Source of the DNA: Methanobacteriaceae archaeon
Lineage (GTDB): Archaea; Methanobacteriota; Methanobacteria; Methanobacteriales; Methanobacteriaceae
NCBI GenBank assembly: GCA_029219465.1
Contig: JAQXTL010000004.1
Span: 310,001 to 374,000 of the forward strand
Direction: 5' to 3'
DNA length: 64,000 nt
The position numbers and the translations under genes are program-made. Below, one piece after another: positions 1-64,000 of this stretch (its first letter is position 1; each line of letters starts with the position of its first letter). The notes beneath the pieces are model-generated. The model did not search any database, had not been told where the DNA came from, and saw nothing but the letters and a program-made list of their open reading frames with translations.

Positions 1-914
1 GCTTTTTTCATTGCTTTTTCAGAGTATAAATCTAGTGCAGCACCGTTTTTCTTATCAATTTTACCTGAACCTCTAGCTAATGAATCAGAAACAACACCCG
101 CAAGACCAAGGAAGTTTCCAACAGTATTTGCATATGGTTCATTATCATTAACAATACGTCCTGCTAAAGTAGAACCAAAATCAAGAGAAACACAAGGGTT
201 TCTGTAATCAACATCAGTCCATTTAGCACCTAATTTAATACCTGCAGTAACAAGTTCCCCTTCCATCTCATTAGCAACAGTTTCCTTACCTTTAGGTGGG
301 ACAACACTAACAACTGCACCGTCAAATTGAATATTTTCCAAAAGAGAGTGTCTGTGTAATTTTTCAGGAAGTTGGGAAACACTCATTGCAGGAGACATTT
401 TACGAGGTGGAATTTCAGCTTCAAGACAACCGTCAGCTAAAGCAATAATTAATTGACCTGCTTCTTCTGCAGTAGCAAAACCAGCAGTAACCCCAGTAGA
501 TCTAACAACAAAATCTAAATCTGTATCTTTATCAACATTTGCTTTCTTAAGAGACTGTAAAACAGTATCCCTAACTAATTCAGTTACAGCTTCTTTAGAA
601 AGTTCAATTCCCCAAACAGTTTTACCAAATACTTCTTCTGAAGGTTTAGGTGGACGAATGTCTCTTGTCATTTTAACAGTTTTATTAAGTAAATAAGATT
701 CACTTGTGTTTAAGTTAGTTGCCATGACAATACATTTAGTTGTTGTATTTCCCAATTCAACAGAAGCAGTTACATAAAAAACATCAGGCTTTTTAACTGC
801 ACCAGGACTTGCAGGACCAGCATGCTGTGCAGTCAATGATGCCAAATTACCCTCACGGGATTTAGCAATAATAGGTTTTGGACCTTTATTAAAAATTCTA
901 CTTAAAAAAGACAT
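1..914 (-). CDS. Methanogenesis marker protein 14, N-terminal part (cut by window edge)
   Basis: The ATG is at 914, preceded by GAGGT at 922-926, and about 304 codons are present before the left edge; the C-terminus lies outside. Residues near 49-57 read VELGNTTTK and a later segment reads VSLDFGSTLAG. Both look like the phosphate-binding loops of ASKHA (actin/Hsp70-like) ATPases. The sequence and its place directly after mtrH match methanogenesis marker 14 (possibly the DUF2114 family, from memory), a protein confined to methanogens with no proven function. A minus-strand TATA-like box at 957-965 gives it its own promoter. An ATP-dependent maturation role is only inference. Confidence 0.75.
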   Translation of the reverse strand, partial: MSFLSRIFNKGPKPIIAKSREGNLASLTAQHAGPASPGAVKKPDVFYVTASVELGNTTTKCIVMATNLNTSESYLLNKTVKMTRDIRPPKPSEEVFGKTVWGIELSKEAVTELVRDTVLQSLKKANVDKDTDLDFVVRSTGVTAGFATAEEAGQLIIALADGCLEAEIPPRKMSPAMSVSQLPEKLHRHSLLENIQFDGAVVSVVPPKGKETVANEMEGELVTAGIKLGAKWTDVDYRNPCVSLDFGSTLAGRIVNDNEPYANTVGNFLGLAGVVSDSLARGSGKIDKKNGAALDLYSEKAMKK

Positions 915-1093
915 AGTATAACCTCAATATAATTAGATATAACTTTCTTTTTATAGTAATATAAATTTTATTAAAAAAATTTTCATTGATTAGAAAAATA
1001 AAAAGATTTCTTTTTAATATTCAAAGAAATAAAATCAATCTGAATAAAATAAATTCTATGTAAAAAATAGTCGAAAAATAGTGTTAAAAAATA

Positions 1094-1135
1094 GTTAAAA
1101 AAACAAAAAGGTTATAGATTAGAGAGAATCTAACC
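1094..1135 (-). terminator. Terminator of the mtr operon
   Basis: On the minus strand, just after the TAG stop of mtrH, GGTTAGATT pairs with AATCTATAACC (two-base bulge, six-base loop) and is followed by a T-rich run at 1109-1097. Between here and 914 there is only AT-rich DNA, with a second dyad (ATTTCTTT at 1006-1013, AAAGAAAT at 1023-1030) and the TATA-like box of the next gene. Confidence 0.6.
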
Positions 1136-2073
1136 TATAATAATTTGTTCATTGGGTGGTTTTCTACAGGTTCGGTACCGAAGTCTGCTGCAGCTTCAGC
1201 TATAAACATATCAGTTTGTGCAACAGCAGGGAAAGCGATTTTAGCGTTATCGATAGGTCCGAAGAGAACAAAGTCTCCACCACACATTACTTGAACAATG
1301 TTTGCACCAATATCACAAACAGTGTAAGCATCTTTGTGACCTGCTTTTTTGTAGTCTCTTAACCAGTCCCATGCGGATGGTACGTTGTGAATACCTGATC
1401 CTACAGGGTATCCCCATTTAGCTTTTTCTGCGAAGGTGGTTTTTGCAGCAATACCTGCACCTTGACCTAAAGGAGTTACAGCAGTATCCATCATGAATTT
1501 TGTAATACCACAGTCAGCAGCAACTTCGAGTAAACCTTTTTCGTATGCACCGTCGTCACCGTTTTCCCACATAGCCATTTTACCGTCAACAGTAGCGTTC
1601 ATAGGGTTGAAACCTAAGATAATAGAAGCAGAAATATCAGTTTCAGCTAAAGCGTCTAATTCAGATTTGTCTGCTGCCATGTTAATAGAGTTGTAAATAG
1701 CTCTTTCGGTTAATCCTGCTTCATCAGCGTATTGAGCACCAGCTACTCTTGCATCACCGGATGTAGAGTCGATAAGGAATGGAGCGTCAACTTGTTCTCC
1801 AACAAATTCAATGTATTTTACGATTGCTTCTTCAGTTTGTCCGAATACTTGTACAATGTATGGGTTACCTGTAACGTCTGAAATTTCAGCCATATCATTA
1901 AGTAAAGTTTCAGCTCTTGCTTTATCAAAATCTCCAGTCAATTCATCATTAATAATGTTGTGACCACCGTAGAAAATAGTCCCTGCTAAAACTGTAGGGT
2001 ATTCACCAGGTTGTCCTCCCATTTTAACTCCTGCGAAATCAAAAACTTCTTGTTCTTTATCAAATTTAAACAT
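1135..2073 (-). CDS. mtrH: Tetrahydromethanopterin S-methyltransferase subunit H
   Basis: MtrH (312 aa) is the cytoplasmic, soluble subunit that takes the methyl group from methyl-tetrahydromethanopterin and puts it on the cobamide of MtrA. The sequence is a TIM-barrel methyltransferase of the usual length, with well-kept segments such as GGQPGEYPTVLAGTIFYGGH at the N-terminus and GAGIAAKTTFAEKAKWGYPV in the second half. No membrane segment is present. It is the last gene of the mtrEDCBAFGH operon, 11 bases after mtrG, and is followed by a hairpin terminator. The stop is TAG. Confidence 0.97.
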   Translation of the reverse strand: MFKFDKEQEVFDFAGVKMGGQPGEYPTVLAGTIFYGGHNIINDELTGDFDKARAETLLNDMAEISDVTGNPYIVQVFGQTEEAIVKYIEFVGEQVDAPFLIDSTSGDARVAGAQYADEAGLTERAIYNSINMAADKSELDALAETDISASIILGFNPMNATVDGKMAMWENGDDGAYEKGLLEVAADCGITKFMMDTAVTPLGQGAGIAAKTTFAEKAKWGYPVGSGIHNVPSAWDWLRDYKKAGHKDAYTVCDIGANIVQVMCGGDFVLFGPIDNAKIAFPAVAQTDMFIAEAAADFGTEPVENHPMNKLL

Positions 2074-2084
2074 AATAATCCTCC

Positions 2085-2336
2085 TTATAATAAGGTAGAT
2101 AACATTGAAGCTATACCAAATTTAATAGCTACAACTAATATAATTAATCCAAGTATAATACCATATAAAATACCAACATCTCTACCACTTTGTTGGCCTA
2201 AACGTTGATAATATTCTCCAACAGTGAAATCAACTTTTTCTTCTGCATCGTCTAATTTAGCGACTGCTGCATTGAAATCATCTGAGGAAACCATAACTTG
2301 AGGTATTGAATTATTTTCATCACTCATAATAAACAC
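2085..2336 (-). CDS. mtrG: Tetrahydromethanopterin S-methyltransferase subunit G
   Basis: Small subunit (83 aa) of the sodium-pumping Mtr complex. A hydrophilic N-terminal helix, including the basic segment [14 protein letters not shown], precedes one C-terminal membrane helix (about residues 57-80). It lies between mtrF and mtrH in the standard order, with a two-base gap to mtrF. Subunits of this kind help hold the cytoplasmic part to the membrane part of the complex. Confidence 0.93.
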
Positions 2337-2338
2337 CT

Positions 2339-2545
2339 CTAAAATCCTGCTAATTTTGCAATGAAAGGAATAATTACAACGAATAATAATGCAAAGAGTC
2401 CTCCAATAGCAAATCCTTTAAATCTAGTTGCGAGTAAACCAGCAAATAATTTACCTTCTCTTGCAACAAGTTTTGCACTGTATTCAGCATCATCAGCAGC
2501 TGTTTTCATTCCATTAATATTTGGTTTGTTTGAAATTTCAACCAT
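2339..2545 (-). CDS. mtrF: Tetrahydromethanopterin S-methyltransferase subunit F
   Basis: MtrF (68 aa) has a short cytoplasmic stretch and one C-terminal membrane helix (about residues 43-66). It resembles the C-terminal part of MtrA: both carry an R-x(n)-G-K/R segment followed by a single helix. It lies in the expected place between mtrA and mtrG and is probably translated in step with them. Confidence 0.92.
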
Positions 2546-2557
2546 CTAAAATTCCTC

Positions 2558-3274
2558 CTAGAACATCAAGAATAAGAAACCAACGATTAAAGTGAAAGCT
2601 AATCCTAACATGATCCCTTGAACTTTACCGGAGTAGTTACCAGCCATAGTTCTTTGGACAGCTCCAACCATATCAATTTTGGTGTTAATATCTCTAATTC
2701 TTGCTTCGATAAGAGCGGTTTCAGGGGAAACAACTTTAATAGCTTCTCCTTCTTCTTCCTCTCCATCGTCTCCTTCAACAGAAATAACCATAGCTTCTTC
2801 TTCAAAAGCACCAGGGTCTTTTTCTACACATTCATTGATTTTTGCTTGAATAGCACCAACATCTTCAGTGTCAATTAAGTCAACAATTTCTAATTGTTGT
2901 TGGAATCTTTCAACACCTTCGAGTGGAACGTTTTCTACGAATGGAATAGCACCAGTTGCTCCGATAATTTTCTTTTTATCAGGGTCTGCACCATTTTCAT
3001 GTAAAGCTTTGAAACTTTGACCAGTAATGTGTCCTTGTACTTCAGCACCAGCTAAGATTAAGAAACGAATGTTAGGGTTGGAAATGATGTTAGCAACAAC
3101 TTTTTCTACACCTAAGTTTTCAGTTTTACAAGGACCTGCAATAGCAGCACCGGAAAGTTCAGCTTCAATGTGAGAAGCAAGAGTGGTAACAGCTACAGGA
3201 CTTTCAGGGTCGCCTACAATATAATCCCCACTAATAACTGGCCAGTTATCAGCAGCAGCTTTTTTATCAGCCAT
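2558..3274 (-). CDS. mtrA: Tetrahydromethanopterin S-methyltransferase subunit A (corrinoid-binding)
   Basis: MtrA (238 aa) carries the cobamide that shuttles the methyl group to coenzyme M. Residues 76-86 read [11 protein letters not shown]; His82 in the GHITG motif corresponds to the histidine that ligates cobalt in this family. An acidic linker (around residues 164-177, [10 protein letters not shown]) leads to a predicted helical stalk and one C-terminal membrane helix (about 219-238). The mtrB stop precedes it by one base, so translation is coupled. Confidence 0.96.
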
Positions 3275-3604
3275 CTATAAAACCCCCAATGTTTGTAAGA
3301 TTGGTAATGCTGCAAATATGATAAATGAAGCTAATAAAAATCCATATACAATGTTTGTTAATAATCCTGCAGTAATGTAAGATCCTTCCCTACCAGGGTA
3401 TGATCCAACAGGACTTGTGTATGGGTCTAAGGAAGCCATTAATTCATCAGCAGCTAATTCTACTTTTGATACTTGTTCATTTATTTCATCCATAGATAGA
3501 AGAACAATTCCTGAACCTAAGGAAGCACCAATAACCCCAGTAACAGGATCATAAGCTAAATTCATATCTGGTATAATTTGTACCATTGGTAACATTTGAG
3601 CCAT
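3275..3604 (-). CDS. mtrB: Tetrahydromethanopterin S-methyltransferase subunit B
   Basis: MtrB (109 aa) has a mostly soluble N-terminal region and one C-terminal membrane helix (about residues 80-105). Position, size and the [15 protein letters not shown] segment before the helix fit the MtrB family. It directly abuts mtrA. Confidence 0.93.
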
Positions 3605-3620
3605 TATTAATTCCTCCTAT

Positions 3621-4436
3621 TTATTCCTCTACTTTAGGCCATAAACCAGCCCATCTAGTTGAAGCAGCATCTTCACATGAAGCTTGTACAAATGCTTTGA
3701 ATGAAATAATCCAACCAATTAATCCAACAATGAATACAAGGAACCATCCAAGACCACCAGTGGTAATGGATAAGAGACCAACTAAAACCATAGATAAGAA
3801 TGCAGTAGAACAAGCACATTTTAAAGTTCTAACTTGATCTTCGTTTGGTCCTAAACATGCATTGAATGGGTGTTGAATTGCCATAGTACATAAGATAAAT
3901 AATACTGCAATAAAACCAGTTCCAACAACGTGTTCGTAAATTAAAGCCATGTCGCAAGCACCAACGATAGCAACACAGAATCCTAAAACTGCTAACATAG
4001 CTGCTGCAGCAATTTCAATAGTACATTGAATCATAATAGGGATTTTCATACCTACGATTTTAGTAGCTACTAAAGAAATAACAGCACCAATAACAATAGC
4101 AATTACTAAACCTGCTACAGGAGCAATAATTGGCATTTTTAAAATAGTACCAATAGTTAAACCTGCTAAAGCAGAGATTACACCAACAGATAAAGACATA
4201 TATCCGATAGATGGAACACCAGTACCTAAACCGTAACTTGCTACTCTACGAATAGCATCGGAACCCCAAACGATTGCGAGAACTGCACCGAGTCCAGCAA
4301 GAACAGGGCCTACAAGATTACCTAAGAATCCTGCAGCATAGATACATACTAATCCACCAACTAAACCTAAAATTAATAAATGCATTGAGTCAACTGCACC
4401 TGCAGCTGCACCATCTGCACTTCCACCAGCAGACAT
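3621..4436 (-). CDS. mtrC: Tetrahydromethanopterin S-methyltransferase subunit C
   Basis: Integral membrane subunit (271 aa) with about seven or eight hydrophobic helices. With MtrD and MtrE it forms the membrane part that couples methyl transfer to sodium export. The Gly/Ala-rich start (MSAGGSADGAAAGAVDS) and the CLGPNEDQVRTLKCAC loop near the C-terminus fit MtrC. Its start abuts the mtrD stop with no spacing. Confidence 0.95.
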   Translation of the reverse strand: MSAGGSADGAAAGAVDSMHLLILGLVGGLVCIYAAGFLGNLVGPVLAGLGAVLAIVWGSDAIRRVASYGLGTGVPSIGYMSLSVGVISALAGLTIGTILKMPIIAPVAGLVIAIVIGAVISLVATKIVGMKIPIMIQCTIEIAAAAMLAVLGFCVAIVGACDMALIYEHVVGTGFIAVLFILCTMAIQHPFNACLGPNEDQVRTLKCACSTAFLSMVLVGLLSITTGGLGWFLVFIVGLIGWIISFKAFVQASCEDAASTRWAGLWPKVEE

Positions 4437-5138
4437 TTAGATACCTCCAACTAAGATTACACAAAAGATACCGATAACGATGGATGCAATAGCACATGCG
4501 AGAGCACCAGTTCCGATTCTTTTGAATTTTGGATCGTGCATACCTTCAATGGTACCACCAATGTTATAAGACGCAATTACAGAGTTAATAAAGAATACAG
4601 CAGTACCGATGATAGCTGCTAAACCAATACTAACAGCAGGGTCAGTGATTAAAGAACTTTGGGTAACTGCAGTGTTGATTCCGTAGTATACTAAACCTCC
4701 ACCGAAACCACCAAAGAGACCACCGATAAGACCACTTACGTAAGAAGTTAATGGTACACCGTGACCTTCAGTACCAGGGGTTTTGTATGCTTCTTGATTA
4801 CGTTTACTAATCCAATCTACACGTACTTTGGATGCTGCAGGAACAACACCTACACCAAATACATAGATTAAGTTAGCAATGAGCATGGTAATACCCATCA
4901 TAATCATAGCACCAATAGCACCACCAATACCAATTATATAAAATGGTTCACCAGTCATAGTAGCTGCAGTAATAAGACCTGTTAAACCTGCACCAGCAGC
5001 TAACATAGCAGTACCGGTACCTACACCAGTAGCAGTAGCCATAGCTGCAGGAGCTCCTCCTACAGGAATAAAGTGCACACCAGCACCAATCATAATACCG
5101 CCTATTGCGATGAATAAAATTAAACTAATTGGATCCAT
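4437..5138 (-). CDS. mtrD: Tetrahydromethanopterin S-methyltransferase subunit D
   Basis: Membrane subunit (233 aa) with about six or seven helices. A cytoplasmic loop near residues 102-125 reads AASKVRVDWISKRNQEAYKT and is followed by the GTEGHGVPLTSYVSGLIGG segment usual for MtrD. It sits between mtrE and mtrC and has its own GGAGG-type ribosome site upstream. Confidence 0.95.
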   Translation of the reverse strand: MDPISLILFIAIGGIMIGAGVHFIPVGGAPAAMATATGVGTGTAMLAAGAGLTGLITAATMTGEPFYIIGIGGAIGAMIMMGITMLIANLIYVFGVGVVPAASKVRVDWISKRNQEAYKTPGTEGHGVPLTSYVSGLIGGLFGGFGGGLVYYGINTAVTQSSLITDPAVSIGLAAIIGTAVFFINSVIASYNIGGTIEGMHDPKFKRIGTGALACAIASIVIGIFCVILVGGI

Positions 5139-5150
5139 AATAAAACCTCC

Positions 5151-6059
5151 TTATTCATCCCCGTTTTCATCTGCTAATAAAGCATCAGGATCATAAGGTC
5201 CGTATTTTTCTCTTGCGAATACTTCAATTCTGTCATTACCGATGATTAATAAGATAATGATAATAATACCAACAACAATACCACCGTATACACCGAATAC
5301 TACGGAGTTCCAGAAGCTGAAGAATACAACGAGACCGAAACAGAAACCAGTTAAAGGTCCACCAAATTTAGCACAGAAGTTTACAACATCCATAGAGTTT
5401 TTAGCACCTAATGGAGCTTTAGTAACGATATCTCCTTGAATAGCTACAGGAGTACCTCCACCAAATTCGAATTTTTGGTATTCACTTTCTGCACCGTAAT
5501 GTACATCCCCAGTTGAAGAACCAATAGCACCTAAAGCAATACCCCAAAGCATTGCGGAAAGTGGTAATGGGAATACGTGTAACGGAGTTCCGTTTAAAGG
5601 AACAGTCATTAAGTATGAGATTCCAACAATACAAAAACTAGTAATAAATCCGTGACCAACGATAGGTCCTAAAGATTGAGTTAACACATCCATAAATAAA
5701 GGTTGTTCGAATTGAGATTGACCAACAATCCTTCCCATATGAGCTGTGACAGTATAAATTCCGTGAACAAAAGCAGCGACACAAGCACCCATTGCAATAG
5801 CAACGATAGGTAACATACCTAATTGCATTACAAGATATGCAATAGCACCAGCAACACCACACCAAACACCATAAGCGACCGGTTCACCAGATGCCGCTTT
5901 GTTAATCATACGGTGTAAATGTCCCATTTGTGGAGCAAGTTGAACTTGAGAGTTAGGGTTACTTTGAGAACCAATATCAGATTCTAAGTCCTCTGCAGCC
6001 CCTCCGATAGTAGCAACTGCACCCATTAATGCAACTACACCTAATGTTACAGGGTCCAT
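5151..6059 (-). CDS. mtrE: Tetrahydromethanopterin S-methyltransferase subunit E
   Basis: First gene of the mtr operon (302 aa). The longer reading frame starts at 6095, but its extra 12 codons cover the ribosome site GGAGG, and the product at 6059 begins MDPVTLGVVALMGA, the usual MtrE start. So ATG 6059 is chosen. About six membrane helices are visible; the N-terminal loop SNPNSQVQLAPQMGHLHRM is highly conserved. MtrE is thought to form the sodium path together with MtrC and MtrD. Confidence 0.95.
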   Translation of the reverse strand: MDPVTLGVVALMGAVATIGGAAEDLESDIGSQSNPNSQVQLAPQMGHLHRMINKAASGEPVAYGVWCGVAGAIAYLVMQLGMLPIVAIAMGACVAAFVHGIYTVTAHMGRIVGQSQFEQPLFMDVLTQSLGPIVGHGFITSFCIVGISYLMTVPLNGTPLHVFPLPLSAMLWGIALGAIGSSTGDVHYGAESEYQKFEFGGGTPVAIQGDIVTKAPLGAKNSMDVVNFCAKFGGPLTGFCFGLVVFFSFWNSVVFGVYGGIVVGIIIIILLIIGNDRIEVFAREKYGPYDPDALLADENGDE

Positions 6060-6117
6060 AATTTTTTCCTCCATATTTATTATTAAATTGATCATTTAAT
6101 AAACGTGAATAAATTTT

Positions 6118-6166
6118 GATTTTTGTTCCATACAAAAATCATACTGCAATAATAATTGCATAGTAT
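6118..6166. promoter_or_regulatory. Two back-to-back dyads in the mtr promoter/leader
   Basis: Dyad 1 is a perfect 9-base inverted repeat, GATTTTTGT at 6118-6126 and ACAAAAATC at 6132-6140, with a five-base loop. Dyad 2 follows at once: ATACTGCAAT at 6141-6150 pairs with ATTGCATAGTAT at 6155-6166 with one bulged base. A minus-strand TATA-like box (TTTATATTA, about 6181-6190) would start transcription near dyad 2. They may be operators or leader hairpins. Confidence 0.5.
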
Positions 6167-6230
6167 ATTTTTTAAAATTATTAATATAAATGTTTTGTGA
6201 ATTAAATTAATTCAAACAAATTTAATTATG

Positions 6231-6262
6231 AAAAATAGATAGGTGAAAAATACACCTATCTA
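6231..6262 (-). terminator. Terminator of the mcr operon
   Basis: A perfect 10-base inverted repeat (TAGATAGGTG at 6236-6245 and CACCTATCTA at 6253-6262, seven-base loop) lies just past the mcrA stop. On the minus strand it is followed by five T (6235-6231). It should separate mcr from mtr transcription, at least in part. Confidence 0.7.
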
Positions 6263-6281
6263 CGTGTTTTTATCTATTTAT

Positions 6282-7937
6282 CTATTTTGCTGGGGTAATA
6301 ACAGTTCTTTCTCCAGCTGGTTCGAATTCTCTTAAAGCACCTTTAGCGAATTCTGCACGTACTTGGCTGAAGTCGAAGACTAAGTTTTTATCAGCAAATG
6401 CAATTTTGACTAATGGGTTGAAAGCAAAAGCATCTCCACGAGCTGCGTGAGGAGCTTGTGCAATACCTGCGTATTCACCTTGGTGACCTACGTTCATTGC
6501 ATAGTTAGGATAGTTTGGTCCTCTCATTTCGAGTGGTAAACCTTCATCGTTTCTGATAGCGAATACGTTAGCAGCACCACATTGGTCTTGTAAATCGTAT
6601 CCGTAGAAACCTAATCTGGAGTGTTGTTCTTTGTGTAAGTACATACCTAAGTACCATGCGCTTAAACCAGTTTGTGCGTTACCAGTAGCGAATGCAGTGG
6701 AACAACCAGCAGCTGCGGAAATAACGGAAGCTCTTTGAGATCCACCGAAGTGAGTTTCGAGTAATGCTGGGTATTCTTCGTATTGGTCTAATGCGTAGAA
6801 GGTTACTTCAGTACCAACGTCTAAAACGGTGTCCATGTTGTTAGGTGCTTCACATAATCCGCCGTATTTGTCTTCGACGTAATCTTTACCGTAGTAAGTG
6901 AAGTCATCTAATACATTATCAGTGTATGCTGCGGTAGCATATTGAGTGAATCCTACACCACCAGACATGTAAGAACCTAACCAAATTTGGTCGTATAAAG
7001 CAGCACCTAATGCTACAACTTCTAAGGAAGTTTGTACAGGGTCATCAGGGGATACTCTGGAAGCTTGACAGATATCTGCCATGAATCCGAATGGAACTCC
7101 ACCAAGTTCGTTTGCTGCTCTTGCTCTTCTTACAGGTAAGTAGGTACCCATTTGAATAACTTCTGCGTGTTTGGATGCGTATGCGAAGTCACCAGTAGCT
7201 CCTTCACCAGCACATTGGTTGTATGCAGAAATCATGGACATACCAATTTGCATAGCAGACCATCTGGAGGTAGTACCACCGTCACAAACTCTTCCTACGA
7301 TGGAAGGAATTCTTACAGCTTGCCATACAGCTCCACCAACTTCAGCTTTTAAAGCTTCAGCTTGTTCTTCAGGGAACTCTTTGTTAATGTCTAAAACAAA
7401 TGCGGAGTCGATTTCGTCAGCTAATTCGTCATCACCAGTGAAAACTTTTACGTAAGAATCTTGTACGATTAATGGGTCAGTTTCTACCATGTGTTCTTGA
7501 ACTACAGCTGCACCAGGCATAGCGTGGTTTACAGTTTCTAAGTAGTTAGTAATAGTTTCAGGAGTTACTTCAATACCTAATCTTTTTTCAAGAACATTGT
7601 GAGCAGTGTTTAAACCTACAATTACAGTTCTTCTAATGTCATCCCAAGCTTGTTGGATAGCTGCGTTGTTAATGAAGTGTAAATCGTCACCTTCAACAAA
7701 AGTGTCAGTGCCGGATAATTGGTAAGACATTAAAGCTCTTTGACCTAAAGGAGTACCAATGTCTGGGTTGTACATTGGGATTCCTCTTTTTTCAGCAATT
7801 TCTTTACCTTCGTTAACAAATGCGGTTTTTCTTTCAGATTGTTTCCAACCGCCCATGTTATAGAATTGGGTTGATTTTTCAGTTGGATCTTCACTGAATT
7901 TTTGTTTCATTGCATCTAAGAATTTTTTATCAGCCAT
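6282..7937 (-). CDS. mcrA: Methyl-coenzyme M reductase I subunit alpha
   Basis: Catalytic alpha subunit (551 aa) of the enzyme that makes methane from methyl-coenzyme M and coenzyme B using nickel F430. ATG 7937 ([10 protein letters not shown]) is chosen over 7949, which overlaps the mcrG stop. Gln147 is the axial F430 ligand. Modification sites known from the family are present: His257, Arg271, Gln401, Gly446 (thioglycine), Asp451 and Cys453. The numbers after 360 are one higher than in Methanothermobacter because of an extra glycine in KYGGLCEAP. The operon contains mcrC, so this is isoenzyme I, not Mrt. Confidence 0.98.
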
Positions 7938-7942
7938 GTTAA

Positions 7943-8701
7943 TTACCATCCTGCGTTTGGATCAAAAGCACCGAAAGATCTGGATACGTGAATATTGTGT
8001 AATACTTCAACAGCATCTTTATCATCTTTGTATGCTTCACCATCTATTCTGTAAATAGTGGTTTTTGCTTTTAATGTTTCTTCATCTAATGGTTCACCTA
8101 ATACAACAGGTTCATCTAATTCTACACCAATTTGGTCTTTTACCATTTCAACTTTACCTGTTTCTTTGTTGAATACTTGTCTTCTAAGCATATCAAACAT
8201 TAAACCATTTTCATCTAATCTTAAAGAGTGACCGTGCACACCTGCACCTCTAATACCAGTTCTTGCGGTATCGAAGTATTCGGTTTCTAAGAGGATTTTG
8301 GATAATCTTTCGATATCTCTTTCTCTTGCTTCGATTACTTGTCTTCCGGATAAAGTACCAGTATCGATTCCTCTGTATCTGCTTAAGTAAGATCTTGCTC
8401 TTAAGTAAGGTTGAGCTGGAGCAAAGTACATGGAGTCTACGAATTGAATGTATCTAATTCTGTCCCCTGCTTTTGCACCGTCGATAGGGGTTACTAATTC
8501 TCTTACAATGTCATCAGGCTCGTCCATTTCATCTAATGGTGGGTGAACAGATTTGTATTCTTCACCTGGAGCTCTGTGACCTAATATTTTTACTACGTCT
8601 TCATCAGAGATTTCTCTTAATTTTTCTAATTCATACTCTGGGTCACAGAAATTTCTTCTGTTTTGAGCAACCTGAGAAGTACCTGGATAAATTTGTACCA
8701 T
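7943..8701 (-). CDS. mcrG: Methyl-coenzyme M reductase I subunit gamma
   Basis: Gamma subunit (252 aa), present in two copies in the hexamer and lining the active-site channel with alpha and beta. Segments such as [22 protein letters not shown] and [18 protein letters not shown] are typical. It starts two bases after mcrC and its last codons carry the ribosome site for mcrA. Confidence 0.97.
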
Positions 8702-8703
8702 AA

Positions 8704-9303
8704 TTATGCATCTCCTAATGCTAATTTAACTTTTCTAATAATTTCATCTAATTTTTCTTGTGAAATTGTTTCACCACGGATAACTCCTGTTACTATATCT
8801 TTAATGATTCCTTGGGTCTTAATATCTTCATCTGCTGGCATTACTTTTGAAGTTTTAACCCCAATCTTAGCAAAATCCTCACAGTCAACAGGGGATTCAC
8901 AAATGATAATACAAGGCTTATCTACGTTTCTTAAAATTAACCTTGCTTTGTAAATAATATGATTTGCAACACCACCTAAGTGGATAACAAGTAACTTGAA
9001 ATTATTCAATTGATTAATTTCTTTGTCTGTGATTCCGAACAAAGTTCCACCAGATGCAGGAGCATCATGAGGAACACCAGCACCAGCATTTAGTACCACA
9101 GTACTTGTTAAAACATTGGCCTCACGTAAACCAAATGTAATTTCACAAACTGGTTTAGTAATGTGTCTACGTCCTGGGGACATAGCAACAGCACATACAT
9201 CGGTACCACATTCAGCAAAAGTGCCTCTTTGTGCAAGACTTCCGCCTTTTCCCATACCGCTTGTTTCCCTACAATCTACAACGTGAGTACATCTTCCAAT
9301 CAT
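8704..9303 (-). CDS. mcrC: Methyl-coenzyme M reductase I operon protein C
   Basis: McrC (199 aa) is not part of the final enzyme. It belongs to the ATP-dependent complex that reductively activates the nickel of Mcr. The N-terminal Cys/Gly-rich part (residues 5-36, with [19 protein letters not shown]) and several later cysteines are conserved in the family. It lies between mcrD and mcrG with gaps of one and two bases, showing tight co-translation. Confidence 0.95.
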
Positions 9304-9304
9304 A

Positions 9305-9760
9305 TTAATCCATAGTATCTCTTCTAATAATGTTCACATGACTTTCAAAGCTAGAATATTGATCAGTCATTCCAACGAGTTCATCAGGCAATTCTGCTGA
9401 ACCATACTTAATTTTATCAGAAACAGTTTTATGTTTCCTAATATAATTACTTCTGTCTTGATTAATATCAAAACCGAACGGAATGTGTTTTTTACAGACT
9501 TCCTCAATTTCCTTAATCGTAGATTCCATTGTTAATTCAATGAAGATTCTTGCGGTTTTAACTTGTAAAACAACATCTTCACCATTAATGGTAATAACTC
9601 TACGTTCTTTATATTTATCAGGTAAAGTTTCTTCACCTTTTGGAAATCTTGGACCGTGAATAACAGTTCTTTGAACATCGTCGATAAGTTCCAAGTCATT
9701 TAACAACTTTTCAGTTGTGTCACTACCAAGAACCCTATGAGGAAATATTTCAATATCCAT
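9305..9760 (-). CDS. mcrD: Methyl-coenzyme M reductase operon protein D
   Basis: McrD (151 aa) is a small soluble protein that binds Mcr and is thought to act in its assembly or maturation; it is not essential for activity. The sequence begins [20 protein letters not shown], as is usual for the family, and contains the basic [20 protein letters not shown] loop. It follows mcrB by 36 bases. Confidence 0.94.
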
Positions 9761-9796
9761 TTTTTAACCTTCGAAAATTAGATTTATTTAAATTAA

Positions 9797-11128
9797 TTAG
9801 ATGTCACCTTTAATTTCTTCAGCTGCAATTGCAACAGCATTCATAGGTTCTCTAAATTCATCAATTTGACTGTATACTTCTTTAATTAAACCAGAAGTTG
9901 CTTCTGGTGAAAAGAGTTGTGTTCCTGCGTCTAATGACATAGCTGCAGCAGCACATGGAATACAGAATCCTTTACTGTGTCTGGTTACAACGTGGTTACC
10001 GTTGAAGAGACCAGGACCTCCACCACCGTAGATGGAGTGACTGAAGAATGAGAATCCAACAGCTACACCTTCTGCTCTACCATAGTCAATACTTGGTAAA
10101 CCAGTAGCGAATTCTAAGTTATCGTTGAAGTATAATAAAGTAGATGGTACACCTTGAGCAGCACGAGCAGCACCAACGTTAACCATGGTTGCAGCTACAG
10201 CACCAGCAGCAGCGTATGCGTTCCATTTAGCTGCGTCGTCAGTGTTGTAGATAGAGAAGTCAGTTAATTCTTTTTGAGGAGCGATAACTCCGTCAGCTTC
10301 TGCACGAGCAATGGTTGCTTGTACGATAGAACCAACAGTTCCTTCACTTGCGTTGTCTTTTACTAAATCCATTACTAAGTTATCAGCGTTTAAACCTTGG
10401 TAAGCTAAACCTAATAAGTGTAATCTTTCGTAAGTACCTACTGCGTCACCCATTTCGAACATAGCAGTTTGTTCAAAGATAGATGCTAATGCGGTAGTTT
10501 GGAAAGTGTTTTTCAAAGTAGCAGCAGCGAAATCGTTTGCTTTTACTCCTCTTAATGCGTAACCTGCACCTTCGAGTTTTTGTGGAATGTCTAACATAGT
10601 AGCAATGTTAGATCCTTTGTAGTCTACAGATTGTGGGTATCTACCTAATACTGCAGCTTTTACAAAGTTAGCATCGTAGATGCTTACATCACAAACATCG
10701 ATAATAGCTTGTACTAAAGAAGTAGCAGTAGCTAAAGTAGCAACAGAATATTCAGCAGCAGCGTCAATTCTTTGAGTTGGTACTTGTACTAATAATCTTT
10801 TACCACCAGAAATAGGTTCTACTTTAGTATCGTCACCTTCAGAAACTTGCATAGTTTCTTTAATTTTTTCTGCGATTGCTTCTGCGTTAGAAACAATGTC
10901 AAGATCTAATTCTCTTCCTAAAATTTTGGATTTGTCTCCACCAACAGAACCGGTCCTTACGGATTTTTCTACTCCTTCTAAGTTTACTGCAACAGTTCTT
11001 TTAACACCTTTAACGATGTTTTGAATTGCAGGATTTCTTAATGGACTAATAGCTTCGATTGGTACGTCAGATGCAATTACGGATCCTCTATCGTCGTATA
11101 AATCGACTTTATCATCAAACTTTGCCAT
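9797..11128 (-). CDS. mcrB: Methyl-coenzyme M reductase I subunit beta
   Basis: Beta subunit (443 aa), first gene of the mcrBDCGA operon. It contains the conserved [20 protein letters not shown] and [21 protein letters not shown] segments that line the coenzyme B channel. Ribosome site GGAGG lies just upstream of ATG 11128. Codon use is smooth and Ala/Gly-rich, as expected for a very highly expressed gene. Confidence 0.97.
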
Positions 11129-11602
11129 TTTTTCCCTCCTAAATAAATAGAGTTTTAACTAATATACCACAAAAATGGTAAAATTTTTCACCAAATTGAG
11201 TTAAGCTATAAAGCAAATTTTTGTTAATAGCTAACTATACGGTATACAAATTTTATTTTAGTCAAGATATAATATAAACATTACCTATACAGTTTTTTAG
11301 AAAAGTATTTATGCAATAATAATTTAAGAAAAATAACCCTAAAAGTAATACTTTATATTATTATTTTAATAGATTTATTTTAAAATTAAATAAAAAAAAC
11401 ATAATAACATCTAAAAACAATACAATTTAACTTTATTTTAAATAAAATACTAAATATTAATGATTATTATCCAATTTAAAGAAAAATTTAAAATTATTAC
11501 TCAGACCCGTCAAAGTAATAAAAAATACTAAAAATAATACTTAAAAATTCACAAAAAATGACTGTTAATTTATAAATAAAATGAAAATAAAAATTATAAA
11601 AT
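11129..11602. promoter_or_regulatory. Divergent promoter region of mcr and mmp10
   Basis: This 474-base gap holds no gene. Minus strand: TATA-like TTTATATTAT at 11268-11277 predicts a start near 11246. At the 5' end of that transcript AGTTAAGCTAT (11199-11209) pairs with ATAGCTAACT (11227-11236), one bulged base and 17-base loop. A weaker dyad is at about 11177-11193. Plus strand: TATA-like TTTATAAATA at about 11569-11578 lies some 30 bases before ATG 11603, so the mmp10 mRNA is probably leaderless. The middle (11290-11560) is plain AT-rich DNA. Confidence 0.5.
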
Positions 11603-12847
11603 ATGCAATTAGTAGCTGATGTTGGAGGAATACCTGGAAAGGATTGTAACGGTTTTTGTAAATACTGTTACTTTAGAAAAGTAAAAGATGTTAAAAGTTT
11701 TGGCTGTGCATATTGCCTACCTAATAAAGTTGGTTGTGATAGATGCAGTAAAGGTGTTAGTGAAACACAAGGTGAATTCAAATCACCGTTCCAAGTTATA
11801 AGTGAAGTTCAAAATGCACTAATGATGAATATGCAACCTGGAAAAATAACTGCAAACATCAGTGGTGGTGGAGATATTAGCTGTTATCCTCACCTTGAAA
11901 CATTAACATCAAATCTAAATCAGCTATCTATACCTTCAGTTTTAAGTTACACATGTGGAAAAGGTATAAATGATGGTGAAATTGCTTCAAGATTAATAAA
12001 TAATGGTGTGGAAGAAGTTTCATTTACTATTTTTTCATCATCCCCAGAACTTAGAAGAGAATGGGTTAAAGACCAACACCCTAAAGAAGCACTTAAAGCC
12101 TGTAAAATATTTTGTGAAAACATTAAATTAACAGGTGCTGCTGTAATTATTCCTGGAGTTAACGATGGGGATGTACTACGTGAAACCTGTAATGCTCTAG
12201 AAGAATGGGGTGCACAAGGCATGCTTTTAATGAGATTTGCAAATACATTCAATGAAGGATTGATTCTTGGAAATGAACCTATATTAAAAGGTATTGAATC
12301 ACAGCCTGTTGAGGATTTTGCTGAACTTGTTAGACAAATCAATAGCGAATATAACTTTAGAGTTAGTGGAACACCTTTATGTGACCCTGAAACTGGTGGT
12401 CCATTTGCAATTGCAAAAGATGAAAACGAAGTATTCCTTCAATTTATTAAACCCGTTACCGGAGAAGCAACAATTATTACATCAAAAATAGCTGCTCCAT
12501 TTATTTCAAAAATATTTGACAAATTGGAAGTAGATACTGTTAATGTAGTTGCAGTTGAAAAAGAAATAGCTTGTTTAATTACAAAAGAAGACCTAGAACA
12601 AATTGATTTAAGTGAACTTAAAGATTCAGTAATTATTCCAGGAAGATCATTTGTCCATCAGTTAGATGCTGAGAGAATCTTAAGTGCTGACGGAGTTGAA
12701 AGACTTGTTGGACGTGGTCCAGATACATTAACTGTAGATGGTGAATTAAGTATTGATATGACTGATGAAAACGTCATAGAAACAGAACTAGAACAGTTTA
12801 ATGATTTAGTGGATGCTATTAACTTCTTTGGAATGAGAAGAATATAA
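11603..12847 (+). CDS. mmp10: Methanogenesis marker 10: radical SAM methylase for the McrA active-site arginine
   Basis: Mmp10 (414 aa) is a B12-dependent radical-SAM enzyme that C-methylates the McrA arginine corresponding to Arg271 here. The radical-SAM cluster motif is C15-x3-C19-x2-C22, and a second cysteine group (C35, C38, C45, C48) follows, as in the family. SGGGDIS is the glycine-rich SAM loop. It starts next to the mcr operon but divergently, with no visible ribosome site, which fits a leaderless message. Family assignment is firm; activity here is inferred. Confidence 0.93.
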   Translation: MQLVADVGGIPGKDCNGFCKYCYFRKVKDVKSFGCAYCLPNKVGCDRCSKGVSETQGEFKSPFQVISEVQNALMMNMQPGKITANISGGGDISCYPHLETLTSNLNQLSIPSVLSYTCGKGINDGEIASRLINNGVEEVSFTIFSSSPELRREWVKDQHPKEALKACKIFCENIKLTGAAVIIPGVNDGDVLRETCNALEEWGAQGMLLMRFANTFNEGLILGNEPILKGIESQPVEDFAELVRQINSEYNFRVSGTPLCDPETGGPFAIAKDENEVFLQFIKPVTGEATIITSKIAAPFISKIFDKLEVDTVNVVAVEKEIACLITKEDLEQIDLSELKDSVIIPGRSFVHQLDAERILSADGVERLVGRGPDTLTVDGELSIDMTDENVIETELEQFNDLVDAINFFGMRRI

Positions 12848-12861
12848 AATAAAAAAAAGAT

Positions 12862-13785
12862 TTAGTTTGAATTCTCAACAAGAGAACTCTCACTATTAAT
12901 TTTTACCAAGATATAATCATACATAAATGATTTTTTAATCTCAGCGATTTCAGATAATTTTTTACCATCAATTTCAACATTAGCGATTACATCTGCATAA
13001 TCATCATATTTTAATTTTACACGAACACCATCTAATTGAGAAGTAATCGGAGCTGGGGAGAAAACATTTTTAATTTCTTCAACTTGATTTTCAATTGCAT
13101 TTTTAACAACAATAGATGGTACTAATGGTGCATCAAGAGCCATTTCACGTTTTTTATCATTTAATATGCTCTCACATGTTTCAACTAATTTATCAAGAGC
13201 ACGAACGTCAGGACCTCTTCTTAATCTTCTAGGGATTCTACCTAAATCCCCAACATATGCATCTGCACCTGGAAGATCATCTGCATCAATATCAGGAGCA
13301 CCAGTTACAATTACTGGTATATCAATATCATCATACAAGAAGGATTTTTCTTTAATACATTTTTCAAAACTGCCCAATGCAAAAATTGCAAGGTCATGTT
13401 CTTCAATTAAGCTTTTTTCTTCTTCAGTAATACCTGAAGTACCTTTACCATCCCCTCTAGCAAGACCAATCATGTTATCTTTTGCACCAAATTCACGTAA
13501 ATATTCAGAAATATCACATGCTGCATGAGGCAAGTGGTGTCTTGCAAGAGTTGGTGAAACAATAGCTATTTCAGAACCTGCCATTGGAGCGACAGAGATT
13601 TTTGCTAAAAGTTCGGATGCTTTATCCTTAATTTTATCAACATCTTCCATAGGAACTGCAATATTTAAAATCAATTCCATTTGTTGAATACTTTCTTGAA
13701 GAATAAAACCTCCTAAATCTTCAATTAATTCTTTAAATTCTTCACTTTTGTGAACTCCACCAGTAAATGTTAATGTTTCATACAT
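12862..13785 (-). CDS. mmp7: Methanogenesis marker 7 (Mcr activation complex component)
   Basis: Mmp7 (307 aa) is a methanogen-specific protein found in the ATP-driven complex that activates Mcr together with McrC, Mmp3, Mmp17 and component A2. The product from ATG 13785 begins [17 protein letters not shown], the normal family start; the upstream ATG at 13809 is less likely. Well-kept segments include [16 protein letters not shown] and [18 protein letters not shown]-like run at about 13815-13835 may give it its own start. Confidence 0.9.
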
Positions 13786-13833
13786 ACTAACAACTCTCAA
13801 AAAATGCAATTAAATTATTAATATATTATATTA

Positions 13834-14358
13834 TTATATACTTATTAAATTTTCTAAAATTGAATATCTGATTTCTATTTTTTCAAAAGGATTTTTTGAA
13901 ATGCAATTGTGAGATGGAATTTCAACAAGATTTTCGCTTTCAATTACTTCATCTTTTAGATAATCCGGATAGATTACATAGTCAAAATCATCACACACAA
14001 CATTAAATCCCATATCCAAAGCAATGTCAGTTAAAAACTTGGAATAAACCTTCACATTGACGTTTTGTTTAAAATCTGAATTCAAATATTTTCTGCATAA
14101 TCCATAATCGTCAAAAAAGGCCAATACATCTACATCAGACAGTTCATTTTGGACAGTTTCGGATACTTTTTTAATACTTTCAAAAACTTGCCTAGGAGTA
14201 TTGATTTTAATAGCTAAACTATTCATTTCCACTTTGCTTTCTGATAATAAAATAGCCAAATCCCCATCTTCTTCATCAGGATTTTTATTTACAACATAAT
14301 CGCAGATTCCTGCAAGTTTAACAATTTCTTCACACATTGGTGTTGTGATTATTTTCAT
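13834..14358 (-). CDS. Uncharacterised protein upstream of mmp7
   Basis: The product (174 aa) is acidic and soluble, with no signal peptide or membrane helix, and I do not recognise its family. It begins MKIITTPMCEEIVKLAGICD and has several cysteines (9, 19, and others near the middle and the end). It is 48 bases upstream of mmp7 and may be co-transcribed, which hints at a role near Mcr maturation; this is inference from position only. TATA-like AATTTATATTAA at 14381-14392 is about 29 bases from ATG 14358, so its mRNA is likely leaderless. Confidence 0.6.
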   Translation of the reverse strand: MKIITTPMCEEIVKLAGICDYVVNKNPDEEDGDLAILLSESKVEMNSLAIKINTPRQVFESIKKVSETVQNELSDVDVLAFFDDYGLCRKYLNSDFKQNVNVKVYSKFLTDIALDMGFNVVCDDFDYVIYPDYLKDEVIESENLVEIPSHNCISKNPFEKIEIRYSILENLISI

Positions 14359-14397
14359 AATAATTATTATATATTAATCTTTAATATAAATTAACCC
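14359..14397. promoter_or_regulatory. Overlapping divergent leaderless promoters
   Basis: Only 39 bases separate two divergent start codons. TTATATATTA at 14367-14376 lies about 27 bases before comB ATG 14398. TTAATATAAATT at 14381-14392, read on the other strand, lies about 29 bases before ATG 14358. Neither start has a ribosome site, and the two TATA boxes are only four bases apart. Confidence 0.5.
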
Positions 14398-15087
14398 ATG
14401 AAAGTTACATTAAGTTTTGAAGAAAGTGAAAGTTTGGATGTATCAGTAATGGTTGATGCACTAAGAGCCAGTTCTACAATAACTTTGGCTTTAGATAATT
14501 TTGAAAAAATTATTCCATGTTTTACTGTATCCCAAGCAATTGAACTAAAAGAAAAACTTGGGGGCATTGTTGCAGGTGAGAGAAACGGCAAAAAAATCGA
14601 AGAGTTTGACCTTGGAAATTCCCCTGCAAAAATAAAAGATTATACTTCAAATTCCAACCAGTTAATTTTAACAACAAGTAACGGTACTAGAATTCTTGAG
14701 AATATGAAATCTAAAGTTCTTGTTGGATCACTTATCAATGCAAAATCAGTAGCTAAACAATGTATCAAAATAGCTGATGAGCATATTGATGTAGTAATGG
14801 CTGGAGTTAAAGGCCAGTTTGCAATTGAAGACTTTTTAGCATCTGGAGAAATATTATACTGGATTAATGAACAGTTAGATGATTGTGAATTAAGCGAATA
14901 TGCAAAAGCTGCTATTTTGGCAAGTAGAGATTATGATGCTTTAAAAGAATCATTTATTAATTCAAGATCAGGCAAAAGATTAATTGGCTTAGGCTATGAA
15001 GAAGACGTTAAATTATGTTGCATGAAAAACATTACTGAAAATGTTGCAATATATGAAAATCAAGAATTAACCTTATTAAAAGATTAA
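14398..15087 (+). CDS. comB: 2-phosphosulfolactate phosphatase
   Basis: ComB (229 aa) removes phosphate from 2-phosphosulfolactate in the phosphoenolpyruvate route to coenzyme M. Family segments are visible: VSVMVDALRASSTI near residue 15, GERNGKKIEEFDLGNSP near 60, and LTTSNGTRIL near 91. The start is 39 bases from a divergent gene and appears leaderless. ComC, a later enzyme of the same pathway, is encoded near 31 kb. Confidence 0.93.
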   Translation: MKVTLSFEESESLDVSVMVDALRASSTITLALDNFEKIIPCFTVSQAIELKEKLGGIVAGERNGKKIEEFDLGNSPAKIKDYTSNSNQLILTTSNGTRILENMKSKVLVGSLINAKSVAKQCIKIADEHIDVVMAGVKGQFAIEDFLASGEILYWINEQLDDCELSEYAKAAILASRDYDALKESFINSRSGKRLIGLGYEEDVKLCCMKNITENVAIYENQELTLLKD

Positions 15088-15145
15088 ATTTATATATTCA
15101 AATCTTATAATATGAAAATACAATTTATAAAGAAGTGTTTTTTTA

Positions 15146-16318
15146 ATGAATAGAGAATTGTTAACAATAATTGGTACTGCCCACGTATCTGAAGAAAGTG
15201 TTAATGAAGTAAAAGATGCAATCTACGAACAACACCCAGACATTGTTGCTATCGAACTTGACAGAGGAAGATATGCAAAAATAAAAAACAAAATGATGGG
15301 TATTGAAGAAGATGATGAGATTTCAGTTACAAGAATAATTAAAGAAAATAAAGTAGGATTATTCTTGGTTAACACACTTCTAGGATATTTCCAATCAAAA
15401 ATTGGAGACGAAGTAAATGTAGATCCGGGTTCTGAGATGATTGGAGCTATTGAAGCATGTGAAGACTTAAATATCCCAATTGCTCTTATTGACCGTGAAA
15501 TTAATATCACATTACAAAGAGCCTTAAACAAAATGGGATTTATGGAAAAAGCTAAATTCGCATACGGATTACTCTTATCCATTTTTGGTTTAGATGACGA
15601 CGAAGATGATATTGATATTGAAGAATTAAAAAAGTCTGAAACTATTGATGACATGATGGAAATATTCAAAGATGAAGCTCCTAGTGTTTATGAAGTTCTT
15701 GTTCACGAAAGAGATGCATACCTTGCAGGAAGAATCATGCAAATACCTCATGAGAAAGTTATTGCAGTTGTTGGAGCAGGACACAGACCTGGAATTGAAA
15801 AATACTTGGATAATCCAGAAACCTTACCTGACTTAAGAGATTTAGAAGTTATCAATGAAAAAAAAGGAATACCATGGCTTAAAATTTTAATTGCAATGAT
15901 ACCAATTTTATTTGTTGTGATATTTTTTCTGGCATTCTTTAATGGGATTAATATAACTGGAAATATCTATGAATTTATAGTTATCAGTATGTTAATGGGA
16001 TTTATTGGATCCATACTTTCCGGTTCAAAGATACAATCCGCAATAGTTGGAGGGGTTGTAGCTCCATTAACCATTATACATCCGTTACTTGCAGCAGGAT
16101 GGTTTTCAGGACTAACTGAAGCAAAGTTCAGAAAAGTTAGAAACAGTGATATTAAAAATCTAACAAAAATTGAAAGTTTAAGAGATTTATGGAATAATAA
16201 CATATTTAGAATATTACTTGTAGTTATTGGAACAAATTTAGGTGTCAGTTTAGCTACACTCGTAATTTTACCATCAAAAGTTTTCATCCCATTATTTATG
16301 AAAATATTTGGTGGATGA
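15146..16318 (+). CDS. TraB/PrgY-family membrane protein
   Basis: The product (390 aa) has an N-terminal TraB domain (about 1-235) with the GTAHVSEES, ELDRGRY and VVGAGHRPGI motifs, shared with Tiki-type putative metalloproteases. Three or four membrane helices follow (about 245-385). Bacterial relatives act on peptide pheromones, but the archaeal role is unknown. An acidic run (DDDEDDIDIEE) near residue 150 is notable. Confidence 0.85.
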   Translation: MNRELLTIIGTAHVSEESVNEVKDAIYEQHPDIVAIELDRGRYAKIKNKMMGIEEDDEISVTRIIKENKVGLFLVNTLLGYFQSKIGDEVNVDPGSEMIGAIEACEDLNIPIALIDREINITLQRALNKMGFMEKAKFAYGLLLSIFGLDDDEDDIDIEELKKSETIDDMMEIFKDEAPSVYEVLVHERDAYLAGRIMQIPHEKVIAVVGAGHRPGIEKYLDNPETLPDLRDLEVINEKKGIPWLKILIAMIPILFVVIFFLAFFNGINITGNIYEFIVISMLMGFIGSILSGSKIQSAIVGGVVAPLTIIHPLLAAGWFSGLTEAKFRKVRNSDIKNLTKIESLRDLWNNNIFRILLVVIGTNLGVSLATLVILPSKVFIPLFMKIFGG

Positions 16319-16378
16319 AAAATCTTTTATATATAACATTTTAAATATATTATATTATTAAATATAAGGAAAAAAACC

Positions 16379-16591
16379 ATGTATTTTATATTTCGTTGTG
16401 ACTGTGGACGTGCACTCTATGCAAAAGAAGGTGTTGCTACAAGAAAATGTGTATGTGGCAAAACCATAAAAGTCAAATCTAGACGTATTTTTGAAAAAGT
16501 AGCTACAAGAGAAGAAGCATCCCTTGCAGTTCAGGAAATGCAAGATAAAATATATGGAAACACTGGATTTATGAAAGCCAGTGATTTATAA
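16379..16591 (+). CDS. DUF1922 zinc-ribbon protein
   Basis: This 70-residue protein belongs to the small DUF1922 family known from Methanothermobacter (MTH1184, from memory). It has C8-x-C10 and C24-x-C26 pairs (RCDCG and KCVCGK) that should bind one zinc ion, followed by a basic strand and a helix. Its function is unknown. It lies just before the CNNM-type gene, which could start inside or just after it. Confidence 0.85.
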   Translation: MYFIFRCDCGRALYAKEGVATRKCVCGKTIKVKSRRIFEKVATREEASLAVQEMQDKIYGNTGFMKASDL

Positions 16592-16610
16592 TAACCAGTG
16601 GTTGTTAAAA

Positions 16611-17927
16611 ATGATTGGAACGACAATAGAAATAGTTATAATTTTAATTTTAATAGTTTTAACAGGATATTTATCAATGGCTGAAATGGCTGTTGTATCA
16701 GTAAGAAAAGCAAAAATGCAAAAATACTTAGAAGAAGGCAATAAAAATGCTAAAATCGTTCTTGATTTAATCGAGGACCCTAATGAATTTTTATCAACAG
16801 TTCAAATTGGAATTTCACTTATCGGTGTTTTAACAGGGGCTTTTGGTGGAGTAACATTATCCGAACCATTAGCTAAAGCAATTTCATTCATACCTTATAA
16901 TGACGTGATTAGTGTAATCGTTGTTGTTGTACTTACAACCTATTTAACATTAGTTATCGGTGAGATCGTACCTAAAGTTATTGCTTTAAATGACCCTGAA
17001 AAAGTGTCTCTTAAAATTGCAAAAACTATGGTTATTCTCTCAAAAGTTTCAAAACCGGTTAGTTATGTTCTTTCTAAATCAAGTGGTTTTGTCTTATTCC
17101 TAATGAGAATTGAAAACAAAAACGATGAATTAGTTACTGAAGAAGAAATCGAATTAATGATTAAAGAAGGAATTGAAGACGGAACTATTGAAAAAGAAGA
17201 AGAAGACATTATTAAAAGAGTTTTCAAACTTGACGATAAAAAAATCGGAAGTATAATGACTCCACGTAATGAGATTATTTGGATTGACCTTGAAGATGAC
17301 AGAGATGTAAACAAAGTAAAAATTATTGAAAGTAAAAGATCTATTTTCCCAATAGCTAGTGGAGAATTAGATGATTTTATTGGTGTAGTTCAGGCAAAAG
17401 ACATCCTCTCTGCAATGTTTAGTGAAGAGAAATTTGATGTTGAACAAATCATTAAAAAGCCATTAGTTGTTTCAGAACACTTAGAAACCTTGGATTTAGT
17501 AAGAGAATTCAAAGAAAACAATGGTCACGTTCATATGACTATTGTAGTAGATGAATTTGGAAGTGTCGAAGGTTTAATCACATTAAACGATTTACTTGAA
17601 GGAATTGTTGGAGAAATTCCTGGAATCGACGAGGAAGACGAACCTAAAGCTGTCGAAAGAGATGACGGAACCTGGTTAATTGACGGAAGATACCCTATTG
17701 ACAGATTCGCAGAAATATTTGACTTCAAATTTAATGAAGAAGAAGACAATTACACAACTCTTGCAGGATTTATCTTAAGTATTAGTGGTACAATTCCTAA
17801 TGAAAAAGACAAATACACATATGAAAGATTCATATTCGAAATCATCGATATTGACGGACACCAAATTGATAAAATCCTTGTAACTGACCTTGGAGTCGAA
17901 GAAGTTGAAGTAGAAGAAGAGGAATAA
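16611..17927 (+). CDS. CNNM/CorC-type membrane protein with CBS pair
   Basis: The product (438 aa) has an N-terminal DUF21 membrane domain (about 1-185, four helices), two CBS domains (about 205-325) and a CorC/HlyC C-terminal domain (about 345-425). This is the architecture of CNNM-type divalent-cation exporters. A GTG at 16581 in the same frame overlaps the upstream gene; ATG 16611 (MIGTTIEIV) fits better because it starts at the first helix. The C-terminus is a short acidic tail. Confidence 0.88.
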   Translation: MIGTTIEIVIILILIVLTGYLSMAEMAVVSVRKAKMQKYLEEGNKNAKIVLDLIEDPNEFLSTVQIGISLIGVLTGAFGGVTLSEPLAKAISFIPYNDVISVIVVVVLTTYLTLVIGEIVPKVIALNDPEKVSLKIAKTMVILSKVSKPVSYVLSKSSGFVLFLMRIENKNDELVTEEEIELMIKEGIEDGTIEKEEEDIIKRVFKLDDKKIGSIMTPRNEIIWIDLEDDRDVNKVKIIESKRSIFPIASGELDDFIGVVQAKDILSAMFSEEKFDVEQIIKKPLVVSEHLETLDLVREFKENNGHVHMTIVVDEFGSVEGLITLNDLLEGIVGEIPGIDEEDEPKAVERDDGTWLIDGRYPIDRFAEIFDFKFNEEEDNYTTLAGFILSISGTIPNEKDKYTYERFIFEIIDIDGHQIDKILVTDLGVEEVEVEEEE

Positions 17928-17928
17928 A

Positions 17929-18873
17929 ATGGATGCTGGAATTATTATTCAAATTGTCTTATTAATAGCAGGATTTGTATTTTTAATTAAAGGATCTGAT
18001 TTATTTGTTGATGGATCTAGTAATATTGCATATCTTTTAAAAATCCCAACAATTATTGTAGGATTAACAATTGTGGCATTTGGAACCAGTGCTCCTGAAG
18101 CAGCAGTTTCAATTGCTTCATCTCTTGCTGGAAGTAATTCAATAGCTATTGGAAATATTGTTGGAAGTAACCTTTTCAATATCCTATTTATTATAGGAAT
18201 AACTGCACTTTTAAGTGAGTTAAAAGTAGAAAAAAGTGTTTTAAAACAGGATTTACCATTCCTTATCTGTATTACATTACTCTTAGTGGCATTTCTTGCA
18301 ATTGACTTGAAAATATCTACTATTGAAGGATTAATATTACTTGCAATATTATTTGGATACATATATCATCTTATCCGCAGTGCAAGAAAAGAAAGTAATT
18401 CCAATGAAGTTGAAACACCTACATTAAGTCTTCCAAAAAGTATTGTTTTCATCCTTATCGGGATTGCAGGAATCGTTTTAGGTGGAGACTTAGTTGTAAA
18501 CAGTGCTTCAGCTATAGCAATTGCATTTGGAATGAGTGAAAAATTAGTAGGTTTAACAATTGTAGCAATGGGTACTTCACTACCAGAACTTGTAACTTCA
18601 CTTACAGCTCTTAAAAAAGGAGAAAATCAATTAGCTATCGGAAATGTAATTGGATCTAACATATTCAATATATTATTTGTTGTAGGTGCAAGTGGTGCAA
18701 TAAGAGAATTAGTTATTGAACCAAGTTTAATGGTTGATATTGTCTTTATGGCATTTGTTACCATATTATTCTACGTATTTGGTAAGACCCAATTAAAATA
18801 TGATAAAAATGAAGGTATTGTATTTATAACATTATTCGTTATCTACATGGCCTTCGCGATTTTGAGAAATTAA
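17929..18873 (+). CDS. Calcium/sodium antiporter (CaCA family)
   Basis: A 314-residue membrane protein with two homologous halves of five helices each. Each half carries an alpha repeat: GTSAPEAAVS with GSNLFNILFIIG, and GTSLPELVTS with GSNIFNILFVVG. The glutamates in these repeats bind cation. It starts one base after the CNNM gene, so the two are an operon for divalent-cation handling. Its last 42 bases overlap the convergent gene at 18832. Confidence 0.93.
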   Translation: MDAGIIIQIVLLIAGFVFLIKGSDLFVDGSSNIAYLLKIPTIIVGLTIVAFGTSAPEAAVSIASSLAGSNSIAIGNIVGSNLFNILFIIGITALLSELKVEKSVLKQDLPFLICITLLLVAFLAIDLKISTIEGLILLAILFGYIYHLIRSARKESNSNEVETPTLSLPKSIVFILIGIAGIVLGGDLVVNSASAIAIAFGMSEKLVGLTIVAMGTSLPELVTSLTALKKGENQLAIGNVIGSNIFNILFVVGASGAIRELVIEPSLMVDIVFMAFVTILFYVFGKTQLKYDKNEGIVFITLFVIYMAFAILRN

Positions 18874-19707
18874 TTCTTTTAATTCACAAGCCTTACAGAT
18901 ATCAGAAGAAGTCGGTTCACCACACTTCTCACATTCATTAAGGTTTGTGGAAATACTATTTTCAAAAGTTAATATCTTTTGGAAAGACTCCATCACATTA
19001 TTTTTAACACCAGGATATTTATCTTCACTTACATTTAAGAATTCTTTAATTTTAGCCCTTAAAGACAAATGAGAATAAGGACACTCATCCAAGTGAATAT
19101 CAATATTATTGATTACAGCCCACATTCCAACTTCTTTTTCAGGAGTGTTCCATAAAGGTTTTATTCTTGGAACCAGTTTTGGATGAATTACATCAAGTTC
19201 AGGCCCGAATTTTGAGAATTTAATTGTATCCCCACGTGCAAAACTCATTAAAAATGATTGGATTTCATCATCCAAGTTATGTCCAGTAGCTATTTTAACA
19301 GCACCAAGTTCATATGCAGTTTTGTTTAAGATATTTCTTCTAAAAACACCACATGGAATACATGCACTTTTAAAATCCTGATAAATATCATCCAGTGCAA
19401 ATCCTTCTTCATCTTTAAATGACTTTTGAACCAATTTTACTCCAAGTTCACGAGCATTGTTAACAGCAGAATCAATACCATGTTGTCTGTATCCTTCAAT
19501 ACCCTCATCAACACTAATAGCTACTAAATCAAAATCCAAATGCTCTTGATAATTTTTAAGAGCATGTAAAGTTAATACACTGTCTTTACCTCCAGACAAT
19601 GCTACAGCTATTAATTCGCCTTCTTTAATTAGTTCATAATCACTGATTAAGTTATTAATCCTTGTAAAAATATGTTCATTAAATTCATCTTTGTTTAATT
19701 TAACCAT
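18832..19707 (-). CDS. Ncs6/TtuA-type tRNA thiolation enzyme
   Basis: The product (291 aa) is a PP-loop ATPase with SGGKDS at about residue 39-44, the catalytic CIPCG motif (about 117) and GHNLDDE (about 144). A C-terminal zinc ribbon (CEKCGEPTSSDICKAC) is present. These enzymes thiolate tRNA uridine or cytidine; which position is modified here cannot be told. The N-terminal zinc ribbon usual in TtuA/Ncs6 is missing: the protein starts at the helix that normally follows it, and no codons for it lie upstream. Confidence 0.85.
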   Translation of the reverse strand: MVKLNKDEFNEHIFTRINNLISDYELIKEGELIAVALSGGKDSVLTLHALKNYQEHLDFDLVAISVDEGIEGYRQHGIDSAVNNARELGVKLVQKSFKDEEGFALDDIYQDFKSACIPCGVFRRNILNKTAYELGAVKIATGHNLDDEIQSFLMSFARGDTIKFSKFGPELDVIHPKLVPRIKPLWNTPEKEVGMWAVINNIDIHLDECPYSHLSLRAKIKEFLNVSEDKYPGVKNNVMESFQKILTFENSISTNLNECEKCGEPTSSDICKACELKELISQNREGHVDNE

Positions 19708-19758
19708 TACTAAATTAATTTATAATAAGATAAATAAATAATTTTAGTAGGTGAAAAT

Positions 19759-20064
19759 ATGATTACATGCGATTTTGCAATATTACCAGTAGGTACCAAA
19801 ACAACTGAATGTAAAGATTATGTAACTGCAGCAGTGCAATCCATAAAAGATTCAGGACTTAGCTATCAGTTAACCGGAATGGGAACACAAATAGAAGCAG
19901 ATAATCTTGAAGAACTCTATGCTGCAATTGCTAAAGCACAAGAAGCAATATTTGAACTTGGAATTGGTAGAGTTTATACTGTTATAAAAATAGATGACAG
20001 AAGAGATATGGAAAACAGAACTTTAGATGCTAAAGTTGATACAGTAAATGAAATGTTAAAATAA
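19759..20064 (+). CDS. MTH1187-family thiamine-binding-like protein
   Basis: The product (101 aa) belongs to the MTH1187/YkoF (DUF77) family of small ferredoxin-like fold proteins; some relatives bind thiamine or its precursors. The pattern TGMGTQIEADNLEELYAAI and the C-terminal RVYTVIKIDDRRD are family marks. The upstream AGGTG is a good ribosome site. The exact ligand is not known. Confidence 0.88.
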   Translation: MITCDFAILPVGTKTTECKDYVTAAVQSIKDSGLSYQLTGMGTQIEADNLEELYAAIAKAQEAIFELGIGRVYTVIKIDDRRDMENRTLDAKVDTVNEMLK

Positions 20065-20097
20065 ATAAAAAAAGAGAGTTAGTGTTTAAGCTAACTC
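20065..20097 (-). terminator. Terminator of the DegT aminotransferase gene
   Basis: GAGTTAG at 20076-20082 pairs with CTAACTC at 20091-20097. On the minus strand the hairpin, which overlaps the last codons of the DegT gene, is followed by a T-rich run. It may also serve the convergent gene ending at 20064. Confidence 0.5.
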
Positions 20098-21192
20098 GCT
20101 TGAAGCTTTTTTAACAGCTTCAATAACTAAATCTAAGTCTTCTTTTGTAAGTGCTGGGTGAACTGGAAGTGAAATAACATTGTCAGCAGCAAGTTCTGCA
20201 TTTGGACAATCTCCAGTGATTCCTAATGATTTATAAATTGGCTGATTGTATAATGGAATTGGATAGTGAATTCCTGTTCCAACACCACATTCATTAATGA
20301 TATCTACCCAATCATCCCTATTTCCTTTTTCAACTCTAATAGTGTATTGGTGATATACATGTTTTGAGTCATATGCACAATAAGGAGTTACAACACCATC
20401 AACATCTTTTAATCCTTCATTTAAGTATGCAGCGTTGCTAATTCTTTTTTCATTGAATTCATCAATTTTGTCTAATTGAGCAAGTCCAATAGCTGCGGAA
20501 ATGTCAGTCATTCTGAAGTTGTATCCAACTGCATCGTGGTGGTATCTTACAGATGCACCGTGAGCTCTGAATATTTTAGCCATTTCAGCTAATTCTTCAT
20601 CATTGGTTGTGATTATTCCTCCTTCAGAAGTAGTCATGTTTTTAGTAGGATAGAAACTGAAACAAGCCATGTCACCTAAACTACCAACTTTTTCACCAGA
20701 GCAGGTTGCACCGTGAGCTTGTGCAGCATCTTCAATAACCATTAAACCGTGTTTTTCTGCAATAGCGTTGATTTTTTCCATGTTTGCAGATTGTCCGTAT
20801 AATTGAACAGGTAAAATAGCTTTAGTATTTTCATTGATTAATGCTTCGATGGATTCAGGATCCATAGTGTATGTTTTTAAATCAATATCAGCAAAAACCG
20901 GTTTAGCACCAGTGTATAAAATTGCATTTCCAGATGCAATAAATGTAAATGGAGTAGTAATTACTTCATCGCCTTCACCAATACCGCAAGAAAGTAGCGC
21001 AACATGTAATGCTGCAGTTCCAGAATTAACTGCAATACCATATTTAGCCCCAACCCAATCAGCAAATTTTTGCTCGAATTCAGCAACTCTTGGTCCTTGA
21101 GCAATCATCCCTGATTTAAGAACTTCTACCACATTTTCTATTTCTTCTTCACCAATTATTGGCTTTGCAATGGGAACTTTAATATTTGACAC
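20086..21192 (-). CDS. DegT/DnrJ/EryC1/StrS aminotransferase
   Basis: PLP-dependent sugar aminotransferase (368 aa), similar to perosamine synthetases that aminate a nucleotide-linked keto-sugar for surface glycans. Conserved marks are [11 protein letters not shown] near residue 55, EDAAQAHGA near 155 and [13 protein letters not shown] near 180, whose lysine binds PLP. GTG 21192 is chosen because GGTGAT lies four bases upstream; a TTG at 21204 would read through that site. No other sugar genes are nearby, so the substrate stays open. Confidence 0.85.
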
Positions 21193-21298
21193 AATAATCA
21201 CCAATTTTAATAAAAAAATTATATATACTAATCTTTAAATCTAATAATATTTAAAATATTATTACTTATTTACAATAAACAACCAAGAGTGAAAACAA

Positions 21299-22465
21299 AT
21301 GGAAGAATATAAAACAAAAATTATTGAAGAAGGATTAACCAAAATCGAATTTCCGGAATTTGATAAAGTATCTTCCGATGCCCCTGTTTTTTATAACCCT
21401 CATATGGAGTTAAACAGAGATTTATCTATACTTGCAATACAGACATTCCAAAAAGAACAAGATAGAGAGTTAAACATCTGTGATTTGTTCGGAGGAAGTG
21501 GAATACGTGGAATTCGTTATAAAAATGAAATTGATGGTGTTGGAGAAGTTTTTATTAATGATATAAGCGAAGTAGCAAATCATTATGAAAGACACAATAT
21601 TGAATTGAATAATTTAAGCGATATTGAAGTTCACCAGCATGACGCAAGTATGTTTTTAAGAATGAAACGTGGAGAATTTGATGTTATTGACATTGATCCA
21701 TTTGGAACTCCATCCCCTTTTCTTGATTCAGCAGGTTACTGTTCTAGAAGAGATTCATTGTTATGTGTAACTGCAACTGATACTTCAGCATTATGTGGAA
21801 CCTATAAAGAACCTTGTATACGTAAATACAATGCAAAACCGTACAAAAGTGAATATTGTCATGAAACAGGTATTAGAATCCTTGCAGGTTTTGTTGCACT
21901 CACTCTTTCAAAATATGCTAAATGTATTGAAGTAAAAATGTCTCACAGTACTGAACATTATATGAGATTATACATTGAAGTTAAAAAAGGTTCAAAAAGA
22001 ACAGATGAAACCTTGAAAAATATTGGTTATGTAAGCCACTGTAAACACTGCCTTCACAGACAAACAAGTATGGGTCTTGCAAGTGCAATTGATGAAGTCT
22101 GTCCGGTTTGTGGTGAAAAATTAATCCACGCAGGACCATTATGGTTAGGGCCTATTCAAAACAGCGAATTCATCCAGAAAATGATTGATGAAGCTGACAA
22201 CAAACAAATAAACAGTAAAAAAGAAGCTTTAAAATTATTAAACAAATGCCTTGAAGAAGCTAGTGCACCTGCAACATTCTTTGATGTTCACAAAATTTGC
22301 AAATCCTTGAAGATAAGCGCTCCAAAATTCGATTTAATATTGGATGAACTTAAAAAAGAAGGATTTATTGCAATTAAAACACATTTCAACCCATTAGGTG
22401 TAAAAACTGATGCTACAATTAAAAATATTCAAGAAGTCCTCATAAAATTACAGGACACAATTTAA
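21299..22465 (+). CDS. trm1: tRNA (guanine(26)-N2)-dimethyltransferase
   Basis: Trm1 (388 aa) methylates G26 of tRNAs. The SAM-binding motif DLFGGSGIRGIRY is at about residue 62, the catalytic DIDPFGTPSPFLDSA at about 130, and a zinc site (CKHCLHRQ ... CPVCGEK) at about 245-280. Length and order fit archaeal Trm1. It reads away from the aminotransferase gene from a separate promoter. Confidence 0.95.
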   Translation: MEEYKTKIIEEGLTKIEFPEFDKVSSDAPVFYNPHMELNRDLSILAIQTFQKEQDRELNICDLFGGSGIRGIRYKNEIDGVGEVFINDISEVANHYERHNIELNNLSDIEVHQHDASMFLRMKRGEFDVIDIDPFGTPSPFLDSAGYCSRRDSLLCVTATDTSALCGTYKEPCIRKYNAKPYKSEYCHETGIRILAGFVALTLSKYAKCIEVKMSHSTEHYMRLYIEVKKGSKRTDETLKNIGYVSHCKHCLHRQTSMGLASAIDEVCPVCGEKLIHAGPLWLGPIQNSEFIQKMIDEADNKQINSKKEALKLLNKCLEEASAPATFFDVHKICKSLKISAPKFDLILDELKKEGFIAIKTHFNPLGVKTDATIKNIQEVLIKLQDTI

Positions 22466-22656
22466 TTGAATATTGTTAAGAAAAAATTAAAAAATTCCAA
22501 AAATGTTCTCTCATTACTACAAAAAAATAAATAAAAGTTAAAAAAACAATCATAAAGTTTTAAATATTATAATAAATATATTACAGAACATAGAGGTTAA
22601 TTAAGAATAATTTAACCGCAACTTATATTAAAATTAATATAATGAGGGAACCGAAA
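22466..22656 (+). promoter_or_regulatory. Promoter and dyad of the Lrp-type regulator
   Basis: TATA-like AAATATTATAATAAATATA at 22562-22580 is followed by an inverted repeat, GGTTAATTA at 22595-22603 and TAATTTAACC at 22608-22617. It sits near the expected transcription start, where an autorepressing Lrp protein could bind. GAGGG before ATG 22657 is the ribosome site. Confidence 0.45.
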
Positions 22657-23133
22657 ATGGTAAAAACAAAAGACAACGTTGTTAAATTGGATGATACAGA
22701 CGTAAAAATCCTTAAAATAATCAACGAAGATGTGAGAACATCCTACAGGCAAATTTCACGTAGTTTAGATGTATCCGTAGGAACTGTTCATAATCGTATC
22801 GACAAAATGGTGAAAACAGGAGTTATTAAAAAATTCTCCCCTGTTATCGACCATGAAAAATTAGGTTTCATTTTAACCACAATTATTGGAGTAAGAGTAA
22901 AAGGTGGAAAACTCAAAAATTGGGGCGAAAAAACCTTTTATAATAAAAATGTGGTTGGAATCTATGATGTTACCGGAGAATATGATGCTTTCTTAATTGC
23001 AAAATTCAGAAACACAAGTGAATTAAATGCATTTATTAAAGAATTATTAAAAGACCCAGTTATAGAAAGAACATACACACAAACCGTTTTAGACGTTATT
23101 AAAGAAGATATGGGATCTTCAAACATCTTATAA
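22657..23133 (+). CDS. Lrp/AsnC-family transcriptional regulator
   Basis: The product (158 aa) has an N-terminal winged helix-turn-helix (about 12-65, with YRQISRSLDVSVGTVHNRIDKM) and a C-terminal ligand-binding RAM domain (about 70-150). It is an archaeal feast/famine-type regulator; its ligand is unknown. ATG 22657 is preferred over 22642, because the upstream ATG overlaps the ribosome site GAGGG. Confidence 0.9.
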   Translation: MVKTKDNVVKLDDTDVKILKIINEDVRTSYRQISRSLDVSVGTVHNRIDKMVKTGVIKKFSPVIDHEKLGFILTTIIGVRVKGGKLKNWGEKTFYNKNVVGIYDVTGEYDAFLIAKFRNTSELNAFIKELLKDPVIERTYTQTVLDVIKEDMGSSNIL

Positions 23134-23144
23134 ATTTATTAAAA

Positions 23145-23181
23145 AAGTAGTTTTTCAAACTACTTACCCACTTATTTTTTT
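23145..23181 (+). terminator. Terminator of the Lrp-type gene
   Basis: AAGTAGTTT at 23145-23153 and AAACTACTT at 23157-23165 form a perfect 9-base stem with a three-base loop. A T-run follows at about 23172-23181. Confidence 0.7.
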
Positions 23182-23305
23182 AATCATTATTACTACTATT
23201 TCTATTATCATTTAACAATTTTATATGAAATCTCTAAAAATTTTATTAAACTATATAAATAAAAAAAACTAAAAAATATAATATTAGAAATTTATATTAG
23301 AGGTT

Positions 23306-24253
23306 ATGAAATTGGCAGTTTGCTTACCCGATACTCAAGACGATGCTCCAAGCATACCTATAAAATTAACTAGAGTAGGTGTTACAGGAGTAAAAAAATT
23401 ATTACAACTAGAAAGAAAAAATAAAAGACCAATAATTTTATTACCTACATTTGATGCATTTGTAGACTTACCAAATAATCAAAAAGGTGTGCACATGTCT
23501 AGGAACCCGGAAGCAATCAGTGAAGTTCTTGAAACTGTTGCTAACGATTCTACTGTAGATATTGAATCATTATGTGCTAAAATTGTTGATAAAATGATGA
23601 CCAAACATGAATATGCTAAACGTGTTGAAATTTCAATGACAACTGATTTCATGTTTTTAAAAGAGTCACCAGTCACTAAAAACAAAACTCAAGAAATGAG
23701 TAAATTAATAGCAAAAGCTACTGGATTTAGAAAAGAAGATGGCACTATTGAAATTAGGAAACAAATCGGTGCAGAAGTTATTGGAATGACCGTTTGTCCT
23801 TGTGCACAAGAATCTGTAAGAGAATCCAATAAAAACAAATTATTAGACTTCTTAGATGAAGAAACTACTCAAAAAGTATTAGATACTGTTACTTTTGCTT
23901 CACATAACCAAAGAGGAGTAGGAACTGTATTAATTGAAGTTCCTGAAGACAAAAAAATTAAAGCTGAAGATATCATTGAAATTATCGAAAGCTCAATGAG
24001 TTCACCTGTTTGTGAATTACTCAAAAGACCTGATGAAAACGCAACTGTGTTAAATGCACACGCAAACCCTGTTTTTGTTGAAGATTGTGTAAGAAACATG
24101 ATGGAAAAAATCGCTACAAAATACAGTGATTTACCAGACGATACCTTAATTACTGCTCGTCAGGAAAACCAAGAAAGTATCCACAGACACAATGCGTATG
24201 CTGAAAAAGTAACTACAATGGGCGAATTAAAAACAGAATTAAATATTGAATAG
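23306..24253 (+). CDS. mptA: GTP cyclohydrolase MptA
   Basis: MptA (315 aa) is the archaeal FolE2-type enzyme that opens the methanopterin pathway by converting GTP to dihydroneopterin cyclic phosphate. The metal and substrate motifs are present: GMTVCPCAQES near residue 151, MSSPVCELLKRPDE near 232, and QENQESIHRHNA near 291. ATG 23306 comes directly after GAGGTT with no spacing, and a TATA-like run lies about 28 bases upstream, so leaderless initiation is likely. Confidence 0.93.
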   Translation: MKLAVCLPDTQDDAPSIPIKLTRVGVTGVKKLLQLERKNKRPIILLPTFDAFVDLPNNQKGVHMSRNPEAISEVLETVANDSTVDIESLCAKIVDKMMTKHEYAKRVEISMTTDFMFLKESPVTKNKTQEMSKLIAKATGFRKEDGTIEIRKQIGAEVIGMTVCPCAQESVRESNKNKLLDFLDEETTQKVLDTVTFASHNQRGVGTVLIEVPEDKKIKAEDIIEIIESSMSSPVCELLKRPDENATVLNAHANPVFVEDCVRNMMEKIATKYSDLPDDTLITARQENQESIHRHNAYAEKVTTMGELKTELNIE

Positions 24254-24264
24254 GATTTGGTTTT

Positions 24265-24705
24265 ATGAAAAAAAGATATGAAATTGCCGGACAAGTAATG
24301 GGCTTTTTTGAATCTTTTAAAGGTTCAAGACCTGCTATTGACAATAACAGAATACTTATTGTTAGGGGAAGAACTAGAAAAACCATCCCTTTAGACAAAT
24401 TTGATTCAAAACTTAGCGAAGTGGGAGAACTCCTCGGAGGAACCGAGTTAGATAAAGACTCCGAAAAAATTGCTGAAATATTACAATCAGGAGACAAACA
24501 CATCAAAGAAAGTGAAGGTCAAACCAATACTATTGATGAACATGGATTTAGCAGAATGCAAGAAGAACTTGAATCCATGGGACTTGTAGTAGATTACAAA
24601 GTATTTGAACTTAAAGGATTTGATGTAATCGTCGCTATCTGGCAAGATAAAAATGAACTTCCACCATTATACGTAGAAGTTACTGTTTCAGAACACGAAG
24701 ATTAA
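24265..24705 (+). CDS. Conserved methanogen protein between mptA and cofG
   Basis: A soluble 146-residue protein with no clear motif. It may be the DUF2120 family, but I am not sure. The first 45 residues are basic (RGRTRKTIPLDKF) and the rest is acidic. It is 11 bases after mptA and one base before cofG, so it is in an operon with genes for methanopterin and F420 synthesis. A link to cofactor metabolism is inference from that. Confidence 0.6.
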   Translation: MKKRYEIAGQVMGFFESFKGSRPAIDNNRILIVRGRTRKTIPLDKFDSKLSEVGELLGGTELDKDSEKIAEILQSGDKHIKESEGQTNTIDEHGFSRMQEELESMGLVVDYKVFELKGFDVIVAIWQDKNELPPLYVEVTVSEHED

Positions 24706-24706
24706 A

Positions 24707-25807
24707 ATGGACTCTAAATTAACAAAACAAGACATTCTCCAAATTTTAAATGCAACAGACAGTGAAATAATTAAATTTATGTCACAAACTGTTCCATATA
24801 GGGAGAATAATCTTATTACTTATTCTAAAAACGTATTCATACCATTAACTGAAATTTGCAGAAATGACTGTGGATACTGTAACTTTAAAAAGAATCCTGA
24901 CGATCCAGAAGCTATTATTCTTAAAACAAAATCCGAAGTATTGGAAAGTTTAAAAGAAGCTGAACAATACGGATGTAAAGAAGCTCTTTTTACTTTTGGT
25001 GAAGATGCTGATGAAGAACCAGCCGTTCAGGAAAAACTAGCTGAATATGGCTATGAAAAAATGATTGATTATATCATAGACATATGTCAAATGACATTGG
25101 ATGAAACTAGCTTACTACCTCATACCAATGGGGGAAATTTCAGCTATGATGATTTAAAAAGACTAAAAGAAGTAAATGCTTCATTAGGTTTAATGCTTGA
25201 AAATTCCTCAAACAGATTAATGCAGTTACCTGCTCACAATAAAAGTCCTGGAAAAGATCCAAAATTAAGACTTGAGACAATATCAAATGCAGGTAAACTT
25301 AAAATTCCATATACAACAGGAATATTAATTGGAATTGGTGAGACAAAAGAAGAAGTTGCAGATTCATTAATTGCAATTAAAGAGTTGTATGACAAATACG
25401 GACACATTCAGGAAGTCATTATTCAAAATTTCACACCAATACCTGGAATTGAAATGGAAAACTGGCCAGAGCCAAGTTTCTTAGATATGATTAGAACAGT
25501 TATTGCTGGAACTCTTTTATTTGGAGAGACTGATGTAAGTATTCAAGTTCCACCTAATTTAAACAATGAAACTGCACAGATTTTCTTATTATGTGGTGCA
25601 GATGATTGGGGAGGAGTTTCACCAGTAAGCCCAGATTATGTTAATATCACATCCCCATGGCCCGGAATTGATGAACTTGAGAAATTAACCGTTGATGCTG
25701 GTTTTGAATTAACTGAAAGGTTATGTATTTATGAAAAATACGTTAACAGCGAATGGTTAAATGATGTGTTATTAGAAAAAATATCTACTCTATTCGAGCA
25801 TCAATAA
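24707..25807 (+). CDS. cofG: FO synthase subunit 1 (7,8-didemethyl-8-hydroxy-5-deazariboflavin synthase)
   Basis: CofG (366 aa) is one of two radical-SAM subunits that build the deazaflavin core of F420. The cluster motif is C51-x3-C55-x2-C58 (ICRNDCGYCNF). Further family marks are FTFGEDADE near residue 105 and the conserved GADDWGGVSPVSPDYVN near residue 297. The partner cofH is not in the window. Its 3' end overlaps the convergent taw2 by 23 bases. Confidence 0.94.
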   Translation: MDSKLTKQDILQILNATDSEIIKFMSQTVPYRENNLITYSKNVFIPLTEICRNDCGYCNFKKNPDDPEAIILKTKSEVLESLKEAEQYGCKEALFTFGEDADEEPAVQEKLAEYGYEKMIDYIIDICQMTLDETSLLPHTNGGNFSYDDLKRLKEVNASLGLMLENSSNRLMQLPAHNKSPGKDPKLRLETISNAGKLKIPYTTGILIGIGETKEEVADSLIAIKELYDKYGHIQEVIIQNFTPIPGIEMENWPEPSFLDMIRTVIAGTLLFGETDVSIQVPPNLNNETAQIFLLCGADDWGGVSPVSPDYVNITSPWPGIDELEKLTVDAGFELTERLCIYEKYVNSEWLNDVLLEKISTLFEHQ

Positions 25808-26513
25808 CAACATGTTCCACTCCAGGAGCATATTTTTTTATTTTATTTATTTTTAACAACTCAACATCCCTATCCCCAGCTTGAGCTTTGATTCTTTCAA
25901 TAGGTCTTGTTTCAATTAATTTTTCAGGAACAGTTTCATGGTAGTGAATAATTCCACCTTTGTTTAAACTGTCAATAGCTATTTTTAAATAATGATGAGT
26001 AGTTTTTACATAACCCATTAAAATCCTGTCCGCCTTAAACTTAGGAGTTTCATTTTTACAATCTCCAAGAATAGGATTTACATTATTTAATTTATTCAAA
26101 ACTATGTTTTGGCATAAGAAATTATAGGAATTAGGATTAATTTCAATTGGAATAATCTCCTTAGCATTTGCATGAACTCCAATTGGAATAGAAAAATATC
26201 CAATACCTGCAAACATATCAATTATAGTCTCATCATCCTCAACTAATTTAGCAATCCTTAACCTTTCATTATTATTTCCTTTTGACCACATTACTTTACT
26301 TAAATCCAATTTAAATAAGCATCCATTTTCTTTATGAATTGTTTCAGTTTCATCCCCATAAAGAATTTTATAATTTGGCTCTCTTTTGGTTCCCTGAATG
26401 TGGTTGATTTTCATTATAGTTTTCACATTGTGTTTCTTAGATAACTCCTCAAAGTTATTGTCGGAATATTTATTGTCCAAAATTAAAATATCACCAATTT
26501 TTTTATATTTCAT
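25785..26513 (-). CDS. taw2: tRNA-Phe wybutosine-pathway aminocarboxypropyltransferase (Taw2)
   Basis: This 242-residue SAM-fold protein belongs to the Trm5/Tyw2 family. The segment FKLDLSKVMWSKGNNNERLR is shared by the family; DMFAGIGYFSIP binds SAM, and MGYVKTTHHYL marks it as Taw2 rather than Trm5, which has an N-x-P motif here. It would transfer the aminocarboxypropyl group to 4-demethylwyosine at G37. ATG 26513 is chosen because AGGTGA is spaced well for it; a GTG at 26522 lies inside that site. Confidence 0.85.
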   Translation of the reverse strand: MKYKKIGDILILDNKYSDNNFEELSKKHNVKTIMKINHIQGTKREPNYKILYGDETETIHKENGCLFKLDLSKVMWSKGNNNERLRIAKLVEDDETIIDMFAGIGYFSIPIGVHANAKEIIPIEINPNSYNFLCQNIVLNKLNNVNPILGDCKNETPKFKADRILMGYVKTTHHYLKIAIDSLNKGGIIHYHETVPEKLIETRPIERIKAQAGDRDVELLKINKIKKYAPGVEHVVIDARIE

Positions 26514-26698
26514 TTTAGTCACCTTAGATAAGAAAACTTTATATATTCAAATAACTAATAATTATATTGTTAGTTTATACTAATTATTGATTCTGATTTT
26601 AAATAAAATTAATACTGAATATATTAATTTATTTTGTTATATTAACCTATGAGTAGTTGAAATTAGATATTTTAAATACTTATATGAGGTGTATTTAA

Positions 26699-27313
26699 AT
26701 GGATGATAAAATAGTAAAAGGTACAACCACCGTAGGAATCACATGCAAAGACGGAGTTGTATTCGCAAGTGAAAGAAGAGCAACTATGGGAAACTTAGTA
26801 GCTCACAAAGTAGCAGAAAAAATATTTAAAATTGATGATCACATTGTAACAACCATTGCAGGATCTGTTGGAGATGCTCAAAATTTAATGAAAGTTATTG
26901 AAGCAGAAGTATCATTATACCAAATGAGAAACAATGACGCAATTAGTGTTAAAGCTGCAGCATCATTAACCGCAAACTTATTACGCTCAGGCCCAATGCA
27001 TGTTCAAACATTGCTTGGAGGTATGGATGGAGACAAACCATCTATTTATTCATTGGACCCTGCTGGTGGTATGATTAAAGATAATTACATTTCAACTGGA
27101 TCAGGTTCTATCGTAGCATACGGTGTTCTTGAAGACAGATTCAGAGATGACTTATCAGTTGACGAAGGACTTGAAGTAGCTATAAGAGCTATTAAAGCTG
27201 CTGCTGAACGTGACGCATATTCTGGAAACGGATTTTTAGTCGCTAAAGTAGATAAAAACGGCTTTGAAATGTTAGATAATGAAAAAATAGACGAGATTTT
27301 GGATAAATTATAA
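26699..27313 (+). CDS. psmB: Proteasome subunit beta
   Basis: Catalytic beta subunit (204 aa) of the archaeal 20S proteasome. The propeptide MDDKIVKG is eight residues; autocleavage exposes Thr9 as the nucleophile (TTTVGI). Lys in ERRATMGN and GSGS-type segments complete the active site. GAGGTG lies seven bases upstream of the start. Confidence 0.97.
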   Translation: MDDKIVKGTTTVGITCKDGVVFASERRATMGNLVAHKVAEKIFKIDDHIVTTIAGSVGDAQNLMKVIEAEVSLYQMRNNDAISVKAAASLTANLLRSGPMHVQTLLGGMDGDKPSIYSLDPAGGMIKDNYISTGSGSIVAYGVLEDRFRDDLSVDEGLEVAIRAIKAAAERDAYSGNGFLVAKVDKNGFEMLDNEKIDEILDKL

Positions 27314-27322
27314 GCAAAACGA

Positions 27323-27418
27323 TTTTTCATAACTAACTATTTTTTTATATAAAATGTGTACATAGTTTATGAAATTCAACTAATTATGGCGTAACGCTTT
27401 TCATAAACTATTATAATT
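27323..27418. promoter_or_regulatory. Three-copy repeat and long dyad at the fttA promoter
   Basis: ATAGTTTATGAAA at 27362-27374 and TTTCATAAACTAT at 27399-27411 are a perfect 13-base inverted repeat spaced by 24 bases. A third, direct copy (TTTTTCATAACTAACTAT) lies at about 27324-27341. TATA-like TTTATATAAAA at 27345-27355 places the start near 27373, inside the left arm. The loop holds a small GCGTAACGC dyad. Confidence 0.5.
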
Positions 27419-27444
27419 ACACAAACTTTTTTTGAAGGGATTAT

Positions 27445-29358
27445 ATGGCTTCAGATATTTTAGAAGATATTAAAAAAGAGATTTTGCAAAAACTACCTAA
27501 AGAAATTCAGGTTTCAAAAGTAGAATTTGAAGGACCGGAAGTAGTAGTTTATACTAAAAATCCAGAAATTATAACAGAAAACGGTGATTTAATAAGATCA
27601 CTTGCTAAAGAACTTAGAAAAAGAATTATTATCAGATCAGATAAAAGCGCATTACTCGATAATGAAGCAACTATTAATAAAATTCACGAAATTGTTCCTG
27701 ACGGAGCAGAAATTACTGACATTTATTTTGATACTGTAACTGGAGAAGTAGTTATTACTGCTAAAAAACCAGGTCTCGTTATTGGAAAATACGGTGTTAC
27801 TTCTAGAAATATTGTTAAAAATACCGGATGGGCTCCTAAAATTTTAAGAACACCACCAATAAGCTCAGACATCATTGGAAAAATCAGAACTATTCAGAAA
27901 AATAGTAGTAAAGACAGGAAAAAATTATTACAACGTCTTGGACGTCAAATTCACCAAGGAAGTAAATACCCAAATGACTGGGCAAGAGTTACTTCAATGG
28001 GAGGATTTAAAGAAGTTGGACGTTCATCCATGCTCTTACAAACACCAAACAGTCGTGTTTTATTAGACTGTGGAGTTAACGTTGCAGCATCTGACAATAA
28101 AAATGCATTCCCTTATTTAAATGTACCAGAATTTTCAATTGAAGAATTAGATGCAGTCATTATATCTCACGCTCACTTAGATCATTGTGGATTTGTACCT
28201 TATTTATTCCATTACGGATATGATGGACCAGTATACTGTACAACCCCAACTAGAGACTTAACCACACTTTTACAATTCGACCATCTTGATATTGCTCACA
28301 GAGAAGGCAATCCTTTACCATTTACATCAAAACATGTAAAACAAGCTATTAAAAATACTATTACCTTAGATTATGGTGAAGTAACAGACATCTCACCAGA
28401 TATCAGATTAACATTACATAACGCAGGTCACATCTTAGGTTCTGCAATTTCCCATATGCACATTGGAGATGGAGCTCACAACTTAGTATATACTGGAGAC
28501 TTCAAATATGAACCATCCAGATTATTAGAACCTGCAACCATTCGTTTCCCACGTGCTGAAACCGTAATTATGGAAAGTACCTACGGTGGAAGAGAAGATA
28601 TTCAACCTTCCAGAAACAATGCTGAAAAAGAAATGATGAAAACTATTTACAAAACCCTCAAACGTGGAGGAAAAGTATTAGTTCCAGTATTTGCTGTAGG
28701 AAGAGCACAAGAACTTATGGTTGTTTTAGAAGAGTACATGAGACACGGATTAATTGATGAAGTTCCTATCTTAATTGACGGAATGATTTGGGAAGCAACT
28801 GCAATCCACACCGCAAGACCTGAATACTTAAGTAAAGACTTAAGAGACCAAATCTTCCACATGGGCAGAAACCCATTTGTTTCCGACATGTTTATTAAAG
28901 TTCAAAATCACGACCAAAGAAAAGAAATTGTTGAAAGTAAAGACCCTGCAATTATCTTATCCACATCAGGTATGTTAACTGGAGGAAACTCCGTAGAATA
29001 CTTCAAATGGTTATGTGAAGATGAAAGAAATACTTTAATCTTTGTAGGATACCAGTCTGAAGGTTCCATGGGTAGAAGAGTTCAAAAAGGTTGGAAAGAA
29101 ATTCCTCTTGAAGATGATGATGGAAAAACAAGAATATTCAATGTTGGAATGGAAATTAAAACAATTAATGGATTCAGTGGTCACTCTAACAGAAGACAAT
29201 TAATGGAATACGTCAAAAGACTTAATCCAAGACCTGAAAAAGTCATTACTTGTCACGGAGATCCATACAAAACTGTTGACTTAGCATCCTCTATTCACAG
29301 AAGTTATAAGATTGAGACCAAAACTCCAATCAACTTAGATAGTGTAAGGATTCATTAA
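27445..29358 (+). CDS. fttA: Transcription termination factor FttA / aCPSF1 ribonuclease
   Basis: The product (637 aa) has two N-terminal KH domains (about 1-145), a metallo-beta-lactamase domain and a beta-CASP domain. The metal-binding HAHLDH motif is at residues 242-247. This family cleaves nascent RNA and ends transcription in archaea. Full length; no missing motif seen. An unusual dyad lies at its own promoter and a hairpin plus T-rich tract lies right after it, so self-control is possible. Confidence 0.95.
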
Positions 29359-29397
29359 TAATAAATAAATACTAATTATAACAAATACAATTATGAG

Positions 29398-29437
29398 AAA
29401 TGTTGTACAAATACAACATTTTATTTATTTTTAAAAC
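29398..29437 (+). terminator. Hairpin between fttA and purM
   Basis: AAATGTTGTA at 29398-29407 and TACAACATTT at 29412-29421 are a perfect 10-base stem with a four-base loop, followed by a T-rich run to about 29433. It likely ends fttA transcription or acts in the purM leader. Confidence 0.6.
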
Positions 29438-29450
29438 AATAGGTGTTAAA

Positions 29451-30470
29451 ATGGTTACATATTCAGAATCAGGTGTTGACATTGATTTGGAAGCAGTTAC
29501 TGTTTCAAAATTAGCAGATAAACTCAAATCAACATTAGAATGCAGAGATATTATTACAGACAGTGGTCATTATGCTGCTTTAGTCAAATTAGGTGACAAA
29601 GGTATTGCAATGAGTACTGATGGTGTCGGAAGTAAAATTTTAATCGCGGAAATGATGAACAAATATGATACAGTAGGAATTGACTGTATTGCTATGGTTG
29701 TTAACGATATTTTATGTGTTGGAGCAGAACCAATAGCTTTAGTAGATTACCTTGCTGTTGAAAAACCAGACCCTGAAAGAGCTGCAGAAATTGCAGAAGG
29801 TTTAGTAAAAGGAGCTAATGAATCCAATATTGCAATCATTGGTGGAGAAACTGCATCACTTCCAGGAATTATTAAAGATTTCGATTTAGCAGGAACTGGT
29901 ATTGGATTTGTAGATATTGACAAAATCATTACTGGTGAAAATATCCAACCAGGTAACGTTTTAATTGGTATTGAAAGTAATGGTATTCATTCTAACGGAT
30001 ACAGTTTAGCTAGAAAAGCAATATTCGATAAAGGTGGCTTTACTGTTGATGATAAAATGCCTAATGGTGAAACAACTATTGGTGAAGAATTAATTAGACC
30101 AACTGAATTATATGTTAAACCTATTGTTGCATTGTTCAAAGAAGAATACAATATAAATGGTCTTGCTCATATTACCGGAGGAGGTTTTACTAACCTCAGA
30201 CGTTTGAAAAAAGGCATTGGATATGATATTAACGACCTTCCAGAAGTACCTGAAATATTCAAACTTATTTACGATCAAGGCGTAGATATCAAAGAAATGT
30301 ACAAAGTTTTCAACATGGGTGTTGGATTTGTTGTTATCTGTGACGAAAGTGAAGCAGATAAAATTATGGGCACTTTAGATGAATATTGTAAATGCCAAAT
30401 CATTGGTAAAGTAACCGATGATGAAAAAATTACAGTTAAATGTTTCGAAGGCAGCGAAATAGAATACTGA
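29451..30470 (+). CDS. purM: Phosphoribosylformylglycinamidine cyclo-ligase (AIR synthetase)
   Basis: PurM (339 aa) closes the imidazole ring in purine synthesis. Marks are [10 protein letters not shown] near residue 52, GGETASLPG near 125 and [10 protein letters not shown] near 240. ATG 29451 ([12 protein letters not shown]) has AGGTG upstream; an in-frame ATG at 29400 would add 17 residues made from the hairpin region and is rejected. Confidence 0.95.
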
Positions 30471-30493
30471 ATTAAAATTAAAAGAGGGATATG

Positions 30494-31522
30494 ATGAAGA
30501 TAATGAAAGATAACGAAATAGCTCTTGTTAAAGAAATTTTAAAACAATTGGGAGCTAGTGAAGAAGATCAACAATTAGTAGCAGAAGCTACTGTTGATGC
30601 AGATTTAAAAGGATTTACATCACACGGACTTGGTAGATTCCCACAATATCTTATTAGTATTGATGCAGGAACAATCAACTTAGATGAAAACATCACTATT
30701 GAAAAAGAAACTCCTGCTATTGCATTAATTAACGGTAACAGTGGATTTGGACAAGCTGTTTCTTACAAAGCAATGCAAATTGCAATTAAAAAAGCTAAAG
30801 AAATGGGTATTGCATGTGTAGGTGTTCACAATACCAACCACTTTGGAGTTACTGGATTTTACAGTGATTTAGCTTTAAGAGAAAATTGTATTGGACTTGT
30901 AATTGCAAATACTGATCCTGCTATCGCACCTGTAGGTGGTAAAGAAGCATTAATCGGAACTAACCCTATTGCATTAGGTATTCCATCCGACAGCTACATT
31001 ACTGTTGATATGGCAACTTCTGTAACCGCTCGTGGAAAAATCCTCGAATCCAAAAGAAAAGGATTAGATTTACCTGATGGATGGGCATTAGATGCTGAAG
31101 GAAAACCAACCAATGATCCAGATGAAGCATTAAAAGGATCAATCTTACCATTTGGTGGATTTAAAGGATACGCATTATCTTTATTAATTGAATTATTAAC
31201 CGGACCTTTAGTACAAGCTGGATACGGACACGGAGTAACCGGTACTGCATCCCCTGATAAAAACTGTACCAAAGGAGATTTATACGTTGTTATTGACCCA
31301 TCTAAATTTGGTGACTTTGACGAATTTAAAGCAAATACTGAAGATTTCATATCCCAAGTTAGAGCTACCGGTGAAAATGTTCCAGTACCTGGTGATTTAG
31401 AAGTTAAAAGAATCGCAGAAGCTGAAGCAAACGGTGTCAATATTGACGAAAAATTATACGAACAATTAAAAGGAATCTGTGACGATTTAGATATCGACTT
31501 AGATTCTTACCTTGAAGAATAA
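30494..31522 (+). CDS. comC: L-sulfolactate dehydrogenase
   Basis: The product (342 aa) is in the malate/L-lactate dehydrogenase (type 2) family and matches archaeal ComC, which oxidises sulfolactate to sulfopyruvate for coenzyme M; members also act on malate. The NTNHFGVTGFY segment and SHGLGRFPQY mark the active site and cofactor region. GAGGG is best spaced for ATG 30494; ATG 30491 is also possible. It follows purM by about 20 bases. Confidence 0.85.
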   Translation: MKIMKDNEIALVKEILKQLGASEEDQQLVAEATVDADLKGFTSHGLGRFPQYLISIDAGTINLDENITIEKETPAIALINGNSGFGQAVSYKAMQIAIKKAKEMGIACVGVHNTNHFGVTGFYSDLALRENCIGLVIANTDPAIAPVGGKEALIGTNPIALGIPSDSYITVDMATSVTARGKILESKRKGLDLPDGWALDAEGKPTNDPDEALKGSILPFGGFKGYALSLLIELLTGPLVQAGYGHGVTGTASPDKNCTKGDLYVVIDPSKFGDFDEFKANTEDFISQVRATGENVPVPGDLEVKRIAEAEANGVNIDEKLYEQLKGICDDLDIDLDSYLEE

Positions 31523-31545
31523 ATTTATTCTTCATTCTTTTTTTT
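31514..31545 (+). terminator. Terminator of purM-comC
   Basis: A perfect 20-base palindrome (31514-31533) covers the last codons and stop of comC, followed by a run of T to about 31545. Confidence 0.7.
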
Positions 31546-31623
31546 ACAAAATTTACGATAATAACTCCATTTCAATTCGATTGACTTTAATTAAAGTAAA
31601 CCTTATTTTATATCAATTAAACC

Positions 31624-31706
31624 AATAATGATAATCATTATATATGTCAATCAACAGAAGTAATACTGTTTAGAGATATTTTAATATAAAGGAGGAAATT
31701 AAAGTC
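31624..31706 (+). promoter_or_regulatory. Fur-box-like operator and promoter of the adhesin gene
   Basis: 31624-31642 matches the 19-base Fur box (GATAATGATAATCATTATC) at 17 positions; only the two end bases differ. It overlaps the TATA-like box ATTATATATG (31637-31646), a place where a bound repressor would block TBP. A smaller dyad, AACAG and CTGTT, lies at about 31653-31670 around the expected start. GGAGG sits just before ATG 31707. Which metal regulator binds is unknown. Confidence 0.55.
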
Positions 31707-33956
31707 ATGAAACTTAAAAACTCTTATGTCTTATTAATAGCTATGATATTTCTATTAGTAAGCGTTGGTTCTGTTTGTGCTGGCGACGTATCAAACGATA
31801 ATGTCATTCCAGATGATGGAAAAGACATAGTTACTAACGAATCAACAATCACCGAACCATCCAAAAAAGATACTGAAATTGTCACTGAAGACAATATTCA
31901 AGTAGACGAAAAAGACATAAAATTTGACTTAGTTGTTAAAGATAATGAATCTGTCGTTATTGATGGAATTACTATTAAAAATTTAACAATTACCGAAAAC
32001 AACAAAAATATAAGCTTTGGTTATGTTGATTCTCAAATTGTAATCAAAGATAAATTAAGTCTTGGAAAACATAATTTGCTTATTACTTATTTAGGTAATA
32101 ACAATTATACAAATTCCTCAAAAAACATTATTTTAACAGTGACTGGAGATTATATCATCCAGGCACCTGACACAGTTAACGTTAACAGTACTAAACTCGT
32201 TGAAATACCAATAAACGTTACTAACGGTGTTGATATTAAAGTTCTCACTCCAGAGGATTTGAAAATTACACTTGTATATAAAAACGGAAATGTTACCAAA
32301 GAACTTAATATTACTGCTTTTACAATAGAAAATAACAAAATTGTATTTGCTTATGCATTAGGCCGTGATATTACTACATGTAATCTTACAGTAACCTATA
32401 CTGCAAATGAATCTGTTAAACCTAAAAAGATTACATTAAACAGAATTTATAATGTTAAAATTGAAGAAATCAATACCAAAAACCAATTCTTAAACGGTAA
32501 TATGACCTTCAAATTAACCGATCTTGATAATCCAAATGAAAATCTTACCGGTTTAAAATTAACATTATACATTATGGACGGAACTTTAAAAATTGGAAAC
32601 AGTGTAACTGTTAAGGAAAATGGAATTGCTACTTACAGAACAGCAGCATTACAAAAAATTACTACAGTAAATGGTACATTATCCTTTGACCGTTTAAATG
32701 TTGGTACTCACGCTGTTGAATTAACAACTAGCGGAAATGTAAAATCCACTGGACTTAAAACTAACTTAACCATTGAACAAGCAGACATCATAATTAAAAT
32801 TGATGATTATAAAGAAGTATACGGTACTGATAAAAACTTAACCGTTACTGTCGTAAATGCTAATAATGGTGAAGGAGTCCCATATATCATTGTTAAATTA
32901 AGCATTCCAAAAGCATCCTCTAAAGTATTTTACATGCAGACTGACGCATATGGTAAAGCAAGAATCTCCGCTAAATTATTATCAGGTGGAACTTACAATA
33001 TTACCGTAAGTAACAATGATACTAAAAACATGAATTATGCTAATGAAAGTGGACAAATGGTTATTACTGCAAAACCAGTAGTCATCACTGTTGTAAGTTT
33101 AACCAACACATACAATACTGGATACACTGCAAAAATCAAAGTAACTGATAAAGCAACCGGTAAAGCAGTTGCAAACGCTACCCTTCTTGTTAAAATTACT
33201 CCTAAAGGAAAACAAGGAAAATATTACCTCGTTTTAACCGATGCTAATGGATATGCTACATTTTTAGTAGAAGCTGGTGTTGGAGCAAATAGTCTTATTG
33301 TAAAAAATGGAGATACCAATTATAAAGGAAGCAATGTAGCAAAATGGTTTACTGTTTACAAAGCTAGCGGAAAAATTGTTGCTTCAAAAACCTATGTTTA
33401 CTACAAACAGGATAAATACTTAAAAATTAAAGTTGTTAACACAAAGAAAAATAATGCTCCTATGGCATATGCAAAAGTTAATGTAAGAATCTACATATCT
33501 TCTTACAAATATTATAACTACGTTGGAAAAACTGGTGGAAATGGTGAAATTAACTTAGATGTAAGTAATTTAGCACCTAAAACCTACAAAGTTGTTGTAT
33601 ACAATGCAGATTCTAAAAACTACACTGCTAAATCAGTTACAACTTACCTTGTAGTTAAAAAAGCACCTACTAAATTAACTCCAACTGCATTAACTGCTAA
33701 AAAAGGAACTAACTCTTACTTTAAAATCATTGTTAAAAACACTAAAACAAATAAAATTATTAGTGGAGTTAAAGTAAAAATCAAAGTTTACACAGGTAAA
33801 ACTTACAAAACATATACTGCAACCACCAACTCAAAAGGTATAGCATTATTTAATGTTAAATCTTTAAGCGTTGGTACTCACAAAACAGTTGTAAGTTCTG
33901 GAAATAGATATTGTGTTGCAACAGCTGTAACTTCAAGCATAAAAATAACTAAATAA
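31707..33956 (+). CDS. Secreted adhesin-like protein with Ig-like repeats
   Basis: The product (749 aa) has a signal peptide (about 1-25, cleaved after VCAG), an acidic, Asn/Thr-rich N-terminal part with many N-glycosylation sites, and about three C-terminal Ig-like units (from about residue 450) rich in Lys and Tyr. No membrane anchor is seen. Such proteins are abundant in Methanobrevibacter and probably bind the pseudomurein wall and host or partner cells. It interrupts a stretch of housekeeping genes. Confidence 0.8.
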   Translation: MKLKNSYVLLIAMIFLLVSVGSVCAGDVSNDNVIPDDGKDIVTNESTITEPSKKDTEIVTEDNIQVDEKDIKFDLVVKDNESVVIDGITIKNLTITENNKNISFGYVDSQIVIKDKLSLGKHNLLITYLGNNNYTNSSKNIILTVTGDYIIQAPDTVNVNSTKLVEIPINVTNGVDIKVLTPEDLKITLVYKNGNVTKELNITAFTIENNKIVFAYALGRDITTCNLTVTYTANESVKPKKITLNRIYNVKIEEINTKNQFLNGNMTFKLTDLDNPNENLTGLKLTLYIMDGTLKIGNSVTVKENGIATYRTAALQKITTVNGTLSFDRLNVGTHAVELTTSGNVKSTGLKTNLTIEQADIIIKIDDYKEVYGTDKNLTVTVVNANNGEGVPYIIVKLSIPKASSKVFYMQTDAYGKARISAKLLSGGTYNITVSNNDTKNMNYANESGQMVITAKPVVITVVSLTNTYNTGYTAKIKVTDKATGKAVANATLLVKITPKGKQGKYYLVLTDANGYATFLVEAGVGANSLIVKNGDTNYKGSNVAKWFTVYKASGKIVASKTYVYYKQDKYLKIKVVNTKKNNAPMAYAKVNVRIYISSYKYYNYVGKTGGNGEINLDVSNLAPKTYKVVVYNADSKNYTAKSVTTYLVVKKAPTKLTPTALTAKKGTNSYFKIIVKNTKTNKIISGVKVKIKVYTGKTYKTYTATTNSKGIALFNVKSLSVGTHKTVVSSGNRYCVATAVTSSIKITK

Positions 33957-33981
33957 GAGAATTAAATTCTCTTAATCTTTT
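33955..33981. terminator. Bidirectional terminator between adhesin and polB1
   Basis: AAGAGAATT at 33955-33963 and AATTCTCTT at 33965-33973 are a perfect stem with a one-base loop, with A/T runs on both sides. It overlaps the stops of both convergent genes. Confidence 0.65.
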
Positions 33982-35762
33982 TCTTTTTTATATTTCGCAT
34001 AAAAACCATCAGTATCTGCATATATTGCATAAAAACCGAATTCTTCAGCTTTTTCTATTGATGATTTAATATATTGTCTTCCCCATGATGTAATAGCTTT
34101 AGCGCATTCAAATGAATACCATCTAAACCTTGGAAAACCGTAAATACCATACATAGTATTTGCCAATCTTTTAATAGCCTGTTGTTGTACATCAAGAGCT
34201 TTTCTTTCTGCATCATCATCAGATGCTTTCATTTCACGTTTTATTCTGAAACGTTCCTGCAAAATCTTATCTATAACTGAAGGAATGAATCCCTGTGGAT
34301 CTTTTTTAAATTTGATTCCATGTTCAGGTGCAATATTATATTCATCTTCATTTTCAACATCCCCTAAATACATTACATCAGGAGAAATGTTTTTTGATAT
34401 AATAATACTTGGGTATAGGCTTCTAAAGTCGAATTGAACCAGATTTTCATGTAATCCTTTTTCAGGTTCTCTTACATATCCACCTTCATTATCCTCAGCA
34501 GCTGCACGATTTGCAAAGTTAGCTCCCTGTTTGTTTGGAACTACTTCATTGTCAAAATAAGCCTGTTTTACTAAAAACCATTCAGCCTGCTGACCTGTTG
34601 CCATACGAGAAACATCAAAAAGAGGCTGACCTATAATACGAGTAAGTTCTAAGTTAAGTGGTAATGTTTGTTGTGCAATTTTTAATGTTGATACAACATC
34701 ATCAAGTGAATAATCAAATAGATTGTCTAATTCTTCACCACCATTGTCCCAGAATTCCCAAATTCTATCTCCCGGAACATCTATCTTTTCTTCACCAAAT
34801 AACTCATAGTAAACTCTCTCAAGAGTATATCTCTCAAGAGACATGTATCTTCTCATAACTAAGTATAAATCAACATGAATTAATCCTTTAAAGGATGCTG
34901 CATTTGCATATCCTCTTCTAATAAATTTAATATCAGATCCATCCATACCAATATCCAAATCTACACCTAATATTTTAGCTCTTTCTTTAAGATATGGGAA
35001 GTCAAAGTTATCTGAATTATATCCTACAAGAATATCTACATTGTTTTCTTTGATTATTTTAACAAACTCTTCAATCATTTCTTTTTCAGATCCAAGCTGA
35101 TTTACAAAATCATCACGACTATCAGAGTTTGTTTTGGTTGAAATAACCTGATTTATTCCAAAATTACTTGAAACACCAATCATGATTATTTCATCAACAT
35201 CGCTGTCGGGCATTCCATGAGGGTTTCTAACTTCCAAGTCAAAGCTCAATATACGAAAATCATTTGGATATTCGGAAGTTCTTTTTAAGTCCTGTGTGAG
35301 TTTAATAATTTCAATATCCTGTTTGGTTGAATCCAAGTCCAAAAATGAGTCGATTTTATCCCCAACTGCAACTACTTCAGTCATAGGGATAACATCTCTA
35401 TCCATAAGATATCTTCTATAAAATGGAATATCGAATTCCCTGATTTGAATTACACTTTCCAAATCCCTTAGGGCATCTCTGTTTTTTGCAAGTTCCTGAG
35501 GATGTTTGAATGTGACTTTTAAAAATTCGTTTTCAATCTGGAAATCCTTTTTTGTAACCTTTTCAATTCTTACAACATCAAGAGCATCCTGAATTTCACT
35601 AATGCATACATCCAAATCATCAGACATGACATATAAATATGGTTCAAAGGTATCATCAATTAATATGACATTCTTATCCCCATCCTTTGAAAATAATCTG
35701 ATAACAGGTTTATCTTCATAGGTAACATAATCAATGTCTAAAATAACTACATTTCTCTGCAT
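33972..35762 (-). CDS. polB1: DNA polymerase family B, large part of a split enzyme
   Basis: The product (596 aa) has the 3'-5' exonuclease domain (ExoI near residue 168, SFDLEVRN) and polymerase motifs A (DFRSLYPSII), B (KRLANTMYGIYG) and C (YADTDG at 581-586), then ends after KEKD. The thumb is missing. This is the known Methanobacteriales arrangement in which a second gene encodes the rest (polB1 is MTH1208 and polB2 is MTH208 in Methanothermobacter). The break falls at motif C, a common intein site. No polB2 is in the window. Confidence 0.93.
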   Translation of the reverse strand: MQRNVVILDIDYVTYEDKPVIRLFSKDGDKNVILIDDTFEPYLYVMSDDLDVCISEIQDALDVVRIEKVTKKDFQIENEFLKVTFKHPQELAKNRDALRDLESVIQIREFDIPFYRRYLMDRDVIPMTEVVAVGDKIDSFLDLDSTKQDIEIIKLTQDLKRTSEYPNDFRILSFDLEVRNPHGMPDSDVDEIIMIGVSSNFGINQVISTKTNSDSRDDFVNQLGSEKEMIEEFVKIIKENNVDILVGYNSDNFDFPYLKERAKILGVDLDIGMDGSDIKFIRRGYANAASFKGLIHVDLYLVMRRYMSLERYTLERVYYELFGEEKIDVPGDRIWEFWDNGGEELDNLFDYSLDDVVSTLKIAQQTLPLNLELTRIIGQPLFDVSRMATGQQAEWFLVKQAYFDNEVVPNKQGANFANRAAAEDNEGGYVREPEKGLHENLVQFDFRSLYPSIIISKNISPDVMYLGDVENEDEYNIAPEHGIKFKKDPQGFIPSVIDKILQERFRIKREMKASDDDAERKALDVQQQAIKRLANTMYGIYGFPRFRWYSFECAKAITSWGRQYIKSSIEKAEEFGFYAIYADTDGFYAKYKKEKD

Positions 35763-36782
35763 CTATTCAACTCCAAGATACTTCTTTCTGTAACAGTCTA
35801 AAACAGTATAGGTTATTCCAAGAATTAAAGGTCCTACAATAAAACCTACAATACCATAAACTAAAGGTCCTGCTAAAAATCCTACAAGCAAGATTAACGG
35901 ATGAATATCTGCATAGTGGCTTGAAAGTGCAGGTCTTATGTACATATCGATACTGCTTAGGAAAAATCCGAAGAATAAAACAATTATTGCTCTTACGTAG
36001 TTTCCACTGATAATATCAATAAAGAATAATGTCCAGTATATTGGCCATGGTCCGAAAATTGGAATTAATTGTAAAATACCTGTTAAAACACCTAAGAATA
36101 TTCCAAACTGATATCCTAAAAGGGAATATCCAATACAACCGAAAATTCCAATTATCACTGCAGTTAAAAAGTGACCATAGAATATACTTTTCAATACATC
36201 TTTTACAGATCCAACAACATCATCGAAAAATCCCAAATCGTCTTTAGGAACAAAACTTCTAATAAATGCAAGGAAGTTGTCTCCATCTCTTACAAAGTAA
36301 AATACTGAACAAACCAAGATAAATAAATCTAATGTCAAATTAGCAAATTTACCAAAAAAGCTCATTGCATAAGAAGCAATGAAACTTACAATTGTCTCAA
36401 AGGATGAAGAAATTTGTTGATAAATAGCTTCAGGATTTGTGTTAACTGGCAAATAGTTAATAAGAGATATTATTGAAGTTTTAGCACCTGCTGCTGAACT
36501 TGATGAAAGTATTGCTGATGCAACAGAGGATAGTTCATATGTTAAATAACCTACAAGCAATATTAAAGGTATTAAAATAATAACCATTGCCAAGATTATT
36601 GAAAGTGAGGAGTATTTTAATTTTGATTGAAGTTTAAAAGCTACTGGGCGAACGATAAAAGCCAAAATAGCTCCAAGAACAATCATTTTTAAAGCCGGGA
36701 AAATGAATATTAATGAAACTATCCCTAATAAACAGATTAGCATTACTGGAAAGGTGAAATTTTCTTTAATATAATCTCCCAT
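35763..36782 (-). CDS. AI-2E-type family membrane protein
   Basis: The product (339 aa) has about seven or eight membrane helices and matches the AI-2E/YdiK family (PF01594), named for autoinducer-2 export but with broader or unknown roles. Conserved LIPIFGPWPIY and GPLVYGIVGFIVGPLILG segments are present. It abuts the polB1 start, so the two are co-transcribed, which is common in this order but functionally unexplained. Confidence 0.85.
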   Translation of the reverse strand: MGDYIKENFTFPVMLICLLGIVSLIFIFPALKMIVLGAILAFIVRPVAFKLQSKLKYSSLSIILAMVIILIPLILLVGYLTYELSSVASAILSSSSAAGAKTSIISLINYLPVNTNPEAIYQQISSSFETIVSFIASYAMSFFGKFANLTLDLFILVCSVFYFVRDGDNFLAFIRSFVPKDDLGFFDDVVGSVKDVLKSIFYGHFLTAVIIGIFGCIGYSLLGYQFGIFLGVLTGILQLIPIFGPWPIYWTLFFIDIISGNYVRAIIVLFFGFFLSSIDMYIRPALSSHYADIHPLILLVGFLAGPLVYGIVGFIVGPLILGITYTVLDCYRKKYLGVE

Positions 36783-36796
36783 CTTATCAACCTCAA

Positions 36797-37597
36797 TTAG
36801 TATTTAACTCCAGATGCATCTCTTCTGTATTTTCCAAATTCGCTTATTTGATTTATTTTGTCATTTTCAAAAACAGGTCCTTCTACACATATTCTCCAAC
36901 CTTCATCATCAACACAACACTGTCCACACACACCAAGTGCGCATTTCATGTATCTTTCAAGAGAATATTGTGCAGGTATTGATGCATCTTCAAGGATATC
37001 GAAAATTCCTTTCATCATTATCTCAGGACCACAGACAAATGCATAATCATAAGTTGAATCTTCAAGTAAATTAGCAGTACAATCTGTTGCAAATCCTTTA
37101 AATCCTAAACTTCCATCATCAGTACAAGGATAAACTGTAGCACCTAATTTTTCAAGAGCATCAACGTATAATAATTCATCTTTGGTAATAGCTGCACCTA
37201 CAACATCAACTTTATTTCCTTTTTTGATTAAATCACTTGCAATTGCATTAATAGGAGCCATTCCAACTCCACCACCAATTAACAATAGATGTTTGTCCTC
37301 AAAAGAGTTGTTAAATCCATTACCATAACTACCCCTAATACCGATTTCATCACCGACTTTTAAGTCATGTAACTGAGAGGTAAATTCCCCAATGTTTTTT
37401 ACAGTAATAGCTAATTCATTATCATTAATTTGAGCAATGGACATTGGTTTTTCATTTTTGAAATTCCAAACCATTACAAATTCACCAGGATTTGGTCTTC
37501 CAAGTGTTTGCATATCCCAATTGAATTTAAATGTTTTAATAGTAGAGGTTTCATCAATAATTTCTGTTATTTCAACAATTTTAGGTTCATTAATCAT
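36797..37597 (-). CDS. pyrK: Dihydroorotate dehydrogenase B electron-transfer subunit
   Basis: PyrK (266 aa) carries FAD and a [2Fe-2S] cluster and passes electrons between PyrD and NAD+. The nucleotide-binding motif GGGVGMAPINA is near residue 108; the cluster cysteines are in CALGVCGQCC and RICVEGPVF near 215-240. It starts two bases after pyrD. Confidence 0.93.
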   Translation of the reverse strand: MINEPKIVEITEIIDETSTIKTFKFNWDMQTLGRPNPGEFVMVWNFKNEKPMSIAQINDNELAITVKNIGEFTSQLHDLKVGDEIGIRGSYGNGFNNSFEDKHLLLIGGGVGMAPINAIASDLIKKGNKVDVVGAAITKDELLYVDALEKLGATVYPCTDDGSLGFKGFATDCTANLLEDSTYDYAFVCGPEIMMKGIFDILEDASIPAQYSLERYMKCALGVCGQCCVDDEGWRICVEGPVFENDKINQISEFGKYRRDASGVKY

Positions 37598-37599
37598 AA

Positions 37600-38511
37600 T
37601 TACAACTCCCTATGTGCAAGTCCAACCATCTCATCAATAGATGAAAATCCTTTTTGAGCCATGAACTTTTCTAAACCGTCGTTAATATTTCCAAATACCT
37701 CAACACCTTCGTCCATTATTGCAGTACCGATTTGAACTGCTCTTGCACCTGCGTAAATAAATTCCACAACATCTTCCCAGGAGTAAATTCCTCCAACACC
37801 AATTAAAGGAATATCAACTGCTTCATAAACAGAATAGACATTACTAATAGCTATTGGTTTGATTGGACGACCACTCATACCACCAAACTTATTGGATAAA
37901 ACAGGACGAGCAACGTCAATGTTGATTTTCATACCCGGACCTAATGTATTGATTAATGACAAACAGTCAGCACCTGCTTCTTCACAGGTTTTTGCAATTT
38001 CAGTAATGTCAGTAACATTAGGAGTTAATTTAGCAATGATTGGAACATCACTAGCATCTTTTGCAGCTGAAACAATAGTATGACTTAAATTACAGTCCTG
38101 ACCAATAGATGCACCGTAACCTTCCATAGCATGAGGACATGAAATATTCAATTCAATCATGTCAACATATTCCTGAACTTCTTCAACTAATGAGGAAAAT
38201 TCATCTGGATTAGCCCCATAAATTGATGCAATAGAAATATTGCCTTCACGATCAATTTTTTTAAGTTCTTCTTTGAAATTAGCCACGCCAGGATTTGAAA
38301 GCCCAATTGCGTTAATAATTCCTCCATCAACTGCAACAGTTGTAGGATTAACATATCCAGGATGAGGATTTAAAGAAAAAGATTTTGAAACAACACCACC
38401 AGCACCGGATTTTAAAATCCAATTCATTGATGATGCATTACTTCCCATAATGCCTGCAGCCAACATCAAAGGATTTCTAAACTCTACACCACAAATATTT
38501 GTTTTTAACAT
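37600..38511 (-). CDS. pyrD: Dihydroorotate dehydrogenase B catalytic subunit
   Basis: PyrD (303 aa) is the FMN subunit of pyrimidine synthesis. The active-site segment NISCPHAMEGYGASIGQD near residue 125 has the catalytic cysteine of type 1B, and the IGVGGIYSWEDVVEFIYAGA segment near 240 binds the FMN phosphate. ATG 38511 is preferred over GTG 38520 because GTGAT lies just upstream. Confidence 0.94.
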   Translation of the reverse strand: MLKTNICGVEFRNPLMLAAGIMGSNASSMNWILKSGAGGVVSKSFSLNPHPGYVNPTTVAVDGGIINAIGLSNPGVANFKEELKKIDREGNISIASIYGANPDEFSSLVEEVQEYVDMIELNISCPHAMEGYGASIGQDCNLSHTIVSAAKDASDVPIIAKLTPNVTDITEIAKTCEEAGADCLSLINTLGPGMKINIDVARPVLSNKFGGMSGRPIKPIAISNVYSVYEAVDIPLIGVGGIYSWEDVVEFIYAGARAVQIGTAIMDEGVEVFGNINDGLEKFMAQKGFSSIDEMVGLAHREL

Positions 38512-38535
38512 ATGAATCACTTTGTAATTAATTGT

Positions 38536-39075
38536 TTAATTAGTTTTTGTTAATTTATCAATGATTTCACTATATTTTTCATTTTGTAATTTTAAACTAA
38601 TTATGTTGGTTTTATTTGATTTAATTATTTCTTCTTTGGATTTGAGTAGATTTGAAATTTGTTCATCCTGCTTTTCAATAATAGCATCTTTTTGTTTTAA
38701 TAAATCTTCATAGGTTTTAGAGATTTTTCTAAGTTGAATTTCAAGGTTTTCAGTATTGTTGTTTACCTGAGTTTTATAATCATCAATTAATGAGCGAAGA
38801 TACTTAACCTGATCTTGTTTATCATCAATAATAGCATCTTTTTCTTTGATTTTATCTAATAAATCATCCAATTCTTTCATGGTAGCTTTATCATAATCAA
38901 TTTTTGTATCAAGCTTATCTTCCAAGTTTTTCTTTTCATACTTCAATTTGGTAGCATATAATTTTAATTTATTAATCTCTTCATTTTTTTCTTCAACTAC
39001 CATATTAAGCTCATCAATTTCAGCATTTTTAAGTTCCAATTCATATTTTAAATCATTATAATGTTCATCAGACAT
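38536..39075 (-). CDS. Coiled-coil protein of unknown function
   Basis: Almost the entire 179-residue product is predicted long helix: it has heptad-like Leu/Ile spacing, many Glu/Lys/Asp, and no Gly-rich folds, signal or membrane helix. No family is recognised. It sits between pyrD and the divergent nop5. Coiled-coil proteins of this type can be cell-structure or scaffold proteins, but no function can be claimed. Confidence 0.65.
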   Translation of the reverse strand: MSDEHYNDLKYELELKNAEIDELNMVVEEKNEEINKLKLYATKLKYEKKNLEDKLDTKIDYDKATMKELDDLLDKIKEKDAIIDDKQDQVKYLRSLIDDYKTQVNNNTENLEIQLRKISKTYEDLLKQKDAIIEKQDEQISNLLKSKEEIIKSNKTNIISLKLQNEKYSEIIDKLTKTN

Positions 39076-39184
39076 ATTTTCAAATCCAAAAAATAATATT
39101 ATACTAATTTTATTTATTTAAATAAATTAAATCTTCGGATATTCATGAAAATACTTATTAAAAATAAAAAAAATATTTAGATTT

Positions 39185-40336
39185 ATGGAATGTTATATAA
39201 CTTACTCAGTTAAAGGATTTTTAGCTTTTAATAATGAAAATGAATTAATATGCGAAAAATTGTTTCCTGAAGATGAAATAATTAATAGATTAGCTGAAAT
39301 TAACGATAAAAATATAGTTAAGGAAGAAATTGAAATAATTGAAGAGGTTTCAAAAGACTATGATGAAATTATAATTGAATCCAATAAACGACGCTCTGAT
39401 TATAACAATGATAAAGTAACTATCAAAACACCAAATCAGGGTGGAGATTATCTAAGAGACAATTATGATAAATTTGGACTTGACAGTGAAGAGATAACCT
39501 CCATTTACAGAAGTTTAGCTATCCATAAGATTAAAAAAGAATCTGCTTCTGAAGACAAACATTTAATTCAAGCTATTAATTCCATTGACGAAATTGACGA
39601 AAGCATCTCTAAATTAATTGAGAGAATTAGAGAGTGGTATGCCCTTTATTTCCCAGAAATGGATGTTATTCGCAATAATGAAACTTACATTAAATTAATC
39701 TCCCAAAACAAAACCAAAGAGAAAATTATTGAAGCAAAACCTGATGCATTTCCAGACGACATTATTGACCTTGAAGAAGACATAAATCCATTAGATTTGG
39801 AAATTATGAACAATTATGCAAAATCCATTTATGAACTTCAGCAATCAAGAAAAAATCTTGAAGAATATATTGAAAAGAAAATGGAAGATATTGCTCCTAA
39901 TCTAAAGCTTTTAGTTGGATCATCACTTGGTGCAAAATTAATTTCACATGCTGGAGGTCTTAAAAGACTTGCTGTATACTCATCAAGTACAGTTCAGATA
40001 ATGGGTGCAGAAAAAGCATTATTCAGACATTTAAAAAGCGGAGACAGGCCACCTAAATACGGATTAATTTATCAACACCCTCAAGTTAGAGGAGCAAAAT
40101 GGTGGAATCGTGGAAAAGTCGCAAGAATGCTTGCTGGAATGATATCTCACGCAGTTAGAAGAGATGTTTTTACTAAAACCTTTGATGAAAATGCTGCTGA
40201 CGAATTCTTATCAAAAGTTGAAGAAATAGAAAAAAATAATCCATTTCCAACAAAAACAACCAAAAGAAGAAAAGAAGAAAAGTCAAAATCCAAAAAGAGT
40301 AAGAAAAAAGGGAAGAAAAAGAAAAAAAGGAGATAG
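39185..40336 (+). CDS. Nop5 (Nop56/58) C/D-box RNP core protein
   Basis: Nop5 (383 aa) binds fibrillarin and box C/D guide RNAs for 2'-O-methylation. Domains are an N-terminal fibrillarin-binding part, a coiled coil (about 115-240) and the Nop domain (about 240-345, with GAEKALFRHLKSG and HPQVRGAKWWNRGK). The last 30 residues are a very lysine-rich tail, like the tails of eukaryotic Nop56 and Nop58. No ribosome site; AT-rich upstream, likely leaderless. Confidence 0.95.
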   Translation: MECYITYSVKGFLAFNNENELICEKLFPEDEIINRLAEINDKNIVKEEIEIIEEVSKDYDEIIIESNKRRSDYNNDKVTIKTPNQGGDYLRDNYDKFGLDSEEITSIYRSLAIHKIKKESASEDKHLIQAINSIDEIDESISKLIERIREWYALYFPEMDVIRNNETYIKLISQNKTKEKIIEAKPDAFPDDIIDLEEDINPLDLEIMNNYAKSIYELQQSRKNLEEYIEKKMEDIAPNLKLLVGSSLGAKLISHAGGLKRLAVYSSSTVQIMGAEKALFRHLKSGDRPPKYGLIYQHPQVRGAKWWNRGKVARMLAGMISHAVRRDVFTKTFDENAADEFLSKVEEIEKNNPFPTKTTKRRKEEKSKSKKSKKKGKKKKKRR

Positions 40337-40339
40337 AGC

Positions 40340-40981
40340 ATGAATGTTTATTTTAAAGATGGAAATGTTGCAACAAAGAATTTAACTCCTGGAATTAGTG
40401 TTTATGGAGAAGAACTTGTTCAGGAAGATGAAGAATACAGAATCTGGAATCCTAGACGTTCAAAATTATCTGCAGCCCTTTTAAATGGATTAGAAAATCT
40501 AAAGCTTGAGGACACCTCAAAAGTACTATATCTTGGTGCATCAACTGGAACTACCGTTTCACACATTTCAGATATTTTAATTAATGGAAGAGTCTATGCA
40601 GTTGAATTTTCACCAACAACAGCAAAGAAATTGGTTCAACTTTCACGTCAAAGGGTTAATATTGCTCCGATTTTAGGAGATGCAACCAAACCAAAAGGAT
40701 ATCTTAACATTGTTGAAAATACTGACTTAGTATACTGTGATGTTGCTCAGCCTACACAAACAGAATTATTTATGAAAAATATGAACATATTTGCCAAGGA
40801 TGATGCACAGGGACTTTTAATGATTAAGGCTAGAAGTATTGATGTAGTACAAAAGCCTAAAAAGATTTTCAAGGAACAAGAGAAAAAATTGAAAGAGAAA
40901 GGTTTTAAAATTATTGAAAAAGTGAAATTGGAACCTTACGAAAAAGACCATATTGCATTATTAGTGAAGAAAAATTTTTAA
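40340..40981 (+). CDS. flpA: Fibrillarin-like rRNA/tRNA 2'-O-methyltransferase
   Basis: Fibrillarin (213 aa) is the SAM-dependent catalytic subunit of the C/D RNP. Motifs are LGASTGTTVSHISD near residue 75, VYAVEFSP near 95, and the catalytic DVAQPTQ near 134. It follows nop5 by three bases with GGAGAT as ribosome site. Confidence 0.96.
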   Translation: MNVYFKDGNVATKNLTPGISVYGEELVQEDEEYRIWNPRRSKLSAALLNGLENLKLEDTSKVLYLGASTGTTVSHISDILINGRVYAVEFSPTTAKKLVQLSRQRVNIAPILGDATKPKGYLNIVENTDLVYCDVAQPTQTELFMKNMNIFAKDDAQGLLMIKARSIDVVQKPKKIFKEQEKKLKEKGFKIIEKVKLEPYEKDHIALLVKKNF

Positions 40982-41120
40982 AAAAAATCGGCCAATTTTC
41001 ATTAGTAAATAGCCAAAAAACAAGCTATAAGAAATAAAAAAAATTACTACTAAAAAGTGAAAAAAGTATTACTTAGATACCTTTTTATACTAGTAAAATA
41101 AAAATTATATATGCTAATGC
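40982..41120 (+). other. AT-rich gap after fibrillarin with promoter-like box
   Basis: No reading frame. An imperfect dyad (AAAAAGTAT at 41061-41069 with ATACCTTTTT near 41078) followed by T-rich DNA may end flpA. TATA-like TTATATAT at 41105-41112 precedes the hairpin element by the spacing expected for a promoter. Confidence 0.35.
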
Positions 41121-41215
41121 AAATAAAATAAATGTTCGATAAAGCGCCCTTTAGGTTAATTCACTCTATTAATCACTCCATTTAAGAAAAACCTAAAGGC
41201 GTGAACTTATTTTAT
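41121..41215 (+). ncRNA. Candidate structured RNA or dyad element
   Basis: The 3' arm (41190-41214) is 25 bases long and pairs without a gap with the 5' arm (41124-41157), which has three bulges (AT, GATAAA, C). The core, CCTTTAGGTT with AACCTAAAGG, is a perfect 10-base stem richer in GC than its surroundings. The loop is 32 bases. The TATA box at 41105 predicts a start near 41134, where GTTC pairs with GAAC at 41203-41206, followed by a T-rich run. No C/D box or tRNA fold is seen. Confidence 0.4.
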
Positions 41216-41621
41216 GAAAATACTCATTTTTAAGAAACTTTTTTTCAAAGACAATTTTACGTGGATTAAACAAAAAAAGTATTACTAATTTTAGGTTAAA
41301 TCTTCTAAAAAAATACCTATCAAATCAAAAATTTAATTTTAAGAAAACACACCAATAAAACTAATTTTTAACTAAAAATAATTTTCAAATAAATAAATAA
41401 CAATATCTAAAAATCGTATTTTTAAAATTAAACCATTACATGGAAATTTACATTTTCTATAAAATAACTAAAAATAGAACAGAGATTAGACTTAAATAAA
41501 TTAAAATTATGATTAATTAAATTAATAGTAACTATTAAATTATAAAAAATAATTAAACCTAAAATGAAAATAATAAAATAAATAGTAAAAAAAGTAAATA
41601 AATAATAAGCTAATGTAGATG
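41216..41621. other. Long AT-rich gap before coaBC end
   Basis: About 400 bases with no reading frame, ribosome site, clear hairpin or GC-rich island that I can support. It contains simple A/T-rich runs only. Confidence 0.5.
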
Positions 41622-42786
41622 CTATAACATTTTTTTAGAAATTACATCACAAATGACTTTTGCAATCTCTTTTTTTGAGGCCAAAGGAACACTCAAAACA
41701 TCATCATCAACAATTAGCACTTCATTGTTATCAGATCCAAATTGACATTCGTTTTTGGAAATATCATTTGCAATAACAATATCCGTACCAGCATTTTCAA
41801 TTTGTCTTCTAGCACAATCAATAATTTCATCTTTTGATATATTGAATTCTGCTTTAAAACCAACTAAGAAAATGTTAGGATTTATCTTTTTAACCTGGCG
41901 GATAATTTTAGTTGCAGGTTTTAGATTTAGAGAAAATGAATTCTCAGAATCAATTTTTTTATCATCCTTCTTTTTAAATTCAAAATCAGAAACTGCAGCA
42001 GTTGAAATGAAAATGTCAAAGTCAGGAATTAAATTTAAAATGACCTCATTCATTTCATTACCAGTTTCAACAGAAATAACATTAAAAACGGATGGAATTT
42101 TAACACTAACCTTAGCAACAACCAATGTTAAGTCAGCACCACGAATATATGCTTCCCTTGCAAGTGCCAAACCCATTTTACCAGAGGATTTATTTGTAAT
42201 CCCCCTTACGGAGTCAATAGGTTCGTATGTTCCACCAAGACTAATTAAAACTTTTTTTCCTTTAATAAGATCAATCCTTCTTGTTTAAAGTAATAGTTCT
42301 TAAAGATTCCAATACAATATCATCAATAGCAGGGAACTTAGCTTTGCCTTCATCCATACGAGGATTAATAAAAGTAGCAGAGTTTTCCTTTTTGATTTTA
42401 TCAATGTTTTCTTCAATAGCTTTAAACATTGAGTCATGCATTGAAGGAACGAATATTATTGGAGTATCGTGACCATAAGCAGTAATCAAGAGTGTAGAAA
42501 TAGCATCGTCAGCTATTTTATGTGCAAATTTAGAAATGGTATTAGCTGTTGCAGGTGCAACCAAGATTAAATCTTCCTGAGAATATTTAACATGTTCAAT
42601 TTTACCTGTTAATTTAGTAACTACTTCATTTCCTGTTGCAAATTCCATTGAATTAGGATGCAAAAGTTCACATGCAGCATCACTCATAAAACATTTTACT
42701 TCAACATCATTGCGTCTGAATTCACGGGCTAATTTAATAGCTTCACTAGCAGCAGCTACACTGCCAGTAACACATAAAACAATCAT
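41622..42786 (-). pseudogene. coaBC: CoaBC with frameshift between the two domains
   Basis: The first frame (42786 to 42271) gives the CoaC flavoprotein (decarboxylase) domain, ending LNKKD and a TGA. The second frame, from about 42275 down, gives the CoaB domain with VLISLGGTYEPIDSVRGITN and SSGKMG. Together they are one bifunctional enzyme of coenzyme A synthesis with one extra base, most simply one of the two G at 42276-42277. The overall length is 3n+1, as expected for a single insertion. The CoaB frame has no usable start at its beginning. Sequencing error, recoding or a true mutation are all possible. Confidence 0.85.
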
Positions 42787-42820
42787 AAAAATCACTTAAA
42801 AATAATTAAAAAAAATAATA

Positions 42821-43366
42821 TTATGTAATTTGAATATCTGACAAGATATAATTAAATACATAAACGTTATCATCATATTCACTTACAGGTGCACTGTATA
42901 ACATAACATAAGCTTGTCCACCTTTTTCAAACCAAACAGCCTTATGTTCTTTTACAGTACCATTTTTCTCTGAAGAATATGTGTACTCATATGCATGAAC
43001 ATTATTCACCATTACTTCACCGGAGGCAGTTAAGTTAAATGATGGGTCTTTTTTGAGTGTACCGTAAGTATTATTCAAATAAGTTTCAAAATCCCCTTCA
43101 TAAGATTTTTTCTCAAAGTTGATATTTACCTGACCTACACCTGATGCATCGATAGAGTCCAATTTAGCAATTGACATTATAGAGCAGTTGGATTCAGCCT
43201 GAGCACAACCCCAATTGGAAGGATAATTAATGACAAGACCTCCTTTTGATAATGTCATCATGGTAATATCAGAATCATCGTCTTGAGCATTAACACATGA
43301 AACCGCACAAATAATCAATAGTACAAATGAAATAACTACAATACTTCTTTTTAAAACATTTTTCAT
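42821..43366 (-). CDS. Secreted PsbP-like protein
   Basis: The product (181 aa) has a signal peptide (about 1-28, ending VNAQ) and a domain resembling PsbP/DUF1795 (YPSNWGC, AYEYTYSSEKNG, KAVWFEKGGQAYVM). These domains occur in secreted proteins of gut methanogens; the role is unknown. ATG 43366 is chosen because AGGTGAT is spaced well for it. The upstream membrane protein gene abuts it. Confidence 0.72.
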   Translation of the reverse strand: MKNVLKRSIVVISFVLLIICAVSCVNAQDDDSDITMMTLSKGGLVINYPSNWGCAQAESNCSIMSIAKLDSIDASGVGQVNINFEKKSYEGDFETYLNNTYGTLKKDPSFNLTASGEVMVNNVHAYEYTYSSEKNGTVKEHKAVWFEKGGQAYVMLYSAPVSEYDDNVYVFNYILSDIQIT

Positions 43367-43375
43367 GAAAATCAC

Positions 43376-44071
43376 CTACTCATTTCCTCCAAAATCATCT
43401 CCACTTTGTCCTGAATCACCAACAGAATCATCACCTGAGCCAGAACCTGATCCACTACCTGAATCAGATCCTCCACCACTATAATCACCACTGCTACTTG
43501 AATAGTCAGTAGTAGTTTCTACAGGTTCATAACTAGAATTTGAATAACTAGTTGTAGTTTCATTACTGTATGAAGTGGTTGTAGTATTAGAAACGTTTTC
43601 AACTACTTCAGGGAATGCAGAATCTTGAACAATAGCTACAGCAGTAGTATCAGAGAAATTATTGAAATCAAAGTTGAAGACACCATAACCTACACCAAGT
43701 GTGAAACCGACAACCAATACCAGTAATAATACCAATTTGAAAGTTCCACTACTCATTGATTTTTTTCCTTTCTTATTATATCTGGCATCTCCTTTTTTAG
43801 GATTTACAATATATTTTTGAACTAAATCTTCTTCTTTCTCCTTTTTGGTCTTAGTAGGTTTTTTACTTTTCTTCTTTTGAGTAGTTTTAGGATTGGATTT
43901 ACCTTGCATAGACCTAATTCTTCTAGTAGCCTCTCTTGCATCAATTGCATTTAATTTATCTTCATATTTAGAACGAAAATAACTATATTTCTCTGGAGAA
44001 ATTCTTCCAGAGCGATAATCAGCTTCTAAAGAATCCATAATTTTTAGAAGTTTATCTCTATCGTTTGGCAT
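43376..44071 (-). CDS. Membrane protein with Ser/Gly-rich tail
   Basis: The 231-residue product has a short charged N-terminal helical region (about 1-60), a strongly basic stretch (about 60-107), one membrane helix (about 108-135), then an external tail rich in Ser, Thr, Gly and Asp (GSGSGSG near the end) with many glycosylation sites. No family is recognised. It abuts the secreted PsbP-like gene, so the two may work at the cell surface together. Confidence 0.62.
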   Translation of the reverse strand: MPNDRDKLLKIMDSLEADYRSGRISPEKYSYFRSKYEDKLNAIDAREATRRIRSMQGKSNPKTTQKKKSKKPTKTKKEKEEDLVQKYIVNPKKGDARYNKKGKKSMSSGTFKLVLLLVLVVGFTLGVGYGVFNFDFNNFSDTTAVAIVQDSAFPEVVENVSNTTTTSYSNETTTSYSNSSYEPVETTTDYSSSSGDYSGGGSDSGSGSGSGSGDDSVGDSGQSGDDFGGNE

Positions 44072-44129
44072 TCCTACCCTCCCTGAATTTATTATAATAT
44101 AATTTTATATAAAAACAATAATTTATAGT

Positions 44130-44936
44130 TTACTTAAATTCAGGATATGAACCTAAAACTTTTAAAAAATAAGTATTATCTTCAATACCACTGATAATAT
44201 TCTTAACTGTTTCATCATCCCTGTGTCCATTAAAATCAACAAAGAATAAATATTTACCTAAACCTTTTTTAGAAGGTCTTGATTCAATTTTAGTTAAGTT
44301 AATATTATTTTTTTGAAAAATTCCCAAGATTTCGTATAAACCTCCAGGCTTATCTTCATAAATAGAAAATATAATTGAAGTCTTGTCATTGCCTGTTTGT
44401 TTGTGATCATCTTTTGAGACTACAACAAATCTTGTTTCATTATTATCAGTATCTTGAATATTTGGTTTGATTATCTCCAAACCATATAATTCTGCAGCTT
44501 TTGAGTTTCCAATAGCTGCTTTACTTTTATCCCCAATAATACTTTTAGCGGCATTAGCAGTACTTACAGCATAATGCGGTTGTATGTTATTTTCAAGAAT
44601 GAACTCCCTACATTGAGCAATAGCCTGAGAATGAGAATAAACATCCTTAATATCATCCATAGTAGTTCCAGGATTTACAATTAAATTTTGATTAATGGGA
44701 ATAACAATCTCTTTAAATATTTTTAAGTCGAATTTATGAGCTAATGAATCTAATGTAATACCTACAGGCCCCTCAATTGAGTTTTCAATTGGAACAACAC
44801 CATAAGATGCTTCTCCATTATCAACACTTTCCAAAACAGCAGGAATATTACAATAAGGAACTAAATTATCCCCCATTTTATTAGCTGCTTCGTGAGTAAA
44901 TGTACCTTTAGGTCCTAAAAATGAAATAACTGGTAT
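44130..44936 (-). CDS. pheA: Prephenate dehydratase with apparent ATA start
   Basis: PheA (268 aa from ATA) makes phenylpyruvate for phenylalanine. The catalytic TRF motif (ETRFVVVS) and the C-terminal ACT domain (GGLYEILGIF and ESRPSKKG) are present. The first ATG, at 44876, would remove the conserved FLGPKGTFTHEAA, which is encoded upstream in the same frame. No ATG, GTG or TTG lies in that part. GGAGG at 44944-44948 is seven bases before ATA 44936, so AUA is the likely start, or the base is a mutation or error. Confidence 0.85.
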   Translation of the reverse strand: MPVISFLGPKGTFTHEAANKMGDNLVPYCNIPAVLESVDNGEASYGVVPIENSIEGPVGITLDSLAHKFDLKIFKEIVIPINQNLIVNPGTTMDDIKDVYSHSQAIAQCREFILENNIQPHYAVSTANAAKSIIGDKSKAAIGNSKAAELYGLEIIKPNIQDTDNNETRFVVVSKDDHKQTGNDKTSIIFSIYEDKPGGLYEILGIFQKNNINLTKIESRPSKKGLGKYLFFVDFNGHRDDETVKNIISGIEDNTYFLKVLGSYPEFK

Positions 44937-44974
44937 TTTAATACCTCCAAAAAAATAAAAAAATAAAAAAAATA

Positions 44975-45775
44975 TTAAGATTCTAATTTTGCAATTAGTC
45001 TTAATATATCTGTTTGTGTTATAATACCAACGACATCGCCGTTTTCAACAACAGGCAAGCCATTGTATCCTGTTTCAACCATGATTTTTGATACATCACT
45101 GATTGACATCTCTTTAGATACAGAAGATGGGTTTGAAGACATGACATCTTCAACAAGAATTTCTTTAATTTGAGATTTCTGATGCTTTTCTGGAACATTC
45201 TTTCTAAAGTTAATGAATGCTCTCATCAAGTCTTTAGATGTAATAATTCCAATAAGCTCATCATCATCAATGACAGGAACTCTTCCAACTTTATAATCCA
45301 ACATTTGTCTTCTTGCGTGGATTAATCTGTCACTGGAAGATACTGCCACAACTTCCTTAGACATGACCTCTTTTACACTAATTTTATCAAATATGATTCC
45401 ATTAGCAAGAGGTGTGAAGTCTGCTTTGGAAACAATACCAATCATTCCATTATCATCAACAATAGGAACAGATCCAATACCTTTTTCCAACATTAAATCA
45501 GCAACTTCACCTAATCTCATGGTTCCTGGAACTGTAATAACATCTTTAACCATTACAGAGGAAACATGGAATCTTGATGCAGGCATGCTTTCAGCTTTTG
45601 AAGAACCAAGTTTATTTGCAACATCTCTTTCAGAAATAATGCCCACTAGTTCTTTGTTGTTTGTTACTGGCAAACGTGAAATGTTGTGTTTGCGCAATAA
45701 TTTTAATGCATCAGAAAGATTTTGATCTTTGTCTATAGTAATTAAATCTTCAGACATCAAATTCTTAATTTGCAT
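44975..45775 (-). CDS. Protein with four CBS domains (first of two)
   Basis: This 266-residue protein consists of four CBS domains in a row (about 1-60, 72-130, 134-195 and 208-266). Each has the GIxxxxD pattern, such as GIISERDV and GIITQTDI. Such stand-alone proteins bind adenine nucleotides or SAM and act as sensors. ATG 45775 has GGAGATGAT at good spacing; the ATG at 45784 overlaps it. Confidence 0.88.
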   Translation of the reverse strand: MQIKNLMSEDLITIDKDQNLSDALKLLRKHNISRLPVTNNKELVGIISERDVANKLGSSKAESMPASRFHVSSVMVKDVITVPGTMRLGEVADLMLEKGIGSVPIVDDNGMIGIVSKADFTPLANGIIFDKISVKEVMSKEVVAVSSSDRLIHARRQMLDYKVGRVPVIDDDELIGIITSKDLMRAFINFRKNVPEKHQKSQIKEILVEDVMSSNPSSVSKEMSISDVSKIMVETGYNGLPVVENGDVVGIITQTDILRLIAKLES

Positions 45776-45810
45776 TATTATCATCTCCTTTATTATAAAA
45801 CAATTATTAT

Positions 45811-46746
45811 TTATGCTCTTCTAACTGAGTTTAAAACGTCTCTTTCAGTGATAATACCAACAATTTCGTTATCTTTAACGATTGGTACACCACCAATATT
45901 ATTATCCGCAAACAATTGGCACAAATCTCCAATAGATAATGTTTGTGGTACAGTAATTATTTTTTCAACCATAATTTCAGATACGGTTGTTTTTAAAACA
46001 TCAGACGCTAAATTTGAATTTAAATTATCAAATAACTCTTTTGCATTTAAGAATCTAATAACATCAGTTGATGTTAGGAAACCTAATAATTTTTTATTTG
46101 CTTTAGAAATGTCAGCTTCTCCACCAACAATAGGAATTCTTCTTAAACCATTTCTAACCATGATTTTACATGCGCTTTCTAATGGTGTTCCTGGAGTAGT
46201 GGTGAATACTTTAGGACTCATGTATTCATGAACAGTTTCCTGAGACTTTTTACCAGCCAAGGATAATGCAATATCCCTTTCAGTAACAATTCCTACAAGT
46301 TTTGAATCATTATCAACAATAGGAATAGCTCCCACTTGGTTGTCTAACATAGCGTTGATTGCATCTCCAATGGAAGATTTACTAGTTAAAGTTACTAAAT
46401 CACGTGACATGATTTCTTTAACCGGTTCGTTAATTGCTGCTAAAAAGTTATCTTGGTATTTTTTCTCAATAATGTTAAATTTTTTTCCTCCACCAAAGAA
46501 ATCTAAAATATCCATTACTGTGACAATACCTAATAACTTACCAGAACCAGGATCAGTGATTGGTAGTCTCCTGAATTCGTGTTCCATCATTACTTTTGCA
46601 GTATCTTTGATAGATTTTGTTGGAGGAATAGAAATAACCTCTTTAGTCGCAAGAGCCATTATGTCTCCTTCTCTATCGTGAACTTTAGTCACATGTTCAA
46701 CTGCGCCAGTATTTGATTTTCTATTAATAGATGTTTTGTCATTCAT
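45811..46746 (-). CDS. Protein with four CBS domains (second of two)
   Basis: This 311-residue protein has an N-terminal tail of about 30 residues, then four CBS domains (about 35-95, 110-172, 173-245 and 255-311). The third has a small insertion (GGEADISKANKK). It is not a simple copy of its neighbour, 35 bases downstream, but the architecture is the same. GAGGTG precedes ATG 46746. A shared regulatory role is likely; the ligand is unknown. Confidence 0.88.
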   Translation of the reverse strand: MNDKTSINRKSNTGAVEHVTKVHDREGDIMALATKEVISIPPTKSIKDTAKVMMEHEFRRLPITDPGSGKLLGIVTVMDILDFFGGGKKFNIIEKKYQDNFLAAINEPVKEIMSRDLVTLTSKSSIGDAINAMLDNQVGAIPIVDNDSKLVGIVTERDIALSLAGKKSQETVHEYMSPKVFTTTPGTPLESACKIMVRNGLRRIPIVGGEADISKANKKLLGFLTSTDVIRFLNAKELFDNLNSNLASDVLKTTVSEIMVEKIITVPQTLSIGDLCQLFADNNIGGVPIVKDNEIVGIITERDVLNSVRRA

Positions 46747-46809
46747 ATTCACACCTCTATTAGCAATCAAGCATCAAAAAAAAATAAAATCAAAATTAGA
46801 AACAAAAGT

Positions 46810-47508
46810 TCACTCTATATCCAATATTTTATGGATTTGAGGAATGGTGGAAACATCAAAATACTGTCCAACAACTTCAGAATACTCAAATAATCTAAAA
46901 TTAATTCCCTTCCAATCTTCTAACGGACTAGAAGGCTGGATAATTATTTTAAGGTTTCTTTTGTTTGAAATATTTTTAGATAATTTTTTAATTACCTCTT
47001 TAAATGATTCTATTTTTGTTGAAGGCAATATGACTACTTTACAATATACAGTTATACCTTTTGCCATTAATATATTTAGTGATTTGATTTCGTTTAAGAA
47101 GATATTCTCATCAAATTCACCGTCAAAGTGTTCCGGCAACTTAATGTCCAATGAAACAACGTCCAATTTATCAATAGAATCAATTTTATCCGGCAGAGTA
47201 CCGTTTGTTTCAAGCATAATATTTAAATCAAGATTTTTACTTACCTGTGAGATGAAATCCGGATACAAACTAGGTTCACCACCGGTAAATGAAACTGTAT
47301 GACAATCCGGAGTTAAAATCTTATTAATTTCACTGCAGACTTCGTCAACAGTCATTAATTTTCCAGATTTTTCAGATTTGCTGTCATTTGTATCGCAATA
47401 GCTGCAGTTTAAATTACATCCTGCAAATCTAACAAAAATCTGTCTCTCACCAATTAAAAGACCTTCACCTTGAAAACTTGAAAATATTTCTATAACAGGA
47501 GCTTTCAT
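46810..47508 (-). CDS. queE: 7-carboxy-7-deazaguanine synthase
   Basis: QueE (232 aa) is a small radical-SAM enzyme on the path to 7-cyano-7-deazaguanine, used for archaeosine in tRNA. The cluster motif is C31-x3-C35-x2-C38 and SFTGGEPSLYP is the SAM segment. It overlaps the queD stop by one base. Length is typical. Confidence 0.93.
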   Translation of the reverse strand: MKAPVIEIFSSFQGEGLLIGERQIFVRFAGCNLNCSYCDTNDSKSEKSGKLMTVDEVCSEINKILTPDCHTVSFTGGEPSLYPDFISQVSKNLDLNIMLETNGTLPDKIDSIDKLDVVSLDIKLPEHFDGEFDENIFLNEIKSLNILMAKGITVYCKVVILPSTKIESFKEVIKKLSKNISNKRNLKIIIQPSSPLEDWKGINFRLFEYSEVVGQYFDVSTIPQIHKILDIE

Positions 47509-48023
47509 TATAAATCTTTCCTATATTCTGCACCTTGACCAATACCTTCATTTACACAAACTGAAATGTATTTTAAGTTATCATAAGACTCAGAGAGTTT
47601 TTGTGCTAAGTTTTCAGCAAAATACTTGGATAACTCTTCTGCTGAAGTGTATGGAAGAGGTAATAATACACAGTCTTCGCTAGGAATTGAGTATCCTTTA
47701 CCGTCAATTTTAAAGTGAATAGTTTTATTTTGTTTTAATTCATCAACAGATCCTGATTGTTTATCAAAATCCTTAAAATCAATTAATTCATTATAAACAG
47801 GTATTAACAATCTGTGGTCAAGTTCTTTACAGACTGCTTTGGTATATCCTTTTACATCTTTAAAATCTACTACAAAGTCAAATTTTCCAGCCCTTTCCCC
47901 TTCAATTTCAATATCTACAAAGTAGGAATGTCCATGGATAAATCCGCAAGATTCATGTCCTGGAATTACATGAGCAGAAGAGAATCTTAAATTTGATTGA
48001 ATTCCATTTAGTAAAATTTTCAT
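47508..48023 (-). CDS. queD: 6-carboxytetrahydropterin synthase-type protein
   Basis: QueD (171 aa) acts before QueE. The zinc ligands are His18, His30 and His32 (FSSAH, FIHGHSY); Cys26 is the catalytic cysteine and LDHRLL carries the catalytic Asp/His pair. The middle insert (about 85-115, [18 protein letters not shown]) makes it longer than bacterial QueD. It overlaps DUF366 by four bases. Confidence 0.9.
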
Positions 48024-48616
48024 AATAACACCTTTGTTTTACTTATATCGTTTTCAATTGTTTCTAATTCTTCAATAAATCTGGAAGCAGTTTTATTGAT
48101 TAAATCCAATAAGTTGTCATCACTGAATATTTGAACACCATTTTCATCTTTGATATCAAATAAACCAATTGTTTCAACATCATCAGGAGTTCCTTTATCT
48201 TCCAAATTAAGTGCGAAATGAATTTTTGCAGAACTAAGGGAAACACTAGCTATTGAAATAGATAATTTCCCGCCATCAACAAAAATATCGTCTCCTTCAC
48301 GTTTAGTTTCAATCCCATATTCTGTTAGAATTTCTCTAAAAATCATTACGAGAAGTCTTTGTCTTAAATAAGCAATTCTCATATTAGGAGGTTGTTGATC
48401 AAAGAACTCACAAATAAAATTAACCATATAGTTAGATTTAATCTCCAAACCAACATCAGCAAAATCTTTTAGATTGTCTGGAGTTATGTTAACCGGACCA
48501 ATCCAGGTTACAATAGAAGATCCATAAATTCCAAATTCCTGAAAAGCCCAGGATGGATTAATTTGACTTCCATCATATTCAAATATTTCATCAACATGTT
48601 TATGAATAATACTCAT
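48020..48616 (-). CDS. DUF366 family protein
   Basis: The product (198 aa) matches the DUF366 family (COG2029): the segments [25 protein letters not shown] and the central [11 protein letters not shown] are typical. The function is unknown. The start of queD overlaps its end, so it should be linked to deazaguanine or archaeosine synthesis, although this is inference from context. Confidence 0.85.
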
Positions 48617-48715
48617 AAATTAATTTAAGTTTATATTTTTATATAAATTATTAAGATTAAATGAAAAATTAATTTAAAGACATGTTATAAAATAACTTAA
48701 TTAGGAGACTAAAAA

Positions 48716-49792
48716 ATGGAACAAGTAAGAACAAGAGATTTTATCTACACAAGCGATGATTTGTATTTCGCTTCAACAAACTATATACACCCAAAAGACA
48801 GAGTAATTTCCTTTTTAAGATATATTCCTGATCCTAAAGGAGACAGGCAAAAAGATGGTAAAAGATACAGAAAAGTAGGATCTGCTGAAGCATACGAATA
48901 CCTACGTAAAAACCATCCAGATTATTTATACCAATGTGACGTTACAAAAGTTGAAATGATGGGAGTTCCATTAGACAAAGTTGAAAAAATAATAAAACCA
49001 GATAAAAGACTCCTAGAGCTTAAAGATGATTTTGACAACGGCAGAAAAGTTAAAAATCCAGAACTTATTGCAAAATTAATGGATGTTGCTGACTTCTTCC
49101 ATTACTTTGCTGATGTTCCATACGACCATATGGGAATTTCAGGTTCCATTTCACCAGGACTTCAAAAAAGTGATGTTTCAGATTTAGATTATGTAGTTTA
49201 CGGTCTTGACAATCACAGAAGAGCAATAGCTGCTTTTAAAAAGCACAGAGGAAAAGAAGTCTATATTGAAGAATTAGACAAACACATCACTGTTAAAGGA
49301 ATTACCAATGATTACTGGGATTTCGTATACAACAAAAGAATGAGTGATGAAAGTTTAACCAAAGAAGAATTCAGATGGTATGAAAACAGAAAAGCAAATA
49401 GAGGTACAATCAATGGAACATTATTTGACATTCTAGCAACCAGAGACTACGATGAAATCGAAGGAGAATGGGGAGATACCATTTATGAACCTCTCGGAAC
49501 TGCTCAAATTGAATGTGATATTGTAAGTGCTCTTGGTGCATTTGACAATCCTTCAAGCTACACTATTGAAAACTTAGAGATTGTTGATGGTGTTGACGTA
49601 CCAATAAGTGAAGTTGTTTCATTTACCCATACCTACGCTGGAGAAGTAATTGACGGCGAACATGCAATTGCTAAAGGTAAAGTTGAAAAAGTAATTACCA
49701 ATGGAAAAGACCACCACTACAGACTTGTTGTTGGAACTACCCGTGAAGCTATTGATGAATATTTAAAACTCAAAGAGCTTCCACAACAATAA
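48716..49792 (+). CDS. Predicted nucleotidyltransferase (COG1665-like)
   Basis: The product (358 aa) has a Pol-beta-type nucleotidyltransferase motif, GSISPGLQKSDVSDLDYVVYG, near residues 142-162, with SDLDYV giving the metal-binding aspartates. The rest is mixed alpha/beta with no other family mark. It probably belongs to the archaeal COG1665 group; the substrate is unknown. GGAG is a short ribosome site. Confidence 0.75.
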   Translation: MEQVRTRDFIYTSDDLYFASTNYIHPKDRVISFLRYIPDPKGDRQKDGKRYRKVGSAEAYEYLRKNHPDYLYQCDVTKVEMMGVPLDKVEKIIKPDKRLLELKDDFDNGRKVKNPELIAKLMDVADFFHYFADVPYDHMGISGSISPGLQKSDVSDLDYVVYGLDNHRRAIAAFKKHRGKEVYIEELDKHITVKGITNDYWDFVYNKRMSDESLTKEEFRWYENRKANRGTINGTLFDILATRDYDEIEGEWGDTIYEPLGTAQIECDIVSALGAFDNPSSYTIENLEIVDGVDVPISEVVSFTHTYAGEVIDGEHAIAKGKVEKVITNGKDHHYRLVVGTTREAIDEYLKLKELPQQ

Positions 49793-49802
49793 TTATTATT
49801 AA

Positions 49803-49888
49803 AAAGTTAATGCAGAGATTCAATTTCTCAGTTAACTTTAACCTATTTTTTAAAATTAATTCAGTAACTTCAAAAATTATTGAATTAA
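49803..49888 (+). terminator. Terminator after the nucleotidyltransferase and second dyad
   Basis: AAAGTTAA at 49803-49810 and TTAACTTT at 49832-49839 enclose a smaller GAGA/TCTC stem; T-rich DNA follows. A second hairpin lies at 49856-49888: TTAATTCAGTAA and TTATTGAATTAA form 12-base arms with one G-T pair. Confidence 0.55.
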
Positions 49889-50128
49889 AAGTTTAATAAA
49901 TTATAATTATTTAGACATTATTACAAACCATCGATAGAAATAATACATAATATCAAAATAAATGCACTAATTCTTATTGAATATTATTCAATTTTAGAAA
50001 AAAATTAAACAATTATAATACTTTTTTTTAAATTAATCCAAACAAAATCGTGAAAATCAAATCAAATACTTTATAAACTTCAAATACTAATGTAGTAGTA
50101 TTACATACTTAATTAATAATGTGATATA
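49889..50128 (+). promoter_or_regulatory. Promoter region of the sodium symporter
   Basis: AT-rich DNA with no gene. TATA-like CTTTATAAAC lies at about 50070. ATGTA and TACAT form a five-base dyad around GTAGTAT at about 50091-50107, which could be an operator near the start of transcription. Confidence 0.35.
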
Positions 50129-51616
50129 ATGAGTGAAAAAAAAACTGTAGAATGGAATAGTACATTTGCATTCATGATGGCTATGATCGGTTCAGCTGTC
50201 GGACTCGGAAACATTTGGCGTTTCCCAAACGTCCTCTACGCAAACGGTGGAGGATCTTTCATGATCCCATATATCGTTTCTTTATTCTTACTAGGAATTT
50301 CATTTGTTTTAGTAGAATACGCAGTTGGATATAGATTCAAAAAATCAGTTGGAAAGATACTATTCGAAATAAGTAAAAAATTAGAACCAATTGCTTGGTT
50401 TATCGTATTAGTAGTATTTTTAATTACCACATACTACGTATGTGTTGTCGGATGGGATTTAATTTATGTTGTTTTAAGTTTCACTAAAGCATGGGGAGCA
50501 GATCCTAACTTGTTCTTCTCATCTAATGTGTTACAAGCAACAGATGCATTATCTGGATTCTTCCAAATTGTCCCAATGGTACTTGCATCCGTATTTGCTG
50601 TATGGTTAATCATATGGTTAATTGTTAAAAGAGATTTAAATGACGGAATTGGAAACGTAAGTAAAATTTTAATGCCTTTACTTTGTTTAATTGTTGTATT
50701 CATTGTTATATTTTCATTAACCTTACCTGGTGCATCAGTTGGATACACACAGATATTTACACCTGATTGGGGCGCATTAACCAACTTAGATGTATGGTTA
50801 GCAGCATTTGGACAAATTGTATTCTCTCTTAGTTTAGGTATGGCAATTGCAATGACCTATGCAAGTTACTTACCAGACAAATCCAAATTAGTTGACAGTG
50901 CAGTAACTGTTGCATTCTCAAACTCTATTTTCGAAGTATTTAACTCAATTGGAATCTTCTCCATTTTAGGATTCATGTTCGTATCCACTGGTATTCCATT
51001 TGATGAATTAGTAACTTCCGGAACTGGACTTGCATTCGTTGTGTTCCCACAAGTATTAAACACCTTAGGACCAATGGGATACGTTATCGGACCATTATTC
51101 TTCTTGTGTATCTTATTTGCAGGAATTACCTCTGCAATTGCACTTCTCGAAGTAGCAACTTATGCAATTTCCGAAAAATTCGATATAGGACGTAAAAAAA
51201 CAGTTACAATGATTTGTGTGCTCGGATTTATCATTTCAATAATCTTCACAACAAGCCTTGGAAGTACAATTTTAGGTGCATTTGATGCATTCTTAAACAA
51301 CTTCGCATTATTACTTGGAATCCTTATTGAATGTATAATCTTTGGTTGGATTTACGACTTCGATAAATTAATTAGTACTTTAAACAAAGACTCACGTATT
51401 AAAGTAGGTAAACTCTGGAAAATTGTTATTAAATTCATCCTACCACTTTGTATCGCAGTTCTTTGGATCCAAGGGGTCTACACAACTATTACAACCGCAG
51501 ACCAATTAAGTTTATTCATTATGGGAATACTTACAGTAATATTAATTGTATTACCAATTGTATTTACCAAACTTCCTGCTAAAAACGAAGATTACTACAA
51601 AATAACTTCAGAATAA
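50129..51616 (+). CDS. Sodium-dependent transporter (NSS/SNF family)
   Basis: The product (495 aa) has about eleven or twelve membrane helices with the family start GSAVGLGNIWRFPN (about residue 20-33) that binds sodium and substrate, and the intracellular loop usual in NSS proteins. Prokaryotic members carry amino acids; the substrate here is unknown. It is followed by a strong terminator. The region from here to 54.2 kb looks accessory. Confidence 0.93.
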   Translation: MSEKKTVEWNSTFAFMMAMIGSAVGLGNIWRFPNVLYANGGGSFMIPYIVSLFLLGISFVLVEYAVGYRFKKSVGKILFEISKKLEPIAWFIVLVVFLITTYYVCVVGWDLIYVVLSFTKAWGADPNLFFSSNVLQATDALSGFFQIVPMVLASVFAVWLIIWLIVKRDLNDGIGNVSKILMPLLCLIVVFIVIFSLTLPGASVGYTQIFTPDWGALTNLDVWLAAFGQIVFSLSLGMAIAMTYASYLPDKSKLVDSAVTVAFSNSIFEVFNSIGIFSILGFMFVSTGIPFDELVTSGTGLAFVVFPQVLNTLGPMGYVIGPLFFLCILFAGITSAIALLEVATYAISEKFDIGRKKTVTMICVLGFIISIIFTTSLGSTILGAFDAFLNNFALLLGILIECIIFGWIYDFDKLISTLNKDSRIKVGKLWKIVIKFILPLCIAVLWIQGVYTTITTADQLSLFIMGILTVILIVLPIVFTKLPAKNEDYYKITSE

Positions 51617-51648
51617 ATAGCTAATTATTAGCTATTTACTTTTTTTAT
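51614..51648 (+). terminator. Terminator of the sodium symporter gene
   Basis: TAAATAGCTAAT (51614-51625) and ATTAGCTATTTA (51627-51638) form a perfect 12-base stem, followed by a T-run to 51648. It overlaps the stop codon. Confidence 0.75.
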
Positions 51649-51791
51649 TTTTTTAACTATTCACACCACATCACTAAATTTTAGAATTAAATAAAAAAAT
51701 TTAGTCATACCTAAATATTATATATGATGATATCCAAATATAATTCATAAACTCATTATTATCACATGATAAAATTTAAAGGACATAGAAT

Positions 51792-53186
51792 ATGAAAAAG
51801 AAGATAATTCTAATTAGTTTAATAGCATTACTATTATCTGTATCTGCAGCATCAGCAGCAGACAATAGTAAAATAAAAATGCCAAAAGACAGTATTTCAA
51901 CAAAAAAAGTGAAACATATTGAATTAAAAGATAAAAAAGTAAAAAAAAAGTAAAACAAAAAATACTGATAAAAAAGCAGTGAAAAAACAAAAGAAACAAA
52001 AAAACAAAACAATGAAAATAAAATAACAACCATTAACGACTATAAAACCTATGAAGAGTTTAAACAAACCGTTGAATCAAGTAAAGACGGAGATACCGTC
52101 AAACTTACTGAAAATATAAAAAGCCAAGACACCATTAATGTCAAAGCAAATAACCTCATTATCGACGGACAAGGATTCACAATTGATGGCGATAACCATA
52201 GAATATTCCACATAACTGGAAATAATACAATTATCCAGAATTTAAAATTCATTAATGGAAAATCAGACAATGGTGGAGCAATCTATGTTGAAGCAAACCA
52301 GTGCAGTATGAAAAAATGTGAATTCAACAATAACAATGCAGACAACAACGGTGGAGCAGTTTATTGTGAAGGAAAATTAAACTGTACAGATTGTATTTTT
52401 AAAAATAACCACATATCAAAAAAATCTGTAACATATGGAGGAGCAATATGCTCTAAAAATAGTGTTACAATTGATAAATGTACTTTTGAAAACAATGAAG
52501 GATACAATGGTGGATCAATATATATTGGTGAAGGAAACTCTACAATCAAAAACTCACAATTTAAAAACAATAATGTAAATCATTATGGAGCAGGAATCTG
52601 TACAGAAGACAATTTATTTGTCCAAAATTGTACATTCATTAAAAATGAAGCAATAGCTGCTGGAGGAACTGCTGGAGGAGCTATTTATTCTAAAAAAAGA
52701 GTCACCGTGAATTCTTCTACATTTGAAGATAATGAAGCATCAGGCGCATTTATGTTTGATTGCATAGGTGGCGCAATATATTGTGGAAACATTGATTGTA
52801 ACAGCACTACTTTTAAAGAAAACTATGCTTGGGACCAGGGTGGAGCAATATACATCAATTCTTTTGGAAACTCTACAATCAAAAACTCAATATTTATAAA
52901 AAACAAAAACGAATATTATGGAGGAGCAATCTACCTAGCTAGTGTCACATCCCATATTAGTTTAATTCATAATATATTTACAGAAAACTATGTACGTGGC
53001 AAATTAGGATCAATTGCTTACACTAAAGGATATTTTGATGAAATAAGTAAAAACTACTTCTATTCTGAAAAACCAAACTGGAGTAGTCACTTATTATGTC
53101 GTGAAGGCACTACAACAGTAATAGACTGTGAAGATTCAAATTATGCTAGAACAATGGAAGAATACAATAACATGGGACCTGCCTAA
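51792..53186 (+). pseudogene. Disrupted adhesin-like protein (parallel beta-helix repeats)
   Basis: ATG 51792 gives a signal peptide (about 1-25, ending AASAAD) and a Lys-rich stretch, then stops at 51951 after nine A. The same frame has more stops (TGA TAA at about 51966) and then stays open to 53186, with polymorphic beta-helix repeats of GGAIY/GGAIC type and many NST sites. Reading one A fewer in the A9 run and one more in the A6 run (51972-51981) restores one long protein. So it is a disrupted or phase-variable cell-surface gene; the C-terminal anchoring repeats of such proteins are absent. The first ATG downstream is 52308. Confidence 0.75.
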
Positions 53187-53208
53187 AATAAGCATAATTT
53201 TAATCTGC

Positions 53209-53238
53209 GAATAATAAAGAATTAAATCTTTATTATTC
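53209..53238 (+). terminator. Terminator of the disrupted adhesin gene
   Basis: GAATAATAAAGA (53209-53220) and TCTTTATTATTC (53227-53238) form a perfect 12-base stem with a six-base loop, followed by T-rich DNA. It serves the plus strand. Confidence 0.65.
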
Positions 53239-53388
53239 CACCTATTTTTAATAAAAATTACTTTAAACCGAATTAATTATATAAAACAGTACAATTAACA
53301 CCACATAATAGAATTAAATACATATCAAACCTCAATTATTTATATTACCAATATCTAAGTAATTATACTGAATTTAAGAGGTTAAAAT

Positions 53389-54183
53389 ATGATAAATTTA
53401 TCTTCAATTAAAATGCACATGTACTGTCCAATGAGCCTATATTTAAAAACACACACCAATATTGAGGATGCTGACAAATGCAACCAGTATCTGGAAATTA
53501 AAAATCTAAAAATTGATATTCAGGATTTAATGCAAAAAAATATTCGGAAAATTAAAAAATCAATGAATTTAGAAGAAATAGAAAAAACATTATCTCAAAA
53601 CATTTATGAATACATCCAAAATACAACCGAATCACTAAAATCATCCAATATAACCATTACACAAGACCAGATTGATGAAATTAATGATGAAACTTATTTT
53701 AACATAAAAACATTAAGTATCAAATCTAAAAAAGCAATGACAATACTTGATAAAGATGGATTTGGTATTAGCGAGATGTTTTTTCCAAACTGCATGTATT
53801 CCTATTTAATCAAAGACCATCAACTTGAATTAATAGGAATTTGCGATAAAATAGAAATTATTGATGGCAAATATTACCCAATAAGCATTAAAAGTACAAA
53901 TCCTCCAATAAAAGGTGTTTGGGACCAGGACGCAATAGAACTAGTAGGAGCAGCAATACTTCTTGAAGAGGAATTTGATACTGAAGTATTCGTAGGATTT
54001 GTGGATTATAAAAAAATTGGTGATAGACGTCCAGTAGTAATGGATGTAAATCTTAGAAAAGCACTGTTTAGTGTGATTCGAGAAGTAAAAGAAATAATTG
54101 AAAATAAAAAACAGCCAAAAGTTAAAAAGAATCCTAAAAAATGTAGAAATTGTGAATATGAACACATATGTTTAGAAAAATAA
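53389..54183 (+). CDS. Cas4/RecB-like family protein without a CRISPR locus
   Basis: The product (264 aa) looks like the Cas4/RecB family: Cys13 (YCPMSLYL) and a C-terminal Cys252, Cys255, Cys261 group would bind an iron-sulfur cluster, and GICDKIEI (Asp153) is the metal site. However, the usual E-x-K of the nuclease motif reads Ser166-Ile-Lys168 (PISIKST). No cas gene or repeat array is near. It could be an inactive or altered nuclease; I do not know its role. Confidence 0.7.
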   Translation: MINLSSIKMHMYCPMSLYLKTHTNIEDADKCNQYLEIKNLKIDIQDLMQKNIRKIKKSMNLEEIEKTLSQNIYEYIQNTTESLKSSNITITQDQIDEINDETYFNIKTLSIKSKKAMTILDKDGFGISEMFFPNCMYSYLIKDHQLELIGICDKIEIIDGKYYPISIKSTNPPIKGVWDQDAIELVGAAILLEEEFDTEVFVGFVDYKKIGDRRPVVMDVNLRKALFSVIREVKEIIENKKQPKVKKNPKKCRNCEYEHICLEK

Positions 54184-54187
54184 AGAT

Positions 54188-54202
54188 AAGGATAAAATCC
54201 TT
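54188..54202. terminator. Bidirectional terminator between the Cas4-like gene and ehbQ
   Basis: AAGGAT (54188-54193) and ATCCTT (54197-54202) form a short stem with a three-base loop between two convergent genes; T-rich DNA flanks it on both strands. Confidence 0.5.
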
Positions 54203-54860
54203 AAAAGTGAATATTGTCGCCTAAACGTTTAATATCAAAAGCAGCAGTATCTGCAATAGACATTACTGCCAAAACGCCAGCTTGAATCGGATCAGTGATA
54301 ATTAAATCAGCATATTCAGTTACACTACCCGGCATATTTAGTGAAATTACAATCAAATTACTTTTTTCTTTAACATTTTTAACTGCCTGAGTAATTTCAC
54401 CACCCATAAGTGAACCTGCCAAAACTAGAGCACTGACACGTGGAAGTCTTGAAATAGCTTCAATAGCTTCAGCTAATGGTTTTTCGCCAACAAGTGGAAT
54501 AGTATCGATACTGATGCGTTCACCACGTATGTTATGTCTATCAGCTTCAGTTATTGCACCCATAGCTACCTGAGATACCTGTGCTCCACCACCAACAATG
54601 ATTATACGTTTACCATAAATATCCAATTGTGAACCATGTAATTCAACGGATTTAATTTCTTCAATATCATTTAAAGCTGAAATTAACTCATCAATATCAT
54701 CTACATGGTCAAGTTCAAGGTTAATAGAACCTACATTGTTTTTTTCAATGAAAAGGTGGACATAACTAATGTTAGCACCATATTCAGTGATAACATCAGT
54801 GATATCATCTAAAACTCCTTTTTTCTCATCAGATTTAATAGTTAATGTGTAATCATTCAT
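54201..54860 (-). CDS. ehbQ: Energy-converting hydrogenase B subunit Q (ACT domain protein)
   Basis: The product (219 aa) has an N-terminal ACT domain (about 1-75, [20 protein letters not shown]) and a C-terminal part of DUF5612 type (about 85-215). It is the last gene of the ehb operon, as in Methanothermobacter (MTH1235). It has no membrane helix or cluster motif, so it may be regulatory rather than part of the enzyme. It overlaps ehbP by eight bases. Confidence 0.82.
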
Positions 54861-55116
54861 TTTTTGGCCTTATTTTATCTAATTTAGCATGTGCTCTTTT
54901 CCACATACTCAAATAATTATCATTTTTAGTAACTGGAATAACTTCAAGTCCTAAATCCCTATGTTCTTGGATCCATTCTTCATCAAAAACTGGAATTTCC
55001 AATTTAATTGGTTCGGATGTAGGATTAACAATTATAAGATTCCTATAAGGAAAATCCCATTCAATAATGTATCCTCCAAGACTGATTATGTGATATGGTC
55101 TCATAACAAATTTCAT
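54853..55116 (-). CDS. ehbP: Energy-converting hydrogenase B subunit P
   Basis: Small soluble subunit (87 aa) encoded between ehbO and ehbQ. The [26 protein letters not shown] start fits the EhbP family. No cofactor motif or membrane helix is seen. Its role in the complex is unknown. Confidence 0.85.
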
Positions 55117-55126
55117 TTAATTCCCC

Positions 55127-56125
55127 CTATAATAATCCAAGTACAATAGCGAATACTCCAAGCAAGGTTGTTCCTAAAATTGTTGGAAGTAACTGTTTAT
55201 TTGTAAATACCGGTGCGAATGCTGAGAAAATTCCCATCATCAAGACAAAAATTAAAGCAACAGCAATATTAACAAGAATTCCTAAAGAGAAAATGCTTGG
55301 TGGAACTCCAATAAACAATACGGAAAATACACATCCAAGAACGAACATGAAGAATCCTCTTGTTAAAACAACAATTGCTCTGTATTTTGCAGCATATTCC
55401 ATGTATGGACCTTCAATAACATCAGATTTAGCTTTAATTATTGAAAATGGATATTCGTTTAAAATTATCATATATCCCATGAAAAATACAATAGCCGCAA
55501 TTGCACCAGATACTGTAAATAAGAATGGTCCGTGGACTTGTTGGAATGCAACAATATCTTTTAAGAAGATACTGCCTGCAGCAGCAACAGGAGCAAATAA
55601 TGCTAAATACAATGGGAAAGACCCGTAGGTAATCATTCTTAAAGATCTTCTTGCACTGATATCTTCAATAAATGATACTGGAGCATCATTGTGAACTGCA
55701 CCTTTAATACGGTCTGGGAAAGGCATTCTTACAGACATAATGGATTTGGATAATGCTCCCATTAATACATAACATATTTCTTCAACTTTTAAAAATCCAA
55801 CAATTGTAACTAAACTTGCAAGAGTTGGAATTTGGTAAGCTTGAGGAGTTAATGCAATGAAAACACATAAAACCACCATGAAACATACAATCGGCAACAT
55901 TTTGTATAATTTTGGAACCGGAGATGAAACTTCAACATTTTCCTTAAACATGAATTTAAGTGGAGCCATAATTCCAGGAGAAATTACCAAAGGCCCAATC
56001 CTTTGTTGGATTCTTGCATGCACATATTTTCTTTCAATTCCAGGAAGTAATGTTGAGATTACAAAACAAACAAGAACTGTAAGAATTACTGCAATTATTG
56101 GATTTGTAAGTAAATTTGAAAACAT
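55127..56125 (-). CDS. ehbO: Energy-converting hydrogenase B membrane subunit (NuoH-like)
   Basis: EhbO (332 aa) is the NuoH-like membrane protein with about eight helices that links the hydrogenase module to the ion path. The GIERKYVHARIQQRIGP start and the loops around residues 135-150 (MPFPDRIKGAVHND) are typical. GGAGAT lies upstream of ATG 56125. Confidence 0.92.
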   Translation of the reverse strand: MFSNLLTNPIIAVILTVLVCFVISTLLPGIERKYVHARIQQRIGPLVISPGIMAPLKFMFKENVEVSSPVPKLYKMLPIVCFMVVLCVFIALTPQAYQIPTLASLVTIVGFLKVEEICYVLMGALSKSIMSVRMPFPDRIKGAVHNDAPVSFIEDISARRSLRMITYGSFPLYLALFAPVAAAGSIFLKDIVAFQQVHGPFLFTVSGAIAAIVFFMGYMIILNEYPFSIIKAKSDVIEGPYMEYAAKYRAIVVLTRGFFMFVLGCVFSVLFIGVPPSIFSLGILVNIAVALIFVLMMGIFSAFAPVFTNKQLLPTILGTTLLGVFAIVLGLL

Positions 56126-56128
56126 AAT

Positions 56129-57256
56129 CTATCTCCTAATTATCTCAATTGCTCTGTCAGAACAGGTAAAACATGGGTCACATTGTACAATACATAATTG
56201 ACCATCAGTTATATGATTTCCAATAGCTGCATATTGCATAGCTCCAATGTTAGACATTGAAGGAGTTCTAATAACACAGTGTCTTACCCTTCCGCTTTCT
56301 AATCCATAAGAGTGATATAAAGTTCCCCTTGGAACTTCAATGTAACTTTCATTAATTTCAGTGTCAAACATTTCCCAATCATGATTTACTACTTTACCTT
56401 CAGGAATATTTGCAATAGCTTGTCTGATAATTTTAATTGACTCAAATGATTCTAAAACCCTCACCATTAAATTGGATTTTACATCCCCGTCAGGTTGAGT
56501 CACAATATTATAATCAAAGTCATCATATTCAAACATGGTTGTTCTTAAGTCTCTTGCAACACCAGTTGCTCTTAAGGAAGGACCAGTTACAGCTAATTTA
56601 ATAGCTTGTTTTTGTGGTATGATACCTACACCAGTGATTCTGGATATTACAATTGGATCTGAAGTGAATCTGTCTGCAAATTTGGTTAATTCTTCTTCGA
56701 CTTTATCCATATCATCTTTAATTCTTTGTAATTTGTTAACATCCAAGTCACATCTTGGTCTTACTCCACCTAAAACAGAACATCCATACTGAACTCTGTT
56801 TCCTCCAACCATAGCAAGTAATTCCATGATTATTTCTCTTAAGTAGAATATTCTCATGGAAAATGTTTCGTGAGCCAATACTTCACAACCATGAGCTAAA
56901 TACAAGAAGTGTGAGTGTAATCTTTCAAGTTCTCCCATAATCACACGAATGTAGACACCTCTTTGTGGAATTTCGATACCTAAACCAGTTTCTGCAGTTC
57001 TGCATGAGTTCCATATATGTGAGTTGGAACAAATTCCACAAATTTTTTCAGTAAGTGAGTTAGCCTTTTGTACAGGAAGACCTTCCATAATTCTTTCAAT
57101 ACCCCTATGATTAACACCAATAGTAATTTCAGCTTCCTGAATTATTTCATCTTCAACAAAAAACCTTACTCTATATGGTTCCAATGCAGCAGGGTGAACT
57201 GTACCCATTGGAATTTCTGTTTCAATAATATTATTTGTTGGTACTTTTTCATCCAT
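56129..57256 (-). CDS. ehbN: Energy-converting hydrogenase B large [NiFe] subunit
   Basis: EhbN (375 aa) is the catalytic subunit, related to NuoD. The nickel ligands are the cysteines of C73-GI-C76 near the N-terminus and C362-FT-C365 at the C-terminus (DPCFTCSDR), followed by only ten residues, so a longer cleaved tail is not seen. Conserved [14 protein letters not shown] precedes it. The complex makes reduced ferredoxin from H2 at the cost of the ion gradient. Confidence 0.95.
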
Positions 57257-57268
57257 ATAAAACCCTCT

Positions 57269-57715
57269 CTAATCCGCATCCAATAATGTAGGTAAAAGTG
57301 ATACAACACCAGCTAAAACATCTTGAGGTCTTACAGCACAACCTGGGATTTTAGCATTAACAGGTATAATGTTTTCAACTGGACCTTCAATTTCTTCTGA
57401 AGGAATATCACCATGACAATTCTTATAAACTCCACCCATTAAAGCACAGCTTCCAGCAGCTACAACTAATTTTGGATTAGGAATAGCATCATAGATTGCT
57501 TCTAATGGTTTTCTATTTAAGTGTGTAACCGGACCTGTAACAACCAAAACATCAGCTTCACGAGGGTTCCAGGTTAAAAACACATTATATTGTTCAGCAT
57601 CAAATCTTGGGGACAATATTGAATTAACAATCTCAATATCACATCCATTACATCCACCAGTATAAACTAACATAACGTGGATTGCTCTTGCTCTTGAAAA
57701 TGATTTGATTCCCAT
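57269..57715 (-). CDS. ehbM: Energy-converting hydrogenase B small [NiFe] subunit
   Basis: EhbM (148 aa) is the small subunit, related to NuoB. The proximal [4Fe-4S] ligands are Cys22 and Cys25 (GGCNGCDIE), Cys90 ([10 protein letters not shown]) and Cys126 (IPGCAVRP). It abuts ehbL, as expected for co-translation. Confidence 0.95.
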
Positions 57716-58207
57716 TTAATCACCATCCCCTTTATTTTTTAATACTGTTTTATCAGATAAGTACTGAGAAATAACTTTAAGCTTATCTTCAGATATTTTA
57801 AATGGTTGCTCGATAAATTCAGAAACATTCACTTCCTGATCTCCAACACATGAAGGGTGAACTGCTCCTTTTTGTCCGTAAAGTGAAAATATTGGACAAA
57901 AATCATGACAATAATAACAAACAACACATTTTTCAAGATTAATTTCAGGTACTTCTGATATAGTCCAATCTTCAGTCAATTTGACAGGGCTTGCTAATGT
58001 TTTCATATCAATTGCACCGGTAGGACATACATTTGAACAACCAGAACATCCAATACATGCCACCTCGTCAATTCTATCATCCACTTTTACATTAAGAGTA
58101 GAGATTTGATTTCTCAAATCCATATCAGTTACCCTATCAGCTGCAAAAAAGATTCTTTTAAAGTTAGTAAATGCTCCTTCCAAAGCTATTCTAATTAAAT
58201 TTCTCAT
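57716..58207 (-). CDS. ehbL: Energy-converting hydrogenase B two-cluster ferredoxin subunit
   Basis: EhbL (163 aa) is a ferredoxin-like subunit with two [4Fe-4S] motifs: Cys51/54/57/61 and Cys94/97/100/104. It should carry electrons between the polyferredoxin and the hydrogenase small subunit. Its start abuts the ehbK stop. Confidence 0.92.
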   Translation of the reverse strand: MRNLIRIALEGAFTNFKRIFFAADRVTDMDLRNQISTLNVKVDDRIDEVACIGCSGCSNVCPTGAIDMKTLASPVKLTEDWTISEVPEINLEKCVVCYYCHDFCPIFSLYGQKGAVHPSCVGDQEVNVSEFIEQPFKISEDKLKVISQYLSDKTVLKNKGDGD

Positions 58208-59614
58208 TTAAATACCCTCTATTGAATCTTTAAAATTTCTTTCGAATAAAAATGCTCTTGCTGGACATGCATTCTTACATGCTCCACAATAAATACAATT
58301 TTCTTCATTAACAACAAAATTACCGTCAATTTTATCAATTGCATCATATGAACAAGTTTTATAACATAATCCACAGTGCATACATAATTCCTGTTCAATG
58401 AAATTGAATCCATCTTTGATTTCATTTTTATACATTGTAGATTTAGGAATTGCATCAACCGGACAATGTACTGCACAGTTTTCACATAATATACATTTAT
58501 CCAAATCAACGGAAATGCTTCCTCTGTTAAGTGTAATAGCTTGTTTTTGACATACTTCAGCACAGATTCCACATGAAATACAATCATCTGAGACTTTTCC
58601 ATCCCATAAGTAAGTCATGAATTTACGTGCATCAACTTCATTACACACTTGAACACATTTTCCACAAAATACACAAAATCCGGATAATGTTGCTAATTCT
58701 ACGTCTTTAAATTCATCGTAGACAAACATATCTCCGTCTTCAGCTAAAGTATGAACCGGACAGCGACTAATAGCTACATCATGATTTTGATTTTCAACAT
58801 CACAGGTTGGATCATATCTTAATTTACCATCAACTTTCTTATGAGAGTCATTTTCACATAAATCAGCACATAATCCACAGTTTAAACATGAAATTAATGA
58901 ACCTGTTGACTTTTGATTTAATTTATTAACTGTAATTTCAAAGTCACTTACTGAAATTGCCTCGTGAGGACAAGCTTTCAAACAGTTAAGACAAAGAGTA
59001 CAGGAATTTTTATTGATAATTTGATGTTTATTCATTGAACCGTTAGGACAGACATCTTCACAAACTCTACATTCACAGCAGATTCCTTCATCTCTGTCGA
59101 TTTTAACATGAATCGCACCTGTTGGACAATATTCACTACATCTTCCACATAAAATACAATTGTCCATATCAGTTCCAAAGTAATTTCTTGAAATCATTTT
59201 TGTTTCACTTTCTTTTTTGTGAGGAACTTTATTTATTGGTGGATTGAGAATTTGAATTGATCTAATTAAGTTCAATTGTTTGTCTTTTTCAAGTTCATAT
59301 CCGTCAACACGGTTTGGACATGCTTCCTGACAAACACCACAACGTGCACAAATACCATACACAATACCGTCTTCAATAGTAATATTATCAATAGGACAGT
59401 TGTATAGACACATTCCACAACCATTACATTTAGCTCTATCTACAACATATCCTCCATAGCTATTTTGGAAAATTGCTCCATTAGGACAGTTTTTATGACA
59501 TATTCCACAGGTAAGACAGCTAAATGATTTTCCATTGATAAATTTAATAGCTTTTGTAGGGCATTGATTAATACAATCTCTTTTTCCTTCACATGTATTA
59601 GTTGACAAAAACAT
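58208..59614 (-). CDS. ehbK: Energy-converting hydrogenase B polyferredoxin subunit
   Basis: EhbK (468 aa) has twelve full C-x2-C-x2-C-x3-C motifs along its length, plus incomplete cysteine groups at the N-terminus (residues 8-18) and near residue 255. It would hold at least twelve [4Fe-4S] clusters and act as an electron wire. The spacing of the first group (C-x5-C-x3-CP) is not canonical. The protein is 12 bases after ehbJ. Confidence 0.92.
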   Translation of the reverse strand: MFLSTNTCEGKRDCINQCPTKAIKFINGKSFSCLTCGICHKNCPNGAIFQNSYGGYVVDRAKCNGCGMCLYNCPIDNITIEDGIVYGICARCGVCQEACPNRVDGYELEKDKQLNLIRSIQILNPPINKVPHKKESETKMISRNYFGTDMDNCILCGRCSEYCPTGAIHVKIDRDEGICCECRVCEDVCPNGSMNKHQIINKNSCTLCLNCLKACPHEAISVSDFEITVNKLNQKSTGSLISCLNCGLCADLCENDSHKKVDGKLRYDPTCDVENQNHDVAISRCPVHTLAEDGDMFVYDEFKDVELATLSGFCVFCGKCVQVCNEVDARKFMTYLWDGKVSDDCISCGICAEVCQKQAITLNRGSISVDLDKCILCENCAVHCPVDAIPKSTMYKNEIKDGFNFIEQELCMHCGLCYKTCSYDAIDKIDGNFVVNEENCIYCGACKNACPARAFLFERNFKDSIEGI

Positions 59615-59626
59615 AACAATAACCCC

Positions 59627-59878
59627 TTATTTACTCCTTGCAAATAAAAATTTGCCTACAAAAATTCCTATTAAAGCAGATACAAATGCAGTTGAAATTG
59701 GTAAATCTGTATAGAACGGATAATTACCAAATTGCCAAGCAGCAATAAGTCCTGCAATAAAGATTACTACAAATGATGCTAAAGTAAATTCCATATCAGA
59801 GCGGTTAACTTTGATTTGAGTTCCTATAATTGCACCTAATATAAATCCGAATATAATTGGGCCTAAACTTAACATCAT
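59627..59878 (-). CDS. ehbJ: Energy-converting hydrogenase B subunit J (membrane)
   Basis: A small membrane protein (83 aa) with about three helices, in the ehbJ place between ehbI and the polyferredoxin gene. It starts with two ATG codons inside the ehbI stop region; the second (59875) is better spaced from AGGAG. No recognisable catalytic motif. Confidence 0.82.
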   Translation of the reverse strand: MMLSLGPIIFGFILGAIIGTQIKVNRSDMEFTLASFVVIFIAGLIAAWQFGNYPFYTDLPISTAFVSALIGIFVGKFLFARSK

Positions 59879-60351
59879 TCATTCTCCTGTGTAAATTTTT
59901 TAAATCCTGCAAATGCAATAACAATTGAGGATAATCCAACAAATACCTTTAATCCTACGAAAATATTGAGATATGGAATAATTCCTGCGTTTGTAACATC
60001 AGGATAATGGAAAATATTTTGAATCATAGCTGGAACAACATTTGATAAGTCTGCACCAACATTGTATAAGAATGATCCACCAAGCAATAAACCAACTAAT
60101 CCTAATGCAATAAATCCAAGTGCACCGATTGATTCTAAAACTTCAATAAATGCATGTGAAAATTCCAATGGAGAATTACCTACACCGTAAACAAGAATAG
60201 ATAAGATAACTCCACCTGCAATCATAGCACCACCTTGGAAACCTCCACCAGGAGTGATGTGACCACCAAGAATAGTCATTATACCAATACAAATCAATAT
60301 AATTGAGATTGGTAGGGAAATTAATTTTAAAATCATACTAGTTTGACTCAT
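59875..60351 (-). CDS. ehbI: Energy-converting hydrogenase B subunit I (MrpB-like)
   Basis: The product (158 aa) has about four membrane helices and the GGHITPGGGFQGGAMIAGG motif of MrpB/MnhB-type antiporter subunits. It would be part of the ion-translocating module of Ehb. It overlaps ehbH and ehbJ by four bases. Confidence 0.88.
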   Translation of the reverse strand: MSQTSMILKLISLPISIILICIGIMTILGGHITPGGGFQGGAMIAGGVILSILVYGVGNSPLEFSHAFIEVLESIGALGFIALGLVGLLLGGSFLYNVGADLSNVVPAMIQNIFHYPDVTNAGIIPYLNIFVGLKVFVGLSSIVIAFAGFKKFTQENE

Positions 60352-60629
60352 TGTTTATCCCCCAATAATCCTTTACCAAAGATAAGTAAAACAATTAAAC
60401 CTGCGCTTAATAAGATAATTGATTCTCCTAATGTATCGTAAGCTCTGAAATCGAAAATAACTGCAGTAATTAAGTTTGGAGCTATTTTGGTTCCTACTGC
60501 ATTGTAAATATAACTTACACCAGGATTAATCATATTACTTAAATGAAATACTGCATCCAATAAAGTAACAGATAAAATTGCTGCCATTATAGATGCAATT
60601 AAATTACGAATTGTAGTGTGATTAGACAA
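60348..60629 (-). CDS. ehbH: Energy-converting hydrogenase B subunit H
   Basis: A membrane protein (93 aa from the chosen start) with about two or three helices, resembling hydrogenase MbhE/MrpB-N-type subunits (FDFRAYDTLGESIIL near the C-terminus). TTG 60629 is chosen because GGGGTGGT is spaced well for it and it overlaps the ehbG stop by eight bases. An ATG at 60668 in the same frame would overlap ehbG by 47 bases. The start is uncertain. Confidence 0.78.
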   Translation of the reverse strand: MSNHTTIRNLIASIMAAILSVTLLDAVFHLSNMINPGVSYIYNAVGTKIAPNLITAVIFDFRAYDTLGESIILLSAGLIVLLIFGKGLLGDKQ

Positions 60630-60957
60630 GAGTACCACCCCAATATAATAATGAACAAATAATTGCAAGAGTTACCATTGAATAGAATAACATCTTATCT
60701 AATGAATCCTCTTGTTCAATTTTAAACTTCGGAATAAGTGGAATATTAACAATCAATACAACTACAACGATTAAAGCAAATAATCCTGCAATTAAAACAT
60801 TGACATGTCTTAACAAAAGAGTTGCTAAAACTAATGAAACAATTAAGAATATTTCAGCAGTAATACTTCCTGAAACATCTGCATTAGTTACAGGACCTGG
60901 AGAGAACAATTTCCTGAATTGTGCAACCACATCAAAGATTTTATCATATAAACTCAT
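60622..60957 (-). CDS. ehbG: Energy-converting hydrogenase B subunit G (membrane)
   Basis: The product (111 aa) has about three membrane helices (from residue 30) after a short soluble start ([21 protein letters not shown]). It sits in the ehbG place, with a four-base overlap to ehbF. No known motif beyond the family. Confidence 0.82.
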   Translation of the reverse strand: MSLYDKIFDVVAQFRKLFSPGPVTNADVSGSITAEIFLIVSLVLATLLLRHVNVLIAGLFALIVVVVLIVNIPLIPKFKIEQEDSLDKMLFYSMVTLAIICSLLYWGGTLV

Positions 60958-62411
60958 AATATTCCCCCTACAAAGGTAGAGATTCCATTAATAATAGGAT
61001 CAGGGTATAAACCTAAGATAACGATAATTACCAATAATACTCCCATTGCAAAAATCATTGCACGAGGAACCTCTTTATTTTCAACATCCAATTTAGCTGG
61101 TTTTGGTTTTAAGAACATTGCATAGAATGTTTTTACAAATACTACAAATGTAGCGATACTTGCCATAATTGCTAAAATTGATAATTCTGGGAATCCGCAG
61201 CTTAAAGAAGCTTGAACAAGCATTAATTTAGATTGGAATCCGCTTAACGGTGGAACACCAGCCATAGCTAAACCACCAATTAAAAGCATAATACTTACTT
61301 TTGGATGGTATGCTAAAAGACCACCAAGTTTACGTGTATCAACTTCATTTGTTGCCTCAACAATTGCACCAAATCCGATGAATAGTAATGCAGTAATAAT
61401 GATTTCATTTAATGCTTGGAAAAGTCCTGCAGTAATTGCATAATTAGTTCCAAGACCAATACCTAAACCAATAAAACCTAATTCCCCGACTGCTAAAAAT
61501 CCAATCATTCTTCTAAAGTCAGTTTGGGTCAATGCTAATGAAACACCCAAAATCATAGCCAAGATAGAGAAGAAAACTATGAGAACTTCGAATATTGGCA
61601 ATACAGAATAAATTCTAAACATTACTAAAACAATTGAAATCATTGAGATAACTGTAAATGACTGAAGTAAAGCTGCTCCGTGAGGTTCTGCTTTTGAATA
61701 AATTCCAGATTTTATAGTATGGAAAGGTGGTAAACCAGACGCATATAACCAACCAAAGAAGATTAGTCCGAGTGATAATAAAAATACTGGAGATGTAGGT
61801 TTTACTAAACCATTGTGAATAGCAGCCACAATATCTGTTATGTTTACACTACCAGTCAATGCAAGTAAAAATCCAATTCCTAAAAGCATTATTGGACTTC
61901 CAATTGATCCTAAAATCATATATTTTAAAGCCATTTCATAACTGTAGTCAATAGAAGATGCTGCAACAATACCTACCTGAGCAAGTGCCAATATTTCAAA
62001 GAATACAAACATATGGAAGATATCGTCAGTTAAGAGCAATGCAGTAACTGCAGCAGTACCTAAGAACAATAAGAATAAATAAGGACCGGAAACTTTTCTA
62101 TATTTGGTTAAATAAACAAATACAACTAAAAATGTTAAAAGTCCAAGAGCAGCTATGAATATTTGTTGTAAGCTTGTAAATGAATATGTAATCGCTGGGT
62201 GATAAACCACGTTTGTTACATTATCCAAAATCGGTTCATATCCTCCAAAGTAGTGGAAACCATAATTGGACAATAATGGAATTATTGGAAGACAGATTGC
62301 AACTACAAATGCAAAGATTTTAGTAACTTTGTTGAATTTTGAAAAAGCACTAATAAGCAATGCTGCAATTAATGGAATGATAACCATAATTGGGATTAAT
62401 TCATTCATCAT
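60954..62411 (-). CDS. ehbF: Energy-converting hydrogenase B subunit F (antiporter-like)
   Basis: EhbF (485 aa) is the large NuoN/MrpD-like antiporter-type membrane subunit with about fourteen helices. A Glu in helix 5 ([11 protein letters not shown]), a Lys in [21 protein letters not shown] and [15 protein letters not shown] late in the chain are the usual ion-path marks. It starts with ATG-ATG near 62411, with GGAGG upstream. Confidence 0.92.
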
Positions 62412-62787
62412 ATTCCTCCTGTTTTGATGTATCAGCCAACATTACACTAGTACTTAAAGTTCCATATCTTCTATAAAGAACCATTACCAATGCAAGCATA
62501 ATAGCAAGAGTACTTGCACCAATTACAATACTAGTAAGTACTAAACCGAAAGGTAGCGGATATGCTGCATTTGAAGCAAACCATGTAGTGTCCATACCAG
62601 GCATTAAGATAGGTACAACACCACCAGCTTTATAACCAATAGCAACAATGAATAGGTTTACACCTTCTTCAATGAAACTAATACCAATAATTTTCTTTAT
62701 GATGTTATCAACAAAAATTGCAGCATAAATCCCAACAATAATCAATGCAACTGAAGTTAATAATATCACTAATTGAGTTTGTGCCAT
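62401..62787 (-). CDS. ehbE: Energy-converting hydrogenase B subunit E (NuoK/MrpC-like)
   Basis: The product (128 aa) has three membrane helices and the loops of NuoK/MrpC subunits ([33 protein letters not shown]). It is longer than bacterial NuoK, with an extra tail of about 15 residues. It overlaps ehbD by one base and ehbF by 11 bases. Confidence 0.9.
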
Positions 62788-63020
62788 TAGTTATCCACCC
62801 TCTGAGTTTTTTTAACAGCAAGAGCAATAAATACAGGTACAATAGCTGCACACACAATAGCCTGAGTCATAGCAACATCAGGTGCTAATAATACCTGGAA
62901 GAGAACTGCAATAGCTCCACCGGAAAATCCTGTTAATATTGCTGCTTTCAATAAATCTTTTTGGATAATAGCAAGGACGGCACTTAAAACTGCAATTAAA
63001 CATAAAACATATACTATCAT
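62787..63020 (-). CDS. ehbD: Energy-converting hydrogenase B subunit D (DUF4040)
   Basis: A membrane protein (77 aa) of DUF4040/MbhD type with about three helices and the central [29 protein letters not shown] pattern (conserved PDVA). ATG 63020 (MIVYVLCL) is chosen; a TTG at 63038 lies in the ehbC 3' end. It is part of the ion module. Confidence 0.86.
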
Positions 63021-63021
63021 C

Positions 63022-63444
63022 TTACTCGCCCTCTTCAATTTCTAGTGTAGTTACAGAAAATCTTTCATCAGTTTTAAGTTTTTGTGAATTTTCACTTTCT
63101 AAAGATTGCATTTTATCTTTAGGATGTAAGAATGGATTATCTTCAACTACATCTTGTTCAACATTTTCTAAATCCAAATTATTTTCTCTATCTTCTTTTT
63201 TCCAATAAGCGTTAGCGATTGCATGTGCAATAAATGGTGCTAAAACAAAATAGATTCCAGCAAGTAAATATTGACCTAAACCAATCATTGCAAGGACACA
63301 TGCAATATCAAAAACACCCACAATATGAATTCTTGCATAAACAACATTCTTTGTGTTTTTATCTAAACTAATAAGTCCAATTGCAGAAATTATAGTTAAA
63401 ATAGCTGCTATGATAAGAATAATAGACTGAATATATTCTATCAT
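63022..63444 (-). CDS. ehbC: Energy-converting hydrogenase B subunit C (MrpG-like)
   Basis: The product (140 aa) has three membrane helices of MrpG/MnhG type in the first 90 residues, followed by a charged cytoplasmic tail of about 50 residues that typical MrpG proteins lack. It overlaps ehbB by four bases. Confidence 0.86.
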
Positions 63445-63707
63445 TCTCCATCACCCCCCAAAACTACAGCAAAAGCAACAGTACCTACAAAACCAAAGAA
63501 TATTAAAGCTAATGATATATCTCTAAAGAATTCGAGATTATACAAGCCACCAATGATTAATAATAAAACTGCAAATGCATTAACCACAGCAGAACTTCCT
63601 AAAATCCCCATAGAAGTGGATTTATAAGCACTTGCTCTTAATGCAACTAGCATAAATATCATTAATGCAATAATCATAAAATATTTTGAAATACTTAAAA
63701 TATCCAT
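63441..63707 (-). CDS. ehbB: Energy-converting hydrogenase B subunit B (MrpF-like)
   Basis: A membrane protein (88 aa) with three helices, of MrpF/MnhF type. It is 42 bases after ehbA and overlaps ehbC by four bases. Length and helix pattern fit. Confidence 0.86.
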   Translation of the reverse strand: MDILSISKYFMIIALMIFMLVALRASAYKSTSMGILGSSAVVNAFAVLLLIIGGLYNLEFFRDISLALIFFGFVGTVAFAVVLGGDGE

Positions 63708-63749
63708 ACTATCTCACTCGATTAATCAATCAAAAATATTAAAATAACC

Positions 63750-64000
63750 CTATTCCAACATTTTCTTAATGTATTTTTCAAAAGGAATAACATCCTCTTT
63801 TGTTCTTGGAGAAATAGTAGCCACTTTGATAATGTTATTTTCACTGTCTAAATCAACAGACAAAGTACCAGGAGTCAAAGAAATACTGTTTGCCAAAATT
63901 GTCTGTGAAACTGGTCTTTCTAAAACAGTTTCAATATCAAAAACAACAGGATCAATATTTCTTCTCATAATTCCATTAAAAGCAACGTCAAAGGTTGCTT
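63750..64000 (-). CDS. ehbA: Energy-converting hydrogenase B subunit A, C-terminal part
   Basis: The ATG at 63968 is internal: the frame stays open to the window edge and the added residues (DVAFNGI before MRRNIDP) continue an MrpE-like protein. About 82 residues of the C-terminus are seen, with the conserved SQTILANSISLTPGTLSVD segment. The start is outside the window. EhbA is the first subunit of the operon and belongs to the MrpE/MnhE family. Confidence 0.85.
   Translation of the reverse strand, partial: ATFDVAFNGIMRRNIDPVVFDIETVLERPVSQTILANSISLTPGTLSVDLDSENNIIKVATISPRTKEDVIPFEKYIKKMLE

Follow-up and report, generated by a model that had tools for sequence, protein, structure and literature searches.

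We analysed a window of 64,000 nt of Methanobacteriaceae DNA, in which a 640-base gap (40982–41621) separates the fibrillarin gene (40340–40981, + strand, PF01269) from convergent coaBC genes. Fibrillarin is preceded by a Nop-domain gene (39185–40336, + strand, PF01798), and the far side of the gap is bordered by the C-terminal half of coaBC (41622–42176, − strand, PF04127), followed by the other coaBC domain (42271–42795, PF02441); the mcr operon and mmp10 also lie within the window. By these genes and by a search with the loop pattern, which among named assemblies hit only Methanobrevibacter, the window belongs to a Methanobrevibacter genome of rumen/gut type. The original prediction placed a new hairpin RNA next to this C/D RNP operon, at the most GC-rich spot of the gap. 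Both statements agreed with the domain assignments and the base composition: the gap as a whole has a GC content of 18%, whereas its richest 50-nt windows (32–36%) fall on the hairpin. On the + strand, the segment 41098–41220 folds at −23.8 kcal/mol (z −4.11), a value that none of 200 shuffled sequences equalled, and the 3′ arm (approximately 41190–41214) is paired without interruption against a bulged 5′ arm, as had been described for a 25-base arm. The − strand gave a z score of only −1.7, near the shuffles, and an RNA on that strand was rejected on this basis. No match to any of 4227 Rfam families was found in the window at the gathering thresholds, nor in 41030–41330 at E ≤ 1, and a tRNA search found none.

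In a DNA search, 31 of the 37 genomes of the genus each yielded a single strong homologue, with 78–90% identity, within gaps that are AT-rich and otherwise variable. A first covariance model (R1) was built from 30 homologues of the genus, and a second (R2) after matches from other genera had been added; with a cut-off of E ≤ 0.01 for a genome match, R2 found the element in 100 of the 151 genomes of the order, and R1 in 98, both at full length. The matches come from ten of 19 genera, all of one family (Methanobacteriaceae), and the one in genus g24 is marginal (E 0.004). Among the same 151 genomes, neither a Methanosphaera-like genus (g26) nor the sister families gave a covariance-model match. 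Strong matches occur once per genome, apart from a few fragments at contig ends in draft assemblies, and nearly all sufficiently complete loci have Nop5-fibrillarin upstream and coaBC downstream, with a distance from fibrillarin to the RNA of approximately 60 to 1300 nt. In several draft assemblies the sequence is broken, or one arm is missing, right at the hairpin (locus L140 of G114; contig ends of G015, G110, and G120), and some absences are thus assembly artefacts.

Alignment of 45 diverse sequences (A3) revealed two helices that enclose a large loop. In the lower helix, GUUC (41134–41137) pairs with GAAC (41203–41206), with 94.6% of the alignment cells paired; in the upper helix, CCUUUAGG (41148–41155) pairs with CCUAAAGG (41192–41199), with 97.5% of the cells paired. 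The upper helix varies among genera, with CCUUUAGG/CCUAAAGG replaced by CCUCUAGG/CCUAGAGG, CCUCUAAG/CUUAGAGG, and others, and seven of its eight pairs show compensatory changes on both sides. For the whole structure, both-side changes were found in nine of 15 pairs and in 45 cells compared to 11.6 in shuffled alignments, none of which (0 of 500) reached these counts. Across the 45 sequences, 96.1% of the pair cells form, and shifting one strand by 1 nt reduced this to 50–56%. Conservation extends beyond the helices to a 20-nt 5′ part and a 35-nt loop. The 5′ part begins with TGCTAATGCA (41112–41121), in which a 3-bp mini-hairpin is possible and TGCTAATGC is nearly invariant in alignments A2 and A3. 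The loop carries two motifs, UUCACUC (41160–41166), whose UCAC is present in all 45 sequences, and UCACUCC (41173–41179), whose ACUCC is present in 36; in nearly all sequences that have both, ACUCC follows UCAC by 9–12 nt. In single sequences from five genera, the fold z scores ranged from −3.1 to −6.3. The hairpin is thus almost certainly a structured RNA element, and the covariation among relatives that had been proposed as a check was found.

The same data bear on whether the element is a mobile inverted repeat of the MITE type or a chance palindrome, a reading that its inverted arms in an AT-rich gap would allow and that further copies elsewhere in the genome were expected to favour. It is instead almost always single copy and mostly at a fixed locus, its arms carry compensatory changes, and its loop is conserved throughout the genus, so that we give this explanation virtually no weight; a MITE, which would need several dispersed copies per genome, is refuted. 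A small-protein gene was also rejected, since no reading frame is conserved in the RNA: the longest frames are mostly 5–17 codons, a few reach 25–36, and they vary between loci. The fibrillarin neighbour prompted a search for a C/D box guide RNA, which was rejected as well (RUGAUGA in none and CUGA in six of the 45 sequences), as was an H/ACA guide RNA (ACA in the last 20 nt of none of the 45). The looser ANA does occur in the last 20 nt of 34 of the 45 sequences, but the tail is A-rich, which makes this box uninformative.

To describe the promoter, 68 loci from ten genera were anchored on the conserved TGCTAATGC. Nearly all have a TTTATA-type box between −26 and −30, and 60 have the near-palindrome AGTAnTACT between −46 and −48. 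In the window, these correspond to the TATA box TTTTTATA (41082–41089, + strand, approximately −27) and to a 9-bp operator-like site, AGTATTACT (41065–41073, + strand, approximately −47), which together place the RNA start near 41112. From this start and from the U-rich tail CUUAUUUUAU that follows GAAC and is the likely 3′ end, the RNA is approximately 105 nt long (41112–41216, + strand, predicted ends); both covariance models cover it at full length, and its fold z is −4.36. The original prediction had proposed a different TATA box (approximately 41105–41112), a start at about 41134, and an RNA of about 75 nt; in relatives, the segment of that box is an AT-rich spacer that varies, and the start and length gave way to those of the conserved promoter and tail. 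The RNA very probably has its own promoter and starts near 41112.

A second AGTAnTACT site lies downstream in 57 of the 68 loci, 66 of which extend 300 nt or more downstream; counted from the RNA start, it comes after 166 nt in the genus and after 175–221 nt in most others. In the window, this copy of AGTATTACT (41278–41286, + strand) is approximately 100 nt past the RNA end and precedes no gene, and DNA looping between the upstream and downstream sites is possible. These flanking sites had escaped the earlier reading and point to function. The RNA is kept without an exact upstream AGTAnTACT in three genomes, G109, G033, and G098 (loci L143, L148, and L151); G109 has four copies of the motif compared to two for the control, as if the regulon had been rewired there. 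The hairpin could also be viewed as merely a terminator or a 3′-end processing element of the fibrillarin operon, since in most genomes it follows fibrillarin, and since it ends in a U-rich tail. Arguing against this are a promoter and an operator of its own, both conserved, the conserved 20-nt 5′ part and 35-nt loop, a distance from fibrillarin that ranges from approximately 60 to 1300 nt, and a pattern search that found no terminator, which make this view very improbable. Collectively, these comparisons show a structured RNA element of approximately 105 nt with its own conserved archaeal promoter, predicted to be an independent gene. As Rfam holds no match for it, the original prediction of a new RNA was borne out by conservation and covariation, and the family is previously uncatalogued.

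The operator-like site is not confined to the RNA. The pattern AAAAGTATTACT clearly outnumbers its reversed form in most of the 13 genomes compared (for example, 22 compared to 2 and 23 compared to 1), although in the window's own genome AAGTATTACT is in only slight excess (24 versus 15 for the control). In 3-kb stretches from several genera, annotated with NCBIfam, the genes adjoining the sites encode CbiM, a NikA-like binding protein, a heavy-metal P-type ATPase, McrB, FrhA, Hmd, and HmdC; the site is 467 nt upstream of frhA and between hmd and hmdC. Further sites precede CbiB and, in the Methanosphaera-like genus, cfbA, which encodes the F430 nickelochelatase. Some sites are inside coding genes, probably by chance. 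AGTAnTACT pairs spaced by 32 or 33 bp (approximately three helical turns) were found in 22 cases, compared to a single pair in all for the reversed control, and the RNA's upstream site is single rather than part of such a pair. The paired sites (L080, L081, L160, L173, and other promoter loci) define a two-part operator of a nickel-related regulon that is family-wide. The TATA boxes of nikM and the P-type ATPase have sites on both sides, and that of the RNA has its site immediately upstream. AAAAGTATTACT is also found upstream of large surface proteins, including those of sister families (L330, L331, L336, and L338; L208 and L235), which may be nickel-related. On these motif and gene-neighbour grounds, the small RNA very likely belongs to the AGTAnTACT regulon.

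One further copy of the site lies within the window, between mcrB and mmp10 (11344–11352, − strand). A long 5′ untranslated region (11129–11290, − strand), preserved from genus to genus, leads the mcrBDCGA operon. Its ends, GTATACC...GGTATAT, are complementary, and it contains the motifs GCTATTGCAAAA and CTTA(A)CTCA. This region may be a structured regulatory leader, and its single-strand motifs are similar to those in the small RNA.

Hmd, Frh, and Mcr are classic nickel-responsive enzymes of the order (PMC3087415, PMC12350162), and a site common to nickel importers and nickel-enzyme genes argues for a nickel regulon. We therefore think it likely, from gene content, that the AGTAnTACT regulon responds to nickel. 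NikR (PF08753) is encoded once in each of 12 genomes, including the window's, and is the putative regulator; that the regulon would answer to nickel through NikR is somewhat favoured. The Methanosphaera-like genus has both NikR and the motif, and the RNA is absent there. The E. coli NikR operator, GTATGA-N16-TCATAC, differs in spacing from the 32–33 bp pairs described here (PMC7055735). This difference and the putative role of NikR leave some room for an RNA of the same kind that answers to another signal, such as cobalt, another metal, or hydrogen, through a different factor, and the sites before CbiB, the annotated cobalt transporter CbiM, the P-type ATPase, and surface proteins fit with it. 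However, hmd/hmdC, frhA, and mcrB are textbook nickel-responsive genes of the order (PMC3087415, PMC12350162), and cfbA encodes the nickel chelatase of F430; we consider another signal doubtful.

We favour, with some reservation, an RNA gene of the nickel regulon that would be under NikR-type repression when nickel is plentiful and whose open loop would pair with ribosome-binding sites. Given the positions of the sites at or next to the TATA boxes, a nickel-bound repressor would block the promoters of nikM, the P-type ATPase, and the RNA. Under this proposal, a nickel-responsive repressor, most likely NikR, would keep the RNA promoter closed when nickel is plentiful, and the RNA would be made, along with the nickel import system, when nickel is scarce. 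Its stable stem would then present the large open loop, the C-rich motifs of which would base-pair with target mRNAs at their ribosome-binding sites. Such pairing would adjust translation of the targets as iron-sparing RNAs do in bacteria, which is the weakest step of the proposal. Points that count against the proposal are the lone upstream site at the RNA, the three genomes that keep the RNA without an exact one, the Methanosphaera-like genus that has NikR and the motif but not the RNA, the operator spacing unlike that of E. coli, and the outcome of the target searches. Because of the likeness of the C-rich loop motifs UCAC and ACUCC to the anti-Shine-Dalgarno sequence AUCACCUCC, pairing is the simplest proposal. 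In bacteria, sRNAs of the RsaE/FsrA type use C-rich loops to cover Shine-Dalgarno sequences; they likewise have a stable stem with unpaired CUCC-like motifs, whereas here the role of the motifs is putative and the target searches, made on a partial gene sample and on the matches inspected, brought out no specific targets.

In the genome, exact copies of the loop complement GGAGTGATTA lie within genes, on the antisense strand. With one mismatch, GGAGTGATTAAT gave 119 matches compared to 68 for the reversed control, and AATAGAGTGAAT gave no excess over its control. Near-exact 12-mers in seven genomes included no recurrent 5′-end target among the matches inspected, which were mostly due to chance and mostly antisense in genes. 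In duplex-energy calculations against 353 start regions, a partial sample of the genes, loop affinity was slightly above that of shuffled loops. Nickel-enzyme start regions gave stronger binding to the loop (p 0.02); their Shine-Dalgarno sequences are stronger as well, and in this partial sample the preference vanished when compared to shuffled loops (p 0.34). No specific targets for Shine-Dalgarno blocking accordingly emerged from the exact search, from the 12-mer matches inspected, or from the duplex energies of the partial gene sample. A near copy of the loop (AATCACTCTATTAA), possibly a chance match, is present at 1868–1900 of locus L085, approximately 90 nt from a AAGTATTACT site in a divergent promoter region.

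The main rival to pairing with mRNAs is a structured RNA under the same regulator that binds a protein, to sequester it or to give it a scaffold. Pairing alone does not require the degree of sequence conservation observed in the loop and in the 5′ TGCTAATGCA, the searches yielded no mRNA targets, and a dimer could bind at the two near-repeats, whose spacing is fixed. Against this, we know of no partner protein for the RNA, the motifs are CU-rich and anti-Shine-Dalgarno-like, and start-region pairing slightly exceeds that of shuffled loops, so that we regard protein binding as rather improbable. As for the preferred reading, the small RNA probably helps the cell manage nickel; action on mRNAs through the loop is plausible, although we lean slightly against it, and a lowering of nickel enzymes by the RNA is unlikely.

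Nickel-responsive sRNAs are already known in bacteria. Those of H. pylori that are regulated by NikR (Nrr1, Nrr2, and IsoB/NikS; PMC5385501, PMC8035401) likewise have promoters in a nickel regulon that contains nickel import. They are bacterial, and NikR binding and the nickel response have been measured for them, whereas here we infer both. To our knowledge, they share no common sequence or structure with the archaeal RNA. RyhB-type sRNAs (Fur/iron, bacteria) follow the same proposed logic of being made when the metal is scarce and lowering its non-essential users, but they concern another metal and another domain of life, and the target searches for the archaeal RNA brought up none. Among methanogens, sRNA154 of Methanosarcina mazei answers to nitrogen via a regulator. 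It and sRNA162 (PMC3510493 for sRNA162) are trans-acting sRNAs too, from another archaeal order and with another signal and experimentally shown targets; we claim no sequence relation to them. A literature search of partial coverage found no report of an archaeal nickel-responsive sRNA, which leaves priority unproven. That this RNA is the first archaeal nickel-sparing sRNA, controlled by NikR, made under nickel limitation, and lowering the translation of hydrogenases and Mcr, is a tentative idea that we hold to be improbable.

In M. marburgensis, the Mvh protein vanishes under nickel limitation, and an earlier study saw no drop in transcription (PMC12350162). If the nickel-sparing idea is true, the RNA would be the counterpart, in another family, of this unexplained protein loss in Methanothermobacter. 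Methane production needs nickel enzymes, and the nickel supply shifts the use of hydrogenases by methanogens; in Methanothermobacter, part of this shift shows in the proteins, with no corresponding change in mRNA (PMC12350162). A conserved sRNA in the nickel regulon of rumen and gut methanogens would be a concrete, testable component for this protein-versus-mRNA question. A further gain is an archaeal RNA family not catalogued before, together with a defined operator for a family-wide regulon that is likely to respond to nickel: AGTAnTACT, often in pairs 32–33 bp apart.
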